From Fimbriimonadales bacterium (lineage in GTDB: Bacteria; Armatimonadota; Fimbriimonadia; Fimbriimonadales; GBS-DC), in assembly GCA_025998675.1 (NCBI GenBank), contig AP024673.1, positions 2,612,562 through 2,676,561 on the forward strand: a stretch of 64,000 nucleotides of DNA. The letters are read 5' to 3'. How positions within the stretch are numbered: position 1 is the stretch's first letter; every line of letters begins with the position of its first letter. The translations under genes and the position numbers were made by a program. Shown piece after piece: positions 1 through 64,000 of this stretch. Below the pieces are notes generated by a model. It had not been told where the DNA came from. It did not search any database and saw only the letters and a program-made list of their open reading frames with translations.

Positions 1-299
1 AGTTTTTGCCAGCGTCCCGTATCTTTGCGGGCGTTCTGGAGCGTTTCGATGAGCGGTTGGAGCGCGCCCAGCTGCGCCTGCGTCTGCTTGAGTTGTTGCA
101 GGGTGGGACGCAGTTGCGCGAGTTGCGCTTCGACCTGCGCGCGCTGGGCGTTCAGGCTACTGCCATAGAGCAGCAGGCTTGCCCAGCCCGCGCCGATAAC
201 GCCTGCGACGCTCAGCCAGCTGAAGCCCAGCACGCGCGTTTTGCGCTCCAGCTGGCGCCGAATCTGCTGCTCCTGTGCAATCAGGTTAATCACTGCCAT
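1..299 (-). CDS. pilN: PilN-like pilus assembly protein (partial, N-terminal 99 residues)
   Basis: The frame opens with MAVINLIAQEQ at an ATG whose complement is 299-297 and stays open to the left edge, so the C-terminus is missing. A GGAGG Shine-Dalgarno lies in the 10-nt gap after the pilM stop. Residues about 23-47 form one hydrophobic segment (GFSWLSVAGVIGAGWASLLLY), followed by a glutamine- and leucine-rich, probably coiled-coil stretch. A short cytoplasmic tail, one membrane helix and a periplasmic coiled coil is the PilN/GspL-C layout, and the position directly after pilM is the usual pilMN order. In known systems PilN binds PilM through its N-terminal tail to form the inner-membrane alignment complex. 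The identification rests on topology and context; sequence identity was not tested. Confidence 0.75.
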   Translation of the reverse strand, partial: MAVINLIAQEQQIRRQLERKTRVLGFSWLSVAGVIGAGWASLLLYGSSLNAQRAQVEAQLAQLRPTLQQLKQTQAQLGALQPLIETLQNARKDTGRWQK

Positions 300-309
300 A
301 GACGCCTCC

Positions 310-1461
310 TCAGGCTGCCGCTGTGGCGACGGCGGGTTCCGTTTCGTCTACAGGTTCGGCGAACGGTTGCACGAGTTCCAGCGGCGCGAGTGCGGTTCCC
401 AAAACGGTCGCCCACCGTGCGCCCGAATCCAGATGCTCGATGGCGACGCCGCCAGGTACGATAGCCTCGCCCTCGAACGGGTTGACCCGCTGTGTGGGAA
501 TGCCCAGCTTCTGCTCGAAGTAAGCCGTGACGCCGTGCATGTGCGAGCCGCCGCCATAGAGAAAGAGCCGCTCAATGCGCCCCTGCGCGCTCTGCGAGGG
601 GTACTGCGACTGGTAGTAGTTTAACGAGCGACGAATCTCGCGAATCAGCTCGTCGATAATCGGCTGCAGCAGGCGCAGCGGCGGGTTCTCCTGCGGTTGC
701 CCTGTCTGGAGCAGTTCCTCAAGGTTCAGCCCGCGTTTGACCTGTTCGGCTTCCTCGTCGGTGTAGGTGAAGTAGCCCTTGAGCGCGGCGCTGAAGGTGT
801 TGCTGGCGATGGGGATAAAGCGCGTCAGCGCCAGCGTAGTATTGCGGGCGACGGTAATCTGTGTATGCTCGCCGCCCAGATCGACCAGCGCATAGGCGTA
901 GGGCAGCGAGTCGCCGTGGATTGCCTGCACGGTGCGGAGCGCCGCAAACGGCTGCAGTTCCAGCATTTGCGGCTCCAGCCCCGCCTTCTCGACCAGCTCC
1001 AGCAGCGGCTCGGCGGTGGAGCGCGGCGCAGCGACCAGCAGCACCTCCATCTGTTCCTCGCTTGCGGTGGGCAGAATCTGGAAACCAATCAGATGCTCCT
1101 CCGCCGCCGAGGGCAGGTAGCGCGTTGCTTCGAACTGGATGGACTTCTGAAGCGTTTCGGGGGTCATGCGGGGCAGGCGCACGGGACGCGCGGTGGTCTG
1201 CGGTCCGCCGACCGAGAGCCACACCTGTTTGTGTTTCACGCCTGCGCTCTGGAGCGTGGCGCGCAGGGCGCGGTAGACTGCGTCGGGGTCTAAAATCGCG
1301 CCTTCGCGCACGGCGTCAGGCGGCAAGGGCGTTTCGGCAAGCCGTTCCACACGCAGGCTCCGCCCCTGCAGCGCGCCCACACAGAGCTTCACGCTGCTGG
1401 CGCCCACATCGATCGCCAGCACAGGCGCAGACTTAACCATCGAACGCGCTTTACGCGACAT
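310..1461 (-). CDS. pilM: Type IV pilus assembly protein PilM (actin-like ATPase)
   Basis: 383 residues. After a short basic start the phosphate-1 motif of the FtsA/actin fold is visible (VLAIDVGASSVKL, about residues 14-26), then a conserved block PETLQKSIQFEATRYLP, a second nucleotide-binding motif YALVDLGGEHTQI and a late LFLYGGGSHMHG. These are typical of PilM, the cytoplasmic ring protein that links PilN to the pilus motor. The start at 1461 is supported by GGAGG about 7 nt upstream and overlaps the end of the HTH gene by 11 nt, so the genes are probably translationally coupled. The tail (about 15 residues rich in Glu, Ala and Val) looks disordered. Confidence 0.92.
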   Translation of the reverse strand: MSRKARSMVKSAPVLAIDVGASSVKLCVGALQGRSLRVERLAETPLPPDAVREGAILDPDAVYRALRATLQSAGVKHKQVWLSVGGPQTTARPVRLPRMTPETLQKSIQFEATRYLPSAAEEHLIGFQILPTASEEQMEVLLVAAPRSTAEPLLELVEKAGLEPQMLELQPFAALRTVQAIHGDSLPYAYALVDLGGEHTQITVARNTTLALTRFIPIASNTFSAALKGYFTYTDEEAEQVKRGLNLEELLQTGQPQENPPLRLLQPIIDELIREIRRSLNYYQSQYPSQSAQGRIERLFLYGGGSHMHGVTAYFEQKLGIPTQRVNPFEGEAIVPGGVAIEHLDSGARWATVLGTALAPLELVQPFAEPVDETEPAVATAAA

Positions 1462-1849
1462 GGGGTTCCTCCTTCACTTCGTATTCTGCGGCGCGTTGCG
1501 CCAGCATCCACTCATCCAGCGCGGCTTTCAGAAATCGCCACTTGTTGTCCACCTTAAACGCGGGAATCGCGCCCGATTCGGCAAGCGTCTCCAGCTCTGC
1601 CGCGTGCAGACGCAGATAGCGCGCGGCTTCGCGCAGGGTCATCACGGGATGCATGTTCCGCGCCAGCCACTGGAGCAGGTCGTGCAACTGTTGATTCGTC
1701 AGGCGCACTTCGAAGCGCACGGTCTGCATCACCTCCGTCTCATCGACTGGCGCAGGTGCGACGGCAGGCTCTGGGACAGCGGCTGGTTCCTCCGCCTGAC
1801 TACGGAAGCGTTGCTGGCTTGCCATTCGGATTGCGTCCACTAAGTTCAT
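1451..1849 (-). CDS. Small HTH (excisionase-like) protein in pilus operon
   Basis: 132 residues from the ATG at 1849, chosen because a GGAG sequence precedes it and the exeA stop lies 2 nt upstream; a longer reading frame exists but would run deep into exeA. Residues 1-40 are Pro/Ala/Glu-rich and probably flexible. Residues about 69-116 (VMTLREAARYLRLHAAELETL then IPAFKVDNKWRFLKAALDEWM) match the MerR/excisionase-type winged helix (HTH_17), the second part being the usual K-x-G/N-x-W-R-F recognition wing. This fold normally binds DNA but can serve as a protein-binding module. Its place between exeA and pilM suggests a role in pilus or secretion assembly or control. No specific function is known to me. 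Confidence 0.8.
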   Translation of the reverse strand: MNLVDAIRMASQQRFRSQAEEPAAVPEPAVAPAPVDETEVMQTVRFEVRLTNQQLHDLLQWLARNMHPVMTLREAARYLRLHAAELETLAESGAIPAFKVDNKWRFLKAALDEWMLAQRAAEYEVKEEPHVA

Positions 1850-1851
1850 CC

Positions 1852-2667
1852 TCACCACTCCTTCCCTTCGTAGTCCTGAATCACACCGTGCATCAGGTAG
1901 CCGTCGATGACCTGCGCCTTCTGCGCCATACCCATTAGTAGCGCGTTGTCCGCCAGCTGGCAAATCAGGCGCGGGTAGCCCCCTGTGAACTGGTACAGTT
2001 CGTACAGCGCGTCAGGGGTGAACGGGATGCGCTCGCCCGCGTAGCCCGCCACGCGCATGCGATGCTCAATCAGGCGCGCCGTCTCCTGCTGGTCTAACGG
2101 CTTCAGCACATGGCGCACTGCCAGACGCTGCTTCAGTGCAGGCACGCGCTCCAGCTTTTTCTGCAGCTCCAGCTGCCCCAGCAAAATCAGGCTCAGCAGG
2201 AACTGGTCGTTCATCTGACAGTTCAGAAGCAGGCGCAACTCCTCAAAGGTGTTCGTCGAACGAATCAGGTGCGCTTCGTCGATCATTAGCACAGCGCGCT
2301 GCCCATGCTCATACATGTGAATCAGGCGATCGTGCAACGCCTGCACCAGTTGCTGCCGATTGCGCGAATGAATCTCCACCCCCAGCTGGTGCAGAATTTC
2401 TTGCAGGAGCTGAATAGGCGTGAGGATTGGGTTCACAATCAGCGCGATTTTGTATTGCACGGGGTCTAAAATCTCGATCAGTTTGCGGCTGATGGTCGTC
2501 TTCCCCAGCCCGATGTCGCCCATCAGCACGCCCGCGCCGCGGTTGCGTGTGATGGCGTAGTGCAGCATCACCAGCGCGTCCTCGTGTTCCTTGCCCAGAT
2601 ACAGGAACCGCGGATCGGGCGTCAGTGCGAATGGCGGCTCGGTCAAACCCCAATAGGCTTCATACAT
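1852..2667 (-). CDS. ExeA/GspA-type AAA+ ATPase
   Basis: 271 residues. Opens with MYEAYWGLTEPPFALTPDPRF, the signature N-terminus of the ExeA/GspA family. Walker A GDIGLGKT is at residues 50-57, Walker B is AVLMIDEAH, and the sensor region ends with the GGYPRLICQLADNALL motif. GspA-type ATPases use ATP to help install the type II secretion/pilus secretin across the cell wall, although the same domain occurs in transposon target-selection proteins (TniB/MuB). Here the pilM-pilN neighbours favour the pilus/secretion role. The protein lacks the peptidoglycan-binding C-terminal half found in proteobacterial GspA, so it is the short cytoplasmic form. First gene of the minus-strand operon, with GGGAGG upstream of the ATG. 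Confidence 0.9.
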   Translation of the reverse strand: MYEAYWGLTEPPFALTPDPRFLYLGKEHEDALVMLHYAITRNRGAGVLMGDIGLGKTTISRKLIEILDPVQYKIALIVNPILTPIQLLQEILHQLGVEIHSRNRQQLVQALHDRLIHMYEHGQRAVLMIDEAHLIRSTNTFEELRLLLNCQMNDQFLLSLILLGQLELQKKLERVPALKQRLAVRHVLKPLDQQETARLIEHRMRVAGYAGERIPFTPDALYELYQFTGGYPRLICQLADNALLMGMAQKAQVIDGYLMHGVIQDYEGKEW

Positions 2668-2775
2668 ACAGTCTGCCCTCCCTGTCAGTCGCGGCTACAA
2701 CTAACCGAGTCGTTCCCGACAGTTCAGGGGCAATTATCGGCATTTTCGCGAGGTTTTGTAGAGGACGGTTCAAGG

Positions 2776-2781
2776 TATACT
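2776..2781 (+). promoter_or_regulatory. Predicted -10 box of nuoF (GGTATACT)
   Basis: TATACT preceded by GG, 17 nt before the nuoF ATG, with a GGAGG ribosome site in between. No good -35 hexamer is visible. The match to the GGTAYAMT pattern seen across the window is the main support. Confidence 0.6.
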
Positions 2782-2798
2782 TTCAGCGGAGGCGCGCT

Positions 2799-4169
2799 AT
2801 GGGTGAATACCGATTGTTGCTCAAGCATGTCGATGTCCCGAACTATCATGACATACAGGTCTATGAACAGCACGGCGGGTATCAGGCGCTGCGCAAGGCG
2901 CTCCAGATGGAACGTCAGGCAATCATCGAAGAGGTCAAAAAATCGGGCTTGCGCGGGCGCGGCGGCGCAGGCTTCCCCGCATGGATTAAGTGGAACGGCT
3001 TGCCCAAAGACGATGATAAGCCCCACTATGTGATTTGCAACTCCGACGAGGGCGAGCCGGGCACCTTCAAAGATTTCGAACTGATGTTCAAAGCGCCGCA
3101 CCAGCTGGTAGAGGGGATGATTATCGCAGGCTACGCAGTGCGCGCGCAGCGGGGCTACATTTACATTCGCGGCGAGTATGTCGAGTGCGCCCGCAGGCTC
3201 CGCGACGCGATTGACCAGGCATACGCCGCAGGCTATCTGGGCACAAACATTCTCGGCAGCGGCTTCGACTACGATCTCTACATCCACATGGGCGCAGGTT
3301 CGTATGAGTGTGGCGAGGAGTCCGCGCTGATGTCGAGCCTGATGGGCGAGCGCGGACAGCCCCGACTCAAGTTCCCGCATGCGCCCCTGCCCACGATTGC
3401 TGGCGTATGGAACAGTCCGACGCTCATCAATAACTGCGAGTCGCTTAGCTGCGTGCCGCACATCATCAATAACGGCGGCGAATGGTACGCCCAGCTGGGC
3501 GCGAGCACCAAGAACTCACGCGGCACGAAAATCTTCTCCGTGTCGGGGCATGTGAACAAGCCCGGCAACTACGAAATCGAGTTCGGCACGCCGCTGATGG
3601 AACTGATTGAGATGGCGGGCGGCGTGCGCGGCGGCGCACTCAAGGGCGTCATCCCGGGCGGCTCGTCGATGCCCATCCTGACCGCCGAAAAATGCGCCGA
3701 CGCCATCATCGGCTATGAAGAATTGATGGAAAAAGGTAGCATGGTCGGCTGTGGGGGCTGCATGGTGCTGAACGAGCATACCTGCATCGTGCATTTCGCG
3801 TGGCGCACGGCGGAGTTCTACGCCCACGAATCGTGCGGCAAATGCACCCCCTGCCGCGAGGGTACCCGCTGGATGGTACAGATTCTGGAGCGCATCCTGC
3901 AGGGCAAGGGGCGCATGGAGGACATTGACCTGCTGCTGGAGATTTGCGACCAGATCGACGGGCGCAGCTTCTGCGCGCTGGGCGACGCGGCGGCATGGCC
4001 CGTGCGCGCCTTCATCAAAAACTTCCGCCACGAGTTCGAATACTTCATCCAGCACGGGCGCAGTATGTACGCCGACAACCCCGAATCGCAGCAGATGTTC
4101 CCGCCGAAGGGCTATCAGCGCTACAACCCGATGCGCTACGAATACACCGTCGGCGCGGTGCGGAAGTAG
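2799..4169 (+). CDS. nuoF: NADH-quinone oxidoreductase subunit F
   Basis: 456 residues from the ATG at 2799 (GGAGG upstream; a longer in-frame extension lacks a ribosome site). NuoF is the FMN- and NADH-binding subunit of complex I and carries the N3 [4Fe-4S] cluster. The sequence shows GRGGAGFP (53-60) of the FMN/NADH site, NSDEGEPGTFKD, YECGEESALMSSLMGERGQPR, and the cluster ligands in ESCGKCTPCREGT (about 345-353) plus a later Cys in FCALGDAAAWP (about 390). Length and motifs are normal, so it should be active. No nuoE, nuoG or other complex I gene is next to it, so partners must be encoded elsewhere; an NAD-dependent hydrogenase or formate dehydrogenase beta-type subunit is a less likely alternative. 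Confidence 0.92.
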   Translation: MGEYRLLLKHVDVPNYHDIQVYEQHGGYQALRKALQMERQAIIEEVKKSGLRGRGGAGFPAWIKWNGLPKDDDKPHYVICNSDEGEPGTFKDFELMFKAPHQLVEGMIIAGYAVRAQRGYIYIRGEYVECARRLRDAIDQAYAAGYLGTNILGSGFDYDLYIHMGAGSYECGEESALMSSLMGERGQPRLKFPHAPLPTIAGVWNSPTLINNCESLSCVPHIINNGGEWYAQLGASTKNSRGTKIFSVSGHVNKPGNYEIEFGTPLMELIEMAGGVRGGALKGVIPGGSSMPILTAEKCADAIIGYEELMEKGSMVGCGGCMVLNEHTCIVHFAWRTAEFYAHESCGKCTPCREGTRWMVQILERILQGKGRMEDIDLLLEICDQIDGRSFCALGDAAAWPVRAFIKNFRHEFEYFIQHGRSMYADNPESQQMFPPKGYQRYNPMRYEYTVGAVRK

Positions 4170-4176
4170 ACGGACG

Positions 4177-4202
4177 CCCCTCTCCCGCCGGCGGGAGAGG
4201 GG
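4177..4202. terminator. Perfect 13-bp palindrome between convergent nuoF and repeat-protein gene
   Basis: CCCCTCTCCCGCC (4177-4189) is followed at once by its exact reverse complement (4190-4202). It lies between the nuoF stop (4169) and the stop of the minus-strand gene (4218), so it can form a hairpin in either transcript. There is no T tract. Similar hairpins end other genes in this window. Confidence 0.6.
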
Positions 4203-4217
4203 CTGAAGGTGCGCGTA

Positions 4218-6164
4218 TTACGGCTTGGTCGGTTCGTTCGGTGCGGGTTCAGGGTCAGGATGGTAGAAGATCCCGCGCTCTTTCGGCTGCCCGTAGAGTT
4301 CGGGGTTCAGGTACTTGCCCTGCGCCTCTTTGGACTTCTCCTGCTCGGACTGGAAGCCGTAGCGTTGCACCCACGGGTCGTTGCGGACGGCTTCTACGCG
4401 CCAGCTGACCTTCACGAACGGCTTGCTGGTGCGGATGACGAACTGGTTGTTCTGGATTTCGCGCACCACTTTTGCCTGTACGAAGTCGTCGCTGGCGTCA
4501 ATCACGGTCAGGTGATAGGTCGGGTCGCGGTTGATGGCTTCGAAGTAGTCGGGCAGCTGTATGACGGCGTAGCCCTGCGCGTCGGTGGTGATATTGCCCC
4601 GATAGAGGTTGTAGGGTTCGGGACCTTCGGCGCAGAAGTGGTTGAGGTAGTGGGTTTCGGGGCGGAGGGGGTGGTCGATTTGGAACGACTTGGTGCCTGT
4701 GGCGGCGAAAGTTCCGACAGCATACATCGCGTGCCCTGACCCGCCATTAGGCTCCTGTCCGACGACGCCGTAGGCGCTGGAATCGGGGCTAGTGGTCGTT
4801 CCCCGTACGCCGCAGGTCGCGCCACTGGTCGCGGTTGCCCAACCGTACACGCCTGTGCCTAAGGCGCTGTCGCTTTGCCCAACCATGCCGTATGTCCCGC
4901 CGCTGGTGGCGGTTGTATATCCGAACACGCCCGTGCCATCAGTGCTGTCGCTTACCCCATACACGCCGTGGGTCGTGCCGCTGGTCGCGGTTGCCCAACC
5001 GTACACGCCCGTGCCTGAGGTGCTGTCGCTGATCCCATACACGCCGTAGGTCGCGCCGCTGGTGGCGGTTGCCTCGCCGAACACGCCCATGCCTGAGTCG
5101 CTGGCGCTTTGCCCCCACACGCCGTAGGTCGCGCCGCTGGTTGCAGTTGCCTCGCCATACACGCCTATGCCCGAGACACTCGTACCGTACACACCCCAGC
5201 CAGAACCAGCATGAGAGCCCCAGACACCGATGCCAGTACTGCCTGTGCCATTATTAATCCCACGCACAGCAGTGGACAACCCGCCAGGACTGGTGGAGCT
5301 AACTACGCCCAGCACGCCGACGGCATTGCCGCTGGTGGAGTCGGTGACGCCGTGCACGCCTGGCGCAGTTCCTGTAGTGGCAGTGTGTATGCCATACACG
5401 CCCCTGCCATCGGGACTAGCGCTTGCCCCATACACGCCGTAGGTGGAGCCGCTGGTCGCGGTATGGTCTCCAAAGATTGCCCGTCCGCCTGTGTCCGTCT
5501 CCACATGCAAGCGATGAGACGGACTGCTTACGCCAATCCCGACATCACCCGAAAAGTATCCGCGCCCCACAAAATAACCGCCGTATCCGTTCGGGCTGTT
5601 CGTGCGACCCACCACGCCGTAGTTCACACCCGAAGTCGCCACCGCAACCCCATAAACGCCCGTGCCGTCAAAACTGCCCGCCTCAAAACGACCCCCATAG
5701 GTCGAGCCGCTGGGCGAGAGCGCCACCCCGTACACGCCTGTGCCCGCAGGGCTGCTGCTCTGACCCCAGACGCCAAAGCTAAACCCACTCGTCGCGGTTG
5801 CTGTGCCAAAGACGCCGCGCCCGCTGGGACTGTCTGCCCAGCCATACACGCCGTTGGTTGTGCCGCTGGTCGCCGACGCCCTGCCCAGCACGCCCGTGCC
5901 TGTGGGGCTGATGCTCTGTCCCAGCAGGGCAGGCTGGAAGGTGGTGGTGTTGTTGAGCAGGAACTGTGCTGTGATGCCTGTGCCGTTCTGGGTAATCTGG
6001 AACAGTTGGGTGGTGTTGGCGCCTGACCCTGAGTAGGGCAGGGTGAGCTGGGCGAAGGATGCGTTTGTGCTGACAATCGTGAGCGCGATGAGGGCGCACG
6101 CGGTGCGTCGTCGTGTTTGCGAGTTGGTGATGGTCGCCGAACTGCGGAGCGATTGTTTAGCCAT
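4218..6164 (-). CDS. Secreted tail-fibre-like repeat protein, copy A
   Basis: 648 residues from the ATG at 6164, preferred over one 21 nt upstream because GGAG lies about 9 nt before it. An Arg-rich start and hydrophobic segment (ACALIALTIVSTNASFA) form a signal peptide, so the mature protein starts near QLTLPYSG. Most of the rest is about a dozen imperfect 30-residue repeats of the form (T/S)ATSGxTYGVYGxSxSxxGxGVYG, interrupted by one GDVGIGVSSPSHRLHVET motif as found before intramolecular chaperone regions of tail spikes. The last ~160 residues (from GTKSFQIDHPL to NEPTKP) are a distinct conserved domain shared with copies B and C. The glycine-rich repeats suggest an extended beta-structure on the cell surface. 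Function unknown; adhesion or surface coat is an inference. Confidence 0.8.
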   Translation of the reverse strand: MAKQSLRSSATITNSQTRRRTACALIALTIVSTNASFAQLTLPYSGSGANTTQLFQITQNGTGITAQFLLNNTTTFQPALLGQSISPTGTGVLGRASATSGTTNGVYGWADSPSGRGVFGTATATSGFSFGVWGQSSSPAGTGVYGVALSPSGSTYGGRFEAGSFDGTGVYGVAVATSGVNYGVVGRTNSPNGYGGYFVGRGYFSGDVGIGVSSPSHRLHVETDTGGRAIFGDHTATSGSTYGVYGASASPDGRGVYGIHTATTGTAPGVHGVTDSTSGNAVGVLGVVSSTSPGGLSTAVRGINNGTGSTGIGVWGSHAGSGWGVYGTSVSGIGVYGEATATSGATYGVWGQSASDSGMGVFGEATATSGATYGVYGISDSTSGTGVYGWATATSGTTHGVYGVSDSTDGTGVFGYTTATSGGTYGMVGQSDSALGTGVYGWATATSGATCGVRGTTTSPDSSAYGVVGQEPNGGSGHAMYAVGTFAATGTKSFQIDHPLRPETHYLNHFCAEGPEPYNLYRGNITTDAQGYAVIQLPDYFEAINRDPTYHLTVIDASDDFVQAKVVREIQNNQFVIRTSKPFVKVSWRVEAVRNDPWVQRYGFQSEQEKSKEAQGKYLNPELYGQPKERGIFYHPDPEPAPNEPTKP

Positions 6165-6185
6165 GGTTGTTGTCTCCATTCCCAT

Positions 6186-6191
6186 ATGATA
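6186..6191 (-). promoter_or_regulatory. Predicted -10 box of repeat protein A (GGTATCAT)
   Basis: On the minus strand GGTATCAT ends 21 nt before the chosen ATG at 6164. The same box and surrounding sequence recur before copy B at 8370-8365, so the promoter was duplicated with the gene. Confidence 0.6.
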
Positions 6192-6268
6192 CCAAAAAGA
6201 GCCTGCAAAATCCTGAACAGATTTCCGTAGGTCTTTATCGTGATGAAGGGACGAGCGGGGTTCAGGCG

Positions 6269-6294
6269 CCCCTCCCCAGTAGTGCGGGGAGGGG
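6269..6294. terminator. Hairpin downstream of repeat protein B
   Basis: CCCCTCCCC (6269-6277) pairs with GGGGAGGGG (6286-6294) across an 8-nt loop. It follows the stop of copy B on the minus strand and is followed on the plus strand by the same GGCTGAAGGTGCGCG sequence as the 4177 palindrome, so it is part of the duplicated unit. Confidence 0.55.
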
Positions 6295-6309
6295 CTGAAG
6301 GTGCGCGTA

Positions 6310-8343
6310 TTACGGCTTGGTCGGTTCGTTCGGTGCGGGTTCAGGGTCAGGATGGTAGAAGATCCCGCGCTCTTTCGGCTGCCCGTAGAGTTCGGGGTTC
6401 AGGTACTTGCCCTTGATCGCGTCCTCCTTCTCCTGCTCGGTCTGGAAGCCGTAGCGTTGCACCCACGGGTCGTTGCGGACGGCTTTCACTTCCCAGCTGA
6501 CTTCCACGAAGGGCTTGCTGGTGCGGATGACGAACTGGTTGTTCTGGATTTTGCGTACCACTTTTGCCTGCACGAAGTCGTCGCTGGCGTCGATGACCGT
6601 GAGCTGATAGCGGAAGTCGCGGTTGATGGCTTCGAAGTAGTCGGGCAGTTGCACGACGGCGTAGCCCTGCGCGTCGGTGGTGATAGTACCCGAGTAGGCG
6701 TTGATGGGTTCTGGGGCTTCCGTGCAGAAGTGGTTGAGGTAGTGGGTTTCGGGGCGGAGGGGGTGGTCGATCTGGAACAACTTGGTGCCAGTGGCGGCCA
6801 AGGTTCCGTCAGCGTACACTGCGTGCCCTGCCCCGCCCGAGGGTTCCTCTCCGTACACGCCGTAGGCGTTGGAATCGGAGCTGAGTGTCCGTCCCCATAC
6901 GCCCCAAGCAGCGCCGCTGGTCGCCGACGCCCTGCCCAGCACGCCCGTGCCCGAGGTGCTGGCGCTTCGCCCATACACACCGTAGTTTACGCCGCTGGTG
7001 GCGGTTGCCTCGCCAAACACGCCCCTGCCTCCAGGTCCATCACTTTGCCCGTGCACGCCGTTCGTTGTACCGCTGGTGGCGGTTGCCCTGCCATACACGC
7101 CCGTGCCCGAGGCGCTGGCGCTTCGCCCATACACACCGTAGTTTACGCCGCTGGTGGCAGTTGCCTCGCCGTACACGCCCGTGCCCGCGGTGCTGGCGCT
7201 GACCCCATGCACACCGTAGGTTGCACCGCTGGTGGCGGTTGCATATCCGAACACGCCCGTGCCATCAGTGCTGTCGCTTACCCCGGACACGCCTTGGGGC
7301 GTGCCGCTGGTGGCGGTTGCCCTGCCATACACGCCCGTGCCCGAGGTGCTGGCGCTTAGCCCATACACGCCGTAGGCCGTGCCGCTGGTCGCGGTATGGT
7401 CTCCAAAGATAGCCGGTCCGCCTGTATTCGTCTCCACATGCAAGCGATAAGACGGGTTGGTCGTTCCAATGCCGACAGTGCCATTCCCACTAATGCTCAT
7501 AATGTCGCCTGCTATACTGTTCCAGAAGTTGAGACGATCCAGCGACTGGGTAGCGCCGATGAGTCCTGCAATGTGCCACCTGCGCGAGGCGTTCGTGTTA
7601 GTGAACTCCAGTCGGGCGAAGTCAGACTCTGTCTCGTGCAAGCGCAACGTCGCGCTACTGAGGCTGTTGCTGTTGTACTCGATGTGCAGCCTTGCACTCG
7701 GCGCATTTGTGCCGATGCCGACATCGCCCGAAAAGTATCCGCGCCCCACAAAATAACCGCCGTATCCGTTCGGGCTGTTCGTGCGACCCACCACGCCGTA
7801 GTTCACACCCGAAGTCGCCACCGCAACCCCGTACACGCCCGTGCCGTCAAAACTGCCCGCCTCAAAACGACCCCCATAGGTCGAGCCGCTGGGCGAGAGC
7901 GCCACCCCGTACACGCCTGTGCCCGCAGGGCTGCTGCTCTGACCCCAGACGCCAAAGCTAAACCCACTCGTCGCGGTTGCTGTGCCAAAGACGCCGCGCC
8001 CGCTGGGACTGTCTGCCCAGCCATACACGCCGTTGGTTGTGCCGCTGGTCGCCGACGCCCTGCCCAGCACGCCCGTGCCTGTGGGACTGATGCTCTGTCC
8101 CAGCAGGGCAGGCTGGAAGGTGGTGTTGTTGTTGAGCAGGAACTGTGCTGTGATGCCTGTGCCGTTCTGGGTAATCTGGAACAGTTGGGTGGTGTTGGCG
8201 CCTGACCCTGAGTAGGGCAGGGTGAGCTGGGCGAAGGATGCGTTTGTGCTGACAATCGTGAGCGCGACGAGGGCGCACGCGGCGCGTCGTCGTGCTTGAG
8301 CGTTGAGGATGGTCGCCGAACTGCGGAGCGATTGTTTAGCCAT
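6310..8343 (-). CDS. Secreted tail-fibre-like repeat protein, copy B
   Basis: 677 residues from the ATG at 8343 (GGAG upstream). Close paralogue of copy A: the first ~220 residues, including the signal peptide and the opening repeats, are almost identical, as are the final ~150. The middle differs. Copy B carries an extra block (about residues 215-300) with GIGTNAPSARLHIEYN, a stretch RLEFTNTNASRRWHIAG and a second GIGTTNPSYRLHVET motif, the kind seen in phage tail-spike and endosialidase-like shafts; copy A lacks it. The 30-residue ATSGxTYGVYG repeats then resume in a different order. The pattern of identical ends with a divergent core suggests recent tandem duplication followed by repeat shuffling or gene conversion. 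Likely exported and surface-exposed; function unknown. Confidence 0.8.
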   Translation of the reverse strand: MAKQSLRSSATILNAQARRRAACALVALTIVSTNASFAQLTLPYSGSGANTTQLFQITQNGTGITAQFLLNNNTTFQPALLGQSISPTGTGVLGRASATSGTTNGVYGWADSPSGRGVFGTATATSGFSFGVWGQSSSPAGTGVYGVALSPSGSTYGGRFEAGSFDGTGVYGVAVATSGVNYGVVGRTNSPNGYGGYFVGRGYFSGDVGIGTNAPSARLHIEYNSNSLSSATLRLHETESDFARLEFTNTNASRRWHIAGLIGATQSLDRLNFWNSIAGDIMSISGNGTVGIGTTNPSYRLHVETNTGGPAIFGDHTATSGTAYGVYGLSASTSGTGVYGRATATSGTPQGVSGVSDSTDGTGVFGYATATSGATYGVHGVSASTAGTGVYGEATATSGVNYGVYGRSASASGTGVYGRATATSGTTNGVHGQSDGPGGRGVFGEATATSGVNYGVYGRSASTSGTGVLGRASATSGAAWGVWGRTLSSDSNAYGVYGEEPSGGAGHAVYADGTLAATGTKLFQIDHPLRPETHYLNHFCTEAPEPINAYSGTITTDAQGYAVVQLPDYFEAINRDFRYQLTVIDASDDFVQAKVVRKIQNNQFVIRTSKPFVEVSWEVKAVRNDPWVQRYGFQTEQEKEDAIKGKYLNPELYGQPKERGIFYHPDPEPAPNEPTKP

Positions 8344-8364
8344 GGTTGTTGTCTCCATTCCCAT

Positions 8365-8370
8365 ATGATA
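8365..8370 (-). promoter_or_regulatory. Predicted -10 box of repeat protein B (GGTATCAT)
   Basis: Minus-strand TATCAT preceded by GG, 21 nt upstream of the ATG at 8343, identical to the box before copy A. Confidence 0.6.
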
Positions 8371-8462
8371 CCAAAAAGAGCCTGCAAAATGCTGAACAGA
8401 TTTCCGTAGGTCTTTATCGTGATGAAGCGCCCAAACAATCCAGCGGGATTGCTTGCACGGGG

Positions 8463-8468
8463 TACACT
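8463..8468 (+). promoter_or_regulatory. Predicted -10 box of proS (GGTACACT)
   Basis: TACACT preceded by GGGG, 31 nt before the proS ATG, followed by GGAGG at 8484-8488. No convincing -35 hexamer. Confidence 0.55.
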
Positions 8469-8499
8469 ATTGCCTGCAGAAACGGAGGCAACCAACTGT

Positions 8500-10233
8500 A
8501 TGCGAGCGTCGCACTACTTTATGCCGACTTTACGCGAGGCGCCTGCGGAGGCGGAGCTGCCCAGCCACCGCCTGCTGCTGCGCGGCGGCTTCATTCGCAA
8601 GGTCGCCGCAGGCGTCTACACCTACCTGCCCCTCGGCTGGCGAGTCATCCGCAAAGTTGAACAGATTGTACGCGAGGAGACCGACCGAATCGGCGGCGTC
8701 GAGCTGTTTATGCCTGCCCTCGTGCCTCAGGAGCTGCTCGATGAGACAGGGCGCAGCGGGCTGGACATCCTGTTTCGCCTGAAAGACCGCCACCAGCGCC
8801 CCTTCACGCTGGGGTTCACGCACGAGGAGATTATCACCGACATCGTGCGCCACACGGTCAGCTCCTACCGCCAGATGCCGCTGCTGCTGTACCAGATTCA
8901 GACCAAGTTCCGCGACGAGCCGCGCCCGCGCGGAGGCGTGATTCGCGCACGCGAGTTCATTATGTACGACGCCTACAGTTTCGATACCGACGCCGACGCG
9001 CTGGAGACGATGTATCAGAAGCTGCGTGTGGCGTATGTGCGTATGTTCCAGCGCATGGGGCTGCCCACGCTGATTGTGGACGCCGAGGCGGGCGCGATTG
9101 GCGGCGGGAGCAACGAGGAGTTTATGATTATCGCCCCTGGCGGCGAGGACCGCGTGCTGCAGTGCGACAGAAGCGGCTACGCGGCGAACGCCGAGCGGTG
9201 TGAGCTGCCCGATCCGCAGCTCACACCGCCGCCGATTGAGGGCGTACCCCCCGCCGAGCAGGTCGCCACCCCAAACGCACGCACCGTCGAAGAGGTCTGC
9301 GCGTTCCTCAACACGACGCCCGACCGACTGGTGAAGACGCTGCTGATGCGCGTGGACGGCAAGCCCGTGGCGGCGCTGGTGCGCGGCGACCGCGAGCTGA
9401 ACCCCTACAAACTCATGCACGCGCTGGGCGGCGAAAGCGTCGAGATGCTCGACGCCGAGACCATCCAGCAGTTGACAGGCGCGCCTGTGGGCTTCGCGGG
9501 ACCCGTCGGACTGCCCCCCGACCTGCCCGTGTACGCCGACTACGAGATACGCGGGCTGCAGGATTTCATCACGGGCGCGAACGCGGCGGACGCGCACCTG
9601 ATTCATGTGTGCTGGGGGCGCGACTTCCCAGAACCCCTCTGGGCAGACCTGCGCGTGGCGCAGGCGGGCGACCCCTCGCCGCGCCATCCCGAAGGCGTGC
9701 TGCGCGAGGTGCGCGGCATCGAAGTCGGGCACATCTTCCAGCTCGGCGTCAAATACAGTCAGGCGATGGGCGCGCTGTTCACCGACGCCGCAGGCAACCA
9801 GAAGCCGATTATCATGGGCTGCTACGGGCTGGGCGTGAGCCGATGCCTGGCGGCAATTGTGGAGGCGCACCACGACGAGGACGGCATCCGATTCCCCATC
9901 ACCGTCGCGCCGTTCGAGGCGATTCTGATCCTGGTCAACCCCGAAGACCATGACCAGCGCGCCGCCGCCGAGCAGTTGTATGAGGCGCTGCAGGCGCACG
10001 GCGTGGAAGTGCTGTACGACGACCGCGACGAGCGCAGCGGCGTCAAGTTCAAAGACGCCGACCTGATCGGCGTTCCCATTCAGGTGGTGGTCGGGCGCAC
10101 GGTCAAAGACGGTCAGGTGGAGGTGCGACTGCGGGCGGACAAGACGCCCGAAAAGCTGCCGCTGACGGATGCAGCGGCGCAGATTGCCGCGCGCGTGCGC
10201 GCCCTCAAAGCGGCGTACCAGCCGAGTAATTAA
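8500..10233 (+). CDS. proS: Prolyl-tRNA synthetase
   Basis: 577 residues from the ATG at 8500 (MRASHYFMPTLREAPAEAE), which has GGAGG 11 nt upstream. Class II aminoacyl-tRNA synthetase that charges tRNA-Pro in the cytoplasm. Visible motifs: VAAGVYTYLPLGWRVIRKVEQIVREE (motif 1 region), QTKFRDEPRPRGGVIRAREFIMYDAYSF (motif 2) and IIMGCYGLGVSRCLAAIVE (motif 3). The ~180-residue insert between motifs 2 and 3, with TPDRLVKTLLM and NPYKLMHALGG, is the editing domain of the long bacterial ProRS form. The C-terminal anticodon-binding domain ends with the usual VVVGRTVKDGQVEVRLR. Length and motifs are normal. Confidence 0.97.
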   Translation: MRASHYFMPTLREAPAEAELPSHRLLLRGGFIRKVAAGVYTYLPLGWRVIRKVEQIVREETDRIGGVELFMPALVPQELLDETGRSGLDILFRLKDRHQRPFTLGFTHEEIITDIVRHTVSSYRQMPLLLYQIQTKFRDEPRPRGGVIRAREFIMYDAYSFDTDADALETMYQKLRVAYVRMFQRMGLPTLIVDAEAGAIGGGSNEEFMIIAPGGEDRVLQCDRSGYAANAERCELPDPQLTPPPIEGVPPAEQVATPNARTVEEVCAFLNTTPDRLVKTLLMRVDGKPVAALVRGDRELNPYKLMHALGGESVEMLDAETIQQLTGAPVGFAGPVGLPPDLPVYADYEIRGLQDFITGANAADAHLIHVCWGRDFPEPLWADLRVAQAGDPSPRHPEGVLREVRGIEVGHIFQLGVKYSQAMGALFTDAAGNQKPIIMGCYGLGVSRCLAAIVEAHHDEDGIRFPITVAPFEAILILVNPEDHDQRAAAEQLYEALQAHGVEVLYDDRDERSGVKFKDADLIGVPIQVVVGRTVKDGQVEVRLRADKTPEKLPLTDAAAQIAARVRALKAAYQPSN

Positions 10234-10241
10234 ATAAATAA

Positions 10242-10937
10242 ATGTGTGGACGCTACGCGCTGTATGCGGACGGCGAGCAACTGGCGTGGCGGTTCGGGCT
10301 GCCGGCGCCCCATCCCGCGCCGCCGCGCTACAATATCGCGCCGAGCCAGCCCCTGCTCGCCCTGCGCTCCAACCCCAACACGCGCCAGCGCGAATGGACG
10401 CACCTGCTGTGGGGGCTTGTGCCTCGCTGGGCGAAAGACCCCGCCATCGGCAACCGCATGATTAACGCCCGCGCGGAGACGCTGCAGGAGAAGCCCGCCT
10501 TCCGCGACGCCTATCGGTATCGGCGGTGCATCATCCCCGCGAACGGCTTCTACGAGTGGCAGAAAGTGGGCAGCCAGAAGCGCCCCTACTTCGTGCGCGC
10601 CCGCGACGACCTGCCGATGGGGCTGGCAGGGCTATGGGCAGTGTGGCACGGCGCGGACGGCGCGGAGCTGCACACCTGCACAATCATCACCACCGACGCC
10701 AATGGCACGGTGCGCCCGCTGCACGATCGGATGGCGGTCATCCTGCCACCCGACGCCTATGCCGTGTGGTTGGACCCCGCCGCCCCACCGGCGACGCTGC
10801 AGGAGTTGCTGCGCCCTGCGCCCGACGACTGGCTGATTGCCTATCCCGTCAGCCCGCGCGTCAACAGCCCCAGCAACGACGACCCCCGCCTGATTGAGCC
10901 CGCAGACGCGCCGCCGCAGGGCAGTTTGGATTTGTAG
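10242..10937 (+). CDS. SOS response-associated peptidase family protein (HMCES/YedK)
   Basis: 231 residues beginning MCGRYALY. In this SRAP family the initiator Met is removed and Cys2 forms a stable crosslink with abasic sites in single-stranded DNA, protecting them during replication. The other conserved residues are present: YNIAPSQP, NARAETLQEKPAFRDA, GFYEW (Glu) and PLHDRMAVIL (His). It begins 8 nt after proS, in an AT-rich gap (TAAATAAATAAATG) with no Shine-Dalgarno sequence, so translation may depend on coupling to proS. The start is certain because Cys2 must be next to the Met. No SOS box is recognisable. Confidence 0.93.
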   Translation: MCGRYALYADGEQLAWRFGLPAPHPAPPRYNIAPSQPLLALRSNPNTRQREWTHLLWGLVPRWAKDPAIGNRMINARAETLQEKPAFRDAYRYRRCIIPANGFYEWQKVGSQKRPYFVRARDDLPMGLAGLWAVWHGADGAELHTCTIITTDANGTVRPLHDRMAVILPPDAYAVWLDPAAPPATLQELLRPAPDDWLIAYPVSPRVNSPSNDDPRLIEPADAPPQGSLDL

Positions 10938-10955
10938 GCTTTTGCAGGGAAGAAG

Positions 10956-10971
10956 TTTTACCCCAGTAAAA
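10956..10971. other. Inverted repeat TTTTAC-N4-GTAAAA upstream of repeat protein C
   Basis: A 6-bp perfect inverted repeat with a 4-nt centre in the 129-nt gap before the third repeat-protein gene, about 70 nt upstream of the -10 box. It could be an operator or the end of the preceding transcript; nothing else supports either. Confidence 0.3.
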
Positions 10972-11040
10972 TTACCAGATTAACACGCCAAACCTACAAA
11001 AATGTTGATTTGGTTAAGAATCTCCGAAGCCCATTCGGTG

Positions 11041-11046
11041 TATAAT
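11041..11046 (+). promoter_or_regulatory. Predicted -10 box of repeat protein C (TGTATAAT)
   Basis: TATAAT preceded directly by TG, 20 nt before the chosen ATG. The sequence at -35 is weak. Confidence 0.6.
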
Positions 11047-11066
11047 GGCGAGTGCGGAGAACTACC

Positions 11067-12998
11067 ATGCTCAAACGATGGCTTACACTCACGAGCGTGC
11101 TGACGACCCTGATGCTGGGCGCCGCCCAGCCGTTTACCTACCAGGGGTTCCTGCGCGTGAGCGGCAACCCCGCGAATGGCGCGTACGACTTTCGCTTCCG
11201 ACTGTACGACGCCGCTTCAGGCGGAGCACAGGTCGGCACAGACCAGTTTGCCAACGACCTGACCGTGCAAAATGGCTTGTTCACGACGGCGATAGACTTC
11301 GGTGCGTCGGTGTGGACGGGCGCGGACCGGTATCTGGAGATTGCGGTGCGTCCGGGCAGCAGCACGGGCGGCTATCAGGAGCTTGCGCCGCGTGTGAAGA
11401 TTAATCCGACGCCCTATGCGATTCGCGCGGCGACGGCGAACCCGATTGGCGCGGCGGGGGGCGATTTGAGTGGGAGCTACCCGAACCCGACGGTGGCGGG
11501 GTTGCAGGGGCGCGCGGTGTCGTCGTCGGCGCCCAGCAGCGGACAGGTGCTGAAGTGGAACGGCAGCGTGTGGGCGCCTGCGAACGACGACATCGGGACG
11601 AGCCTCTGGCAGGCGTCGGGGAGCGACATTTTCTACAACGCAGGGAATGTGGGGATTGGAACCAGCAATCCTCTTTATCGTCTGCATGTGGAAACGAATA
11701 CGGGCGACCGTGCCATCTATGGGTTTCATACCGCGACCAGCGGTACGACCTATGGCGTGTTTGGACGAAGCGCCAGCGCCGCTGGCATCGGCGTGTACGG
11801 CGTGACATCTGGGACCAGCGGCGCGACCTACGGCGTGATGGGGCTAAGCGCCAGCACTTCGGGCACGGGCGCGCGCGGCTTGGCAACTGCGACCAGCGGC
11901 GCGACCTACGGCGTGTATGGGGAAAGCCGCAGTACCTCTGGCAGGGGCGTGTACGGCGTGGCAACCGCGACCAGCGGCGCGACCTACGGCGTGTATGGGG
12001 AAAGCGACAGCTCCAATGGCACGGGCGTGTATGGCGAGGTAACCGCCACCACAGGAACGACCTATGGCGTGATGGGGCTAAGCGCCAGCACCGCAGGCAT
12101 GGGCGTGTACGGCGTGGCAACCGCGACCAGCGGCGCGACTGAGGGCGTGATGGGGCTAAGCGCCAGCACCGCAGGCAGGGGCGTGTACGGCAGGGCAGAT
12201 GCGACCAGCGGCTTCACCTACGGCGTGTATGGGCGAAGCGCCAGCCCCGATGGCACGGGTGTGCGCGGCTTGGCAACCGCCACCAGCGGCTTCACCTACG
12301 GCGTGATTGGGTCAAGCACCAGCCCCGATGGCAGGGGCGTGTATGGCGAGGTAACCGCGACCAGCGGCGTGACCTTCGGCGTGTTAGGGCGAAGTTTCAG
12401 TACCACTGGCAGGGGCGTGTACGGCAGGGCAGATGCGACCAGTGGCGCGACCTACGGCGTGTTCGGGGAAAGCTTCAGTACCACTGGTTACGGCGTCTAC
12501 TCGGCTGGACGCTTCGGCGCCTCAGGCACGAAGGCGTTCCAGATTGACCACCCGCTCCAACCCGAAACGCACTTCCTGAACCACTTCTGCACGGAGGCGC
12601 CCGAACCGCTGAACGCCTACAGCGGCGTGGTCGTGCTGGATGCGCGCGGCGAAGCGTGGGTGCAGCTGCCCGACTACTTCGAAGCCATCAATCGCGACCC
12701 GCGCTACACGCTGACCCCCATCGGCGCGGCGATGCCGAACCTGCACATCGCCGTGAAAATCCAGAACAACCGCTTCAAAATCGCGGGCGGCGCGCCCGGC
12801 AAGGAGGTCAGCTGGCGCGTGGAAGCCGTCCGCAACGACCGCTGGGTGCAGCGCTACGGCTACCAGACCGAGCAGGAGAAGCCCGAACCCTATCAGGGCA
12901 AGTACCTGCATCCGGAGCTGTACGGGCAACCCAGAGAGCGCGGGATTTTCTATTCTCCCGACCCCCAACCCGCGTTGAACGAGACGGGCAAGCCGTAA
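11067..12998 (+). CDS. Secreted tail-fibre-like repeat protein, copy C
   Basis: 643 residues from the ATG at 11067 (GGAGA 7 nt upstream; the in-frame ATG at 11052 contains that ribosome site inside its own codons). Signal peptide MLKRWLTLTSVLTTLMLGAAQ. Residues ~20-125 form an N-terminal beta domain (PFTYQGFLRVSG ... DRYLEIAVRPG ... PRVKINPTPYAIRA) known from secreted proteins of several phyla. Then comes GDLSGSYPNPTVAGLQGR, a motif typical of fibre shafts, and GIGTSNPLYRLHVET. About ten 30-residue ATSGATYGVYG repeats follow, and the same ~160-residue C-terminal domain as copies A and B (GTKAFQIDHPL to the end). More distant from A and B than they are from each other, and on the opposite strand. 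Function unknown, probably extracellular. Confidence 0.8.
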   Translation: MLKRWLTLTSVLTTLMLGAAQPFTYQGFLRVSGNPANGAYDFRFRLYDAASGGAQVGTDQFANDLTVQNGLFTTAIDFGASVWTGADRYLEIAVRPGSSTGGYQELAPRVKINPTPYAIRAATANPIGAAGGDLSGSYPNPTVAGLQGRAVSSSAPSSGQVLKWNGSVWAPANDDIGTSLWQASGSDIFYNAGNVGIGTSNPLYRLHVETNTGDRAIYGFHTATSGTTYGVFGRSASAAGIGVYGVTSGTSGATYGVMGLSASTSGTGARGLATATSGATYGVYGESRSTSGRGVYGVATATSGATYGVYGESDSSNGTGVYGEVTATTGTTYGVMGLSASTAGMGVYGVATATSGATEGVMGLSASTAGRGVYGRADATSGFTYGVYGRSASPDGTGVRGLATATSGFTYGVIGSSTSPDGRGVYGEVTATSGVTFGVLGRSFSTTGRGVYGRADATSGATYGVFGESFSTTGYGVYSAGRFGASGTKAFQIDHPLQPETHFLNHFCTEAPEPLNAYSGVVVLDARGEAWVQLPDYFEAINRDPRYTLTPIGAAMPNLHIAVKIQNNRFKIAGGAPGKEVSWRVEAVRNDRWVQRYGYQTEQEKPEPYQGKYLHPELYGQPRERGIFYSPDPQPALNETGKP

Positions 12999-13188
12999 TA
13001 CCAATCGGCGGGTCATAGTTTGCAAAACGGCGACTTATGGAGTGCGGAAGCGGAGCTTCCGCGCGGCTGAAGCTCGCGCTTCAGCACTCCAGATCACGCG
13101 CGCGGACAGGGGAGTCGCTGAAAATTCACTGCGAAGACACCTATAATGCGGCGAACTGTTCCGGGCGTCTGTAAAGCAACCGATTGGG
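12999..13188. repeat. Intergenic region with a cruciform-like palindromic element (13039-13090)
   Basis: No gene seen. GGAGT (13039-13043) pairs with ACTCC (13086-13090), enclosing two hairpins: GGAAGC-GGA-GCTTCC (13046-13060) and GCTGAAGC-TCGC-GCTTCAGC (13066-13085). The result is a 52-nt three-way element of the kind found as dispersed intergenic repeats. It is preceded by a motif (ATACCAATCGGCGGGTCAT) that resembles intergenic sequence near 21591 and 48708. A second TATAAT at 13142-13147 may be an additional rpsO promoter. Confidence 0.6.
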
Positions 13189-13194
13189 TATAAT
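13189..13194 (+). promoter_or_regulatory. Predicted -10 box of rpsO-pnp (GGGTATAAT)
   Basis: TATAAT preceded by GGG. The predicted transcription start, about 7 nt downstream, coincides with the first base of the leader hairpin at 13201. No clear -35. Confidence 0.7.
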
Positions 13195-13200
13195 ACACTT

Positions 13201-13275
13201 TGCGCTCGTGGGGCGAAGGCTGTTTCACCAAGCCGCCCGGAGGCGGTTTCGTGAAGCGGCGTCGCCCAGAGCGCA
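13201..13275 (+). promoter_or_regulatory. rpsO leader hairpin, candidate S15 autoregulatory element
   Basis: Three nested helices in one stem: TGCGCTC (13201-13207) with GAGCGCA (13269-13275); GGGCGA (13211-13216) with TCGCCC (13262-13267); TTCACCAAGCCGCC (13224-13237) with GGCGGTTTCGTGAA (13242-13255), which pairs at 13 of 14 positions (one by G-U) around a CGGA loop. It lies between the -10 box and the S15 start, with the GGAGG site at 13291 outside the stem. In other bacteria S15 binds structured rpsO leaders to repress its own synthesis, and the rpsO-pnp leader is also cut by RNase III. The regulatory role here is inference. Confidence 0.65.
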
Positions 13276-13308
13276 TAGAAACCGAGTCAAGGAGGTACAG
13301 AGAACGCT

Positions 13309-13584
13309 ATGGCGCTCACGCCCGAACAGAAACAGGCGATTATCGACGAATACAAACGCCATGAGGGCGACACAGGCTCGCCCGAAGTGCAGATTGCGCT
13401 GCTGACCGCGCGCATCAACTATTTGACGGAACATCTCAAGACACACCGGAAGGATTATCACTCCCGCTACGGGCTTATCAAGCTGGTCGGACAGCGCCGC
13501 CAGCTGCTGAACTACCTCGCCAACGAGGACATTCAGCGCTACCGCACGCTGGTACAGAAGCTGGGCATCCGCTCGCAGCGGTAA
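13309..13584 (+). CDS. rpsO: 30S ribosomal protein S15
   Basis: 91 residues, the normal S15 size. [56 protein letters not shown] carries the family signature, including GDTGSPEVQ and the HxxDYHSRxGL segment that contacts the 16S rRNA three-way junction. GGAGG lies 14 nt upstream of the ATG. It is followed 18 nt later by pnp, the classical rpsO-pnp pair, and preceded by a long structured leader. Confidence 0.98.
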
Positions 13585-13602
13585 AGAGGAGGATTTTGCA
13601 AC

Positions 13603-15897
13603 ATGCGAGAACCCATCGTTGTATCCGCCGAGATCGGCGGAGACCTACTGTCGCTGGAGACAGGCGTTTTAGCGAATCAGGCGAATGCCGCTGTGGTGGT
13701 GCGTTATGGCGAAAGCGTGGTGCTGGTCACGGCGACCATGAGCCAGAAAGCGCGCACCGAGATAGACTTCTTCCCCCTGATTGTGGACTTTGAAGAGCGC
13801 AAGTACGCCGTCGGGAAAATTCCGGGCGGATTCATCAAGCGCGGGGGACGCCCCTCGGACGAATCGATCGTGCAGGGACGCCTCGTAGACCGCTCCATCC
13901 GCCCGCTGTTCCCCAAGGGCATGCGCAACGAGGTGCAGGTGATTGTGCTGCCGATGTCGGTCGATTTCGACCATCCGCCCGCGGTGCTGGGCATCATCGG
14001 CGCATCCGCCGCGCTGACCATCTCCGACATCCCATGGAACGGACCGCTCGGCGCGGTGCGCATCGGTTATGTGAACGGCGATTTTGTCGTCAACCCCAAC
14101 AGCGAAATCAGTGAACTGTCGGAACTGGAGCTGGTGGTCTCCAGCCGCCCCGACCATGTGATGATGATCGAGGCGGACGCCAACGAGCTGCCCGAAGCGG
14201 TGATGCAGCAGGCGATTGAACTGGCGCACATGGAGAACCAGAAGGTGATTGCGCTGATTGAGGAGCTGCGCGCGCTGGTGGGCAAGCCGAAAGCCGAGAT
14301 TGCGCTCTACCTGGTGCCGTCCGAAATCAAGGAGGCGGTCAAGGCGTTCGCGGGCGAGTCGCTCAAAGAGGCGATTCAGAACCCCGACAAGCTCGCCCGT
14401 GAGGCGGGACTGAGCCAGCTCAAGGACGAAATCGTCGTGCAGATGAACACCCCGCCCGACCCCGAATCGCCCCCACCCTACGCCGGGCGCGAACTGGAAC
14501 TCAGCATGGCGGTGGATGAGGTCATCAAGGAGACCGTGCGCAAGTTGATTCTGGACGCGGGCAAGCGCCCTGACGGACGCGCGCCCAACGAAATCCGCGA
14601 GATTAGCTGCGCGGTCGGACTGCTGCCCCGCACGCATGGCAGCGGGCTGTTCCAGCGCGGGCAGACGCAGGTGCTGACGACCTGTACGCTCGGCGCGCTG
14701 CAAGAGGCGCAAATCCTCGACGCGCTCAGCGAGGAAGAGAGCAAGCGCTACATGCACTTCTACAACTTCCCGCCGTTCAGCGTCGGCGAAGTGCGTCCCC
14801 TGCGCGGCGCGGGCAGGCGCGAGGTCGGACACGGCATGCTCGCCGAACGCGCCCTCGAACGCATGATCCCGCCCGAAGAGGAGTTCCCCTACGCCATCCT
14901 GCTCTACTCGGAGGTGCTGGAATCGAACGGCTCGACTTCGATGGCAAGCACCTGCGGCAGCACGCTTGCGCTGATGGACGCGGGTGTGCCCATCAAGGCG
15001 CCGGTGGCGGGCATCGCGACCGGGCTGGTGTACGAAGGCGACGACCGCTACGCCATCCTGACCGACATTCAGGGCATGGAGGACGCCTGCGGCGATATGG
15101 ACTTCAAGGTCGCGGGCACGGAGAACGGCGTCACCGCCATCCAGCTCGACCTGAAGATTCCGGGCTTGCCGATGCCGATTATCGAGGAGACGCTGGCGCG
15201 CGCCCGCGAGTCGCGCCTGTTCATCCTGCAGAAGATGCTGGAAGTGATTCCCGCGCCGCGTCCCGAAGTGTCGCCGCGCGCGCCGCGCATCTTCGTGATG
15301 GAGATTAACCCCGACAAAATCGGCGAGGTCATCGGACCGGGCGGCAAGACGGTCAAGAAGATTACCGCCGAGACGGGCGCGCAGATTCAGATCGAGCAGA
15401 CGGGCAAAATCTACATCGCCGCGCCCGACGGCGAGTCGGGCGAGCGGGCGCGCCAGATGATTGAGGCGCTGACCAAAGAGGTCGCCGTCGGCGAGGTCTA
15501 CACGGGGCGCGTGACGCGGCTGATGTCGCGCGGCGCGTTCGTGGAGGTGCTGCCCGGCAAAGAGGGGCTGGTGGACCTGCGCGATTTGACCGATAAGCGC
15601 GTGAACCGTCCCGACGAGGTGGTCAAGGTGGGCGACACCTTGCGCGTGCGCGTCAAGGAGATTGACCACATGGGGCGCATCAACCTGACCACGCGCGGGC
15701 TGGAGCAACCCGCCGAGTTCGGCGCGGTGAGCGCCGTGGCGTCGCCTGTGAGCAGCGGCGCGCCGCGCGGCGACCGACGCCCCGCGCCCCCACGCGGCGA
15801 CCGCCGACCCGATCGCCCGCAACGCCCCGAACGCGCGGAAAAACCCGAACCCGCCGAAGAAGACATCCCCAAACCGCAGTTCCGCCCGAAGCGATAG
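13603..15897 (+). CDS. pnp: Polyribonucleotide nucleotidyltransferase (PNPase)
   Basis: 764 residues. Phosphorolytic 3'-5' exoribonuclease of RNA decay; forms a trimeric ring, often within a degradosome. Two RNase PH domains are visible (GKIPGGFIKRGGRPSDESIVQGRLVDRSIRPLF near residue 70; the catalytic second domain with RTHGSGLFQRGQTQVL, FYNFPPFSVGE, RREVGHGMLAERALE and STSMASTCGSTLALMDAGVP), then a KH domain (INPDKIGEVIGPGGKTVKKI) and an S1 domain (GEVYTGRVTRLMSRGAFVEVLPGKEGLV). The tail of ~60 residues is Pro/Arg-rich (RGDRRPAPPRGDRR) and probably disordered, possibly a binding site for RNA or other degradosome proteins. GAGGA precedes the ATG. Confidence 0.98.
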   Translation: MREPIVVSAEIGGDLLSLETGVLANQANAAVVVRYGESVVLVTATMSQKARTEIDFFPLIVDFEERKYAVGKIPGGFIKRGGRPSDESIVQGRLVDRSIRPLFPKGMRNEVQVIVLPMSVDFDHPPAVLGIIGASAALTISDIPWNGPLGAVRIGYVNGDFVVNPNSEISELSELELVVSSRPDHVMMIEADANELPEAVMQQAIELAHMENQKVIALIEELRALVGKPKAEIALYLVPSEIKEAVKAFAGESLKEAIQNPDKLAREAGLSQLKDEIVVQMNTPPDPESPPPYAGRELELSMAVDEVIKETVRKLILDAGKRPDGRAPNEIREISCAVGLLPRTHGSGLFQRGQTQVLTTCTLGALQEAQILDALSEEESKRYMHFYNFPPFSVGEVRPLRGAGRREVGHGMLAERALERMIPPEEEFPYAILLYSEVLESNGSTSMASTCGSTLALMDAGVPIKAPVAGIATGLVYEGDDRYAILTDIQGMEDACGDMDFKVAGTENGVTAIQLDLKIPGLPMPIIEETLARARESRLFILQKMLEVIPAPRPEVSPRAPRIFVMEINPDKIGEVIGPGGKTVKKITAETGAQIQIEQTGKIYIAAPDGESGERARQMIEALTKEVAVGEVYTGRVTRLMSRGAFVEVLPGKEGLVDLRDLTDKRVNRPDEVVKVGDTLRVRVKEIDHMGRINLTTRGLEQPAEFGAVSAVASPVSSGAPRGDRRPAPPRGDRRPDRPQRPERAEKPEPAEEDIPKPQFRPKR

Positions 15898-15910
15898 GCT
15901 GTTCTCCTGT

Positions 15911-15934
15911 AGGGGCGTACGGCTGTGCGCCCCT
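15911..15934 (+). terminator. Hairpin after pnp
   Basis: AGGGGCG (15911-15917) pairs with CGCCCCT (15928-15934), followed by GCGGTTTTGT. A weak T run makes it a plausible terminator of the rpsO-pnp transcript. Confidence 0.5.
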
Positions 15935-15999
15935 GCGGTTTTGTCCCTGCAGGAGTCGCATCGAGCCTCCCGAACGATTCACAGCAGAGGAGGTACACG

Positions 16000-18900
16000 A
16001 TGCGCTGGGTTACATTCGTGTTGCTTTTGGGGCTGACGGTGTTCGCGCGGGCGCAAGACGCCCCAGATGTGCGCCCCATGCTGCGTGAGGTGTTCCCCGT
16101 GTCGCAGGTCAAGCCCGGCATGCGCGGCTACGGGTTGACCGTGTTTCGGGGCACGAAAATCGAACGCTTTGAGGTGGAAGTGGTCGGCGTGCTGGAGAAC
16201 GCGCTGTACGGCTACCCGCTCGTGATGATTATGATGCGCGGCGGTCCGATTACCGAGCGCGGCGCGATGGTGATTGCTGGGATGAGCGGCAGCCCGATTT
16301 TCCTCGAGGGCAGGATTCTGGGCGCGCTGGCGTATGGGTTCGCCTTTCCGAAAGAGCCTGTCGCGCTGGTGACGCCGCTGGAAGCGATGCTGACGAACCT
16401 GCACCCGCGCGCGGAGGCGCAGCTTGCCGACCTGCGCGGCGGGCATCTGATACGCAAGCCCGTGCGCGTTGCGGGCGTGCGCTACGCGGGGGTCTACATC
16501 GGGCACGAGCAACCCTCAGCGCCGAATGTGGCGTGGGCGCGCCCGCTGATGACCCCGATTATGGTCAGCGGCGTCTCCCCGCGCACGATGCGTTCTCTGG
16601 AGACGCTCTTCAAACCCTACGGCTTCACGCCGCTGATGGCGCCCGGCGGCGCGAAAGAGAAGCAGATTTCCGTGCGCTTCGAGCCCGGCGCGGCGGTCGG
16701 CGCGCCGCTGGCGACTGGCGACATCGATATGACCGCCATCGGCACCCTCACCTACCGCAAGGGCGACTATGTGCTGGCGTTCGGACACCCGTTTATGGGC
16801 GTCGGCGCGGTGCAGATGCCGATGACCGCCGCCGAGATTGTGGATGTCTTCTCTTCGTATCTGAGTTCGTTCAAGCTGGGCAATCGCGCGCAGCCGCTGG
16901 GCGCCATCTACTATGACGGCGCGTTCGCCGTCGCAGGGCGCATGGGGCAACGCGCATCGATGATTCCCATGCACGCGCGCATTTCGAACCCCGCCCGCGG
17001 CGTGCAGCGCGAGTTCAATTGTGAGCTGTTCAACCATCCGATGTTCACGGGGCAGCTTGCGCTAATGGCGGCGCTGGAGTTTATCGATCGCGTCCATTTT
17101 GAGATGGGCGAGGCGAGCGCGGCGGTGCGCTGGCGTCTGCACACGCGCCCATTCGGTGAAATCCGCTACGAGAATCGCGTCGCCACGCGCGACTCGCTGG
17201 CGTTCGCCGCGCTGGGCGACCTGAACTATGCGCTGAACCTGTTGCTGAACGCGCCCGAACAGAAGGTCGCGCTGGAGCGCATCGAGCTGGAGATTGAGGT
17301 TCAGCCGGGCAGGGGCGCGGCGGTTATCGACAGCCTGCAGGTAGATCGCTTCACCTATCGCCCGGGCGAGCGGATTGAGGCGACGGTGCAGGTGCGCACG
17401 CGCGACGGCGGGGTGGACACCTACCGCGCCCGCCTGCGTCTGCCCGCGGACATGACGCCCGGTCGGTACATGCTGCAGGCGAGCGCGGCGGGCGAGGGCG
17501 TTCCGATGGGCGCGTCGGGACTGCTTGCGATGCTGCTGGGCGAAGGCGCGGCGGGCGGCGGGGACGACACCGAAACGCAGCTGCGCGAGTTCCTCACCCG
17601 CGAGCGCAACTATCAGATGGTCGTCGCGCTAAACCTGCCGTTCCCGACGATTGCTGTTGGGGGCGCGCCGCTGCTGCAACCGCCGCCGCTGATGCGCAGC
17701 GTGTTCGTCGGGCAGCGCGTCTCCCGCGCGCACCAGACGCCTGACCGCATCAAGCAGGTGGTGGACACGCCCCATGTGCTGGAAGGCGCGCAGAGCGTGA
17801 TGATTACCGTGCTGCCTGCCGATTCGAGCAGCCCCTTCGCAGGGATTGCTCCGCCGTTCGCAGCAGGCGAGGACGCCGATGCGGAGTCGGAATCCGCTGA
17901 GGATGTGCCCGCGCCCGGCGTCGGCGCGGCGCTGGGCAATCTCCCGCCGCCGCCCCCGCTGGAGGAGCCTGCGTTTCCCGACCTCGCGGCTGAAGTGGGC
18001 GGGCGCGACGCGGCGCGTGCGGTGAGTCGCGCCGCGCGCCAGTGGCAACCCGATCGGTTCGAGCAACTGCGTCGGGGCGTGTTCGAGGGCGCGGCGCTGG
18101 GCATGGACGGCGCAATTCGGCTTTCGGTCGCCCCGCGCGCCCTGCCCGATGCGCCGCTGGAGTTCGTGTGGAGCGTTGCGCCTAACGGCGAGTCGGGACT
18201 GCTGCTGGGCGGCGGCGTCGGCGGGCGCGCGCTTCGAATCGGCGCGGAACCGCCCGCGCAGCCCTATCCTGCTCTGCCCGGCGCGTTCGTGACGGCGCTG
18301 GCGCGCGCCGAGAACGGCGACCTGTACGCGGGGCTGTCGCCCGAAGGCGCGCTGTGTCGCGTCGGGCAGCGCGGCTATGAAGTGGTCGCCTCGCTGAACG
18401 CCCGCTATGTGAACGCGATGCGCTGGCGCGACGGCGTGCTGTATATCGCGACAGGTTTGCCCGCGCAGGTGCTGGCGTGGGACGGCAACCGCCTGCAACA
18501 GCTACTGACCGTCGACGAGACGCACTTCAGCGCACTGACGGTCGGCGCGGACGGCGCGCTCTACGCAGGCACATCCGAGCGCGGCATGGTCTATCGGATT
18601 GCGCCGACGGGAGCAGTCAGCCCCCTCGCGACGCTCGCCGAGCCGAGCGTCGTCGCGCTCGCGGCGGACGCGGCGGGCAACCTCTATATTGCAACTGCGC
18701 CGTCGGGACAGCTCTACCGCTGGACGCCCGCAGGCGGATTGACGCCCCTGCATAGTGCGCTCAAGCGCAGCTGGCGCGCGCTCATCCTGCACAAAGACGC
18801 CCTCTACGCGCTCACGCCCGACGAGGCGTTTCGGCTGTCGCTCGATTCCGACACGGCGCAACCCGAGCTGATTTTCCGTCAGCGGGGGCTGCAACTCGTC

Positions 18901-20211
18901 GGCGGCGGGATGGTCGGCGAGCGGCTGCATCTGGCGTCGGCGGATGGACGCCTCTACGCGCTGGAGCCTGCGACGGAGGGCGTCTACCTCTCGCCCGTGC
19001 TGGACGCGGGCGCGCCCGCGCGCTGGGGCGCCCTGCGCTGGAGCGCGCGCCTGCCCAACGGCGCACAAATCGCCCTGCACACCCGCTCGGGCAACACGCC
19101 TGAGCCTGACGCGAGCTGGAGCCCGTGGACAACCGCCTACGGCAACGCCGAGGGTAGCCCGATTCTCAGCCCGCCCGCGCAGTACCTGCAGGTGCGCGTG
19201 CAGTTGAAGGGCGCGGCGGACGCCTCGCCGACGCTCCATCGCTTCAGCGTGAGCTACCTGCCCCAGAACCGCCCGCCTGAAGTGCAGCTGATTGGCATGA
19301 CGCCCTACAAAGCCATCAGCGGCAAGCACACGCTGCGCTGGCGCGGGCGCGACCCCGACGGCGATACGCTGCGCTTCGAGGTGCAAATCGCGCGCGACGG
19401 CGCAGCCCAATGGCAGCCGCTCAAAAACGGACAGCCCGCGCCGAACGAAACGCCCGCGCAACCATCCGCCGCCATCACGCCCCCGCCCCCAACCGACGCG
19501 CTGGGGCTGGACGACCTGCCCGAAGAGTTCCGCGAGCAAATCCTGCAGCAGATGGCGCGGGTGGGGCAGACGCGCCTCCCGAAGGACGATGCGAACGCGC
19601 CCGAATCGGACGAAGCGCCCCGCGATGCGGAACGCGCCGACGCCAGAAACCAGTTCGTGTGGGACACTACCCAAACCCCTGACGGGGTGTATCTGCTGCG
19701 CGTGATGGCGACCGACGAGCCCGCCTCGCCGACGGAACACGCGACGGTCTACTCGACTGTGGTTCCCGTCGTGGTGTGCAACACGCCGCCCGTGGTCTCG
19801 ATTCGCGAGCGGGATGTCCGAATCGGCGACGACGGCAGCGCCGAGCTATCGGGCTTCGCGTTCCAATATTTTGAAGAGCGCGAGACGCCAGCGGCGGCGG
19901 GGGGCGCAGGCAACGACTCGGAGAACGCCCGCGTGCGTCGTATCCTGCGCCAGAGCGCGCCCATCGTCGGCGTGCAGTACCAGATTGGCGACGGCGACTG
20001 GTTCAGCGCGGAGCCGCTGGATGGGCTGTTCGACTCGGCGTTTGAGGCGTTCCGTATCCGCACCCGATCGCTGCCGCCGGGCGAGCATACCGTGCGCGTG
20101 AAGGTCTTCAACGCCGCGGGCAAGAGCGCCCAGATCGAGCAGAAGGTCTCCGTGCCCGCCGCAGGCAAGGCGCAAGAGCCTGCGGACGCAGCGGGCGCAC
20201 GCTTGCATTAA
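16000..20211 (+). CDS. SpoIVB-type S55 peptidase domain fused to beta-propeller-like region, secreted
   Basis: 1403 residues from the ATG at 16000, chosen for its AGAGGAGG ribosome site and the signal peptide that follows (MRWVTFVLLLGLTVFARAQ). Residues ~25-420 are an S55 (SpoIVB) domain: KPGMRGYGLTVFRGT, then GMSGSPI at 94-100 containing the presumed catalytic Ser97, and FGHPFMGVGAVQMPMTAAEI. SpoIVB cleaves a membrane-bound partner during sporulation; sporulation is not implied here. A Pro/Glu-rich linker (~600-700) leads to a region of NGDLYAG, DGALYAGTSERG and AGNLYIATAPSGQLYRW repeats, a SMP-30/NHL-like beta-propeller (~700-1000), then fibronectin-like beta domains (RWRGRDPDGDTLRFEVQIARDG). 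Probably a periplasmic or surface protease with a large sensing or binding part; substrate unknown. Confidence 0.8.
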   Translation: MRWVTFVLLLGLTVFARAQDAPDVRPMLREVFPVSQVKPGMRGYGLTVFRGTKIERFEVEVVGVLENALYGYPLVMIMMRGGPITERGAMVIAGMSGSPIFLEGRILGALAYGFAFPKEPVALVTPLEAMLTNLHPRAEAQLADLRGGHLIRKPVRVAGVRYAGVYIGHEQPSAPNVAWARPLMTPIMVSGVSPRTMRSLETLFKPYGFTPLMAPGGAKEKQISVRFEPGAAVGAPLATGDIDMTAIGTLTYRKGDYVLAFGHPFMGVGAVQMPMTAAEIVDVFSSYLSSFKLGNRAQPLGAIYYDGAFAVAGRMGQRASMIPMHARISNPARGVQREFNCELFNHPMFTGQLALMAALEFIDRVHFEMGEASAAVRWRLHTRPFGEIRYENRVATRDSLAFAALGDLNYALNLLLNAPEQKVALERIELEIEVQPGRGAAVIDSLQVDRFTYRPGERIEATVQVRTRDGGVDTYRARLRLPADMTPGRYMLQASAAGEGVPMGASGLLAMLLGEGAAGGGDDTETQLREFLTRERNYQMVVALNLPFPTIAVGGAPLLQPPPLMRSVFVGQRVSRAHQTPDRIKQVVDTPHVLEGAQSVMITVLPADSSSPFAGIAPPFAAGEDADAESESAEDVPAPGVGAALGNLPPPPPLEEPAFPDLAAEVGGRDAARAVSRAARQWQPDRFEQLRRGVFEGAALGMDGAIRLSVAPRALPDAPLEFVWSVAPNGESGLLLGGGVGGRALRIGAEPPAQPYPALPGAFVTALARAENGDLYAGLSPEGALCRVGQRGYEVVASLNARYVNAMRWRDGVLYIATGLPAQVLAWDGNRLQQLLTVDETHFSALTVGADGALYAGTSERGMVYRIAPTGAVSPLATLAEPSVVALAADAAGNLYIATAPSGQLYRWTPAGGLTPLHSALKRSWRALILHKDALYALTPDEAFRLSLDSDTAQPELIFRQRGLQLVGGGMVGERLHLASADGRLYALEPATEGVYLSPVLDAGAPARWGALRWSARLPNGAQIALHTRSGNTPEPDASWSPWTTAYGNAEGSPILSPPAQYLQVRVQLKGAADASPTLHRFSVSYLPQNRPPEVQLIGMTPYKAISGKHTLRWRGRDPDGDTLRFEVQIARDGAAQWQPLKNGQPAPNETPAQPSAAITPPPPTDALGLDDLPEEFREQILQQMARVGQTRLPKDDANAPESDEAPRDAERADARNQFVWDTTQTPDGVYLLRVMATDEPASPTEHATVYSTVVPVVVCNTPPVVSIRERDVRIGDDGSAELSGFAFQYFEERETPAAAGGAGNDSENARVRRILRQSAPIVGVQYQIGDGDWFSAEPLDGLFDSAFEAFRIRTRSLPPGEHTVRVKVFNAAGKSAQIEQKVSVPAAGKAQEPADAAGARLH

Positions 20212-20227
20212 CCCTACAAACCTGTGG

Positions 20228-20233
20228 TATAAT
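20228..20233 (+). promoter_or_regulatory. Predicted -10 box (GGTATAAT) of dockerin-tagged protein 1
   Basis: TATAAT preceded by GTGG, 31 nt before the start codon, with GGAGG in between. Confidence 0.65.
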
Positions 20234-20264
20234 AGATGTACCCTCAGAAAGGAGGCATATGGCA

Positions 20265-21542
20265 ATGAAGCGAGCGCTATGGGTATCGGGTTTCGCGCTG
20301 GCGGGCGCACTGGTGAGCGCCAGCGCGCAGGTGAGTTTCACACACCTCAAGAGCGTGGATTTATCGTCGTATTTCCCCGCAGGCGGACAGCAGGGCGACC
20401 TCGCGTCCGATGTCGCGTTTGATGGGGCGAACCTGTATGTGGCGGGCATGTCGACAGCGAACTCCACAGCGGAGTCAGTAGGCGTCCTTAAAATCTCGAA
20501 TGTGCTGTCGCTGGATGTGAATTCGTGGAGCTACGCGCCGCTGATTACGCTGACTCAGGCGGGACAGAGCCGCAGCACCTATGTCGTCTACAAAGACGGT
20601 TTCCTCTACCTGGGCACGGGACTGGGCGACGGCTCGAACAACGCCGCGCAGACAGGCGTCCGCAAGTACGACGCACAGACGGGCGCGCAAATATCGGGCT
20701 GGAACGGCACGGGCGTCGTGCTGCCGAGCGATTTGAGCAACTCCAGTCGCGCTGAGTGTATCGAGATTGACCCCGGCTATCAGAGCAGCGGTCAGTCGCT
20801 GGCGGTGCTGGCGCGCGGGCGCGGAATCACCTTCCGCCGCGCGTTCGATACAGGCAATGCGCTGCCGAACATCCTGAGCCTGCCCTCCCGCGACTGTCAG
20901 GGCGGTCAGACAACGACGGGCATGCGCGACATCACCTTCTCGCCCGAAGGCGACCTCTACATGCGCGTCGACAACAGCATCTTCTACGCCCCGCGCACAG
21001 CGGACAATACAGTGCAGGATGGACGCGCCTGCCGCATCTTCGACTTCGATACGGACAACCCCTTCCAGGTGCTGATTAACATCCACTACCTGCGCACCTC
21101 GGCGGGCGACTTCCTGATTTACAACCGTCGCACGGGCGACGCCAACAATCGATTGAACAAGGTCTTTATTGCGAGCGGCTCAGGCGCGACATGGACGCCC
21201 TACGCCGAACTGGCTGGCGATGAGCCGTTGCCCAACGGCAGCGCGCCCGATGCGTATGGGTTCGACATCTTCAACTTCACCAGCGGCTTCGGTCCAGACC
21301 CCTCGCAGGGCGATGTGAACCTCGACGGGGTGGTGGACGACGCCGACCTGCTCGCGATTCTGTTCGAGTTCGGCTCCAGCAACGCGGCAGTGGATGTGAA
21401 CAGCGACGGCGTGGTGGACGACGCCGACCTGCTGACCGTGCTGTTCAACTTCGGCAGCAGCCCGCAGGCGCAGTACCTGTTCGTGCTACACAGCAACCTC
21501 AGCAACGATCGGCTGGACATCTACCGCGTGGATGTGAACTGA
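20265..21542 (+). CDS. Secreted protein with C-terminal dockerin-like repeats (1)
   Basis: 425 residues from the ATG at 20265, which is 9 nt from the AGGAGG site; the ATG at 20259 is only 3 nt from it. Signal peptide MKRALWVSGFALAGALVSASAQ. The body (VAFDGANLYVAGMST, VVYKDGFLYLGTGLGDGSNN, MRDITFSPEGDLYMRVDNSIFY) has spaced Gly/Asp-rich strands like a beta-propeller. The last ~60 residues hold two copies of GDVNLDGVVDDADLLAILFEFG, with Asp/Asn at the calcium positions of an EF-hand loop, as in type I dockerins, and then a short extra tail ending DIYRVDVN. Function of the body unknown. A 13-bp hairpin follows the stop. Confidence 0.75.
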   Translation: MKRALWVSGFALAGALVSASAQVSFTHLKSVDLSSYFPAGGQQGDLASDVAFDGANLYVAGMSTANSTAESVGVLKISNVLSLDVNSWSYAPLITLTQAGQSRSTYVVYKDGFLYLGTGLGDGSNNAAQTGVRKYDAQTGAQISGWNGTGVVLPSDLSNSSRAECIEIDPGYQSSGQSLAVLARGRGITFRRAFDTGNALPNILSLPSRDCQGGQTTTGMRDITFSPEGDLYMRVDNSIFYAPRTADNTVQDGRACRIFDFDTDNPFQVLINIHYLRTSAGDFLIYNRRTGDANNRLNKVFIASGSGATWTPYAELAGDEPLPNGSAPDAYGFDIFNFTSGFGPDPSQGDVNLDGVVDDADLLAILFEFGSSNAAVDVNSDGVVDDADLLTVLFNFGSSPQAQYLFVLHSNLSNDRLDIYRVDVN

Positions 21543-21554
21543 CCTTCTGAGAAG

Positions 21555-21583
21555 CGGTTCCCCCTCGCGCCGAGGGGGAACCG
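21555..21583 (+). terminator. 13-bp perfect hairpin after dockerin protein 1
   Basis: CGGTTCCCCCTCG (21555-21567), loop CGC, then CGAGGGGGAACCG (21571-21583). It lies 13 nt past the stop codon and is followed by TATTACG, so it is a likely transcript end without a long T tract. Confidence 0.65.
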
Positions 21584-22056
21584 TATTACGAATACCAATC
21601 GGGCAGCGTTCATAATCATCCTGTACATCCACCAAGAGCCGCGTTTTATAGCCTTCATCTCCAGTCCCCTCAAAGTCGTCGTGTGTCTCACAGAAAAGAC
21701 GGCTGAAGCTGCTCTGTCGCAAAGAATAGGAGAGCTGGGCAACAGGACGCGGGAACCGCGTCCGTACAGGCAGTGGTAGAGGCGCGGTCGCCGCGCCCTG
21801 TGGGGCGAAGTGGGCTGTGCCGAAGGCGGAACAAGTATCCTTGCAACAAAGCTGCTTTAGCCGTCGGGCGGAGACGCGCCCCTGCATACTGGAGAGGCTC
21901 GCAAACGGGGCATGCCTCAAAAAACCTACCCCTTTGAGGGCGGGTGTACGGGGAGAGCCGCTGGCGTCCGTGCGCGGTGTGTCGAGAGCGGATGACAAAC
22001 TTCAGCCTCCCCCCTCCCAACGGGTTGGGAGAGGGGAATGGATGTGAGGGCAAACC
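21584..22056. repeat. 470-nt gene-free stretch with several palindromes
   Basis: No credible gene on either strand. Contains GGACGCGG-GAA-CCGCGTCC (21745-21763), GGCGCGG-TCG-CCGCGCC (21781-21797), and near the end CCCCTCCCAAC (22011-22021) facing GTTGGGAGAGGGG (22024-22036), a relative of the hairpin family at 4177 and 48944. The palindromes look like decayed dispersed intergenic repeats. The last one sits just past the stop of the PEP-CTERM gene on the minus strand and may terminate it. Confidence 0.55.
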
Positions 22057-22728
22057 CTACCGCTTGCGCCGACGCAGCGCCAGACCCGCCAGACCTGCGC
22101 CCAGCGCGAGCAGGCTCGCCGGCTCTGGAATCAGCTCCTGCGAAAAGCCGATGTTATCTATGCCGACATTCCAGTCGCCGCCGAAGCGAATCTCAATCAC
22201 GCTTCCCTTCACAACACTGGGGTCAAACGAGAAGGTGTTTGCCGTCGTACCGCTGATGGCGACATTCGTCTGGGTGAACACCGGGCTGCCGTCCACCAGC
22301 ACCTGCAGGAACGGCAGCGTGCGGTTAGAGAGCGGCCAGCCGCCCATCTGGAACGAGTGCAGGCGTACATAGTGCGTTGCATCCGCCGTGAAGATGAACC
22401 GCGCGCCCTGATTGCTTGGACTGTGGTACGCCACATCCGTCAGGTCGGCATACTGTGTGCCCCACACAAACAGGTTGTCTAGCTGCGCCCAGCTGCCGTT
22501 TTGATAGTCCGCAGTGTACATCTCCACCTGCACATTCGGCGTCTCACCAAAGGTCAGGTTGAAGCCCGTTCGTCCGCCTGAATCGACGCCTGAAGCGTTC
22601 ACACGGTCGCCGTAATCGAAGGGGATAGTAGACGAACCCGCGTTGTCGAAGGTCAACACAGTCGCGTATGCACTTACCGACAGAAAGCCCGCGCAGAGAA
22701 CTGCGCTCAAAGTATGGATCGTTCGCAT
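22057..22728 (-). CDS. PEP-CTERM sorting domain protein
   Basis: 223 residues from the ATG at 22728 (AGGAG upstream). Signal peptide MRTIHTLSAVLCAGFLSVSAYA, then an all-beta domain of ~175 residues with no named motif I recognise (VLTFDNAGSSTIPFDYGDRVN ... VVKGSVIEIRFGGDWNVGIDNIGFSQ). The C-terminus is IPEPASLLALGAGLAGLALRRRKR: PEP signal, hydrophobic helix, basic cluster. This tripartite tag is processed by an exosortase and usually marks extracellular-matrix or surface proteins. The beta domain resembles carbohydrate-binding jelly rolls by length and pattern only. No exosortase gene is in this window. Confidence 0.88.
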   Translation of the reverse strand: MRTIHTLSAVLCAGFLSVSAYATVLTFDNAGSSTIPFDYGDRVNASGVDSGGRTGFNLTFGETPNVQVEMYTADYQNGSWAQLDNLFVWGTQYADLTDVAYHSPSNQGARFIFTADATHYVRLHSFQMGGWPLSNRTLPFLQVLVDGSPVFTQTNVAISGTTANTFSFDPSVVKGSVIEIRFGGDWNVGIDNIGFSQELIPEPASLLALGAGLAGLALRRRKR

Positions 22729-22750
22729 GAAAATTTCTCCTTTCAAAAGC

Positions 22751-22756
22751 ATTATA
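22751..22756 (-). promoter_or_regulatory. Predicted -10 box of PEP-CTERM gene (GGGGTATAAT)
   Basis: Minus-strand TATAAT preceded by GGGG, 22 nt upstream of the ATG at 22728. No clear -35 element. Confidence 0.65.
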
Positions 22757-22800
22757 CCCCACTTTTCCCAAAAACGGACGCCGCGGCAATCGCTGTGCGG

Positions 22801-22806
22801 TACAAT
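22801..22806 (+). promoter_or_regulatory. Predicted -10 box of M20 peptidase gene (GGTACAAT), leaderless
   Basis: TACAAT preceded by CGG, only 6 nt before the ATG at 22813. Transcription would start at or next to the start codon. No Shine-Dalgarno sequence exists. Confidence 0.6.
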
Positions 22807-22812
22807 TCTGTC

Positions 22813-24042
22813 ATGCTTCGGTTAAGACTGCTGGTTGGACTGCTCTGGTGCATCGCTTACGCCAATTCGTACCAGCCGCTGCTCAATCACGAGCGAATGA
22901 CGCAGCTGTTTCTGGAGATGGCGAAGATTGAGAGCGGCTCGGAGAACGAGGCGGCGATGTGCGCGTTCGTAGCGCAGCGTTTGCGCGAGCTGGGCGCGGA
23001 GACGGTTGTTATCGACGAGGCGAGCAAGCAAATCGGCGGCACGGGCGGGAATGTGCTGGCGCGGTTCAAAGGCACGGTGGACGCGCCGCCGCTGCTGCTG
23101 AACGCACATGTCGATACGGTCTACTCGACGGAAGGCATCCAGCTGATTCGCGACGCGACCGAAATCCGCACCGACGGCAAGACGATTCTGGGCGCGGACA
23201 ACAAGGCGGGCGTGGCGATTATTCTGGAGGTGATACGCACGCTTAAAGAGCGCAACCTGCCGCACCCGCCGCTGGAGGTGGTGTTCACCATCCGCGAGGA
23301 GAAGGGGCTGCTGGGCGCGAAGGCGTTCGACGCCCGCCAGTTGCGCGCCCGCACAGGGCTGGTGGTGGATGGGCGCGAAGACCCCAGCGCGCTGTTTGTG
23401 CAGTCGCCCACGCACTGGAAGTGGGAAGTGGTGTTTACGGGCAGGGCGGCGCACGCAGGCGCGGAGCCTGAAAAGGGCAGGAACGCCATCGCGATGGCGG
23501 CAAAAGCGATTGCGCAGATGGAGTGGGGACGTCTCGACGCCGAGACCAGCGCGAATGTTGGCGTGATTGAGGGCGGGCAGGCGATGAATGTCGTGCCCGA
23601 CCGTGTGAAGCTGGTCGGCGAGTTCCGCAGTTTTGACCCTGCGCGCGTGCAGGCGCTGATTGAACGCTGGCGCACCGTGTGCGAGCAGGCTGCCCGCGCG
23701 GGCGAGGGCAGCGTGGAGGTGAACTTCAGCCAGACCTTCGAGGCGGTGCGCCTGCCCGAAGACGCGCCGATTGTGCGCGCCGCCGTCGCGGGGCTGAAAA
23801 CCGTCGGCGTCGAGGCGCGACTGGAGCGCACGGGCGGCGGCTCCGACGCGAACGCCTTCGCGCTCAAGGGCATCCAGTGCCTGGTGTTCCCCACGGGCGC
23901 GGATCGGATTCATTCGCCGCAGGAGCGGCTGCTGCTGCGCAACTTCTACCAGTGCGGCGAGGGCGTGCTGCAGACGATACTGCACTGGGCGCAGATGCAC
24001 ACACCGCGCCCCGCTACAACTGCGCCCGCAGCCATTCCGTAG
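22813..24042 (+). CDS. M20 family metallopeptidase (peptidase T-like)
   Basis: 409 residues. The zinc-site residues of the M20 fold are in place: NAHVDTV (His, then catalytic Asp two residues on), LGADNKAG (bridging Asp), REEKGLLG (catalytic Glu and Zn Glu), VVDGRED (Asp) and RIHSPQE (His). The dimerisation domain carries [25 protein letters not shown]. PepT-type members cleave N-terminal residues from di- or tripeptides. The first ~20 residues ([17 protein letters not shown]) look like a signal peptide or membrane anchor, which is unusual for this family. The ATG at 22813 is supported by the -10 box 6 nt before it. The tail overlaps the convergent hydrolase gene by 29 bp. Confidence 0.88.
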
Positions 24043-24757
24043 TGCGCTCAATCAGGAGTCGCTCGGCTTCGCGCTGCGTGAAGGTATGGTCTGCGCCGTC
24101 GATGCGCTGGAACTCGAAGCGGTGCGCGCTGGTGAACGCGCGTTCGTAGGCGCGTCCCTCGTCGAGGCTGACCGCCGCGTCCGCGCTCCCGTGCAGCACC
24201 AGCGCGCTCCCCTTGTAGCCGCGCACGCTCTCCAGCGGCTTCAGGTCGGGCAACTCGCGGAAAAAGTCCACCCCGACCAGAAAGCCCCCGCGATTTTGCG
24301 GCTGGTCAGGTACGCCTGTGGGGGGCATCCAGCGCATGGGATTCGACACAGGCGCCCACAACACCACCGTTTTGATCGCCCCTGCGCGGGGCAGGCTCAG
24401 CGCAACGACGCATCCGCCCAGCGAGAAGCCCAGCATCGCCAGCCGATTCGCGTCCACGCGCTGATGCCCGCGCAGGTACGCCAGCGCGTTCAACGCATCC
24501 TCTACCTCGCCGCGAATGGTCATCTCCTCGAACAGCCCCTCGCTGTCGCCTGAACCGAGAAAGTCGAAGCGCAGCACGGCGAACCCCTCCTGCGCCAGTC
24601 GCCGCGCCGTATGCACAAACAATCGGTGGCTCTCCGCCTTGTGCCCTGTGAAGCCATGGCACATCAGCACGGCAGGCGCGCGCCCGCGCCCGTCGGGCAG
24701 GTGTAGCGCCGCCGCCATCCGCTTGCCCCGACTGGGAATCCACAATAACGCTTCCAT
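24014..24757 (-). CDS. Alpha/beta hydrolase
   Basis: 247 residues from the ATG at 24757. The alpha/beta-hydrolase core shows [17 protein letters not shown] (oxyanion region), the nucleophile elbow GFSLGG with Ser at about residue 113, an acidic residue in [10 protein letters not shown], and the catalytic His in DGADHTF. Close in pattern to BAAT/dienelactone-hydrolase or YqkD-like serine hydrolases; the substrate cannot be read from sequence. No signal peptide, so cytoplasmic. A minus-strand TATTCT box ends 7 nt before this ATG, so the mRNA is probably leaderless. A longer start 36 nt upstream would run over that box. Confidence 0.88.
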
Positions 24758-24764
24758 CGCCTGT

Positions 24765-24770
24765 AGAATA
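24765..24770 (-). promoter_or_regulatory. Predicted -10 box of hydrolase gene (GGTATTCT), leaderless
   Basis: On the minus strand TATTCT preceded by GGGG, with a 7-nt gap to the ATG at 24757 and no ribosome site. Confidence 0.55.
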
Positions 24771-24788
24771 CCCCAGTGAACAATTTCA

Positions 24789-24829
24789 TACAATTGCAGT
24801 CTAAGATGGCGGCAGAGAGACGCTCTCTG
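24789..24829 (+). promoter_or_regulatory. Predicted -10 box and leader hairpin of small secreted protein gene
   Basis: TACAAT at 24789-24794, then CAGAGAG-ACG-CTCTCTG (24813-24829), a perfect 7-bp hairpin followed by ACTACTTTTTG and the GGAGGAG ribosome site. The hairpin plus T run resembles a weak intrinsic terminator in the 5' leader, hence a possible attenuator. Confidence 0.45.
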
Positions 24830-24854
24830 ACTACTTTTTGAAGGAGGAGCAGCG

Positions 24855-25373
24855 ATGAAGCGTAAACTGATGTGGCTTGCAGGAATCGGCGCGATTGCCG
24901 CGCTGGCGTATGCGCAGACCGTGACGGTTCGCGGCGCGTTCGGTCATGGACTGGCAGGGCATCCCGACGCGGAGCGACCAAACGCCCAGTTCAACTTCTC
25001 GGTGAAGCAGGTGGAGTATAACGGGCAGACGCGCACGGGCGGCGGCTTCGCCATCGAAGTACGCACGGAACAATCGCTCACGACCATCCAGATGGCGAAC
25101 GCGAACCGCATCGCCGTCGATATGGAGAACCACGCAGCGACCTTCAGCGGTCCCGCGGTTGCTGTGCAGCGCACCCGTCAGGGCGTGCAGCGCACACGGG
25201 GCGTGGCAGTGGTGCGCGTGGGCGACCTGCGCAACCCGCGCACGGGCGAGGGCGACCCCGACACGATTGCCGTCCGATTCTTTGTGGAAGGCAACGAGGA
25301 GCCTGTGTTCACCTATCGTGGAATCGTGCGCCGTGGCGACATCGTGGTCTTCGAAGAGACCCGCTCGCGCTAA
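24855..25373 (+). CDS. Small secreted protein of unknown function
   Basis: 172 residues with a clear signal peptide ([21 protein letters not shown]) and GGAGGAG before the ATG. The mature part is beta-rich: [27 protein letters not shown], then a basic stretch [41 protein letters not shown]. No cysteines, no known domain recognised. Expected in the periplasm or outside the cell. Neighbours (hydrolase, dehydrogenase) give no clue to function. A 15-bp hairpin follows. Confidence 0.7.
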
Positions 25374-25395
25374 CGCGACCCTATTAGTCCATCCT

Positions 25396-25431
25396 GCGCG
25401 TCCCGCGCCCAGGCACGGGCGCGGGACGCGC
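25396..25431 (+). terminator. Strong 15-bp hairpin terminator
   Basis: GCGCGTCCCGCGCCC (25396-25410), loop AGGCAC, then the exact complement GGGCGCGGGACGCGC (25417-25431), followed by CTTTAA. It lies 23 nt past the stop of the small secreted protein gene. Confidence 0.75.
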
Positions 25432-25539
25432 CTTTAACGGCAGGAATGCCCCCATTTTCCGTGAACCCTACCTGTGGCATCAGCGCGGATGCCCCCAAAG
25501 CACCCTCCGCTGCGTCCGCCGATGTCAGGAGGGAGACCC

Positions 25540-26607
25540 ATGGCGCGTACTATGCGAGCGAATGTCTTTCGCGACACGATGCAGTTCGGCATTGAGGAAG
25601 TGCCTGTCCCGACGCCGGGACCGGGCGAAGCCCTGATTCGAATCACCCTGACCACAATCTGCGGCACTGATGTCCACATCGTCAAAGGCGAATATCCCGT
25701 GCGTTCCGGGCTGATTATCGGGCATGAGCCTGTGGGCGTGATTGAGGCGCTGGGCGCGGGCGTCACGGGGTACGAAGTCGGCGACCGTGTGCTGGTGGGC
25801 GCGGTGACGCCGTGCGGGCAGTGCCGCGCGTGCCTCTCGGCGCAGTGGGCGCAGTGCGGGCACGGAACGGGCTACCAGGCGCTGGGCGGCTGGCGATTCG
25901 GCAATACCATCAACGGCGTGCAAGCCGAGTATGCGGTTGTGCCCAACGCTCAGGCGAACCTCGCGAAAATTCCCGACGACCTGACCGACGAGCAGGTGGT
26001 GCTGCTGGCGGACATCGCCTCCACAGGGTTCAGCGGCGCCGAGTCCGCGCCTGTGCGGATTGGCGACGCGGTGGCGGTGTTTGCGCTGGGTCCGATTGGC
26101 TTGTGCGCCTGCATCGGCGCGCGGCTGATGGGCGCGGCGCTGGTGATTGGCGTGGATCCAGACCCGCACCGTCGCGCGTTCGCCCAGCGGATGGGCGTCG
26201 ATATCGTGCTGGATCCCAGCGAATGCGACGCGCCCGCCGAAATCAAAAAGCTCACCGACGGCGGCGCGGATGTCGCCATCGAAGCACTGGGACTGCAGGA
26301 AACCTGGGAAAACTGCCTGCGCTGTCTGCGCCCGGGCGGCACGCTCTCCAGTCTTGGCGTCTACAGCGGCAAGCTCCAGATTCCCTACGAAGCGTTCGGC
26401 GCGGGAATCGCCGACATCAAAATCGTCACCACGCTCTGCCCCGGCGGTAAGGAGCGCATGCGTCGCCTGATGGAGATGGTGCGCCATCATCGGGTGGACC
26501 TGACGCCGCTGCTGACCCACCGATTCCGCCTGGACGACATTCGCGAGGCGTATGAGGTGTTCATGGCGCGGCAGAACGGGGTGATGAAAATCGCCGTTGC
26601 GCCGTAG
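25540..26607 (+). CDS. Zinc-dependent alcohol dehydrogenase (MDR family)
   Basis: 355 residues from the ATG at 25540, preceded by AGGAGGGAG. Medium-chain dehydrogenase/reductase: catalytic zinc ligands in TTICGTDVH (Cys) and GHEPVGVIE (His-Glu), a shortened structural-zinc loop (TPCGQCRACLSAQWAQCGHG), and a Rossmann domain with VAVFALGPIGLCACIGARLMGA followed by VIGVDPDPHR. The Asp at the end of beta-2 (GVDPD) favours NAD over NADP. YQALGGWRFGNTINGVQAEY is typical of the secondary-alcohol dehydrogenase branch (as in Thermoanaerobacter/clostridial isopropanol dehydrogenases). Oxidises an alcohol or reduces a ketone/aldehyde; exact substrate unknown. Confidence 0.9.
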   Translation: MARTMRANVFRDTMQFGIEEVPVPTPGPGEALIRITLTTICGTDVHIVKGEYPVRSGLIIGHEPVGVIEALGAGVTGYEVGDRVLVGAVTPCGQCRACLSAQWAQCGHGTGYQALGGWRFGNTINGVQAEYAVVPNAQANLAKIPDDLTDEQVVLLADIASTGFSGAESAPVRIGDAVAVFALGPIGLCACIGARLMGAALVIGVDPDPHRRAFAQRMGVDIVLDPSECDAPAEIKKLTDGGADVAIEALGLQETWENCLRCLRPGGTLSSLGVYSGKLQIPYEAFGAGIADIKIVTTLCPGGKERMRRLMEMVRHHRVDLTPLLTHRFRLDDIREAYEVFMARQNGVMKIAVAP

Positions 26608-26621
26608 CCGTGCGTGTGTCG

Positions 26622-26648
26622 GGCGTCGGGACGCGCGCGCCCGACGCC
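26622..26648. terminator. Hairpin between convergent genes
   Basis: GGCGTCGGG (26622-26630) pairs with CCCGACGCC (26640-26648) around a 9-nt loop, between the dehydrogenase stop (26607) and the epimerase stop (26650-26648). It can act for both transcripts; no T tract. Confidence 0.5.
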
Positions 26649-27703
26649 TACCCGAACATCTCGCGCAGGCGCACGCCCAGCCCGGGCGCAGGCGTGGGCG
26701 CGACTCTACCGTCGTGCAACACCGCGCCGATGAAGGGGTCGTCCAGCAGGTTCAGGTGGCTGTCCAGGTCCAGATGGTCCGCCAGCGGGGCAATCTGGCT
26801 GGCGGCGCTAATCGAAAGGCTGCTGTCGGAATAGCACCCGTACATCACCTGCAAGCCGAGCGCGCGCGCCGTATGCACCATGCGGATGGCTTCGCTGAGA
26901 CCGCCGCACTTCATCAGCTTGATGTTAATCCCATGCACGCGGTCAGCAAGGCGCACGACATCGCGCGCGTCGAAGCAGCTCTCGTCGACGAAAATCGGCA
27001 GGGGCGACTCGCGAGAGAGCGGAATCAGGTCGTCCTCCGCGCCGCGCGGCAGGGGCTGTTCGACATACTCCACCCCGCGCTCTGCCAGCCAGCGACACAT
27101 CGTCAGGGCGTCCTGCAGGCTCCAGCCGCCGTTGGCGTCCACGCGCAGTGCGACGCCTTCGGGCGCGACCTGCCGAATCGCCTCGAACATCGCCTGATCC
27201 GCCTCGATGCCTGCGGGATTGCCCAGCTTGATTTTGAGCGCGCGGGCATGTGTGAGTTCCAGCCAGTCGCGCGTGCGTTGCTGGGCGATGTCGGGCGGGT
27301 TGATGCCAATCGTCACGGAGGTCGGTACGATGGCGTCGAGCGATAGCCCCAGGATCTGCCACACGGCAAGCCCGGTGCGTTTGCCCAGCCAGTCCCAGAG
27401 CGCCATATCGATGGCGGCGCGCGCCGCCGAGCCAACGCCGCCGTCAATAAGCGTCTGCTCAACCCGCACGCGCTCCAGCGGATGGAGCGTCGCCAGCAGG
27501 GCGTGCGCCTGCGCGAGGTGTTCCAGAATCAGTTCCGTGCTTTGTCGGAAGTCGCCAATCCCAAACGGCGACGCCTCGCCCCAGCCTTCGATGCCGTCCG
27601 CCTCGACGCGCACCCACACATTCACCGTCTGCGCGGTCGTGCCGCGACTGATGGTGAGCGGAAACCGTTTGTTGACCGTGAAGGTCGCCCACGCGAGCTG
27701 CAT
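26648..27703 (-). CDS. L-Ala-D/L-Glu (dipeptide) epimerase, enolase superfamily
   Basis: 351 residues. Muconate-lactonising subgroup of the enolase superfamily: lysine pair in ALKIKLGNP (K-x-K), metal ligands in RVDANGGWS (Asp), EQPLPRG (Glu) and VDESCFD (Asp), then the second catalytic lysine in NIKLMKCGGLSEA. The late DLDSHLNLL block fits dipeptide epimerases, which recycle murein L-Ala-D-Glu; other dipeptide specificities exist in this family. The N-terminal TSxGxxE-type loop reads TISRGTTAQTVN. It follows ndk on the same strand after 53 nt that contain a hairpin, so the two may be co-transcribed. Cytoplasmic. Confidence 0.88.
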   Translation of the reverse strand: MQLAWATFTVNKRFPLTISRGTTAQTVNVWVRVEADGIEGWGEASPFGIGDFRQSTELILEHLAQAHALLATLHPLERVRVEQTLIDGGVGSAARAAIDMALWDWLGKRTGLAVWQILGLSLDAIVPTSVTIGINPPDIAQQRTRDWLELTHARALKIKLGNPAGIEADQAMFEAIRQVAPEGVALRVDANGGWSLQDALTMCRWLAERGVEYVEQPLPRGAEDDLIPLSRESPLPIFVDESCFDARDVVRLADRVHGINIKLMKCGGLSEAIRMVHTARALGLQVMYGCYSDSSLSISAASQIAPLADHLDLDSHLNLLDDPFIGAVLHDGRVAPTPAPGLGVRLREMFG

Positions 27704-27717
27704 AGCGCGAGGATTCG

Positions 27718-27751
27718 GCGGGCGCGTGCGCGTTCCTGCAAGCGCCCGCCG
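27718..27751 (-). terminator. Hairpin between ndk and dipeptide epimerase genes
   Basis: GGCGGGCG (27718-27725) pairs with CGCCCGCC (27744-27751) around an 18-nt loop. It fills the space between ndk and the epimerase gene and could be a partial terminator or a processing site. Confidence 0.4.
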
Positions 27752-27756
27752 CGCCG

Positions 27757-28182
27757 TTAGCCGACCAGCTCGTCGGGTGTGAACCAGAGGTTCAGTTCAT
27801 ACGCCGCCGCTTCGGGGTCGGACGAGCCGTGAATGATGTTCTGCTCGATGTCCAGCCCGAAATCGCCGCGGATGGTGCCCGGCGCGGCGTTCGCGGGGTT
27901 CGTCGCGCCCATCATCTGGCGGGTAATCTCGATGGCGTTCGGACACTCCAGCGCCATCGCGACCACAGGTCCCGAAGTGATGAAGTTCACCACGCTCTCA
28001 AAAAAGGGCTTGTCGCGATGGACGGCGTAGTGTTTCTCGGCGAGTTCGCGCGTCGGATGCACCATCTTCAGACCGACGATGCGAATCCCGCGCCGTTCGA
28101 ACCGCTGGATAATCTCTCCAACTAACCCGCGGCGCACGCCGTCGGGCTTGACGAAAATCAAAGTGCGTGTGGTTTCGTTCAT
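27757..28182 (-). CDS. ndk: Nucleoside diphosphate kinase
   Basis: 141 residues, normal size. Transfers the gamma-phosphate between nucleoside triphosphates and diphosphates through a phosphohistidine. RTLIFVKPDGVRRGLVGEII is the family N-terminus, RQMMGATNPANAAPGTIRGDFG the nucleotide-binding segment, and NIIHGSSDPEAA contains the active-site His (about residue 118). GGAGG precedes the ATG. A GGTATAAT box lies upstream on the same strand at 28235-28230, in a 99-nt divergent spacer shared with the DUF1573 gene. Confidence 0.97.
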   Translation of the reverse strand: MNETTRTLIFVKPDGVRRGLVGEIIQRFERRGIRIVGLKMVHPTRELAEKHYAVHRDKPFFESVVNFITSGPVVAMALECPNAIEITRQMMGATNPANAAPGTIRGDFGLDIEQNIIHGSSDPEAAAYELNLWFTPDELVG

Positions 28183-28229
28183 AAACGCCTCCTTAGTTCA
28201 CTCCATAAGCGTCGCTCAGCGACAGCGGA

Positions 28230-28235
28230 ATTATA
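28230..28235 (-). promoter_or_regulatory. Predicted -10 box of ndk (GGTATAAT)
   Basis: Minus-strand TATAAT preceded by AAAGG, 47 nt upstream of the ndk start. Only 20 bp separate it from the divergent -10 box at 28256. Confidence 0.65.
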
Positions 28236-28255
28236 CCTTTGAGGCGCGAATGGGC

Positions 28256-28261
28256 TATAAT
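28256..28261 (+). promoter_or_regulatory. Predicted -10 box of DUF1573 gene (GCTATAAT)
   Basis: TATAAT preceded by GGGC, 20 nt upstream of the ATG at 28282, with GGAGG between. It faces away from the ndk -10 box, so the two promoters overlap back to back. Confidence 0.6.
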
Positions 28262-28281
28262 ATAGGCTGGAGGGTATCTGT

Positions 28282-29925
28282 ATGCAGAAATGGATTACGG
28301 CGTTGTTGCTCATCGTCTCCAGCGCTGCGACATGGGCGCAGAACGCCCCGAAAGCGCCTGCGCTTCCCGAGAATGTCGTGAAACTGGAGCATGATCAGCT
28401 GACCCAAGCAATTAATCTCCTCTCCAGGGGCGAGTTTGCAGAAGCGGAAAAATTAGTGAAGCCGTTAGCCATTCCCGCAGTCGTGCGCATTTACGGCAGC
28501 TGGGCGACCATCCCCGTAGACCTGCGCGAGAGCTTCCGTCAGGCGGCGATGGAGGCGGTTCAAAACTGGAACACCGCGCTGGGAGGCAACCCGCGCATTG
28601 AGTGGACAGACGACGAGCGCGCCGCGGATGTGCAGATTGTGTTCGAGGAGGATGTCGCCGAAATCACGGCGGGACAGTTCCGCCTGATGCACGGGCGTGC
28701 GCGCCTGTTCCTCCCCCCGCAGCAGGGCGAGCGGCGGCGCGTGCGCGCGCGAATCGCGACCTATGTCCCCTACACCGAGATGCCCCAGTCGACGAAAGCC
28801 GTCGCGCATCTGGTGGGGCAGGCGGTGGGCGCCTTTCTGGGGCTGGGCGAAAGCCAGAAAGACACCGACCTGATGGGACCCGTGTGGAACTCGGAAGACC
28901 TGCCGACCGCGCCCACCAGCGAGGAGGTGGCGCGGGTGCGTGCGCTGAATCAGGTGCGCACGACGCTTGCCGACTTCACGACCCGCCGAGTCGCCGTCTA
29001 TATGCCCAAGCCGAAAATGGTCATCGAACCGACGGAATACGACTTTGGCGAGACCACACAGGGCGCGGTGGTCAAGCATGCGTTTATTGTCAAAAACATG
29101 GGCGACGCGCCGCTGGAACTCACCTCCGTGCGTCCCAGCTGCGGCTGCGTGACCCCCTACTTCGACAAGGTGATCGAGCCGGGCAAGGAGGGCAAAATCG
29201 AGGCGGAGCTGCGCACGGCGGGCTTCCGCGGCGCGCAAATCAAAACCATTCAGGTCACCAGCAACGACCCCGATACGCCGAACCTGACCCTGCGCCTGAC
29301 CACCACCATCCGCGTCGCCATCGAGGTCAAACCCAGCGAGCAGATTCCCGTCGCCCTGAAAACGGACGCCCCCACCGTACAGGAAGTGGAGGTGGTCTCG
29401 AACACCGACGAGCCGCTGGAGGTGCAGGAGGTGCGCGTGAATGTGCCCTTCGCCCGCGCGGAGGCGCAGAAGATCGACAACAAGCGCGCGAAGGTCATCA
29501 TCACCGTCAGCCCCGACGCGCCGCCCGGACGCAATACCATTCTGGCAACCGTGCGCACCAGCTCCACCGCCATGCCCCAGGTGAACATCGCGCTGAACTG
29601 CGAGAAGGGCATCATCGTCACGCCGACGACCGTCTTCTTCGGCGCGATTAATGCGGCGACCCCGCTGCCCGTGGAGCGCGTGGTCACCGTCAGCCGGGGC
29701 GATAAGGGCTTCCAGGTCAAAAAGTTCGAGGTGGACGACCCGAATGTGGAGGTGCGGCACGAGGCGACTGCCGACGGCAAGCAGCACCGCTTCATCCTGC
29801 GCTACAAGGGCGGCTGGCCCGCGGGTACCGTGCGCAAGAACCTGATTATCGAGACGGACGACCCGCAGCAATCGACGCTGCGCGTCTCGCTGATGGCGAA
29901 TGTGCTTGCCGCAAGCGCGAACTGA
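28282..29925 (+). CDS. Secreted DUF1573 protein with degenerate metzincin-like N-domain
   Basis: 547 residues. Signal peptide MQKWITALLLIVSSAATWAQ. Residues ~65-215 resemble a matrixin-type protease domain (RESFRQAAMEAVQNWNTALGG ... ADVQIVFEED ... KAVAHLVGQAVGAFLGLGESQKDTDLM), but the HExxHxxGxxH zinc site reads HLVGQAVGAFL, so the Glu and second His are lost and it cannot be a normal zinc protease. Residues ~240-545 are three or so Ig-like ASH/DUF1573 repeats; the first has the hallmark DFGETTQGAVVKHAFIVKNMGDAPLEL then PSCGCVTPYF. DUF1573 proteins are exported, with unknown role. The degenerate domain may bind rather than cut protein. Confidence 0.85.
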   Translation: MQKWITALLLIVSSAATWAQNAPKAPALPENVVKLEHDQLTQAINLLSRGEFAEAEKLVKPLAIPAVVRIYGSWATIPVDLRESFRQAAMEAVQNWNTALGGNPRIEWTDDERAADVQIVFEEDVAEITAGQFRLMHGRARLFLPPQQGERRRVRARIATYVPYTEMPQSTKAVAHLVGQAVGAFLGLGESQKDTDLMGPVWNSEDLPTAPTSEEVARVRALNQVRTTLADFTTRRVAVYMPKPKMVIEPTEYDFGETTQGAVVKHAFIVKNMGDAPLELTSVRPSCGCVTPYFDKVIEPGKEGKIEAELRTAGFRGAQIKTIQVTSNDPDTPNLTLRLTTTIRVAIEVKPSEQIPVALKTDAPTVQEVEVVSNTDEPLEVQEVRVNVPFARAEAQKIDNKRAKVIITVSPDAPPGRNTILATVRTSSTAMPQVNIALNCEKGIIVTPTTVFFGAINAATPLPVERVVTVSRGDKGFQVKKFEVDDPNVEVRHEATADGKQHRFILRYKGGWPAGTVRKNLIIETDDPQQSTLRVSLMANVLAASAN

Positions 29926-29945
29926 ACCAATCGGGCGCGCCCCCC

Positions 29946-29975
29946 TTGACACAGGCGCGCCCGATTGGGTATTAT
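29946..29975 (+). promoter_or_regulatory. tRNA-Glu promoter with -35 and -10
   Basis: TTGACA at 29946-29951, an 18-nt spacer and TATTAT at 29970-29975 (an overlapping TATAAT begins at 29973). Few promoters here have so good a -35. Transcription would start about 29982, shortly before the tRNA. Confidence 0.8.
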
Positions 29976-29988
29976 AATGCCGCAAGGT

Positions 29989-30065
29989 GGCCCCATGGTC
30001 TAGCGGTCGAGGACGCCTGGTTCTCAGCCAGGAGGACGGGGGTTCGAATCCCCCTGGGGTCACCA
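29989..30065 (+). tRNA. tRNA-Glu (anticodon CTC), CCA encoded
   Basis: Acceptor stem GGCCCCA pairs with TGGGGTC (one G-U), D-loop CTAGCGGTCGAGG, anticodon arm CCTGG-TTCTCAG-CCAGG with CTC at the anticodon positions, and T arm GGGGGTTCGAATCCCCC. The discriminator is A and the terminal CCA (30063-30065) is encoded. CTC reads GAG, the preferred Glu codon in this GC-rich genome. Confidence 0.95.
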
Positions 30066-30109
30066 AAAACTTCTCCCTCCAACGAGGTTCCCAGAGGTAG
30101 ACACAACGC

Positions 30110-30343
30110 ATGGGCGCAATCGGGAAGCTACTGCTTGGGCTGGGCGCGGTGCTGGTGGTGGTCGGGCTGCTGCTGATTGGGCTGGAGCGGCTGGGGGTGC
30201 GCGGCTGGCGGCTGCCCGGCGATATCGCCATCCAGCGCGACGGCTTCTCGTTCTACTTCCCGCTGGGCACAAGCATCCTCATCAGCCTCTTGCTGACGCT
30301 GATTCTGACTTTCTGGGCGTGGCTGACGGCGCGAGGGCGATAG
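30110..30343 (+). CDS. DUF2905 family small membrane protein
   Basis: 77 residues. Two hydrophobic helices (IGKLLLGLGAVLVVVGLLLIGL and SILISLLLTLILTFWAWL) flank the family signature GWRLPGDIAIQRDGFSFYFPLGTS. DUF2905 proteins are widespread, inner-membrane, and of unknown function. The ribosome site is weak. The stop is 2 nt from the queA start, so the two are translationally linked. Confidence 0.9.
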   Translation: MGAIGKLLLGLGAVLVVVGLLLIGLERLGVRGWRLPGDIAIQRDGFSFYFPLGTSILISLLLTLILTFWAWLTARGR

Positions 30344-30345
30344 CG

Positions 30346-31356
30346 ATGGACGCCTCCCTGTTCGACTACGAGCTGCCCGAATCGCTGATTGCGCAGGAGC
30401 CGATCGAGCCGCGCGACCACTCGCGCCTGATGGTACTGCATCGCGCGACTCAGACGATTGACCATCGCCGCTTCTACGAGTTGACCGACTACCTGCAGGC
30501 GGGCGATACGCTGGTGTTGAACGACACGCGCGTATCGGCGTGGCGCTTGCTGGGACGCAAGCCAACGGGCGGGCAGGCGGAGGTGTTTTTGCTCTATCCG
30601 CTCGCTGACGGGCGCTGGCACGCGCTGGTACGCCCTGGGCGGCGACTGCCCGACGGCAGCCGCGTGTTGGTGGGCAATCTGCTTGAGGTGGTCATCGAAG
30701 GCAGGCTGGAGGGCGGGCTGCGACTCGTGCGCCTGCACAGCGACGAACCGATGGAACAGATACTCCCGCGCGTCGGGCAAGTGCCCCTGCCGCCGTACAT
30801 CCACAAGGCGCTGACCGACCCGGAGCGGTATCAGACGGTCTATGCGCAGTCGCCCGGCTCCGCCGCCGCGCCCACGGCAGGGTTGCACTTCACGCCGCAG
30901 CTGCTCGAACGCCTCAGAACGCAGGGCGTTCAGGTGGCGTACATCACCCTCCATGTGAGTCTGGACACTTTCCGCCCCCTGCAGGCGCAACAGGTCGAAC
31001 AGCACACGATGCACGGGGAGTGGTACACGATTAGCCCCGAAGCCGCCGCCGTGATTAACGCCACGCAGGGGCGCATCGTCGCGGTGGGCACGACCTGCGT
31101 GCGCACGCTGGAGAGCGCTGCCGTCGGGCGACGACAGGTACAGCCCGGCGCCGCCGAAACCCGCCTCTATATCACGCCGGGCTACGAGTTCAAAGTGGTG
31201 GAGGCGATGATTACCAACTTCCACCTGCCGCGCACCACGATGCTCGTGCTGGTGAGCGCGTTCGCCGGGCGCGAGTTCGTGCTGCGCGCGTATCAGGAAG
31301 CTGTGCGCGAGCGGTATCGATTCCTCAGCTTCGGCGACGCGATGCTGATATTGTGA
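30346..31356 (+). CDS. queA: S-adenosylmethionine:tRNA ribosyltransferase-isomerase
   Basis: 336 residues from the ATG at 30346. Transfers and rearranges the ribose of SAM onto 7-aminomethyl-7-deazaguanine in tRNA, giving epoxyqueuosine at the wobble position. Family blocks visible: FDYELPESLIAQEPIEPRDHSRLMVL at the N-terminus, LVLNDTRVSAWRLLGRKPTGG, PPYIHKALTDPERYQTVYAQSPGSAAAPTAGLHFT, YITLHVSLDTFRPLQ, GTTCVRTLES and the C-terminal TNFHLPRTTMLVLVSAFAGRE. Full length. No tgt or other queuosine gene is adjacent. Confidence 0.97.
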   Translation: MDASLFDYELPESLIAQEPIEPRDHSRLMVLHRATQTIDHRRFYELTDYLQAGDTLVLNDTRVSAWRLLGRKPTGGQAEVFLLYPLADGRWHALVRPGRRLPDGSRVLVGNLLEVVIEGRLEGGLRLVRLHSDEPMEQILPRVGQVPLPPYIHKALTDPERYQTVYAQSPGSAAAPTAGLHFTPQLLERLRTQGVQVAYITLHVSLDTFRPLQAQQVEQHTMHGEWYTISPEAAAVINATQGRIVAVGTTCVRTLESAAVGRRQVQPGAAETRLYITPGYEFKVVEAMITNFHLPRTTMLVLVSAFAGREFVLRAYQEAVRERYRFLSFGDAMLIL

Positions 31357-31358
31357 GG

Positions 31359-31364
31359 TACACT
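31359..31364 (+). promoter_or_regulatory. Predicted -10 box of RNase H gene (GGTACACT), leaderless
   Basis: TACACT preceded by AGG and starting 3 nt after the queA stop; a 7-nt gap separates it from the GTG start at 31372. No ribosome site. Confidence 0.55.
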
Positions 31365-31371
31365 ACGCACG

Positions 31372-31935
31372 GTGGCAAAAAATCCTTCCAGCAGGCGAAT
31401 CCGCCTCTACACGGACGGCTCGTCGATCGGCAATCCCGGCGCGGCGGGAATCGCCTATCTACTTAAGGACGAGTCGGGCAACACCTTAGCGGCGGGGCGC
31501 GAGCCGCTGGGCACGGCAACGAACAATCAGGCGGAGTACCGCGCGCTGCTGCGTGGGCTGGACGCCGCGCGTCGCCTCGGCGCGGGCGAGGTGGACTGGT
31601 TCTCCGACAGCGAGCTGGTGGTGAAGCAGTGGCAGGGGGTCTACAAAGTCAAAGACGCGGGGCTGCGCCAGTTGCTCCACAGCGCGCGCCAGCAGGCGCA
31701 GGGGATGCGGATTACCCCCCACGCCGTGCCGCGCAACAGTCTGCCCGAAATGGCGCAGGTCGACCGCTGGGCGCGCGGGGTCGCGTCTGGCAGGCTGAAG
31801 CCGCTGACGCCCGCCTTAGCGCCCGCGACGCCCGAAACGCCGCCTGCCCGCACGCCCCGCAGGTCCACCCGACGCGCTCCGAAGCAACCCGAATCAGAGC
31901 CGCAACAGATGGGGTTGTTCGAGGGGGACGAATGA
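31372..31935 (+). CDS. Ribonuclease HI-family protein
   Basis: 187 residues from a GTG start (VAKNPSSRRIRLYTDGSSIGNPG). RNase H fold with catalytic acids in YTDGSS (Asp), NNQAEYRALLRGL (Glu), FSDSELVVKQWQGVYKVK (Asp) and a late Asp in QVDRWARG. This is the short ribonuclease HI-like family, which lacks the basic protrusion of E. coli RNase HI and cleaves RNA in RNA:DNA hybrids or Okazaki primers. Beyond residue ~145 the tail is Pro/Arg-rich (TPALAPATPETPPARTPRRSTRR), likely disordered and possibly nucleic-acid binding. The start is set by the -10 box 7 nt upstream. Confidence 0.88.
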   Translation: MAKNPSSRRIRLYTDGSSIGNPGAAGIAYLLKDESGNTLAAGREPLGTATNNQAEYRALLRGLDAARRLGAGEVDWFSDSELVVKQWQGVYKVKDAGLRQLLHSARQQAQGMRITPHAVPRNSLPEMAQVDRWARGVASGRLKPLTPALAPATPETPPARTPRRSTRRAPKQPESEPQQMGLFEGDE

Positions 31936-31944
31936 CGCCCCCGT

Positions 31945-34512
31945 CTACCGCTCCCAATACACGGGATTGGTGAACGCCATCGGCGCGTCGCCGAACAGGG
32001 CAGTGAACCGCTCGCCGACGATGCGCGCCACGACCCAGCCACGCGCGCCCTGCACCGGCACAGTTAGCGTCGCTTTGTAGTCCAGCGGCTTGCCCTCGGG
32101 CTGATTCAGCGGCTCCTCGCGCACGACCGCGCCGTTCACAATCACCTGCAGCGACTTCACGCGCACCCACGACGCCGCGCGCGCCTGCACCTCGAGCTGA
32201 ATCGCGTCGCCCTGCAGTTTGAGCGTGTCGCCGATGCGCACGCGCTGGCTCGGACGCCGCGCGTCCGCAGCGGTCAGCGTCAGCACGGGACCGCTGGAGA
32301 CCACCAGATTGCCCGTGCGCATCTGTTTAATAAGGTTGTCGGGCGTCACGCGCGACGGGTCGCGATGCCCGTAGTAGACATAGGTGCGCGGCAGCCCCGG
32401 CTGCAGGCGAAACACATGGTGGCTGTCGGTCGTGCCGATGCCCAGCACGCGCTTGCCCCGATTCAGGAAGTAGAACCAGTCCTGCATCACGGTCTCGGCG
32501 GCGGCGACGCCCATCCCGTTCATGACCTCAATCGCGTCGAAGTCCTCGCTGAGTTCGTCGGGGCGCTTGACCTCGCCTGTTTTGGGGTCCAGCCCGACAT
32601 GCAGGAAGTAGCCCATCGTCGGCGCGCGCGGGTGGTTAATCATCACAATCGAGTCGCCGTCGTAGTTTTTGCGGGCAGCGGCGAAAATCTCGCCCGGCGT
32701 GCGATCCCACCACTCAATCGCGCCGTTGTTCCACGCATTCGGGTCATAGCGCTGCGGGAAGGCGTTGAAGTGCCCAATCGCGTTCATCGGGGTAATCTCG
32801 TTGCCGACAACGGTGGCGAGGCGGTTGCGCACCCCCATCGCCTGCACGGTCGGCGCAAGGTCGACATGGTAGTCATGGTCGGTGTTGACCATGATATGCA
32901 CATCCATCGCCACATAGGAAGCGACTTTGTCCTCGAAAAAGTCGAACGAGTCGGCGGAGGCGAGGGTGTGCAGGTGGAAGTCGCCCGAGAGGTAGCCCTC
33001 CAGCGGAGCGGTGTGCGCCAGTTGCGCGTTAAAAGTCGCGCGCTCACCCGGCTGCAGGTCGAACTCCTGCTGGGCAATCTCGTACTCGAAGCCGCGCAGC
33101 AGCGTGATGCGGTAGCGTCCGGGCTCGACGGGCAGCGTTTCGTTGCCCGTGAGGCTGAAATGCACGCGCGTCCAGCCGCCGAAGTTGCCCTCTTCGCCAT
33201 AGAGCAGTCGCTGGGCGCGCACGCGCGGCTCGTCCAGCCGCTGGAACACGACGGTGGTCGGCGCGGGGCGGTTGCGCGAATCGGTCGCGCGCAGCTGCAG
33301 TTGCGCGGGTTCAGGCAGGTTCACGCTGGGCAAGACGCCCGTGGGCGTGCTGAAGCGGAACTCCTGCGGGCTGTGGTGGTCGGCGAACGCCATCGCGCGG
33401 TACTCGCCCTGCGGCAGGCGCGCGGCGAAGCGCCCCTGCGCGTCCGTGCGCACGACCGTGACGAACTGCTCGCCGCCGTTCTGCTGGAACAGGTAGACGC
33501 GCGCGTTCTCCAGCGGCGCGCCGCCCCCGTTCTGCACGACGCCCTGCGTGAGGATGTGCTCAGGCGCGCGGTTCATCAGGCGGTCGCGCTCGGCGCGCAC
33601 GGTCTCCGTCTCGCCCGCGCCGACGGTGAACGCCCAGCGCGCGGAGGCGCTCCCGTTCGGCTCTGCACGCGCCCCTGCCAGCAGCGTGAACAGGTAGATG
33701 TCCTGCACCTTCTGCACGGCGGGGAACCGCTCGTCGAGGGGGAACAGTCCGTAGCTCAGCGTGTGGTTGACCGCCGCCGCGTAGGGGATTGCGCCGCGCA
33801 GGGTCTGAATCATCGCCATCACGCCCGCGCCCGCGCCGCTGCCCTGCGCCGCCTTCGCGTTGCCGAACGGCGGCATATACATCTGCAAGCCGTCGTCCTG
33901 CACCCATGCCAGCAGCAGCGTGTAGGTCTGGGCGCGGTCGGTCGGGTTCTGCAGCGTCGCCTCAATCTGCAGGGTGGGCGAGTCGGGTTCGAGGGTGTAG
34001 GTGAGAGTCGCCTGCACGCCCAGCGGCTGGCTGGGCAGGCGCGTGGTCTGGTCAATCAGCGGCAATCGCTCGTCGGTCATGCGCACGCGCAGAATCGCCG
34101 GCTTGCCCGCGCCGCCCGGCGAGACCACCTCGAACGCGGTGGGGCGCAGCGTGCGCGCGGCAAGCAGCCCGCGCGCGTCGGCTATCCCGAAAAACTGCTC
34201 GCCGAGAAAGTCCTGCTGGCGTCCATCTTCGTGGCGCACGGCGTCGATCAGCCTGCCGCCAAACCGCCCGTAGCCGTGCGTCGGTCGGTCGCCCGCAATC
34301 ACGAAGGTCGCCACGCGGTTGCGCAGCACATAGTCGCCCGGTCGTCCATCGGCTTTCGGACCGCCGGGAAGGTCGCCTGTCGTCGCCTGTACCAGTTCGG
34401 ACACGCCTGCAGGGGGCGCAGGCAGTCGCTTGCTTGTTTCGGAAACGCTATACGCCAGCTGTACGCTCAGCAGCCAGCCAAGCACGCCCATGAACCCCAA
34501 CGCTCGTTTCAT
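31945..34512 (-). CDS. CehA/McbA-type PHP-domain metallohydrolase, secreted
   Basis: 855 residues. Signal peptide MKRALGFMGVLGWLLSVQLAYS. The first ~350 residues are beta-rich (GDYVLRNRVATFVIAGDRPTHGYGRFGGRLIDAV), then a carboxypeptidase-regulatory-like beta domain (GGGAPLENARVYLFQQNGG ... LPQGEYRAMAF). The PHP domain lies at ~500-780: YLSGDFHLHTLAS, VNTDHDYHVD, VVGNEITP, MINHPRAP and GIGTTDSHH supply the expected His/Asp/Glu metal ligands. CehA/McbA members include carbaryl hydrolases and probable phosphoesterases; the real substrate cannot be read. Expected outside the cytoplasm. GGAGG precedes the ATG, and a GGTATAAT box lies at 34559-34554. Confidence 0.87.
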   Translation of the reverse strand: MKRALGFMGVLGWLLSVQLAYSVSETSKRLPAPPAGVSELVQATTGDLPGGPKADGRPGDYVLRNRVATFVIAGDRPTHGYGRFGGRLIDAVRHEDGRQQDFLGEQFFGIADARGLLAARTLRPTAFEVVSPGGAGKPAILRVRMTDERLPLIDQTTRLPSQPLGVQATLTYTLEPDSPTLQIEATLQNPTDRAQTYTLLLAWVQDDGLQMYMPPFGNAKAAQGSGAGAGVMAMIQTLRGAIPYAAAVNHTLSYGLFPLDERFPAVQKVQDIYLFTLLAGARAEPNGSASARWAFTVGAGETETVRAERDRLMNRAPEHILTQGVVQNGGGAPLENARVYLFQQNGGEQFVTVVRTDAQGRFAARLPQGEYRAMAFADHHSPQEFRFSTPTGVLPSVNLPEPAQLQLRATDSRNRPAPTTVVFQRLDEPRVRAQRLLYGEEGNFGGWTRVHFSLTGNETLPVEPGRYRITLLRGFEYEIAQQEFDLQPGERATFNAQLAHTAPLEGYLSGDFHLHTLASADSFDFFEDKVASYVAMDVHIMVNTDHDYHVDLAPTVQAMGVRNRLATVVGNEITPMNAIGHFNAFPQRYDPNAWNNGAIEWWDRTPGEIFAAARKNYDGDSIVMINHPRAPTMGYFLHVGLDPKTGEVKRPDELSEDFDAIEVMNGMGVAAAETVMQDWFYFLNRGKRVLGIGTTDSHHVFRLQPGLPRTYVYYGHRDPSRVTPDNLIKQMRTGNLVVSSGPVLTLTAADARRPSQRVRIGDTLKLQGDAIQLEVQARAASWVRVKSLQVIVNGAVVREEPLNQPEGKPLDYKATLTVPVQGARGWVVARIVGERFTALFGDAPMAFTNPVYWER

Positions 34513-34553
34513 GGCATCACCTCCCGCGCACGGTTGACTCGCGGGTCAGTAAA

Positions 34554-34559
34554 ATTATA
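34554..34559 (-). promoter_or_regulatory. Predicted -10 box of PHP hydrolase gene (GGTATAAT)
   Basis: Minus-strand TATAAT preceded by CGG, 41 nt upstream of the ATG at 34512, in the divergent spacer shared with rpsN. Confidence 0.65.
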
Positions 34560-34630
34560 CCGCTCCCGCAGTGGGCGGGCGGCGGCGCGCGTGCGCCGAG
34601 TCCCCCCTTGTATTCGCGCGACAGATAGGG

Positions 34631-34636
34631 TATAAT
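34631..34636 (+). promoter_or_regulatory. Predicted -10 box of rpsN-led ribosomal operon (GGGTATAAT)
   Basis: TATAAT preceded by AGGG, 22 nt before the rpsN ATG. It gives the ribosomal cluster its own promoter after the break upstream of rpsN. Confidence 0.7.
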
Positions 34637-34658
34637 AGCCCCTCGCGAGGTAGAGACG

Positions 34659-34844
34659 ATGCCAACCACTGCATGGATAGAGAAGGCGAAGAAGAAACCG
34701 AAGTTCAAGGTGCGTCGGGTGAACCGATGTAGCATCTGTGGGCGTTCGCGCGCCTACATCCGCTACTTCGGCGTCTGTCGCATCTGCTTGCGCGAGCAGG
34801 CGCATAAAGGCGTGCTGCCCGGCGTGCGCAAGTCCAGCTGGTAA
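34659..34844 (+). CDS. rpsN: 30S ribosomal protein S14, zinc-binding short form
   Basis: 61 residues, the short C+ form. [20 protein letters not shown], then two Cys-x2-Cys pairs (CSIC and CRIC) that bind one zinc, and [28 protein letters not shown], the standard C-terminus. Binds 16S rRNA in the 30S head. In most bacteria it follows rplE directly; here the preceding gene is an unrelated minus-strand hydrolase, so this is the first gene of the local cluster. Confidence 0.97.
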
Positions 34845-34859
34845 GGAGGCACAACGGCG

Positions 34860-35255
34860 ATGATGACAGACCCTATCGCGGATATGCTGACCCGTATCCG
34901 AAACGGGGCGCAGGCGCGCAAAGAGAGCGTGGCGATGCCCAGCTCGCGCCTGAAAGTCCAGATTGCGGAACTACTGAAAAAAGAAGGCTTTATTCGGGAT
35001 TACACCGTAAACCCAGACGGCGTGCGCGCCACGCTGGTGGTACACCTTAAATACACGCCGAGCGGCGAGTCGGTCATCCAGCACCTCGAGCGCGTGAGCA
35101 AGCCCGGACGACGCATCTATGCGCCTGTCGAGCAGCTGCGCCCCATCCGACGCGGACTGGGCACGGCGATTGTCTCGACCCCGCAGGGGCTGCTGCCCGA
35201 CCGTGAATGCCGCAAGCGGCGCATCGGCGGCGAGGTCATCTGCATCGTCTGGTAA
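34860..35255 (+). CDS. rpsH: 30S ribosomal protein S8
   Basis: 131 residues, opening MMTDPIADMLTRIRNGAQARKESV and ending RIGGEVICIVW, both diagnostic. S8 binds the central domain of 16S rRNA and, in other bacteria, represses the spc operon. GGAGG lies 10 nt upstream; a second ATG at 34863 is equally possible. Third usual position of the spc order (S14-S8-L6) is kept, with 15 nt to rpsN. Confidence 0.98.
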   Translation: MMTDPIADMLTRIRNGAQARKESVAMPSSRLKVQIAELLKKEGFIRDYTVNPDGVRATLVVHLKYTPSGESVIQHLERVSKPGRRIYAPVEQLRPIRRGLGTAIVSTPQGLLPDRECRKRRIGGEVICIVW

Positions 35256-35266
35256 GGAGGAGAGCT

Positions 35267-35833
35267 ATGTCGCGAATCGGCAAACAACCCATCCCCATCC
35301 CCAAAGGAGTCGAGATTCAAGTGGACGGGACCCATGTGAAAGTGAAGGGTCCCAAGGGCGAGCTGACCCACGAGCTGCCCGACGCGATTCAACTCCAGCG
35401 GGAGAACGGTACCCTGTATGTGGTGCGCGCCAGCGACGAGCGGTTCGCCCGCGCCCAGCACGGACTCCAGCGCACCCTGATTGCCAACATGGTGAAGGGC
35501 GTGTCGGACGGCTTCGAGAAGATTCTGGAAATTGTGGGCGTCGGCTACCGCGCGCAAATGGAGGGCAAGACGCTCGTGCTGCAGGTTGGCTACTCGCACC
35601 CGGTGCGCGTGGAGCCGTTTGAGGGTATCACGCTCTCGGTGGAGCAGGACCCCCAGACGCGCGCGACGCTGATTGTGGTGCGCGGCATCGACAAGCAGCT
35701 GGTGGGGCAGCAGGCGGCGAACATCCGCGCGGTGCGCCCGCCCGACTCCTACAAGGGGAAGGGACTGCGCTACCGCGGCGAGGTCATCCGACTCAAGCCG
35801 GGCAAGCAGCAGGCAGGCAAAGGCAAGAAGTAA
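35267..35833 (+). CDS. rplF: 50S ribosomal protein L6
   Basis: 188 residues from the ATG at 35267 (AAGGAGG upstream). MSRIGKQPIPIPKGVEIQV is the standard N-terminus; two repeats of the L6 fold follow, and the signature near the C-terminus reads PPDSYKGKGLRYRGEVIRLKPGK. Sits at the base of the L7/L12 stalk and contacts the sarcin-ricin loop. Slightly longer than the E. coli protein owing to a basic tail (QQAGKGKK). Confidence 0.98.
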   Translation: MSRIGKQPIPIPKGVEIQVDGTHVKVKGPKGELTHELPDAIQLQRENGTLYVVRASDERFARAQHGLQRTLIANMVKGVSDGFEKILEIVGVGYRAQMEGKTLVLQVGYSHPVRVEPFEGITLSVEQDPQTRATLIVVRGIDKQLVGQQAANIRAVRPPDSYKGKGLRYRGEVIRLKPGKQQAGKGKK

Positions 35834-35846
35834 GAGGTGAACGGTT

Positions 35847-36209
35847 ATGAAGAAGACGGCGCGTGAGAAACGCATCACCCGACACAAGCGTATTCGGCGC
35901 AAGGTGTTCGGCTCGCCCGAACGCCCGCGCCTGTGCGTCTACCGCAGCGTGCATCACATGCACGCCCAGATTATCGACGATGTTGCAGGACACACGCTGG
36001 TCTCCGCCTCAACAGTGGAGCCGACCCTGCGCAAGGAACTGAAAAGCACGGGCAATAAAGAGGCGGCGGCGGCTGTCGGACGCCTGATTGCCCAGCGCGC
36101 GCTGGAGAAAGGCATCACGCAGGTCGTGTTCGATCGCGGCGGATTCCTCTATCACGGGCGAATCGCCGCCGTCGCCGACGCCGCGCGCGAGGCTGGACTC
36201 AAGTTTTAG
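35847..36209 (+). CDS. rplR: 50S ribosomal protein L18
   Basis: 120 residues: [44 protein letters not shown] followed by [45 protein letters not shown], the classic L18 ending. Binds 5S rRNA in the central protuberance. Located 13 nt after rplF and 8 nt before rpsE, so part of the same operon. Confidence 0.98.
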
Positions 36210-36217
36210 GAGGCGCT

Positions 36218-36772
36218 ATGCGACGCAAGAGATATAGCTACATCAATCCTGACCAGTTGAATTTGCATGTGGAGCGCGTGATTCACACGAATCGCGTGTC
36301 CAAGACGCACAAAGGCGGGCGCACGCTCAGCTTCCAGGTGATGGTGGTGGTCGGCGACACGAACGGGCATGTGGGCGTCGGACTGGGCAAGGCGCGTCAG
36401 GTGCCCGACGCCATCCGCAAGGCGATTGAAGCGGCGCGGCGCAATCTGGTCTATGTGCCGCGCGTGGGCACGACCATCCCGCACGAGGTGGAGGTCGAGT
36501 ACGGATCCACACGGCTGGTGCTCAAGCCCGCGTCGCCGGGCACGGGCGTCGTGGCGGGCAGCTCGGTACGCGCGCTTTTAGAGGCGGCGGGCGTCAGCGA
36601 TGTGCTGGCGAAGCTCGTCGGCTCGCGCAACTCCATCAACGCGGCATGGGCAACGATGGAAGCTTTCCGCGCCATGCAAACGCCCGAAGAGATTGCGCAA
36701 ACGCGCGGATTGCCCCTGCGCACCCTCACGCCCTGGTATGTGCGCAAATTCAAAGAGGCGGCGGAGGTCTAA
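36218..36772 (+). CDS. rpsE: 30S ribosomal protein S5
   Basis: 184 residues. Contains [47 protein letters not shown], the double-stranded RNA-binding fold of S5, and the C-terminal domain with [44 protein letters not shown]5 supports decoding accuracy and mRNA unwinding at the entry channel. GGAGG just upstream, 2 nt gap to rpmD. Confidence 0.98.
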
Positions 36773-36774
36773 CG

Positions 36775-36972
36775 ATGTTGAAAATCACGCTCAAACGAAG
36801 CCCCATCGGCTACGAAGAGAGCCAGAAACGCACCGTGCGCGCGCTCGGACTGCGCAAACTCAACCAGACCGTCTACCACCGCGATGAGCCAACCATTCGC
36901 GGCATGGTCGCCAAAGTCGCGCACCTGGTGCATGTGGAGACCGTTGCAGACGAGGAGGCGACAACGAAATGA
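36775..36972 (+). CDS. rpmD: 50S ribosomal protein L30
   Basis: 65 residues from the ATG at 36775: [54 protein letters not shown]. This is a complete L30, which uses the single ferredoxin-like domain of bacteria. The ATG lies 2 nt after the rpsE stop, and the TGA overlaps the rplO ATG (ATGA), so all three are translationally coupled. Confidence 0.97.
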
Positions 36973-37418
36973 TCGAATTGCATACCCTCAAGCCAGAGCC
37001 GGGCAGCAAAAAGCGGCGCAAGCGCGTCGGGCGCGGCATCGGGTCGGGACACGGCAAAACCGCCACGCGCGGCACGAAAGGACAGAAAGCGCGCGACACC
37101 ATCCCCGCCCGCTTTGAAGGCGGTCAGACCCCCATCCATCGCCGACTGCCCGTGCGCGTCGGGTTCCGCAATGTGAACCGCGTGGAGTACGCCGTGATTA
37201 ATGTCGGCGCGCTGGCAGAGCGATTCCAGGCGAACGAGACCGTCACGCCCGAACTGCTCAAGGAGCGGCGCATCCTGCGCAAGCTCAAGGACGGTGTGAA
37301 GGTGCTGGGCGAGGGCGAGATTAACATCCCGCTCACCGTGCATGCACACGCCGTCAGCGAGAGCGCACGCGCCAAAATCGAGGCGGCGGGCGGCACGGTG
37401 CAGCTGATCGAGAAGTGA
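36969..37418 (+). CDS. rplO: 50S ribosomal protein L15
   Basis: 149 residues. Starts [42 protein letters not shown], the extended basic N-terminus that reaches into the 23S core, and has GFEGGQTP-like [18 protein letters not shown]. The C-terminal domain ends [25 protein letters not shown]. Start overlaps the rpmD stop. Confidence 0.98.
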
Positions 37419-37425
37419 GGTCGCT

Positions 37426-38730
37426 ATGCTGAACATCAACTTCGTCGGCGCCCTGCAAAGCGCGTTCAAAATCCCGGAGCTGCGCGCGCGAATCGTGTTC
37501 GTGTTCGCGATGTTCACCGTCTACGCCGTCGGGCTGCATATCCCCATCCCCGGCGTCGACCGCGAGGTGCTCCGACGCCTGTTCGAAGACCAGCAGCTGC
37601 TGGAGTTTCTGAACATGTTCACGGGCGGCGCGCTGCGCAAGCTCACCATCCTCGCGCTGGGGCTGAACCCCTACATCACGGCGTCGATTATTATGCAGGT
37701 TTTCTCCTACGCCGACCCGAAACTGCGCGAGGCGATGCGTGAGGAGGCGGGACGACGGTTGATGCAACAGCGCACGCGCCTGCTGACCATCGCCATCGCG
37801 ATTGTGCAGTCCATCGGGTTGATTGCGACCTTCCGTTCGGCGGGCGCGCTGGACCTCAGCGGCGTGCAGTATGTGCAGGTCGTGATTGCGTGGACCGCGG
37901 GCGCGATGTTCCTGCTATGGCTGGGCGAGCAGATTACCGAGAAAGGGCTGGGCAACGGCGTGTCGCTGATGATTTTCGCCAGCATCGTCGCCAGCATGCC
38001 CTATCAGGTATCGCGCACCTACGAAGCGGTACAGGCAGGAGCGATTAACTTCGGACAGATTGCGCTGCTGCTGGCGATTTTTGTGGCGACGGTGTGGGGA
38101 ATCGTGTATGTCACGACCTCCCAGCGGCGCATTCCCATCCAGCACATGCGGCGAATCGTTGGGCGGCGGCAGATGATGGGCGGCACCTCCTACCTGCCCA
38201 TCCCGGTCAACGCGGCGGGCGTGATCCCGATTATCTTCGCCGTGTCGCTGCAACTGCTGCCTGCGACCCTACTGCAGATGATTCCCTACAATCGCGAGAA
38301 CCCCGGTCCTGTGGTCGGTTTTCTGGTGGGGGCGGTGGAACTGCTCACGCCGGGCGGCGGGGTTTTCGGCTCGCTGATTTACGCAGGGCTGATTTTCCTG
38401 TTCACCTACTTCTATGTGTCGGTGGTGTTCAACACCGACGAGATTGCCGAGAACCTGAAGCGTCAGGGCGCGTTCATTCAGGGCGTGCGTCCGGGCAAGC
38501 CGACCTCCGACTACCTCAACGATGTGCTGACGCGAATCACCTTCGCGGGCGCGGCGTTCCTGGCGTTCATCGCGCTGATGCAATACTGGGTGCCGACGAT
38601 TACGCGAATCGACACGCTGAGCATCGTCGGCGGCACTTCGCTGCTGATTCTGGTGGGCGTGGCGATCGACTTCTCGCGCCAACTGCAGGCGCAGCTCGCG
38701 ATGCGCCAGTACGATGAGCTGATGAAATAA
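37426..38730 (+). CDS. secY: Preprotein translocase subunit SecY
   Basis: 434 residues with ten hydrophobic helices. Central pore of the SecYEG channel that passes unfolded proteins across or into the inner membrane. Visible landmarks: the N-terminal QSAFKIPELRARIVFVFAMFTVYAVGLHIPIPGVD, the plug/TM2 region FTGGALRKLTILALGLNPYITASIIMQ, the cytoplasmic loop QRRIPIQHMRRIVGRRQMMGGTSYLPIPVNAAGVIPIIFA, and DEIAENLKRQGAFIQGVRPGKPTSDYL. It follows rplO by 7 nt, as in the canonical spc operon, and would serve the many exported proteins in this window. Confidence 0.98.
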   Translation: MLNINFVGALQSAFKIPELRARIVFVFAMFTVYAVGLHIPIPGVDREVLRRLFEDQQLLEFLNMFTGGALRKLTILALGLNPYITASIIMQVFSYADPKLREAMREEAGRRLMQQRTRLLTIAIAIVQSIGLIATFRSAGALDLSGVQYVQVVIAWTAGAMFLLWLGEQITEKGLGNGVSLMIFASIVASMPYQVSRTYEAVQAGAINFGQIALLLAIFVATVWGIVYVTTSQRRIPIQHMRRIVGRRQMMGGTSYLPIPVNAAGVIPIIFAVSLQLLPATLLQMIPYNRENPGPVVGFLVGAVELLTPGGGVFGSLIYAGLIFLFTYFYVSVVFNTDEIAENLKRQGAFIQGVRPGKPTSDYLNDVLTRITFAGAAFLAFIALMQYWVPTITRIDTLSIVGGTSLLILVGVAIDFSRQLQAQLAMRQYDELMK

Positions 38731-38741
38731 CGGGGCGACGC

Positions 38742-39374
38742 ATGCGACTGGTGTTCATCGGCGCGCCGGGCGCGGGCAAAGGGACGCAGGCGAAACGATT
38801 AGCGGCGGAGAAAGGCTGGGCAATTGTGGCGACGGGCGACCTGCTGCGCGCCGCCATCGCCCAGCAAACGCCCCTTGGACAGCAGGCGCACGCCTATATC
38901 CAGCGCGGCGAACTCGTGCCCGACCCACTGGTGAACCAGATGGTCGCCGAGCGCATCGCCGCACTCGATTCCTTCATTCTGGACGGCTACCCGCGCAACC
39001 TGACCCAGGCGCAGATGCTGGAGACCATCCTGCCCCAGCCGCTGGACGCCGTGATTTACTTCGAGATTAGCGAGGACGCGCTGGTCGAACGCCTTGGCGG
39101 GCGACGCATCTGTTCGCAGTGCGGCGCAGTGTTCCATATCACCGCCAACCCCAGCAAAGCGGGCGACCTGTGCGACCAGTGCGGCGCGCCGCTGATGACG
39201 CGCGAAGACGACCAACCCGACACCATCCGCAAGCGGTTCAGCGTCTACCGCGAGCAGACCGCGCCGCTGGTGGACTACTACCGCCAGCGCGGGCTGCTGC
39301 GCACGGTCAACGCCGACGCGCCCCCCGACGCCGTATATCAGCAACTCCTGAGCGTTTTATGCGAATCTTCCTGA
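38742..39374 (+). CDS. adk: Adenylate kinase
   Basis: 210 residues. Interconverts AMP, ATP and ADP. P-loop GAPGAGKGTQ at 7-16, AMP-binding TGDLLRAAIAQQTPLG and DGYPRNLTQAQ, then a LID domain with four cysteines (CSQCGAVFH ... CDQCGAPL) that bind zinc, as in Gram-positive and thermophile enzymes, and RKRFSVYREQTAPLVDYY. The 3' end overlaps map by 16 nt. Confidence 0.98.
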   Translation: MRLVFIGAPGAGKGTQAKRLAAEKGWAIVATGDLLRAAIAQQTPLGQQAHAYIQRGELVPDPLVNQMVAERIAALDSFILDGYPRNLTQAQMLETILPQPLDAVIYFEISEDALVERLGGRRICSQCGAVFHITANPSKAGDLCDQCGAPLMTREDDQPDTIRKRFSVYREQTAPLVDYYRQRGLLRTVNADAPPDAVYQQLLSVLCESS

Positions 39375-40111
39375 AAAACCGAGAGCAGATTGAGCGCATC
39401 CGCAAGGCAGGGCGCATCGCCGCCCGCGTGTTGCGCACCTGCGCCGAGCAAATCGAGCCGAACCGCACCCTCGACGCCGAACTCGACCAGCTTGCTGAAC
39501 AGATGGTGCTGGAGATGGGCGGCTTCCCCGCGTTCAAGGGCTACCGCCTCTTCCCGCATGTGCTGTGCGTCTCCATCAACGAGGAGGTCGTACACGGGTT
39601 GCCTACGGGCAGAGTGCTGCGCGAGGGCGACATCGTGACGCTCGACATCGGCGTCTACTACGAGGGCTTCTGCTGCGACACGGCGATTACGCGGATTGTG
39701 GGGCACGCGGACTACCAGCGCAAGCGGCTGGTGCGCGTCACCGAAGAAGCCCTGCAAAAAGCGCTGGAGGCAGCGCGCGCGGGCAACACGACAGGCGACA
39801 TCAGCGCCGCCATCCAGCAGCACGCCGAATCGTTCGGGTTCAAACCCGCGCGCGGGCTGGCGGGGCACGGCGTCGGACGATTCGTCCACGAGATGCCCGA
39901 CATCCCCAATATCGGCGAGGCGGGTACAGGCGTGCCCTTGCAACCCGGCATGGTGTTAGCCATCGAGCCGATGCTGGTGATGGGCGAGCCAGAGGTGGAG
40001 TTCGCCGACGACGAGTGGGCAATCGTCACCCGCGACGGCAAACCCGCCGCGCACTTCGAACACACCGTCGTCGTCACCGAAAATGGAGTCGATATCCTGA
40101 CTATCGAGTAA
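39359..40111 (+). CDS. map: Methionine aminopeptidase, type I
   Basis: 250 residues from the ATG at 39359, inside the last codons of adk. Removes the initiator Met from nascent proteins. Metal ligands are present: DIGVYYEGFCCDTAITR (two Asp), AGHGVGRFVHEMPDIPN (His), AIEPMLVMGEPEV (Glu) and HFEHTVVVTENG (Glu before the last His block). Full length, no N-terminal zinc-finger extension. The start has no strong ribosome site, so translation probably depends on coupling with adk. Confidence 0.97.
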   Translation: MRIFLKNREQIERIRKAGRIAARVLRTCAEQIEPNRTLDAELDQLAEQMVLEMGGFPAFKGYRLFPHVLCVSINEEVVHGLPTGRVLREGDIVTLDIGVYYEGFCCDTAITRIVGHADYQRKRLVRVTEEALQKALEAARAGNTTGDISAAIQQHAESFGFKPARGLAGHGVGRFVHEMPDIPNIGEAGTGVPLQPGMVLAIEPMLVMGEPEVEFADDEWAIVTRDGKPAAHFEHTVVVTENGVDILTIE

Positions 40112-40132
40112 AATTAACGCGGAGGTGATGCG

Positions 40133-40360
40133 ATGGCGAAAACCGAAGGTAAGGACATCGAGGTCGAGGGTACAGTCGTGGAGTGTCTGCCCAACACCAC
40201 TTTCAAGGTGGAGATCGAGGGTGGGCACACTATCCTGGCGCATCTGTCGGGCAAGATGCGGATTAACTTTATTCGCATTCTGCCGGGCGATCGCGTCAAA
40301 GTCGCCCTGTCGCCCTACGACCTGACGCGCGGACGAATTGTGTACCGCTACAGGAGCTGA
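40133..40360 (+). CDS. infA: Translation initiation factor IF-1
   Basis: 75 residues, a single OB fold: [69 protein letters not shown]. Binds the ribosomal A site during initiation. Preceded by GGAGGTGAT, a nine-base match to the anti-Shine-Dalgarno end of 16S rRNA. Normal spc/alpha junction position between map and rpmJ. Confidence 0.98.
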
Positions 40361-40412
40361 GCGCGCCTGCGGCGTTTCCCAAGCGGGTTGCATGCGTGCA
40401 TCACGCATCGGG

Positions 40413-40441
40413 TATACTCTCCATTCGCGAGCGGGTATACT
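40413..40441 (+). promoter_or_regulatory. Two tandem -10 boxes (GGGTATACT) before rpmJ
   Basis: TATACT at 40413-40418 and again at 40436-40441, each preceded by GGG, in the 111-nt gap between infA and rpmJ. They mark an internal promoter pair for the rpmJ-rpsM-rpsK-rpsD-rpoA part. No good -35 for either. Confidence 0.65.
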
Positions 40442-40471
40442 CATGCGCCCGCTAAGACGGAGGCGATAACG

Positions 40472-40585
40472 ATGAAAGTGCGAGCATCGGTCAAGAAGAT
40501 GTGCGCGAAGTGTAAGATTATTCGGCGCAAGCGCGTGGTTCGGGTGATTTGCGAGAACCCGAAGCACAAGCAGCGTCAGGGTTAG
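40472..40585 (+). CDS. rpmJ: 50S ribosomal protein L36, zinc form
   Basis: 37 residues from the ATG at 40472: [37 protein letters not shown]. Cys11, Cys14, Cys27 and His32 form the C+ zinc ribbon. GGAGG is 10 nt upstream. Confidence 0.98.
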
Positions 40586-40599
40586 GAGGCAAATAGCGT

Positions 40600-40980
40600 A
40601 TGGCGCGTATCGCAGGAGTGGACTTGCCACGCGACCGCAAGGTGGAATACGCCCTGCCCGTCATCTTCGGGATAGGGCTCTCTTCGGCGCGTAAAATCTT
40701 GCAGGCGACGGGCGTTGACCCGAACAAGCGCGTGCGCGACCTCACCGAAGAGGAGGTCGCCAAACTGCGCGCGGAAATCGAAAACAACTACACGATTGAA
40801 GGCGACCTGCGTCGGGAGCAGCAGATGAACATCCGACGCCTCATCGAAATCGGCTGCTACCGCGGGATGCGCCATCGACGCGGGCTGCCCGTCCACGGGC
40901 AACGCACCCGCACCAACGCGCGCACCCGGAAGGGTCCCAAGAAGACCGTCAGCACGGGTAAGCGCAAGAAAGCCAAGTAA
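40600..40980 (+). CDS. rpsM: 30S ribosomal protein S13
   Basis: 126 residues: [52 protein letters not shown] is the helix-hairpin-helix N-domain, and [33 protein letters not shown] the tRNA-contacting C-terminal extension. Binds the 30S head and bridges to the 50S subunit. GGAGG upstream, 14 nt after rpmJ. Confidence 0.98.
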
Positions 40981-40995
40981 TGAGGGAGAGAGACT

Positions 40996-41391
40996 ATGGC
41001 GCGTAAAGCACGAGGCGGCGTCCAGCAACGGAAGGAACGCAAAAATATCGCAGCCGGCGTGGCGCATATCCACGCCACCTTCAACAACACGATTGTATCG
41101 ATTACCGATGTGAACGGGAATGTGATTTCGTGGTCGAGCGGCGGCTCGGTCGGCTTCAAAGGCACCAAAAAAGGCACGCCGTTCGCCGCGCAGGTCGCGT
41201 CCGAGCGCGCCGCACGCGCCGCGATGGAACACGGCATGCGCAAGGTCGATGTGCTGGTCAAGGGTCCCGGACCCGGACGCGAGACCGCCATCCGCTCGCT
41301 GCAGGCGGCAGGGCTGGAGATCCAGAGCATCAAGGATGTGACCCCCGTGCCGCATAACGGCTGCCGACCGCCCAAGCGACGCCGCGTGTAA
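40996..41391 (+). CDS. rpsK: 30S ribosomal protein S11
   Basis: 131 residues with [60 protein letters not shown], then [44 protein letters not shown], the invariant C-terminus. Platform protein next to the mRNA exit. The gene follows rpsM by 15 nt. Confidence 0.98.
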
Positions 41392-41409
41392 TCAAGGAGG
41401 ACGAACACT

Positions 41410-42042
41410 ATGTCAGTGATTTGGGATTCGAAATGCAGTATGTGCCGACGCGCGGGCGTGAAACTCTACCTCAAGGGCGACCGCTGCTACACCAAGAAGT
41501 GCGCCCTCGAGCGGCGCAACTTCCCGCCCGGACAACACGGACCGCGCACCCGCGACCGCAAGATGAGCGAGTACGGCGAGCAGCTGCGCGAGAAACAGAA
41601 ACTCCGCCAGATGTACCACCTGCGCGAGGCGCAGTTCCGCAGCTATGTCGAGAAAGCGCAACGCGCGCGCGGCGTCACCGGCGAAGTGTTGCTGCGCCAG
41701 CTCGAAATGCGCCTCGATAATGTGGTCTATCGGCTGGGGTTCGCCAACTCGCGCGGACAGGCGCGCCAGATGGTCTCCCATAAGTTCATCACGGTCAATG
41801 GCAGGCGCGTGAACATTCCGTCCTATCAGGTGCGCGAGGGCGATGTCATCAGCATCCACGAATCGAAGCGCTCGACCGCGCTGGCAAAAGACGCTATGGC
41901 GCGCGCCGCGGAACACAACCCGCCCGCCTGGCTCGCCTACGACCCCACTCAGGTGCAGGGCAAGGTGCTGCAGGCGCCCAGCGTCGATCAGATTGACACC
42001 CGTATCGAAATGCAGAAAATCATCGAGTTCTATAGCCGCTAA
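41410..42042 (+). CDS. rpsD: 30S ribosomal protein S4, zinc form
   Basis: 210 residues. The N-terminus carries C9-x2-C12 (CSMC) and C26-x4-C31 (CYTKKC) as a zinc knuckle, the C+ version of S4. Then FPPGQHG, the RNA-binding core and an S4-like domain MRLDNVVYRLGFANSRGQARQMVSHKFITVNGRRVNIPSYQVREGDVI. Nucleates 30S assembly and in other bacteria represses the alpha operon. Confidence 0.98.
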   Translation: MSVIWDSKCSMCRRAGVKLYLKGDRCYTKKCALERRNFPPGQHGPRTRDRKMSEYGEQLREKQKLRQMYHLREAQFRSYVEKAQRARGVTGEVLLRQLEMRLDNVVYRLGFANSRGQARQMVSHKFITVNGRRVNIPSYQVREGDVISIHESKRSTALAKDAMARAAEHNPPAWLAYDPTQVQGKVLQAPSVDQIDTRIEMQKIIEFYSR

Positions 42043-42059
42043 GGAGGCGTCCTTGCGTT

Positions 42060-43031
42060 ATGACGACACCACTGGTAGAAACACATGTCCGCCCGCTGGT
42101 GAGCGAGCCGGGCTACGGGAAGTTCGAAATTGAGCCGCTGGAGCGCGGCTACGGCGTGACGCTGGGCAACGCGCTGCGCCGCGTGCTGCTCTCGTCCATT
42201 CCGGGCGCTGCGATTACCAGCGTGCGTATCGAGGGCGTACTGAGCGAATTTGAGCCGATTCCCGGCGTGAAAGAAGACACCATCCACTTTCTGCTCAATC
42301 TCAAAAATGTGGTGATTCGCATCGATTCGACGAATCCGCGCGATCGGTACAACCTGCGCCTGCAGGTGCAGGGACCGGGGCGCGTCACGGCGGCGGATAT
42401 TCAGGCGCCGTCGGATGTGGAGATTGTCAATCCGGAGCTGTACCTGGCGACGCTGAGCGACTCCAGCGCCCGGTTGAATGTCGACATCACCGCCGAGGTC
42501 GGACGCGGGTATGTCGCAGCGCTCAAACGCGAGCGCGAACGCGGGCGCAGCTCGGTCGGCGAAATTCGGGTAAATGCGCTGTTCAACCCCGTCACGAAGG
42601 TCAACTTTCTGGTGGAGCCGACGCTGGTGGGCGAGCGCACCGACTACGACCGCCTGATCCTGGAGGTCTGGACGAACGGCTCGGTTGCCCCCGCGGAAGT
42701 GGTCAGTCAAGCCGCGACGATACTGACCCGGCAGTTCGAGCTGCTTACATCTCTGGGTGGGGAGGCGCTGTCGGAGCATGCGGCGGTGGTTCCTGCGCCG
42801 CCCGGCGTGAATGTGCCCGACCGCCCGCTGGAAGAGCTGGGGCTCTCCACGCGCGTGCTGAACGCGCTGCGCAGCGGCGGCATCGACACGCTCTACAAAC
42901 TGCTCAACACGCCTGAGCAGAAGCTGATTACCCTGCGCAACTTCGGCGACACCGCCCGCAAAGAGGTCGAGGAGAAACTCAGCGCGATGGGGCTGAGCCT
43001 GATGAAAACGGGAAGGAGGCGAAGTTCATGA
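42060..43031 (+). CDS. rpoA: DNA-directed RNA polymerase subunit alpha
   Basis: 323 residues. The N-terminal assembly domain shows [62 protein letters not shown] and the beta-contacting [19 protein letters not shown]. The C-terminal domain, about residues 255-310, reads [58 protein letters not shown]. That domain contacts activators and UP elements, relevant to the weak -35 promoters in this genome. The stop overlaps the rplQ start (ATGA). Confidence 0.98.
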
Positions 43032-43381
43032 ACCACGGAGCTGGCTACCGCAAATTAGGGCGCCCGAGCGACCACCGCATGCATATGCTGCGCAATCAGG
43101 TGCGCTCACTGCTGATTCACGAAAAGATCGAGACGACCGTCACCCGCGCGAAAGAGACGCGCCGACTGGCGGAAAAGATGATTACGCTGGCGAAGCAGAA
43201 TACCCTGCATGCCCGGCGTCAGGCGCGCGCGTTCCTGCGCGACGAGAGCCTGGTCAAGCATCTCTTTGACAATATCGCGCCGCGCTACAAAGACCGCAAC
43301 GGCGGCTACACGCGCCTTGTGCGTGTCGGCGTGCGCCGCGGCGACGCGGTCGAAACCGCGCTGCTGGAACTGGTCGAGTAG
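43028..43381 (+). CDS. rplQ: 50S ribosomal protein L17
   Basis: 117 residues: [57 protein letters not shown], then [42 protein letters not shown], the standard L17. GGAGG is just upstream within the last codons of rpoA. Last gene of the alpha operon; truA follows after 3 nt. Confidence 0.98.
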
Positions 43382-43384
43382 CGC

Positions 43385-44119
43385 ATGCGCAACCTGCGCC
43401 TGCGAGTCGAGTACGACGGCACCGAGTTTCACGGCTTCGCGCGGCAGCAGGGCATGCGCACCGTACAGGGCGTGCTGGAAAGTACCCTGACGGCGACGCT
43501 GAACGAACCGATCGAGGTGTTCGGCGCGAGCCGTACCGACGCGGGCGTCCACGCACGCGGGCAGGTGGTGAACTTTTACACCAGCCGTCCCATTCCGACC
43601 GAACGGCTGGCGACCATTCTGAACCGACGCCTGCCGAACGACCTGAAAGCGCTGGACGCGCGGGAAGTGAGCGAACGCTTCCACGCGCGCTTTTCGGCGA
43701 AGAGCCGCACCTACCGCTATCGGATTTACACGGGGCGACACCCGTCCGTGTGGCGGATACGGTATGCGTGGCATCTGCCGCGCGCGCTGGCATGCGCGGC
43801 GATGCAGGCGGCGCTGGAGCAGATTCTGGGCGAACACGACTTTCGCCCCTTCTCGGTCAAAATCCCGACCGAGCAGAACACGGTACGCACGCTGTATCGT
43901 GGGCAGGTGCGCCCCATGCGCGACGGCGTGCAGATTGAACTGGAAGCGAATGGCTTCCTGCGCGGGATGGTGCGCCTGATTGTGGGCGACCTGACCCAGG
44001 TGGGCGCGGGCGTATTGCCCGTCGATGCGCTTGCCGAACGGCTGCGCACGCGCCAGCAGGCGACCCTGATGGCGCCCCCGCAAGGGCTGTGCCTGATTCG
44101 GGTACACTATAGACGCTGA
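43385..44119 (+). CDS. truA: tRNA pseudouridine(38-40) synthase
   Basis: 244 residues. Converts uridines 38-40 of the tRNA anticodon arm. Catalytic Asp lies in FGASRTDAGVHARGQVVNF (about residue 52). Also visible: RFHARFSAKSRTYRYRIYTG, DFRPFSVKIPTEQNTVRT and NGFLRGMVRLIVGDLTQVG. Starts 3 nt after rplQ, so co-translated. The -10 box of rplM is inside its 3' end. The rplQ-truA-rplM-rpsI order is common in bacteria. Confidence 0.96.
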   Translation: MRNLRLRVEYDGTEFHGFARQQGMRTVQGVLESTLTATLNEPIEVFGASRTDAGVHARGQVVNFYTSRPIPTERLATILNRRLPNDLKALDAREVSERFHARFSAKSRTYRYRIYTGRHPSVWRIRYAWHLPRALACAAMQAALEQILGEHDFRPFSVKIPTEQNTVRTLYRGQVRPMRDGVQIELEANGFLRGMVRLIVGDLTQVGAGVLPVDALAERLRTRQQATLMAPPQGLCLIRVHYRR

Positions 44120-44137
44120 AACAAGGAGGCAATCCTT
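44103..44137 (+). promoter_or_regulatory. rplM -10 box (GGGTACACT) and hairpin hiding its ribosome site
   Basis: TACACT at 44103-44108 is preceded by GGG. The leader then has AAGGA (44123-44127), loop GGCAA, TCCTT (44133-44137) immediately before the ATG, so the ribosome-binding purines are inside a 5-bp stem. This could limit rplM translation or respond to protein L13. Confidence 0.5.
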
Positions 44138-44581
44138 ATGTTGCAACGCACCTATACGATGAAAAAAGACGAAATCCAGCGAACCTGGTGGGTCGTCGAC
44201 GCAGCGGGCAAGCCCGTCGGACGAGTCGCCGCCCAGGTCGCACGCTTGCTGCAGGGCAAACATAAGCCCACCTACACGCCCCATATGGATATGGGCGACC
44301 ATGTGATTATCCTGAACGCGGAGAAGGCGATATTCACAGGCAACAAGCTGGAGGAGGTGCTGTACCACCACACGATGCATCCCGGCGGGCTGCGCGCCTA
44401 CACCCGGCGCAAGCTGATGACCGAGAAGCCCGAGCGGATGCTGACGCGCGTGGTCAGCCGCATGCTGCCCAAAAACAAGCTCCGCGCGCGGATGCTCAAG
44501 CGACTGCGCGTGTTCACCGGCGCGGAACACCCGCACCAGGCGCAGCAACCGCAACCTTACAATCTGGACGGAGGGAAGTGA
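44138..44581 (+). CDS. rplM: 50S ribosomal protein L13
   Basis: 147 residues. [80 protein letters not shown] is diagnostic, as is [34 protein letters not shown]. An early 50S assembly protein. Its TGA overlaps the rpsI ATG (TGATG). Confidence 0.98.
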
Positions 44582-44973
44582 TGGAACCGATTCGATACTA
44601 CGGCACCGGACGACGCAAGACCGCCTCGGCGCGTGTGTGGCTCACGCCCGGCGAGGGCAAAATCATCATCAACGGGCGTGAAGTGTCCGAGTACCTGCGC
44701 CGCCCGATTCTGGAGCGAATCGTGCGCCAGCCGATGCGTCTGCTCGGCGTCGACGGGCAGTATGATATTATGGCGACAGTGCGCGGCGGCGGGCTGTCGG
44801 GGCAGGCAGGCGCGATTCGACATGGCGTCGCGCGCGCCCTGCTGCAGGTCAGCCCCGAATACCGCGCCGTATTGAAGCAGAACGGATTGCTTACCCGCGA
44901 CGCGCGCGAGAAGGAGCGCAAGAAGTACGGACGCCACGGCGCCCGACGCGGTTTCCAGTTCGTGAAGCGATAA
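44581..44973 (+). CDS. rpsI: 30S ribosomal protein S9
   Basis: 130 residues from the ATG at 44581. [34 protein letters not shown] opens the protein, [49 protein letters not shown] follows, and the tail [14 protein letters not shown] reaches the P-site tRNA. Stop and purD start overlap (TAATG). Confidence 0.98.
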
Positions 44974-46244
44974 TGCGCGTGCTGCTGGTGGGCGGCGGCG
45001 GACGCGAACACGCGCTGGCGTGGAAACTGCGCCAGAGTCCACACTGCCATGCGCTCTACGCCGCCCCCGGCAACGCAGGCATCGCGCAAATCGCCGAGTG
45101 CGTCCCGATTAACCCCAAAGCCATCCCCGAACTGGTTCAGTTCGCCCGCCAGCATGCGATTGACCTCGTGGTCGTGGGTCCCGAATCGCCGCTGATTGCG
45201 GGGCTTGCCGACGCGCTGCAGGAGGCGGGCATCCCATGCTTCGGTCCCACCCGCGCCGCCGCGCAACTGGAGGGCAGCAAGGCGTTCGCCAAGCAGGTGA
45301 TGGCGCAGGTGAACGCCCCGACCGCGCCCTTCGCCGTGTTCGAGGATGCGGACGCCGCGCGCGCCTACCTGCGTGAGCGGTTCGCCACTCAGCCCTGCGT
45401 GGTGAAAGCAGATGGCGAGGCGCTGGGCAAGGGCGTGTTTGTGTGCGACACACTCGGCGACGCGCTGGACGCCGTCGAATTCCTGATGGAGCATGAGGGG
45501 CTGGGCGCGGCGGGCAAGCACATCGTGATTGAAGACCGCCTGCAGGGGCGCGAGCTGTCGCTGCTGTGTCTGACCGACGGCGAACGCGCGCTGCCCATGC
45601 CCCCCGTGCGCGACTACAAACGCGCGCTGGACGGCAATCGCGGTCCTAACACGGGCGGGATGGGCTGCTACACCCCGCTGCCCGACGCGACGCCCGCGCT
45701 CATCGAGACCGCCCTGCAGACAATCGTGTCGCCCGTGATTCAGGCGATGGCGCAGCGCGGGACGCCCTATCGCGGCGTGCTGTACGCGGGACTGATGGTG
45801 CAGGACGAGCAGCCCTACACGCTGGAGTTCAACTGTCGGTTTGGCGACCCCGAAACGCAGGCGCTGATGCCCCTCCTGCAGGACGATTTGCTGACGCTGG
45901 CGTACCGCGCGGCGACGGGCGCGCTGGAGGATGGCTCACTGGTGTTCGAGGCGCGGGCGGCAGTGTGCGTCGTGCTGGCGTCGGGGGGCTACCCGGGCGA
46001 GTACCGCGCGGGGCTGCCCATCGAGGGGCTGGACGCCGCCGCGCAAACGCCCAATACGCTGATTTTCCATGCGGGCACACGCGCCGAGAACGGCAGAATC
46101 CTCACCAGCGGCGGGCGCGTGCTGAACATCGTCGGGCTGGGCGACACGCTCGAAACCGCACGCCAGAACGCCTACCGCGCTGTCGAGCAGATTCACTTCG
46201 AGGGGATGCACTATCGGCGCGACATCGGCGAAAGTGTGCTATAA
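44973..46244 (+). CDS. purD: Phosphoribosylamine-glycine ligase
   Basis: 423 residues. Second step of purine synthesis: joins glycine to 5-phosphoribosylamine using [26 protein letters not shown] is the family N-terminus; [44 protein letters not shown], the ATP-grasp segment [18 protein letters not shown] and the family signature [35 protein letters not shown] complete it. Full length. It is the only purine gene here and is tied to rpsI by a one-base overlap, so it is read from the ribosomal transcript. This arrangement could link purine supply to ribosome synthesis. Confidence 0.97.
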
Positions 46245-46245
46245 T
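46240..46245 (+). promoter_or_regulatory. Predicted -10 box (GCTATAAT), leaderless
   Basis: TATAAT overlapping the purD stop, with a 7-nt gap to the ATG at 46253. No ribosome site. Confidence 0.55.
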
Positions 46246-46252
46246 AGACACG

Positions 46253-47974
46253 ATGCGTCTTGCGCTGATGGTCTGGGGACTCGTTCTGCTGATGGTGTGC
46301 GCGCACGCGCAGAGCGTCGCGTGGAGCCGCCTCTACCTGCATCCGAATGCGCGCGGGTTGCTCCCGCAGGTCGCCGCCGCCGACTCGCAGGGCAATCTGA
46401 TTGTCGCGGGGCGCTACTTCCATCCGACCGACCCCTTCAACAGCGTCGCCATCGTGAAATACGCGCCGAACGGCGACCTGCTCTGGACGCGCACCTTCGG
46501 CGAGTCTGGGCAAGCCGACTATGCCGAAGCGATTGCCGTCGCGCCCGACGGATCGTTCTATCTGGGCATCACCCGCGCGAATTCGAACTCCGTCGCCTAT
46601 CTGCAGCGCTGGAGCGCAAACGGCGACATGCTCTGGTCGGCGACAATAGACCTTAACACCTACGATGTGATACGCCAGATTCTCGTGCGCCCAGACGGCG
46701 GCGCGGAAGTGTTGCATACTCAGGGCAGCGGTGGAATCGGCTATGCACGCTTGCGCTACGATACCTCAGGCAATCGGCTGTTGAACAACACCTTCTGGCA
46801 GCCCAGCACGCTGTTAGCCAACCGCACGCCTGTGGGGATGCTGTTGCTGGACACAAATACGACGCTCATCGCGTATGTGGACGGCGAGGTGGGCGAAATT
46901 ATCCGCGGCTATGCGCGTACCTACCTGCGCGCGATTGATAATGCAGGCAATTCGGTCTACACGGCGTCGTACCCGCTGCGCACGGAGCGACTGGCGCGCG
47001 CCGACGATGGCTCGCTCTACCTGCTGGGCGACTACTGGCACGCTCCCAGCCAGCAGATGCGCCTGCGCCTGTGCCGGGTGAACCCCACAAGCGGCGCGCT
47101 GCTGGGGCAGTGGGAGCTGAGCGCGGCGGCGGGCGACGCGATTCCCGATGTGTTTGCTGTCAGCGGCGGCGTCTGGCTGGCGACGGGCGCATGGGAGACC
47201 AGCAGCACGCGCGGATTCAGCACGATGCTCGGAACCGCCAGCGGCGCGTCGCTGGGAACCGCCACACTGGAGGGCGTTTACCGTCCTGTGGCGGGCGTGC
47301 GGACGGCGACAGGCGCACTGGCGCAGCTGATTGGCGAACGGCTCCCCAGCCCTGACCGCTGGAAACCCGCGCTGCAGTGGTTTCGCAGCGACGGCGCGCT
47401 GATGGCGCAGGGCTACCTGCCCGAACTCAGCCCTGCCGATGAGACGCCCGAACTGCTCGTCGCCAGCCCCGATGGCGCGCTCTATGTCGTGGCGACCGTA
47501 CAGCAGGGCAGTCAGAACATCGCAGGCGCGGGCATCTGGCGAATCGACCCGCCGCCGACTCTCAGCGGGCAGGTTGCCCTGAACGATTATTTGCCCAGCC
47601 CTGCGGGTAAAACGGCGCAGTTCACCCTCACCAATGGCTCGCAGACCGACGCCGCGACCGTGACGCTCGGCGCGGGCGGCGGCTACACGCTCCAGACGGG
47701 CGTCACGGGCACGGTACAGGCGCGCGTCTATGTGCCGGGCTGGCTGGGGCAGCGCCAGACGCTTACCGTCGGCAGCAGCGGCGTGATTACTGCGAACTGG
47801 AGCCTGATCAACGGCGACGCGAACCGCGACAACCAGATTGACGACGCCGACCTGCTGGTGGTGCTGTTTGCCTTCGGCGGCAACGACCCGACCGCTGACC
47901 TGAACGGCGACGGGGCTGTGGACGACGCCGATTTGCTGATTGTGCTGTTCAATTTCGGTACAATTGGCGAGTGA
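46253..47974 (+). CDS. Secreted beta-propeller-like protein with C-terminal dockerin-like repeats (2)
   Basis: 573 residues. Signal peptide MRLALMVWGLVLLMVCAHAQ; the start is fixed by it and by the -10 box 7 nt upstream. The body repeats patterns such as DSQGNLIVAGRYFHPTD, KYAPNGDLLWTRTFGESGQADYAEAIAVAPDGSFYLGI and RWSANGDMLWSATI, typical of SBBP/delay-type beta-propeller blades. Residues ~435-510 are a separate beta domain (TLSGQVALNDYLPSPAGKTAQF). The C-terminus carries two dockerin-like loops, GDANRDNQIDDADLLVVLFAFGG and DLNGDGAVDDADLLIVLFNFG. Function unknown; likely cell-surface. Confidence 0.78.
   Translation: MRLALMVWGLVLLMVCAHAQSVAWSRLYLHPNARGLLPQVAAADSQGNLIVAGRYFHPTDPFNSVAIVKYAPNGDLLWTRTFGESGQADYAEAIAVAPDGSFYLGITRANSNSVAYLQRWSANGDMLWSATIDLNTYDVIRQILVRPDGGAEVLHTQGSGGIGYARLRYDTSGNRLLNNTFWQPSTLLANRTPVGMLLLDTNTTLIAYVDGEVGEIIRGYARTYLRAIDNAGNSVYTASYPLRTERLARADDGSLYLLGDYWHAPSQQMRLRLCRVNPTSGALLGQWELSAAAGDAIPDVFAVSGGVWLATGAWETSSTRGFSTMLGTASGASLGTATLEGVYRPVAGVRTATGALAQLIGERLPSPDRWKPALQWFRSDGALMAQGYLPELSPADETPELLVASPDGALYVVATVQQGSQNIAGAGIWRIDPPPTLSGQVALNDYLPSPAGKTAQFTLTNGSQTDAATVTLGAGGGYTLQTGVTGTVQARVYVPGWLGQRQTLTVGSSGVITANWSLINGDANRDNQIDDADLLVVLFAFGGNDPTADLNGDGAVDDADLLIVLFNFGTIGE
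47959..47964 (+). promoter_or_regulatory. Predicted -10 box of hisA (GGTACAAT), nearly leaderless
   Basis: TACAAT preceded by CGG inside the last codons of the preceding gene, 9 nt before the hisA ATG. Confidence 0.5.
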
Positions 47975-48705
47975 TGCAGCCATTCGAGGTAATTCCCGCG
48001 ATTGACCTGCGCGGCGGGTACGCTGTGCGCCTGTTGCAGGGCGACTACGCGCAGGAGACCCGCTACCATGACGACCCCATCGCGCTGGCGCAGCACTGGG
48101 CGCAGCGCGGCGCGCCGCGCCTGCACCTGGTGGATCTGGACGGCGCGCGCGCGGGCTACCCCGTACAGCTGGAAAGCATTCGGCGCGTGATCGGCGCGGT
48201 GGACATCCCGGTGCAGGTGGGGGGCGGCGTGCGCTCGGAAGACGCCGTGCGCGCCTTGCTGGACGCAGGCGCGGAGCGCGTGATTCTGGGCACGCTCGCC
48301 GTCGACCAGCCCGATGCGGCGGAGGCGATTTTCCGTAAGTACGGCGCGCAGGTCGCGCTCGCGCTCGATGTCAAATCGGGGCGCGCAGCGACGGCGGGCT
48401 GGCTATCGGTGTCAGACACGCCCTACCTGGAGTTTGCGCAGGAAATGGCGCGGCGCGGCGCAGCGCGGATTATCTTCACGCAGGTGGAACGCGACGGCAC
48501 GCTGCAGGGCGTCGCATTCGAACCGCTGATGGAGCTGCTCCGCGCGGTCGATGTGCCCGTGATTGCGTCGGGCGGCGTGCGCGACGAAGGCGATCTCACG
48601 GCGTTGCGCGCTTTAGCGCAAACGACTGCGCTGGAAGGCGTTATCGTCGGCAAGGCGCTCTACGAAGGCACGCTCGGCGATAACTGCTGGCAAATGCCGC
48701 GCTAA
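47974..48705 (+). CDS. hisA: ProFAR isomerase of histidine biosynthesis (HisA)
   Basis: 243 residues from the ATG at 47974, which overlaps the upstream stop (TGATG). TIM-barrel enzyme catalysing the fourth step of histidine synthesis. FEVIPAIDLRGGYAVRLLQGDYAQET holds the first catalytic Asp, VDLDGARAGYPVQ and VGGGVRSEDAVRALLDAGAERVILGTLAV bind phosphate, and IIFTQVERDGTLQG holds the second catalytic Asp region (in place of the more usual T-D-I-x-x-D-G, this reads T-Q-V-E-R-D-G). VIASGGVRDEGDL completes the second phosphate site. No other his gene is adjacent, which is unusual. Confidence 0.93.
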   Translation: MQPFEVIPAIDLRGGYAVRLLQGDYAQETRYHDDPIALAQHWAQRGAPRLHLVDLDGARAGYPVQLESIRRVIGAVDIPVQVGGGVRSEDAVRALLDAGAERVILGTLAVDQPDAAEAIFRKYGAQVALALDVKSGRAATAGWLSVSDTPYLEFAQEMARRGAARIIFTQVERDGTLQGVAFEPLMELLRAVDVPVIASGGVRDEGDLTALRALAQTTALEGVIVGKALYEGTLGDNCWQMPR

Positions 48706-49006
48706 TACCGAAGCGCGGGTCAGACTTCGTTGTAGCCCCGCATACACCTGCAGAGGCGTGCTTGTTGCCGCACTCCATAAATTGCTGCTTTACGAACCAT
48801 GAATCGCCGCTTCCGCACTCCATAAATTGCTGCTTTACGAACCATGAATCGCCGATTGGTACTATACCAACTGCGCAGTCAGACTTCGTAATTGCCGTGC
48901 GTCTACAACCAGAGAGCCGCGCGTTTTTTGCCCTCACCCCCAGCCCCTCTCCCGCCGCGCGGGAGAGGGGAGCGGCGCTTCCGCTGCAGTCTTAGCATAA
49001 AGGCGC
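48706..49006. repeat. Gene-free 300 nt: tandem 45-nt repeat and terminator-like hairpin
   Basis: A 42-nt unit starting CCGCACTCCATAAATTGCTG is present at 48768-48809 and again at 48813-48854 (45-nt period, the copies identical). The sequence GTCAGACTTCGT occurs at each side (48719 and 48878 regions). CCCCTCTCCCGC (48944-48955) pairs exactly with GCGGGAGAGGGG (48959-48970), a member of the hairpin family at 4177, and lies past both the hisA and lon stops, so it may terminate both. No gene seen. Confidence 0.65.
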
Positions 49007-51460
49007 TTACAACACCGCCTCCGCGCGTTCGGCGTCTTTCAGGCGCTCCTCCAGCCGCTCGCCATGCGCCAGTGCAAGGGGCAACACCTCGTCCATGTGG
49101 CGCACCAGATGGAAACGCATCTGTTCGCGCACATGGTCGGGAATGTCGTCCAGGTCGGGCTCGTTCTCGGCGGGCAGGATGACCTCGTAGATGCCCGCGC
49201 GGTGCGCCGCGATGACCTTCTCTTTGACGCCGCCAATGGGCAGCACGCGCCCACGCAGGGTAATCTCGCCCGTCATGGCGATGTCGCGCCGCACGGGACG
49301 ACCCATCAGCGCGGACGCCAGCGCCGTCGCCATCGTGATGCCCGCTGATGGACCGTCTTTCGGAATCGCGCCTTCAGGCACATGGATATGAATATCGCGA
49401 TTGCGGTAAAACTCCGGGTCAATCCCCAGATGGAGCGCGCGCGAGCGCACATAGGTCATCGCCGCCTGCGCCGACTCTTTCATCACCTCGCCTAAGTGTC
49501 CTGTGAGCAGGAGTCGCCCCTCATGACCGGGCACGACGGCGACCTCGACCGCCATCACATCGCCGCCGAACTCGGTGTACGCCAGCCCCATCGCCACGCC
49601 GACCTCGTCTTTCTCCTCTTTGACGCCGAATCGGTAGCGCGGCTTGCCCAGAAACTCCGACACCTTCGGCGCGTCCACGGTCATGTGCACCTCGTCGCCC
49701 GCCGCGACCTGCTTGGCGACCTTGCGGCAGATGGTAGACAGCTCGCGTTCGAGGTTGCGCACGCCCGCCTCGCGCGTGTATTCGCGGATGATGCGAATCA
49801 GCGCGTCGTCGGTTATCTCCAGATGTTCGCGCGTCAGCCCGTGCCGCTCCAGCACGCGCGGAATCAGGTAATCGCGCGCGATGTGCAGCTTCTCGTCCTC
49901 CGTGTAGCCCGAGAACTGAATAATCTCCATGCGGTCGCGCAGCGGCGCGGGGATGGTCTCCAGCGTGTTCGCCGTTGTGATGAACATCACATCCGACAGG
50001 TCGAACGGCACTTCCAGATAGTGGTCGGAGAACTTGTCGTTTTGCTCCGGGTCTAACGCTTCCAGTAGGGCGGAGGTGGGGTCGCCGCGGAAGTCGTAGC
50101 CGAGCTTGTCGATTTCGTCCAGCATGAACACGGGGTTGCGCGTGCCTGCCTGTCGCAGCCCCTGAATGATGCGTCCGGGCATCGCGCCGATGTAGGTGCG
50201 TCGGTGCCCGCGAATCTCCGCCTCGTCGCGCACGCCGCCCAGCGAGATGCGAATGAACTTGCGTCCCAGCGAGCGGGCAATCGAACGCCCCAACGAGGTC
50301 TTGCCCACGCCCGGCGGTCCGACAAAACACAGAATCGGTCCCTTGAGCGACCCCGCGAGCTTGCGCACCGCCAGAAACTCCAGCACGCGCTCCTTGACTT
50401 TCTTGAGCCCGTAGTGGTCTTCGTCGAGGATTTGCGCCGCCTCGTTGATGTCCACGCGGTCCTCGGTCTGCGCCTGCCAGGGGAGCGAGAGCATCACATC
50501 GAGGTAGGTGCGTATTACGGACGCTTCGGGCGAACCGAAAGGCATCTTTTCGAGGCGGTCTACCTCCTTGAGCGCGCGGTCAGCAATCTCTTCAGGCATG
50601 CCCGCCTCGGCGATGCGCTTGCGGTAGTCCTCGACTTCCGAGAATCGCTCGTCGCGTTCGCCCAGCTCGCGCTGAATGATTTTGAGCTGTTCGCGCAGGT
50701 AGTATTCGCGCTGGGTGTCGCCCAGCTCCTGCTCCACGCGGTCGCGAATGCGCTGCTGCAGTTCGACGACCTCCAGCTCATGGCGCAGCAGGTGTACCAG
50801 CGTTTCGAGCCGCTCTTTGATGGGCACGGTCTCCAGCACCTTCTGCTTGTCGGTGAAACGCAGGGGCGCGAAGTGCGCGATTGTGTCGGCGAGGCGTCCC
50901 GGCTCCTGCATGTAGGCGATCGTGGCGACGACCTCGGGCGGGATACTGCGCTCATGCGAGGCGATTTCCTCGAACATTTCGACTGCCGAGCGCATCAGCG
51001 CCTCGATGTCGGTGGTGAGTTTCGCCTCACGCATTGAGATTGGCTCGATTTGCGCCAGCAGGTACGGCTCATCGGCTTCGAGCGTCACGAGGCGCGCGCG
51101 CTGCACCCCGCGAAATACGACGCGCATCGTGCTGTCGGGCGCGTTGATTGCCTGCAGAATCTCGGCGACCACGCCGACCTCAAACAGGTCCTCCAGCGTC
51201 GGGTCTTCGACCGTAACATCGCGCTGGGTGACCAGCAGCATCAGTTTATGGTGCACTTCCAGTGCGGCTTCGACCGCACGGAGCGATTTCTCGCGTCCCA
51301 CCAGCACAGGCGCAAGGGTATTCGGGAAATAGACATTATCGCGCACCGGCAGAATGGGCAGGGTGCGCGGGATTTCGATCCGTCGCTTGGCAGGGCGGCG
51401 CCGCCTTCGGGCGGGCGTCTCCACAGGCTCCGATACAGGCGCAGTTTTCTTTCTGGGCAT
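49007..51460 (-). CDS. lon: ATP-dependent protease Lon
   Basis: 817 residues. Cytoplasmic AAA+ serine protease that degrades misfolded and regulatory proteins. After a basic N-terminal extension (~30 residues, [24 protein letters not shown]) comes the Lon substrate-binding domain ([27 protein letters not shown]), then Walker [11 protein letters not shown], Walker [12 protein letters not shown] and the protease domain with catalytic Ser in [19 protein letters not shown] and Lys in [14 protein letters not shown]. Intact. It has no clp or hsp neighbour, and no HrcA/CIRCE-like element is visible upstream. Confidence 0.97.
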
Positions 51461-51530
51461 AGCGTTTACCTCATGGATATACGCAGTTGTAGCGACTCGG
51501 TTCCCCAGATTCGCCGTGCGTGCGCCGATT

Positions 51531-51551
51531 CCTGCCGTCCTTTGCGGCAGG
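51531..51551. other. Short hairpin in lon/sbcD divergent spacer
   Basis: CCTGCCG (51531-51537) pairs with CGGCAGG (51545-51551) around TCCTTTG. It is 31 nt before the sbcD-like ATG and could lie in that mRNA leader. No clear promoter was found for either gene. Confidence 0.35.
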
Positions 51552-51582
51552 AGCGGAGCGAAGGGCGGCGAATTGTGTTTTT

Positions 51583-52659
51583 ATGCTCCGCTGTGCGCAC
51601 ACGGGGGATGTGCATCTGGGCAGGGCGTTTGGCTATCTGGGCGAGGCGGCGTCGGCGCATCAGGAGCGGCTCAAGCGGGCGTTTCGACGCGTGTTCGAGC
51701 AGGCGCAGGCGCACAAGTGCCACGCCGTGCTGATTGCAGGCGATCTGTTCGACAGCCCCAGCGTCGGACGCGCATGGGTCGCATTGGCGCTGGAGATTAT
51801 CGCTGACTCGCGGATGCCGACGGTGGTCATTCCGGGCAACCATGACCCCGCGGCGCGACACCCCTTCCGCGACGCCCATCTGCCCGCCAACCTGCACTTT
51901 CTCGCCGAGACGGGGCGCACGCGCCTGAACGCGCTTGATCTGGAGATTGTCGCGTGCCCGGCGGGGGACGAGGCGCGCTGGGAAGCCGCCCTGCGCCGCG
52001 ACTCGAACGGCGCGCCGCTGCAGATTGCGCTGATGCACGGCTCGATGCCCTCCGCAGGCGGACAGGGCGCGATTCAACCCGACTGGATTGGCGCGAGCGG
52101 GCTGAACTATGTCGCGCTGGGCGACTGGCACTCGCCGCAGGAGTGGACGCAGGGGCAGACGGTGTGCTGGTACAGCGGCGCGCCCGAGATGATTCTGCCG
52201 CGCCAGCGACTGCCCGCCACGATGTGCCTTGTGGAACTGGCGTCAGGGCAACCTGCGCAGGTCTCGCACGCTATCACGGGCGAGGCGCGCCTCCCCGACG
52301 GGGCGACCGACGGCGCGCTGGACTGGGATGTCTCGCCCTACACGGATGTGCAAAGCCTGCTACATGACCTGCAAACCGCGCTGACGCCCGAAACCGTCGC
52401 CACAATACGCCTTGTGGGACGCTGGAACGCCGACGAGCCGCTCGACCTCCCGATGTTGACCGGGCAACTGCAGGCGCACTGCCTCTGGCTGGAACTTGTG
52501 CCCGCTTATCAGGTGGGGCGACTGACGCCGACGACGCCCTTCGAGGAGCTGCTGATGCAACGGGCGCAGGAGTACGAGACGCGCCAGCCGCAGGAGGCGC
52601 AACTGTACCGCGAGGCGGCGCAACTGAGCCTCTACCTGCTGCGCGGAGGGCGCCTGTGA
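51583..52659 (+). CDS. Exonuclease SbcD-like metallophosphoesterase
   Basis: 358 residues from the ATG at 51583, chosen because MLRCAHTGDVHLGRAF aligns with the D-x-H start of SbcD/Mre11 proteins; a longer frame adds ~20 unrelated residues. Metal-binding motifs: GDVHLG, AGDLFDSP, VVIPGNHDPAAR, IALMHGS and ALGDWHSPQ. Mre11-type nucleases open DNA ends and hairpins together with an SMC-like partner, here the next gene (one-base overlap TGATG). The ~100-residue C-terminus (LTPTTPFEELLMQRAQEYE) matches the cap/partner-binding region. Resembles the B. subtilis YhaO type. Confidence 0.88.
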   Translation: MLRCAHTGDVHLGRAFGYLGEAASAHQERLKRAFRRVFEQAQAHKCHAVLIAGDLFDSPSVGRAWVALALEIIADSRMPTVVIPGNHDPAARHPFRDAHLPANLHFLAETGRTRLNALDLEIVACPAGDEARWEAALRRDSNGAPLQIALMHGSMPSAGGQGAIQPDWIGASGLNYVALGDWHSPQEWTQGQTVCWYSGAPEMILPRQRLPATMCLVELASGQPAQVSHAITGEARLPDGATDGALDWDVSPYTDVQSLLHDLQTALTPETVATIRLVGRWNADEPLDLPMLTGQLQAHCLWLELVPAYQVGRLTPTTPFEELLMQRAQEYETRQPQEAQLYREAAQLSLYLLRGGRL

Positions 52660-54815
52660 TGCGCTTCCAGACGCTAACGCTGGAAGGCTACGGGCGATTC
52701 GGCGCGCGCACGCGTTTTGACTTCGACCCAGGACTGAACTGCGTGGTCGGCGCGAACGAGTCGGGCAAAAGCACGCTGCTCGCCGCGCTGCTGGACGCCC
52801 TCTACACGCTGCCGACCTCCACAGCGCAACCCGTGCGCGAACGCATTCACTGGGGACATCCGCACGGCTGGACGCTGGAGCTGGAACTGGAGCTGCGCGG
52901 CGAGCAGGTACACATCCGCAAGTTCCACCCCGTCGATGACCCGCGCAAACGGGGCGAGTTCACGCTGCAGCACGCGGGCGAAACGCTGTCGGGCGAGGCG
53001 GCGCGCGCACGCTGGGAGCAACTCTGGCGCACGCCGCTGCCCGTCTACCGCGCAACCGCGTGCGTCGCCCAGCGCGCCGTCGCCCGAATCGAGAAGGGCG
53101 ACCTCAAATCGCTGCACCAGCAACTGCGCGAGAGCGCGGTGAACGCCGACCTGAACCGTGTGCTGGACGCCCTGCAGAAGGAGCGCCGCCGCCTGCGCAA
53201 CCTGATGGACGCCGCGCAGAACCGCCTGCGCGAGATTGAGCAGCGCATGCATACCGCGCGCCAGACCGAGCAACAGCGGCGCACACTGCGCGAGCGACTG
53301 CAGCAGGCGCAGCAGGAAGCCGACGCCCTCCGCGAGCAACTAACGCGGGACGAGCGGCTGCTGGAACGCTGGCGCGACCTGCGCGAACGGCGCGCTGCGC
53401 TGGAGCAACTGCGCCGCGAAGCGGACGCAAACCAGCGGCATCTCGACCAGCTGGAGCAGTTAGAGCGACGCCTGGAGACGCTGGAGGACGAACTGCAGCG
53501 CGACTTTGCCGAGTGGCAACTGCTGCCCGACGACCACAAAGACCAGGTGGACGCCGCGTGGATGCGCTATCAGGACGCCGCGCGCCGTCTGAGCGTGCTG
53601 GAACGCGAGGCGCAGGCGCAGCGGGAGGCGCGTCAGGCAGAGACCGGGCGTCGCCATGCGCGTTGGGGCTACGCCGTGCTGGGGCTTGCCCTGTGCGCGG
53701 CGAGCATGCCGCTGTGGGGCGTGGCGCCCGCGCTGGGCGCAGGCGCGCTCGCGCTGGGACTGGCTGCCCTCGCCGTCGCTTTCCTGTGGCGCGCGCGACC
53801 CGCCCCTGAACCCGATACGATTTCCCCCACGCTGCAAAACGCCCGCCACGAGACCCAGAGCCACTGGGAACAGCTAATCGCCCTGCTCGAACAGGCAGGC
53901 TACACAGTCGAGATGCATTCGCACAACGGCGCGCCCCACGAACACGCCAGCGACCTCCACCAGCGCCTGCAAGACGCCCTGCAACGCTACAGCGAACGCT
54001 GGCACGCGCGACAGAACCGAATCGCCGAGCAGAAACGCCTGCGCCATCAGCTCGACGCGCTCCATCAAATCGTGCCCGACCCGAAAGCGCTGCGCGACCG
54101 CCAGCGCGAACTTGCCGTACAGATTGTGGGGCTGGACGAGCAGATTCGCCAGAACCCCCTCGCCCACAGCGATATTCCAGAACGCGAACTGCTGGCGTTA
54201 GACGACCGTGTGCAACAGGAGCGTCAGCGGCTGGACGCGCTGCGCGAGGAGCAGCTCCGATGCGAGGGCGCGCTACAGAGCCTGTCCGCGCACGAGCCGA
54301 TTGACGCGCTCGAACTGGAACACGCGCGCGCCCGGCAACAGTGGGAGCAACTGCAGTACCGCGTCCGCCTGCTGGAGACCGCCGAGAGCCTGCTGCGGGA
54401 GACGAACACGCGCTACCTGAGCGACCTGCGCCCGCGCCTGAAACCGCGCATCGAGCAGCACCTGCCTGCGCTCACGCTCGGACGCTACACCCAGGCGGAA
54501 CTCGGCGAGGATTTGAGCCTGCAGGTCTACCACCCGGAACGCGGAGAGACCCTGCCCGTGCAGGAAGACGCGCCTGCGTGGAGCGCGGGCGTGCTGGATC
54601 AGCTCTTTTTCGCGTGTCGGCTGGGGCTGGCGGACGCGCTCTCGGACGACCTGCGCCTGCCGCTGCTGCTGGACGACCCGTTTGTTCATGCGGACGCGGC
54701 GCGTTTTCAGGCGGCGCTGGCGTTGCTGGGGCGCGTGGCGCAGGAGACGCAGGTAATCCTGTGCACCTGTCGCCCGTTGCTGGGGGGCGTGGTGGGGCGG
54801 GTTATCCAGCTATAG
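52659..54815 (+). CDS. SbcC/YhaN-like SMC-type ATPase with central membrane hairpin
   Basis: 718 residues from the ATG at 52659. Walker A GANESGKST at about 32-40 after TLEGYGRFG, and the ABC Walker B/D-loop LPLLLDDPFVHADAARF near the end. Long coiled coils (~165-320 and ~395-560) rich in Gln, Arg and Leu flank two hydrophobic helices (YAVLGLALCAASMPLWGVAPALGAGALALGLAALAVAFLW, about 335-375), so the apex may sit in the membrane, where Rad50/SbcC would have a zinc hook. This matches the YhaN type. Works with the SbcD-like protein on DNA breaks by homology; the membrane link is seen in the sequence but unexplained. Confidence 0.87.
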   Translation: MRFQTLTLEGYGRFGARTRFDFDPGLNCVVGANESGKSTLLAALLDALYTLPTSTAQPVRERIHWGHPHGWTLELELELRGEQVHIRKFHPVDDPRKRGEFTLQHAGETLSGEAARARWEQLWRTPLPVYRATACVAQRAVARIEKGDLKSLHQQLRESAVNADLNRVLDALQKERRRLRNLMDAAQNRLREIEQRMHTARQTEQQRRTLRERLQQAQQEADALREQLTRDERLLERWRDLRERRAALEQLRREADANQRHLDQLEQLERRLETLEDELQRDFAEWQLLPDDHKDQVDAAWMRYQDAARRLSVLEREAQAQREARQAETGRRHARWGYAVLGLALCAASMPLWGVAPALGAGALALGLAALAVAFLWRARPAPEPDTISPTLQNARHETQSHWEQLIALLEQAGYTVEMHSHNGAPHEHASDLHQRLQDALQRYSERWHARQNRIAEQKRLRHQLDALHQIVPDPKALRDRQRELAVQIVGLDEQIRQNPLAHSDIPERELLALDDRVQQERQRLDALREEQLRCEGALQSLSAHEPIDALELEHARARQQWEQLQYRVRLLETAESLLRETNTRYLSDLRPRLKPRIEQHLPALTLGRYTQAELGEDLSLQVYHPERGETLPVQEDAPAWSAGVLDQLFFACRLGLADALSDDLRLPLLLDDPFVHADAARFQAALALLGRVAQETQVILCTCRPLLGGVVGRVIQL

Positions 54816-54860
54816 CTGGAAGAGCAAAGTGGGCAGGCGTCGCGACCTGCGCCCAGTTCA

Positions 54861-55643
54861 CTACTGGCAGTACCGAATGCGGAACGGCGCGTCCATGCCC
54901 CAGGGCGCCCATGGACCGAACGGGTAGTTGTCGCCGTCGGCGCAGCAGGGCGGATAGAACCAGTGGCGCGCCTCGCGCCCATCGCCGCCGCGCAGACTCG
55001 GCTTGAGCCACTTCACATGCCCATCCATCCACAGGATGTTCGTGCCGCCCGCATGCTGGAACCAGATTTCGTTCGGCTGCCCGCAATCGATGTCGGTGTC
55101 CGCTGTTGCGCCCGCGAGATTGCTCGCGTTGCGCCCGCGCACCTCCAGCAAGAACAGCGACTCTGCAGGCTGCTGCCAGGTGGCAATCGCGGGGTAATCC
55201 AGCACATGCTCGCTCAGCGCGTAGCTCATGTGGAACTCGTAGGTGCGGCGGGAGGTCAGCCGCAGCCCCCACTCTGGCAGCGGACGCGTGCGGAAGTTCG
55301 GCTCCATCACAATCGGGTTGCTCGGACAGCTGAAAAAGTTGTCGCGCGCGCCCTGAATGTCGCTTGGTTTCATCTTAATGTAGGGGGTCAGCAGGAACGG
55401 CCACCAGTCCTCCATCCAGTAGCGGTTGGGAATCGAAGGGTCGCTCGGGCGCGTGAAAAACTGCTCGTCATAATCCTGCAGGTACATCTGCTGCGCAATC
55501 CCCAGCTGCTTGAGATTGGACGCGCACACGGTCTGGCGCGCTTTCTCGCGCGCCTGCGCAAACACGGGAAACAGAATCGCCGCCAGAATCGCAATAATCG
55601 CAATCACCACCAGCAGCTCAATCAGTGTGAACCCCTTACGCAT
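54861..55643 (-). CDS. DUF1559-type prepilin-like protein (H-X9-DG)
   Basis: 260 residues. N-terminus [48 protein letters not shown] is a class III prepilin signal, cut after Gly4 by a prepilin peptidase, with Glu at position 5 of the mature form. The C-terminal motif [16 protein letters not shown] is H-X9-DG, characteristic of the large DUF1559 pseudopilin families in Planctomycetes and Armatimonadota. Probably a minor pilin or secretion pseudopilin, assembled by machinery like that at 1-2667. Its promoter region contains one half of the double PhoB-type operator. Confidence 0.92.
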
Positions 55644-55665
55644 GGCTCTCTCCTATCACGCGCGA

Positions 55666-55671
55666 AGTCTA
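55666..55671 (-). promoter_or_regulatory. Predicted -10 box of prepilin gene (GGTAGACT)
   Basis: Minus-strand TAGACT preceded by GG, 22 nt before the ATG at 55643 and 9 nt after the last TTTAACCT repeat, the usual spacing for a PhoB-activated promoter. Confidence 0.6.
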
Positions 55672-55680
55672 CCTCTGGAG

Positions 55681-55728
55681 AGGTTAAAGTTCCGTTAAGA
55701 AATGTTTTTTTTAACCTGAACTTAACTG
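55681..55728. promoter_or_regulatory. Double divergent PhoB-type operator
   Basis: Plus strand: TTTAACCT (55710-55717), GAA, CTTAACTG (55721-55728). Minus strand: CTTAACGG (55699-55692), AAC, TTTAACCT (55688-55681). Each pair is a direct repeat with 11-nt period and 3-nt spacer, matching the form of Pho boxes known from cyanobacteria (YTTAACCT repeats). The two pairs face outward, towards the prepilin and the lamin-tail genes. Confidence 0.7.
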
Positions 55729-55737
55729 CGCGAATGG

Positions 55738-55743
55738 TACTTT
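55738..55743 (+). promoter_or_regulatory. Predicted -10 box of lamin-tail protein gene (GGTACTTT)
   Basis: TACTTT preceded by GG, 18 nt before the ATG at 55762 and 9 nt after the CTTAACTG repeat. Confidence 0.55.
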
Positions 55744-55761
55744 ACAGGCGGAGGCTATGAA

Positions 55762-56709
55762 ATGAGAGGCTTAGCGACTATTTTTCTGGCGACTGGCATG
55801 GCGCTTGGCGCGACGGCGCAGGTGCGCATCACGGAAGTGTTGGTTAATCCGCCCGGCTCGCCCGACGCGGGGCGCGAGTTCATCGAGATTCAAAGCTGCA
55901 AACCGAACTTCTCTCTGCAGGGCTACTGGCTGATTGGCATCGACGGCGAGTATCTGTTCAACCCCGGCAACATCCACTGGGCAGTGGACTTGAGCGCGTA
56001 CAGCACGGGCGACAACGGGCTGCTGCTGGTGCGCGATGGCAGCAGCGTGCTGCTGCCGGAGCCTGATTCGGCGACGACGGTCGTGGTGATTCCCAACGCC
56101 TTCACCGCCTCGGGGCTTCAGAACGACAGCTACACCGTCGCGCTGGTGCGCAACTTCACGGGGCAGGTGAACGATGACATCGACGCCAACGACGACGGCG
56201 TCATCGACAACCCGCTCTGGGAAGAGGCGATAGGCGCGTTCGGCTGGCTGGACGGCGAGGTTTCGTCGGGCGAGGTGGACGCGGTGTACGCGACCCAGCT
56301 GAACGGAGTCGAGTCGCCTGTTGAGGACCGAACCGTCGCTGGGGACACTTGGGAGCCTGATGTGATTATCTTCTTCCAGAACGGCGCGTTCCTGGTTGCC
56401 GATGCGGGGCGCGTGACGGGCGCGGGCGACTTCGGACCCTTCCGCACCGACAACGACGAAATCGTCGTCTACAACGGCACGCTGCCCAGCCAATTCAATC
56501 GCGAGGTCACACCAGGCAATCTGAATCCGGGCGACCGCCCCGCCGTGGATGGCGATGTGAATTGCGACCGCTGTGTGGATGACGCCGACCTGCTGCAGGT
56601 GCTCTTCAACTTCGGCGGGAACGACGCCAGCTCCGATGTGAACGGCGACGGCGTGGTGGACGACGCCGACCTGTTGATTGTGCTGTTCAACTTCGGCAAC
56701 GGGTGCTAA
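55762..56709 (+). CDS. Secreted lamin-tail-like protein with dockerin-like repeats (3)
   Basis: 315 residues. Signal peptide MRGLATIFLATGMALGATAQ. Residues ~20-240 match a lamin-tail domain: VRITEVLVNPPGSPDAGREFIEIQS, then LQGYWLIGIDGEY, GDNGLLLVRDG. Lamin-tail domains occur in secreted bacterial nucleases, phosphatases and adhesion proteins as binding or anchoring modules, and no enzyme domain is present here. An inner DDIDANDDGVIDNPLWEE stretch may bind calcium. C-terminal GDVNCDRCVDDADLLQVLFNFGG and DVNGDGVVDDADLLIVLFNFGNGC form the dockerin-like tag. Divergent from the prepilin gene and probably under PhoB-like control. Confidence 0.82.
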   Translation: MRGLATIFLATGMALGATAQVRITEVLVNPPGSPDAGREFIEIQSCKPNFSLQGYWLIGIDGEYLFNPGNIHWAVDLSAYSTGDNGLLLVRDGSSVLLPEPDSATTVVVIPNAFTASGLQNDSYTVALVRNFTGQVNDDIDANDDGVIDNPLWEEAIGAFGWLDGEVSSGEVDAVYATQLNGVESPVEDRTVAGDTWEPDVIIFFQNGAFLVADAGRVTGAGDFGPFRTDNDEIVVYNGTLPSQFNREVTPGNLNPGDRPAVDGDVNCDRCVDDADLLQVLFNFGGNDASSDVNGDGVVDDADLLIVLFNFGNGC

Positions 56710-57004
56710 TTCCCCATTATCCCTCGCCCCTCTCCCGCGCGATGGGGGAGGGGCGCATGATGTGTTGAATCGCTGTTTTGACCCACACGGAAGTCTTTTG
56801 TCCCGGCGGCGTGTCCATCGTTCTTGAATCGGCGACGCATGTCGCCCTTACCCCCCTTTATTTCCCCTCACAATTTTTTTATGGAACAGGCAGTGGGGCG
56901 CATACACGCGATGGAGCGCGCGAAGATTACGAGAATCACCCCACGATTTGAGAAATTTTGAGTTTTTAGGGGGTTAGGACTTGACTTTTTTGATTCCTGT
57001 CGGG
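56710..57004. other. Gene-free stretch with hairpin and DUF2089 promoter
   Basis: CGCCCCTCTCCC (56725-56736) pairs with GGGGGAGGGGCG (56744-56755, one mismatch), 16 nt past the lamin-tail stop: a terminator-like hairpin of the 4177 family. The following 230 nt hold no gene and are T-rich near 56870 and 56955-56995. A -35 TTGACT is at 56981-56986. Confidence 0.55.
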
Positions 57005-57010
57005 TATCAT
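56981..57010 (+). promoter_or_regulatory. Promoter of DUF2089 gene (TTGACT-18-TATCAT)
   Basis: TTGACT (56981-56986), 18-nt spacer, then GGGTATCAT with TATCAT at 57005-57010. The ATG follows 10 nt later, so the leader is about 3-4 nt or absent. Confidence 0.7.
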
Positions 57011-57020
57011 GCGTTGCATT

Positions 57021-57413
57021 ATGAAAGCGCCGTATGCCCAACCCAGTCGCTGCCCCATGTGCAGCGGAAAACTTATCGTGACGCAGGTCGCCTGCGAAGA
57101 GTGTGGGCTGACCATGCAGGGACGCTTTGCGCCGAATCGGTTCAGTCAGCTCGATGAAGAGCAACTCCAGTTTCTGGAGGTGTTCCTGCGCAATCGGGGC
57201 ATGCTGGCAGGCGTGGAGCGCGAGCTGGGCATCAGCTACCCGACCGCGCGCAATAAGCTGGACGCGCTGTTGCTGGCGCTGGGGCTGACCCCTGCAACGA
57301 CGCAGGATTTGAACGGGCATCTCGCCGAGCAACGACGCCACATTCTGGACATGCTGGAGCAGGGCGCCATCACTGCGGAAGAAGCCGCACGCAAACTGCG
57401 CACCCTGCGCTGA
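57021..57413 (+). CDS. DUF2089 family zinc-ribbon/HTH protein
   Basis: 130 residues from the ATG at 57021 (another in-frame ATG at 57009 lies inside the -10 box). Zinc ribbon CPMCSGKLIVTQVACEECG (two Cys-x2-Cys pairs, residues ~11-30), then a helix-turn-helix-like segment LDEEQLQFLEVFLRNRGMLAGVERELGISYPTARNKLDALLLALGL, the DUF2089 core, suggesting DNA binding. The last ~30 residues, HILDMLEQGAITAEEAARKLRTLR, repeat a SHOCT-like motif also found at the start of the next gene. Probably a regulator of the adjacent DUF4097 gene, which begins 18 nt later behind GGAGGAGG. Confidence 0.88.
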   Translation: MKAPYAQPSRCPMCSGKLIVTQVACEECGLTMQGRFAPNRFSQLDEEQLQFLEVFLRNRGMLAGVERELGISYPTARNKLDALLLALGLTPATTQDLNGHLAEQRRHILDMLEQGAITAEEAARKLRTLR

Positions 57414-57431
57414 AGGAGGAGGAAAACACCT

Positions 57432-58667
57432 ATGACCGAACGACAACAAACGCTGCTGCGGATACTGAACCTCATGCAGCAAGGAACCGTGACGCCCGAA
57501 GAGGCGGCGGATTTGATTGACGCCCTGTACGAGGTCGCGCCATCGGCGCCGCCGACGGCAGACGAAACCAACTCGACCCACGCAGACAACGGCACAGCGC
57601 CCGCACGGGGACTGTTCGACCAGATTCTGCGCGCGGTTGAGGAGACGGCGCGCGCCACCGGGCAAGCCGTGCGCAGCGTCAACTGGCGGCAAATCGGACA
57701 GAGCGTGCGCGAACAGACCCAGCGCAGCCTCGACGAACTGCGCAAAACGCTCGACGAGCTGGAGAAAGGGGACTGGTCCCTGGGACGGTGGGGCAAGTAT
57801 GAAACCGACTTGCAGCAAACGATGGACTTCGCGATTGATGGGGGACAATCGCTGTCCATCGAACTCCCCGCAGGCGACTTACATATCACGGGCGGTTTCG
57901 ACGGGGGACGGGTCGAAGCCGACATCCGCCTGCGGGGAGCTTCCCAGCAGAGCGTGGAGCAGGCGAAACAAACCTACAGCCTGACCCTCGAGCAGACCGA
58001 GTCGGGCGTGCGCATCACCGCGCCGCAGCTGGAGGGCGACCTGCGCCAGAAAGTCGACCTGCGCCTTCGAATCCCGCGCCAGGTGAACCTGCACGCGCGG
58101 CTGGAACACAAGGGCGACATCGAGGTCGAGAAGCTCGATGGCTCGATTGACCTGCGCACGCCGCACGGCGATGTCCATCTGCGCCACATCCGCGGCAGCG
58201 CCACTGTGGAGACTGTGAACGGCGACATTAACATCCACGACCTGCAGGGCGAGCGTGTCCAGATAACCGCGGTTCACGGCGACGCACACCTGCGCGATGT
58301 TCACGCCGACTCGGTGCGCCTGCAGCTGACTAACGGCGACGCCGAAACGGAGCGCATCGTTGCCCGTAATTTTATGGTGGAGACCGTGCGCGGCGATATT
58401 CGGTTAGACCTGACCGCGCCCGTGCGGGGCGAAGTGCGCCTGACCACCGTGAAGGGCGATATTCTGGTGGCGCTGCCCGACGGCAACGACTGCCAGGTGC
58501 AGATACACACCAGCGCAGGCGACATCGAATGTGCGCTGGAGTGTCGCGCGGTAGACTCAGGACGCCATCACTACACAGGCGTTGCTGGCGATGGGACAGG
58601 AACCCTCGCGCTGGAGACCGTCCATGGGGATGTGCGCGTCGCGCTGCGAGCGCACGAGACGGCTTGA
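57432..58667 (+). CDS. DUF4097 beta-strand repeat protein with SHOCT-like N-terminus
   Basis: 411 residues. Residues ~1-35 (TERQQTLLRILNLMQQGTVTPEEAADLIDAL) are a SHOCT-like helical hairpin; a linker follows (APPTADETNSTHAD), then ~120 residues of helical region with SVREQTQRSLDELRKTLDELEKG. From ~155 onwards a right-handed beta-helix of short strands repeats patterns such as GSIDLRTPHGDVHLRHIRGSATVETVNGDINIHDL, the DUF4097/adhesin-like fold. No signal peptide or membrane helix is seen. Homologues (YvlB, LiaX-like) take part in envelope-stress responses; that role here is inference. A strong terminator follows. Confidence 0.87.
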   Translation: MTERQQTLLRILNLMQQGTVTPEEAADLIDALYEVAPSAPPTADETNSTHADNGTAPARGLFDQILRAVEETARATGQAVRSVNWRQIGQSVREQTQRSLDELRKTLDELEKGDWSLGRWGKYETDLQQTMDFAIDGGQSLSIELPAGDLHITGGFDGGRVEADIRLRGASQQSVEQAKQTYSLTLEQTESGVRITAPQLEGDLRQKVDLRLRIPRQVNLHARLEHKGDIEVEKLDGSIDLRTPHGDVHLRHIRGSATVETVNGDINIHDLQGERVQITAVHGDAHLRDVHADSVRLQLTNGDAETERIVARNFMVETVRGDIRLDLTAPVRGEVRLTTVKGDILVALPDGNDCQVQIHTSAGDIECALECRAVDSGRHHYTGVAGDGTGTLALETVHGDVRVALRAHETA

Positions 58668-58693
58668 GCCAGCAACTCAAGGTGAGACCACTG

Positions 58694-58721
58694 GCCCCCG
58701 CGCACGCGGGGGCGTTTTTTT
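58694..58721 (+). terminator. Rho-independent terminator after DUF4097 gene
   Basis: GCCCCCG (58694-58700) pairs with CGGGGGC (58707-58713) and is followed by G and seven T residues (58715-58721). The best classical terminator in the window; the next promoter starts 5 nt later. Confidence 0.9.
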
Positions 58722-58725
58722 CGGG

Positions 58726-58731
58726 TATCCT
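58726..58731 (+). promoter_or_regulatory. Predicted -10 box of pntAB (GGGTATCCT), leaderless
   Basis: TATCCT preceded by CGGG, with a 7-nt gap to the ATG at 58739 and no ribosome site. Confidence 0.5.
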
Positions 58732-58738
58732 ATCGGCT

Positions 58739-59047
58739 ATGGAGGCGTTCGTTGGCGCGCTGACGGTCTTCGTGCTGGCGGTCTTTCTGGGGTTCGAGGT
58801 GATTACCAAAGTGCCCCCGACGCTGCACACGCCGCTGATGTCGGGGTCGAACGCGATTTCGGGCATCACGATTATCGGCGCGATACTTGCCGCAGGCGCG
58901 CAACACACGACGCTGAGCGCCGTGCTGGGCGTGCTGGCGGTCGCGCTGGCGACCATCAATGTCGTGGGGGGCTTTCTGGTGACCGACCGCATGCTGCAGA
59001 TGTTCAAGCCGAGCCGCCGCGAGCTGCCCGACCGTCAGGTACAATAG
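58739..59047 (+). CDS. pntAB: NAD(P) transhydrogenase alpha subunit, membrane part
   Basis: 102 residues. MEAFVGALTVFVLAVFLGFEVITKVPPTLHTPLMSGSNAISGITIIGAILAAGAQ ... TLSAVLGVLAVALATINVVGGFLVTDRMLQMFKPSRR carries the signature of the small membrane subunit (alpha-2) of proton-translocating transhydrogenase in three-subunit systems; KVPPxLHTPLMSxxNAISGI and INVVGGFLVTDRML are invariant. Three to four helices. The enzyme uses proton-motive force to drive NADPH formation from NADH. pntAA and pntB are normally adjacent but are absent here. The start follows the -10 box by 7 nt. Confidence 0.93.
   Translation: MEAFVGALTVFVLAVFLGFEVITKVPPTLHTPLMSGSNAISGITIIGAILAAGAQHTTLSAVLGVLAVALATINVVGGFLVTDRMLQMFKPSRRELPDRQVQ
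59040..59045 (+). promoter_or_regulatory. Predicted -10 box (GGTACAAT) before thioredoxin-fold gene
   Basis: TACAAT preceded by CAGG overlapping the end of pntAB, 17 nt before the ATG at 59063, with GGGGAGG between. Confidence 0.55.
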
Positions 59048-59062
59048 ACGGGGAGGCGCACG

Positions 59063-59413
59063 ATGCGAATCGAACTGCTGTATTACCCTGAATGCCCGTC
59101 GCACGAGCGCGCGCTGGAGCTGCTGCACGAAGCGCTTGCGCAGGAAGGCGTCGAGGCAGAGATTGCCGTGATTCGCATCGAGACGCAGCAACAGGCGGAA
59201 CAGTATCGGTTCATCGGGTCGCCCACCATCCGCATTGATGGGCGCGAGGTGCAACCGCAGCCCCATCTGCCCTACCGCCTGACCTGTCGCGCCTTCCAGC
59301 ACGAGGACGGGCGACTCTCGCCCCTGCCCTCGCTGGAGACGCTGCGCGCCGCCCTGCGCCATCCATCCACTGAAGGAGGTGAAGACGATGGAGATCGGAC
59401 ACTCGGCGTATGA
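59063..59413 (+). CDS. Small thioredoxin-fold protein (CPSH)
   Basis: 116 residues: MRIELLYYPECPSHERALELLHEALAQEGVEAEIAVIRIETQQQAEQYRFIGSPTIRIDGREVQP. The beta-alpha-beta start with C-x2-H in the place of a CXXC active site and the FIGSPTIRIDG cis-proline segment are thioredoxin-like, close to the DUF2703/alkylmercury-lyase-associated family. A single active-site Cys suggests thiol-disulfide chemistry or metal handling; function not established. Its 3' end overlaps the next gene by 26 nt. Confidence 0.85.
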   Translation: MRIELLYYPECPSHERALELLHEALAQEGVEAEIAVIRIETQQQAEQYRFIGSPTIRIDGREVQPQPHLPYRLTCRAFQHEDGRLSPLPSLETLRAALRHPSTEGGEDDGDRTLGV

Positions 59414-59912
59414 TTTTGAACTGCCTGGCGTGGACGGCAAGACCTACTCGCTCAAGGACTTCGCCGACAAGCCGGTGCTGGTGCTTTTCTTCTGGTGCAA
59501 TCACTGCCCCTATGTCAAGGCGTATGAAGACCGCGTGATTCAACTGGTGAACGAGTTCAAAGACCGTGTGGCGTTTGTGGCGATTAACTCGAACGACCCG
59601 ACCCAATACCCTGAGGACAGCTTCGAGAACATGCAGCGCATCGCCCGTGAGAAGAACTATCCGTTCCCGTACCTGTTCGACGAGACTCAGGCGGTGGCGC
59701 ATGCGTACAAAGCCTCGCGCACGCCTGAATTCTTCGTGTTTGACGAGGAGCGCGACCTGAAGTATCACGGGCGGTTCGACGACAACTGGGAGCATCCGAA
59801 CCAGGTGCGCCATGAGTATGTGCGGGACGCGATTCGCAGCCTGCTGGAGAACGACATCCCGCATGTCTCGCAGGTGCCGCCAGTTGGATGCACCATCAAG
59901 TGGAAGCATTAA
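59388..59912 (+). CDS. Thioredoxin-like (AhpC/TSA-type) family protein
   Basis: 174 residues from the ATG at 59388, 7 nt after GGAGGT. MEIGHSAYDFELPGVDGKTYSLKDFADKPVLVLFFWCNHCPYVKAYEDRVIQLVNEFKDRVAFVAINSNDP has the peroxiredoxin-like fold with CNHC as the active site. ASRTPEFFVFDEERDLKYHGRFDDN is the conserved second half, and VGCTIKW near the end holds another Cys. Members of this family are cytoplasmic thiol oxidoreductases of unclear substrate. It overlaps the CPSH protein gene and probably works with it in redox control. Confidence 0.9.
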   Translation: MEIGHSAYDFELPGVDGKTYSLKDFADKPVLVLFFWCNHCPYVKAYEDRVIQLVNEFKDRVAFVAINSNDPTQYPEDSFENMQRIAREKNYPFPYLFDETQAVAHAYKASRTPEFFVFDEERDLKYHGRFDDNWEHPNQVRHEYVRDAIRSLLENDIPHVSQVPPVGCTIKWKH

Positions 59913-59919
59913 TCGCTCT

Positions 59920-59947
59920 GCGTCGGGCGGCATGCGCCGCCCGACGC
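59920..59947 (+). terminator. 12-bp perfect hairpin
   Basis: GCGTCGGGCGGC (59920-59931), loop ATGC, GCCGCCCGACGC (59936-59947), then CTTTC. It lies 8 nt past the stop of the thioredoxin-like gene. The remaining 170 nt to the HEPN gene show no gene. Confidence 0.7.
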
Positions 59948-60109
59948 CTTTCACCAGCACCGATTGATGGCTCCTCGGCGCGCCGTTATTTCCTACCGGG
60001 CGCATCGGGTCACAGGTCAATGGCTGCTGAGTGAGAAAGGCTTCAATGACGCCCCTGCTGTGCAATAACGCCGTTTGCAGATTAACGCGCCCTCCAAAAA
60101 GCAAGTAGG

Positions 60110-60115
60110 TATACT
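60110..60115 (+). promoter_or_regulatory. Predicted -10 box of HEPN-MNT pair (GGTATACT), leaderless
   Basis: TATACT preceded by AGG, with a 6-nt gap to the GTG start at 60122. Confidence 0.55.
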
Positions 60116-60121
60116 GTCCGT

Positions 60122-60511
60122 GTGGATAGGCGGGCAACTGCCAGACGATGGTATCAGCAAGCGGCGCACGACCTCGAGATGGCGCGTCGCAACCTCACCA
60201 TCGAGGGCTATGATGTGGCGGCTTTTCTGGCGCATCAGAGCATCGAGAAACTGCTGAAAGCAGCGTTTGCGCTGTCAGGCAAGCCCTTGCCCCGTACCCA
60301 CTACCTCGAAGAGATGGCTTCGGAACTGGGCTTGCCCGAAGACCTGTACGATAAGATACTGGATCTCACCAGCGACTATACAATCGCGCGTTATCCCGAT
60401 GTGGCAAGCGGCGTCCCATACGAACTCTACTCGGACGAGATTGCCTCCGCGAAGGTCGAAATCGCCGAACGGGTACTGAACTACTTCCCTCAATGCTGGG
60501 GGGAACTATGA
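60122..60511 (+). CDS. HEPN domain protein (putative toxin component)
   Basis: 129 residues from GTG at 60122. RRWYQQAAHDLEMARRNLTIEGYDVAAFLAHQSIEKLLKAAFALSGKPLPRTHYLEEM is the classical four-helix HEPN pattern, with AHQSIEKLLKA as its core helix, and ARYPDVASG as in the PF05168 type. HEPN proteins paired with a minimal nucleotidyltransferase form toxin-antitoxin modules: the HEPN is usually an RNase toxin and the MNT modifies it by AMP transfer. The canonical R-x4-6-H is not clear here, so RNase activity is uncertain. Overlaps the MNT gene (ATGA). Confidence 0.9.
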   Translation: MDRRATARRWYQQAAHDLEMARRNLTIEGYDVAAFLAHQSIEKLLKAAFALSGKPLPRTHYLEEMASELGLPEDLYDKILDLTSDYTIARYPDVASGVPYELYSDEIASAKVEIAERVLNYFPQCWGEL

Positions 60512-60882
60512 CATCCGATTCGCTGTTGCAGCGGTTTGTGCAGGAGGTATTGCCCGTTATTTGTGAGCGACTCCAACCAGAGCGGGTGATCCTGTTCGGC
60601 TCGCGAGCGCGCGGCGAGGCACGCTGTGGGTCAGACCTCGATGTGATTGTCGTCGCGCAGGCATTTGCAGATGTGCCCTTCTTGCAGCGCATGCCGATGA
60701 TGCTGCGTCTGGCGCGCTTTCCCCGCCATATCGATTATCTATGCTACACTCCTGCCGAGTTTGAGCAGGCAATTCAGACTTCTACTCTTGTGAACGCGGC
60801 AGTGCGTGAGGGACGCGTGTTGTATCCCGATTCCGAAGAGCAGGCAAAACCGCTGAGTGCTGCCACAAGCACACAGGTATAA
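60508..60882 (+). CDS. MNT-type nucleotidyltransferase (putative antitoxin)
   Basis: 124 residues from the ATG at 60508, with GGGGGG upstream and overlapping the HEPN stop. The nucleotidyltransferase motif is LFGSRARGEARCGSDLDVIVVA: GS-x-ARG-x(5)-SDLD with both metal-binding aspartates. A third Asp may be DYLCYTP. Its stop codon (60880-60882) lies in the -10 box of the next gene, so the pair is separate from the VWA-SWIM genes at the transcription level, though close in space. Confidence 0.9.
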   Translation: MTSDSLLQRFVQEVLPVICERLQPERVILFGSRARGEARCGSDLDVIVVAQAFADVPFLQRMPMMLRLARFPRHIDYLCYTPAEFEQAIQTSTLVNAAVREGRVLYPDSEEQAKPLSAATSTQV

Positions 60883-60883
60883 T
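60878..60883 (+). promoter_or_regulatory. Predicted -10 box of VWA-SWIM genes (GGTATAAT), leaderless
   Basis: TATAAT preceded by AGG overlaps the MNT stop codon; an 8-nt gap leads to the ATG at 60892. No Shine-Dalgarno. Confidence 0.6.
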
Positions 60884-60891
60884 TGGCGGGA

Positions 60892-62064
60892 ATGTCCATC
60901 CAAGACGACGCGCTGGTGCGCTGGCGGCTGATACTGGGGCGGCGGGCGGAACAGGCGAACCCCATGTTCCGACTGGGCGGCGTAGGCACGCCCGAAGAGC
61001 CTAACGAAACACCCCTGCAAGGCGTCATGCCTGCAGGTATCGGGTTGACCGCCCTTGACGATGCGTTGAGCTTTGTGTACGACAGCCGCGACCGCTTCGG
61101 CGGCACGGGCGACTCCCGACCCTACATCCCCCAGTGGCTGGAGCAGATGCGCGCCTTGTTCAACCAGTCCACACTCGCAATGGTGCAGCGCGACGCCTTC
61201 GAACACACCGGGCTGGCGGAACTGCTGCTGCAACCCGAAGTCATTCCCCAGCTGCAGCCCGATGTGCGACTCGCCGCGACCATTCTCAGCTTCAAAGACC
61301 AGATTCCCGATGAGGTAAAACAGACTGCCCGCGATCTCATCCGTCAGGTGGTGGAGAACCTGCGCCGCAAGCTCGAAATGCAGATTGTGCAGACCGTCAT
61401 AGGCGCGCTGCGGCGCAACCGCCACACGCCCATCCGTTGCGCGCGCAACCTCGACTGGCGACGCACGCTCCGAAGCAACCTCAAGCACTACCTGCCCGAC
61501 CGCAAAACCATCGTGCCCGAACGGCTCTACTTCTGGGCGAACGAAAAACGCTACCGCGACTGGCAGATTATCATCCTCGTCGACCAGAGCGGCAGCATGG
61601 CGAATTCGGCAATCTACGCCAGCCTGATGGCGAGCGTCTTCGCCTCGCTGAATGTGCTGGAGACGCACCTGGTGGTGTTCGACACCAGCGTCGTCGACCT
61701 GACGCCGTATCTGAGCAACGACCCTGTGGAGTTGCTGTTCAGTTTGCAGCTGGGCGGCGGCACGGATATTGCGCAGGCGGTCGCCTACGGCGCGAGTCTG
61801 GTAAAACGCCCCGAAAAGTGCATCTTCGTGCTGATTACCGACCTGTTCGAGGGGGGCAACGAGAAAGCGCTGCTGGCACATCTGCGCGAACTGCGTGAGA
61901 GCAGGGTGCAGGTCCTGTGCCTGCTCGCGCTGGAGGACGGCAAGCCGCAGTATCACAAACCGCTCGCGCGACAGGTCGCCGCGCTGGACATCCCGACCGT
62001 CGCCGCCACGCCCGACAAACTGCTGGAGCTGATGGAGCAAATCTTGAGCGGAGGACGGCGCTGA
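60892..62064 (+). CDS. VWA domain protein (CoxE/MoxR-partner type)
   Basis: 390 residues from the ATG at 60892. The N-terminal half (~210 residues) is helical and basic (RDLIRQVVENLRRKLEMQIVQTVIGALRRN). A von Willebrand A domain follows with an intact MIDAS: DQSGS at 231-235, GGGTD and LITDLFEGG. Proteins of this layout normally act with a MoxR AAA+ ATPase in assembling or remodelling other complexes. The next gene has a SWIM domain and abuts with no gap, a neighbourhood known from MoxR-VWA-SWIM clusters, but no MoxR gene is in this window. Cytoplasmic. Confidence 0.88.
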   Translation: MSIQDDALVRWRLILGRRAEQANPMFRLGGVGTPEEPNETPLQGVMPAGIGLTALDDALSFVYDSRDRFGGTGDSRPYIPQWLEQMRALFNQSTLAMVQRDAFEHTGLAELLLQPEVIPQLQPDVRLAATILSFKDQIPDEVKQTARDLIRQVVENLRRKLEMQIVQTVIGALRRNRHTPIRCARNLDWRRTLRSNLKHYLPDRKTIVPERLYFWANEKRYRDWQIIILVDQSGSMANSAIYASLMASVFASLNVLETHLVVFDTSVVDLTPYLSNDPVELLFSLQLGGGTDIAQAVAYGASLVKRPEKCIFVLITDLFEGGNEKALLAHLRELRESRVQVLCLLALEDGKPQYHKPLARQVAALDIPTVAATPDKLLELMEQILSGGRR

Positions 62065-63507
62065 ATGAACCCGATGACGCTGGACGAGGTGCGCGCCCTG
62101 TGCGATCTGGCGACCTACCATTCCGCCGAGCCGATTGCCGCAGGCGACCAGTTGTTGCAACTGGCGCGCTCGGACACGACTCTCTTTGCGCAGGTGCAGG
62201 GCACGAAGCCTTACACGGTGCGCATCGAGTTTCAGGAGGGCGCGCCCGTTGCGAAATGCACCTGTCTCGCCGCACGCTATAGCAAGTTCTGCAAGCACGC
62301 GATTGCTGTGCTGATTGCGTGGGCGCAGTCGCCCGAACGATTCGCCTACGGACAGCAGACACTGATGGAAACGCCGCCCGCCGCGCCCGCACGCGGGGGC
62401 AAACGCGCCGCAAAAGCGACCGTCGAGCGCGTCGATATGCAGAGCCAGGCGATTGAACAGACGCTCAAGCTCACGGCGGAGCTGGCGGCGCAGGGCATCA
62501 CGGGCGTGCAGGAGGCATATCTGGAGCAGCTGCGCGCGATTGCGGCGAACCTCCAGTCGCTCAAGACGCGCCGCCTGCAGCAGGCGGTGGAGACGCTCGC
62601 CCGCCTGATTGAAGCCTCGCGTGAGACGCCCATCGCCGAGCAGGACTACACGCGCGCCCTGCTGCGTCTGTGGCTGACCGCGCGCGCCCTCGAAGAGCAT
62701 TTCGCCAATCGACGCCCCTTGCCCGACGAGCAAGCCGAAGAGATGCTGGGGCGCACCTGGCGCGATAAAGACCTCACGCCCCGCGAGAACCTGCGCCTGC
62801 TGGAGCTGGCGTATGAGAACATCGAGCTGGCGTCGGGCTTTCGACTGGACATCAGCATGCTGATTGACCTCGACTCGGGCGAGCTGCTTCGGGAGCTGAA
62901 GATTGCCCCCCTGAATGTGCCCAGCGCGGAGGCGAAGGCGTTCAAGCCGAACCGCCCGAAGCCGTTTCTGGCGGCGCGCGTCGGTGTGTACCCCGGCTAT
63001 GCGCCCAAGCGCATCAAGATTTACGAAGACGCGCCGCTGGAGGAGCCGCTCTCTGCGCTCGCGCCGCAGGCGGCGCGCCATGCGCAGACAGAATGGCAAC
63101 CCCTGCTGATGCGATTCCTGCAGCAGCGGCTGGACCCGTTCGCCCCGCGCGAGATGCCCTGCCTGCTGCGCTACGAATCGCTGGTCTGGCAGGCGGGGCG
63201 CGTATGGCTGGCGGATACGCAGGGTATGCTTCTACCGCTTGTTGTGCTGACGCCCCCGATGCGCTTTCAGGCGGTTGCTGAAGCCCGATCAGCCCTCGCC
63301 GAAGCGTCCCTCCTGGAGCGGCTCCTTGACCGCACGCCTGAGCTGCCCAGCGGCGTCCCCTGCGAAGAGGCACTGTTGCGCCATCCATGGCTCGCCCTGT
63401 TTGGGTATCTGGAGGGTGACGGACAGGTCGCCTTCCGTCCCGTGAGTGCGCTACATGATCGCGGCGTCGCGCCGCTGGTGTTCACGATGCAGTATCGGGG
63501 GTATTAG
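62065..63507 (+). CDS. SWIM zinc-finger protein
   Basis: 480 residues. The SWIM motif is C65-x-C67 ... C76-x-H78 (KCTCLAARYSKFCKHAIAVLIAW), a small zinc fold that binds DNA or protein. Downstream is a helical region (IEQTLKLTAELAAQGITGVQEAYLEQL) as in SWIM proteins paired with VWA and MoxR genes, and a C-terminal half (~300-480) of unknown fold. Its ATG follows the VWA stop with no gap, so co-translation is likely. Probably a partner or regulator of the VWA protein; exact role unknown. Confidence 0.87.
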   Translation: MNPMTLDEVRALCDLATYHSAEPIAAGDQLLQLARSDTTLFAQVQGTKPYTVRIEFQEGAPVAKCTCLAARYSKFCKHAIAVLIAWAQSPERFAYGQQTLMETPPAAPARGGKRAAKATVERVDMQSQAIEQTLKLTAELAAQGITGVQEAYLEQLRAIAANLQSLKTRRLQQAVETLARLIEASRETPIAEQDYTRALLRLWLTARALEEHFANRRPLPDEQAEEMLGRTWRDKDLTPRENLRLLELAYENIELASGFRLDISMLIDLDSGELLRELKIAPLNVPSAEAKAFKPNRPKPFLAARVGVYPGYAPKRIKIYEDAPLEEPLSALAPQAARHAQTEWQPLLMRFLQQRLDPFAPREMPCLLRYESLVWQAGRVWLADTQGMLLPLVVLTPPMRFQAVAEARSALAEASLLERLLDRTPELPSGVPCEEALLRHPWLALFGYLEGDGQVAFRPVSALHDRGVAPLVFTMQYRGY

Positions 63508-63518
63508 CCCCGTTCAGG

Positions 63519-63524
63519 TATACT
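63519..63524 (+). promoter_or_regulatory. Predicted -10 box of nadC (GGTATACT), leaderless
   Basis: TATACT preceded by AGG, 8 nt before the ATG at 63533. No ribosome site. Confidence 0.55.
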
Positions 63525-63532
63525 TCACTTGC

Positions 63533-64000
63533 ATGACGCTGGACGCGCACGCGCTGGAGACGCTTATTGAACGCGCCCTGCAGGAGGACCTCGGCGCGGG
63601 CGACTGGACGACCGACAGCCTGATTCCCCCCGATCATCATACGCGCTGCGCCATCTACGCGCAGGCGGCGGGCGTGCTGTGTGGGATGGCAATTGCTCAG
63701 CGGGTGTTCCAGCGACTGGACGCGGGCGTGCGCTTTCTTCACGCGCTGGAGGACGGCGCGCCGCTGACGCCCGACACCCCCGTGCTGACGCTGGAGGGCA
63801 ACACGCGCGCGATTCTGAAAGCCGAACGCACCGCGCTGAACTTTCTGCAGCATCTGTCGGGGATTGCCACGCGCACGCGCCAGTATGTGGACGCTGTCGC
63901 GGGCACAGGCGCGCAGATTGTCGACACGCGCAAGACGACGCCCTCCCTGCGCCTGCTGGAGAAGTACGCCGTGCGCGTCGGCGGCGGACGCAACCATCGC
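63533..64000 (+). CDS. nadC: Nicotinate-nucleotide pyrophosphorylase (partial, cut by right edge)
   Basis: First 156 residues. Quinolinate phosphoribosyltransferase of NAD synthesis. MTLDAHALETLIERALQEDLGAGDWTTDSLIP is the family start, then AGVLCGMAIAQRVFQRLD, LKAERTALNFLQHLSGIATRTRQYVDAV and VDTRKTTPSLRLLEKYAVRVGGGRNHR, in which the basic residues bind quinolinate and PRPP. The frame is open to the window edge; the C-terminal half of the barrel is missing here. No nadA or nadB is seen nearby. Confidence 0.95.
   Translation, partial: MTLDAHALETLIERALQEDLGAGDWTTDSLIPPDHHTRCAIYAQAAGVLCGMAIAQRVFQRLDAGVRFLHALEDGAPLTPDTPVLTLEGNTRAILKAERTALNFLQHLSGIATRTRQYVDAVAGTGAQIVDTRKTTPSLRLLEKYAVRVGGGRNHR

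Follow-up and report, generated by a model that had tools for sequence, protein, structure and literature searches.

Known systems

PhoB recognizes two 8-bp direct repeats joined by a 3-bp linker and placed 10 bp 5′ of the −10 element (PMC1906773; PMC4415409). The operator described here has in common with the E. coli PhoB box the two 11-nt direct-repeat units, 10 bp 5′ of the −10 (PMC1906773, PMC4415409); it differs in the half-site, which is of the CTGTCAT type in E. coli, and in being doubled back to back. The cyanobacterial regulator SphR (PMC1906773) offers a further likeness, with CTTAACCT 8-bp direct repeats, a 3-bp linker, nearly the same half-site, and pst and phosphatase genes as targets; in Synechocystis, phoA shares an operon with the gene of an extracellular nuclease (PMC1906773). 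Unlike SphR, whose described binding involves at least three repeats, the boxes treated here have two as a rule and three in some relatives, and their targets in the Fimbriimonadales include pseudopilins.

Phosphate limitation couples secreted proteins with pseudopilin-based type II secretion in the Psp/Hxc system of Pseudomonas fluorescens (PMC2225411) and for ElpS of Caulobacter (PMC2996285). Pi induced the cargo of the P. fluorescens system but not hxcR itself (PMC2225411). In contrast to both systems, here the pseudopilin genes are boxed themselves and are scattered singly outside any gsp operon.

DUF1559 pseudopilins have undergone a great expansion in the Armatimonadota and Planctomycetes, and no firmly assigned role for them was found in the literature searched. 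Rhodopirellula baltica has 74 pseudopilins of this family kind (PMC2754498) and Fimbriimonas ginsengisoli 79 (PMC4072686), compared with about 50 here. The literature searched holds no phosphate link for such DUF1559/PulG-like expansions; PhoB/PhoR and numerous pseudopilins both appear in the genome paper of F. ginsengisoli, which draws no link between them (PMC4072686). Our search, which most subscription papers lay outside, found neither DUF1559 pseudopilins in a Pho regulon nor a study of an Armatimonadetes Pho regulon. The kind of operator is already known, namely the Pho box; a Pho-controlled subset of DUF1559 pseudopilins appears to be unreported.

The present locus lies in a 64,000-nt stretch of a Fimbriimonadales (Armatimonadota) genome, called the window below. 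We conclude that the 78 nt at 55666–55743 are very probably a divergent double Pho operator, by which PhoB would co-induce a pseudopilin gene and an LTD (lamin-tail)/dockerin-like gene in phosphate limitation. An earlier sequence-only reading of this operator largely holds, and what it had observed is correct to the base.

Layout of the operator

Two direct-repeat pairs with a 3-nt spacer and an 11-nt period had been claimed, each ending 9 nt before a −10 box. The pairs are exact on both strands, as are the coordinates and distances on both sides (Table 1). Because the four half-site starts are spaced 11, 16 and 11 nt, the two pairs stand head to head. The layout of a Pho box, with direct repeats of 11-nt period some 9–10 nt 5′ of a −10 element and without a −35, is found on each side.

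Table 1. Features of the divergent operator and its flanking genes, in window coordinates
Feature	Position	Strand	Remarks
DUF1559 pseudopilin, 260 aa, N_methyl and SBP_bac_10/DUF1559 start	54861..55643	-	Profile matches
Shine-Dalgarno of the pseudopilin gene, AGGAGAG	55654-55648	-	
−10-like TAGACT, putative pseudopilin promoter	55666..55671	-	9 nt past box, without −35 consensus
Pho box, pseudopilin side, CTTAACGG-AAC-TTTAACCT	55681..55699 (55699-55681)	-	Two half-sites, 11-nt period
10-nt centre between head-to-head boxes	55700..55709	none	Half-site starts 16 nt apart
Pho box, LTD/dockerin-like gene side, TTTAACCT-GAA-CTTAACTG	55710..55728	+	Exact pattern, orthologue conservation
−10-like TACTTT, TGG before it, putative LTD gene promoter	55738..55743	+	9 nt past box, without −35 consensus
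Shine-Dalgarno of the LTD gene, GGAGG	55750-55754	+	
Secreted 315-aa protein: signal-peptide-like start, LTD-like fold, C-terminal dockerin-like duplicated loop	55762..56709	+	

Motif frequency and scoring

The host genome (2.99 Mb, one contig) contains 10 exact sites for YTTAAC-N5-YTTAAC as against 1 for the reversed control pattern. From base composition, about 0.16 exact pairs would be expected in 3 Mb with the two strands counted, and about 2e-9 for divergent double pairs with a single fixed gap; that such geometry is hard to get by chance, as had been asserted, is borne out by these figures. Summed over 18 genomes of family f1, 113 sites were counted against 12 reversed controls. It is hardly credible that the operator consists of AT-rich repeats that arose by chance in a short spacer between genes: its two sites are the only exact matches in the 64 kb and the relaxed pattern (up to two mismatches) is not over-represented there (3 seen, 2.5 expected), but the enrichment in genome and family, the fixed spacing and the conservation at orthologues described below all speak against this explanation, and it was rejected on the conservation.

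Two genomes of family f23, from the same phylum but outside the order, are also strongly enriched in exact sites over reversed controls (21 versus 3 in G101, 16 versus 3 in G108), and there the sites often consist of three tandem half-sites. In the host, two of the 10 exact sites (L004:1501-1517 and L007:1501-1517) are identical boxes in a duplicated stretch by RHS-like genes, from which they face away; lacking a clear target, they are probably not functional.

A weight matrix was trained on 23 phosphate-gene sites only. Applied to the window, it ranks the operator sites first (minus strand, 19.3 bits) and second (plus strand, 15.6 bits), followed by a third at 10.5. The maxima over 30 simulated windows had a mean of 11.5 and a highest value of 17.0, so that the plus-strand score falls inside their range. 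Both operator sites lie below all of the training sites (23–35 bits), mostly because of the spacer. A covariance search built on the same sites reported, at E<=10, four phosphate genes along with a single gene for a secreted protein, and did not report the pilin or the LTD site; this sequence-only covariance model (R1) is too short for ranking weaker sites.

The box at phosphate genes

The sequence-only reading had staked itself on two things, the presence of the repeats at pho genes of the same genome and their conservation upstream of orthologues, and both came out in its favour. Four of the 10 exact host sites lie 5′ of phosphate genes: pstS (then pstC), pstB (TIGR00972 above cut-off), a Porin_O_P-pstSCAB operon, in which the boxed porin gene is succeeded by another pstS and more pst genes, and phoD. 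Ten sister genomes hold about 59 sites, among them pstS eight times, pstB five times, a PhoA-type alkaline phosphatase (PF00245, 219 bits) three times, the porin twice and phoD once. The box also stands 5′ of pstS and pstB in other families of the order. Its position upstream of pst and phosphatase genes in the same genome identifies it as a Pho box.

At pstS, pstB and phoD (L001:1501-1546, L002:1501-1542, L010:1501-1545) the start codon follows the box by about 22–27 nt, a distance that is near-constant across the sister genomes. Since this is about where transcription should begin, these transcripts may be leaderless.

Conservation at orthologues

Alignment of orthologous spacers found a box or near-box at all nine pilin and all ten LTD orthologues, the window included in both counts. 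The nine pilin orthologues, all in the genus, have the box 65–68 nt before the reference point used. Behind the box comes a GGTA −10-like element, with GGTACTCT, GGTATGCT or GGTATTCT at the position of TAGACT; six of the nine have a second half-site relaxed in its last base (TTAAA or TTAAT). All ten aligned LTD-gene spacers retain both plus-strand half-sites, some as TTAAT or TTTAAA, and most have a GGTACTCT-like −10.

The spacing of 11, 16 and 11 nt recurs in five divergent loci, namely the window, L061, L070, L066 and L067, the last with one extra half-site; the most distant divergent locus (L069) has 11-11-15-11. In three genomes (G004, G010 and G011) the pilin and LTD genes lie on different contigs and each is still boxed, while in two others (G006 and G009) no pilin orthologue was found and the remaining LTD gene is still boxed.

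These separated genes bear on how the operator would work. Pho regulators activate or repress (PMC4415409), and the two sites of the operator are unequal in matrix score; PhoB might in principle bind and repress, or the boxes might serve just one of the two genes. We consider this very unlikely, given that each box lies 9 nt, the activator distance, from its own −10 without a −35 consensus, and that each box is kept alone where the pair is split.

The regulator

The host genome (G000) encodes two response regulators with Trans_reg_C above cut-off, and has a weak Trans_reg_C match at the contig end. One regulator is directly followed by its kinase, and the best NCBIfam matches of this adjacent PhoB/PhoR pair are PhoB (TIGR02154, 249.7 bits) for the regulator and PnpS/PhoR for the kinase, neither of which reaches its strict equivalog cut-off. 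The other, at C1:87602, is MtrA/RpaB-like and lies beside a GAF kinase; because of this second OmpR-family regulator, the assignment to PhoB is not exclusive within the host species alone.

The sister genomes narrow the choice. In six of them, all at least 90% complete (G001, G006, G008, G009, G013 and G014), PhoB-PhoR provides the sole normal-size OmpR-family response regulator, and in G001 (96% complete) and G006 (93%) the PhoB orthologue is the single Trans_reg_C match overall. G001 has exact boxes at pilins (L209, L214) and at phosphate genes; G006 retains the LTD-gene box (L062), with CTTAAT as its second half-site. Because some near-complete sisters that have PhoB only still carry boxes at phosphate and pilin genes, PhoB is likely the economical reader of both, and what had been called an OmpR/PhoB-type regulator can be given that name.

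Alternatively, the pilin and LTD boxes could be read by another winged-helix regulator with a near-identical site, either the GAF-kinase OmpR-family protein or a large AfsR/SARP-like one. The second regulator and the weak contig-end match of the host would allow this, and the spacers of pilin boxes are more purine-rich than those of phosphate-gene boxes. We regard it as improbable, since the PhoB-only genomes still have boxes, at pilins in G001 and at the LTD gene in G006, and G008, G013 and G014 have beside PhoB only an AfsR-like protein of about 1,100 aa. A second response regulator as reader of the pilin boxes was judged unlikely on the same PhoB-only genomes.

No box was found at the phoBR operon itself, and autoregulation of phoBR through the same box was rejected.

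Proposed mechanism

With PhoB as the reader, phosphate limitation would be the signal for phosphorylation of PhoB by its kinase PhoR. One PhoB dimer per direct-repeat pair (half-site YTTAAC, period 11 nt) would then bind and substitute for the −35, letting RNA polymerase initiate at the weak −10 boxes to the left and right. The expected outcome is activation, with co-induction of the DUF1559 pseudopilin leftward and the secreted LTD/dockerin-like protein rightward. The two genes would share a Pho regulon with pstS, pstB, porin-pstSCAB and phoD, and with phoA in sister species. As the shared back-to-back switch matches the one before phosphate-uptake genes, the pilin-like and secreted-protein genes are probably switched on together when phosphate is exhausted.

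By analogy with phosphate-regulated exoproteins that use type II secretion, one may guess that the pilin and the LTD protein help to secrete phosphorus-scavenging proteins or to display them at the cell surface.

The boxed pilins

The leftward gene product matches PF07963 (34.3 bits) and PF07596 (39.1 bits), both above cut-off, which identifies it as a DUF1559 pseudopilin; its orthologues are 82–89% identical across the C-terminal 200 aa. About 53 DUF1559-type N-termini were found in the host genome. When 48 pilin upstream regions were scored with the phosphate-gene matrix, six reached at least 12 and eight at least 10, compared with 0 and 0.08% of control segments. Pho control of the entire pilin family was rejected: most of the 48 are without a box, and some unboxed pilins have TTGACA/TATAAT promoters. 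Of the approximately 59 exact sites in the sister genomes, 12 or more belong to pilins, and other families of the order have boxed pilins as well (L112, L113, L114, L116, L117, L121 and L129).

With a conserved Pho box at a defined pilin subset, there is now a growth condition to test, together with a named regulator and a set of surface proteins under the same control. The sites also yield a model of Pho regulon binding that can be used in a phylum with few cultured members.

At a GspE/PilB-type ATPase gene (L261:2240-2330; G000:C1:2388253) a one-mismatch box, CTTAATCGCCCCTTAAC, lies directly 5′ of a TTGACA-TATAAT promoter, and a leader of about 400 nt follows; G008 has a similar arrangement of box and TTGACA (L172). 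The leader matched no Rfam family.

The secreted protein and other boxed targets

The rightward gene product had been described as a secreted, calcium-tagged protein with lamin-tail and dockerin parts. Its profile scores lie under the cut-offs for both LTD (PF00932, 17.1 bits, cut-off 34.3) and Dockerin_1 (14.1 bits, cut-off 22.9), and Pfam gave no nuclease domain in the 315 aa. The predicted model (mean pLDDT 83) shows the duplicated calcium-loop/helix fold of dockerins, with good matches to 2y3n (Z 9.2, 58 residues at rmsd 1.8) and 2ozn (Z 8.0). Moderate matches of the model to several lamin Ig domains (Z 6.0–6.6) and to DUF4876 (7.0) are suggestive, and are within the range of common arrangements. 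Among the proteins that contain LTDs are extracellular nucleases, ExeM being one (PMC6085458).

The dockerin part of the description is upheld by the predicted fold and fails the Pfam cut-off. Cohesin PF00963 had no match in the host genome at E<=0.001; among the control genomes a match was obtained in Methanosarcina. Because of the low profile score and the missing cohesin, the term calcium-tagged is no more than inferred. As no cohesin was found, the dockerin-like tag may serve another purpose, and may be a sorting signal for a shared pilus/secretion machine.

The dockerin-like C-terminal repeat, DVNGDGVVDDADLLxVLFNFGxGC (window 56544-56709), is common to dozens of secreted proteins per genome, and it is possible that this shared repeat is a sorting tag. 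Boxes also recur at genes for secreted 'WDFN' proteins whose C-termini are dockerin-like repeats or PEP-CTERM, and at the gene of a phytase-like protein with a weak match (20.1 bits, under cut-off). With more doubt than confidence, we suggest that DUF1559 pseudopilins are condition-specific parts, and that the Pho-boxed subset joins a shared pilus/secretion machine in phosphate shortage and, with co-induced surface proteins tagged by dockerin-like repeats or PEP-CTERM, captures organic phosphorus.

A protein of about 119 aa, weakly similar to phage endonuclease I, has an exact Pho box in five sisters (L169, L186, L201, L215 and L216).
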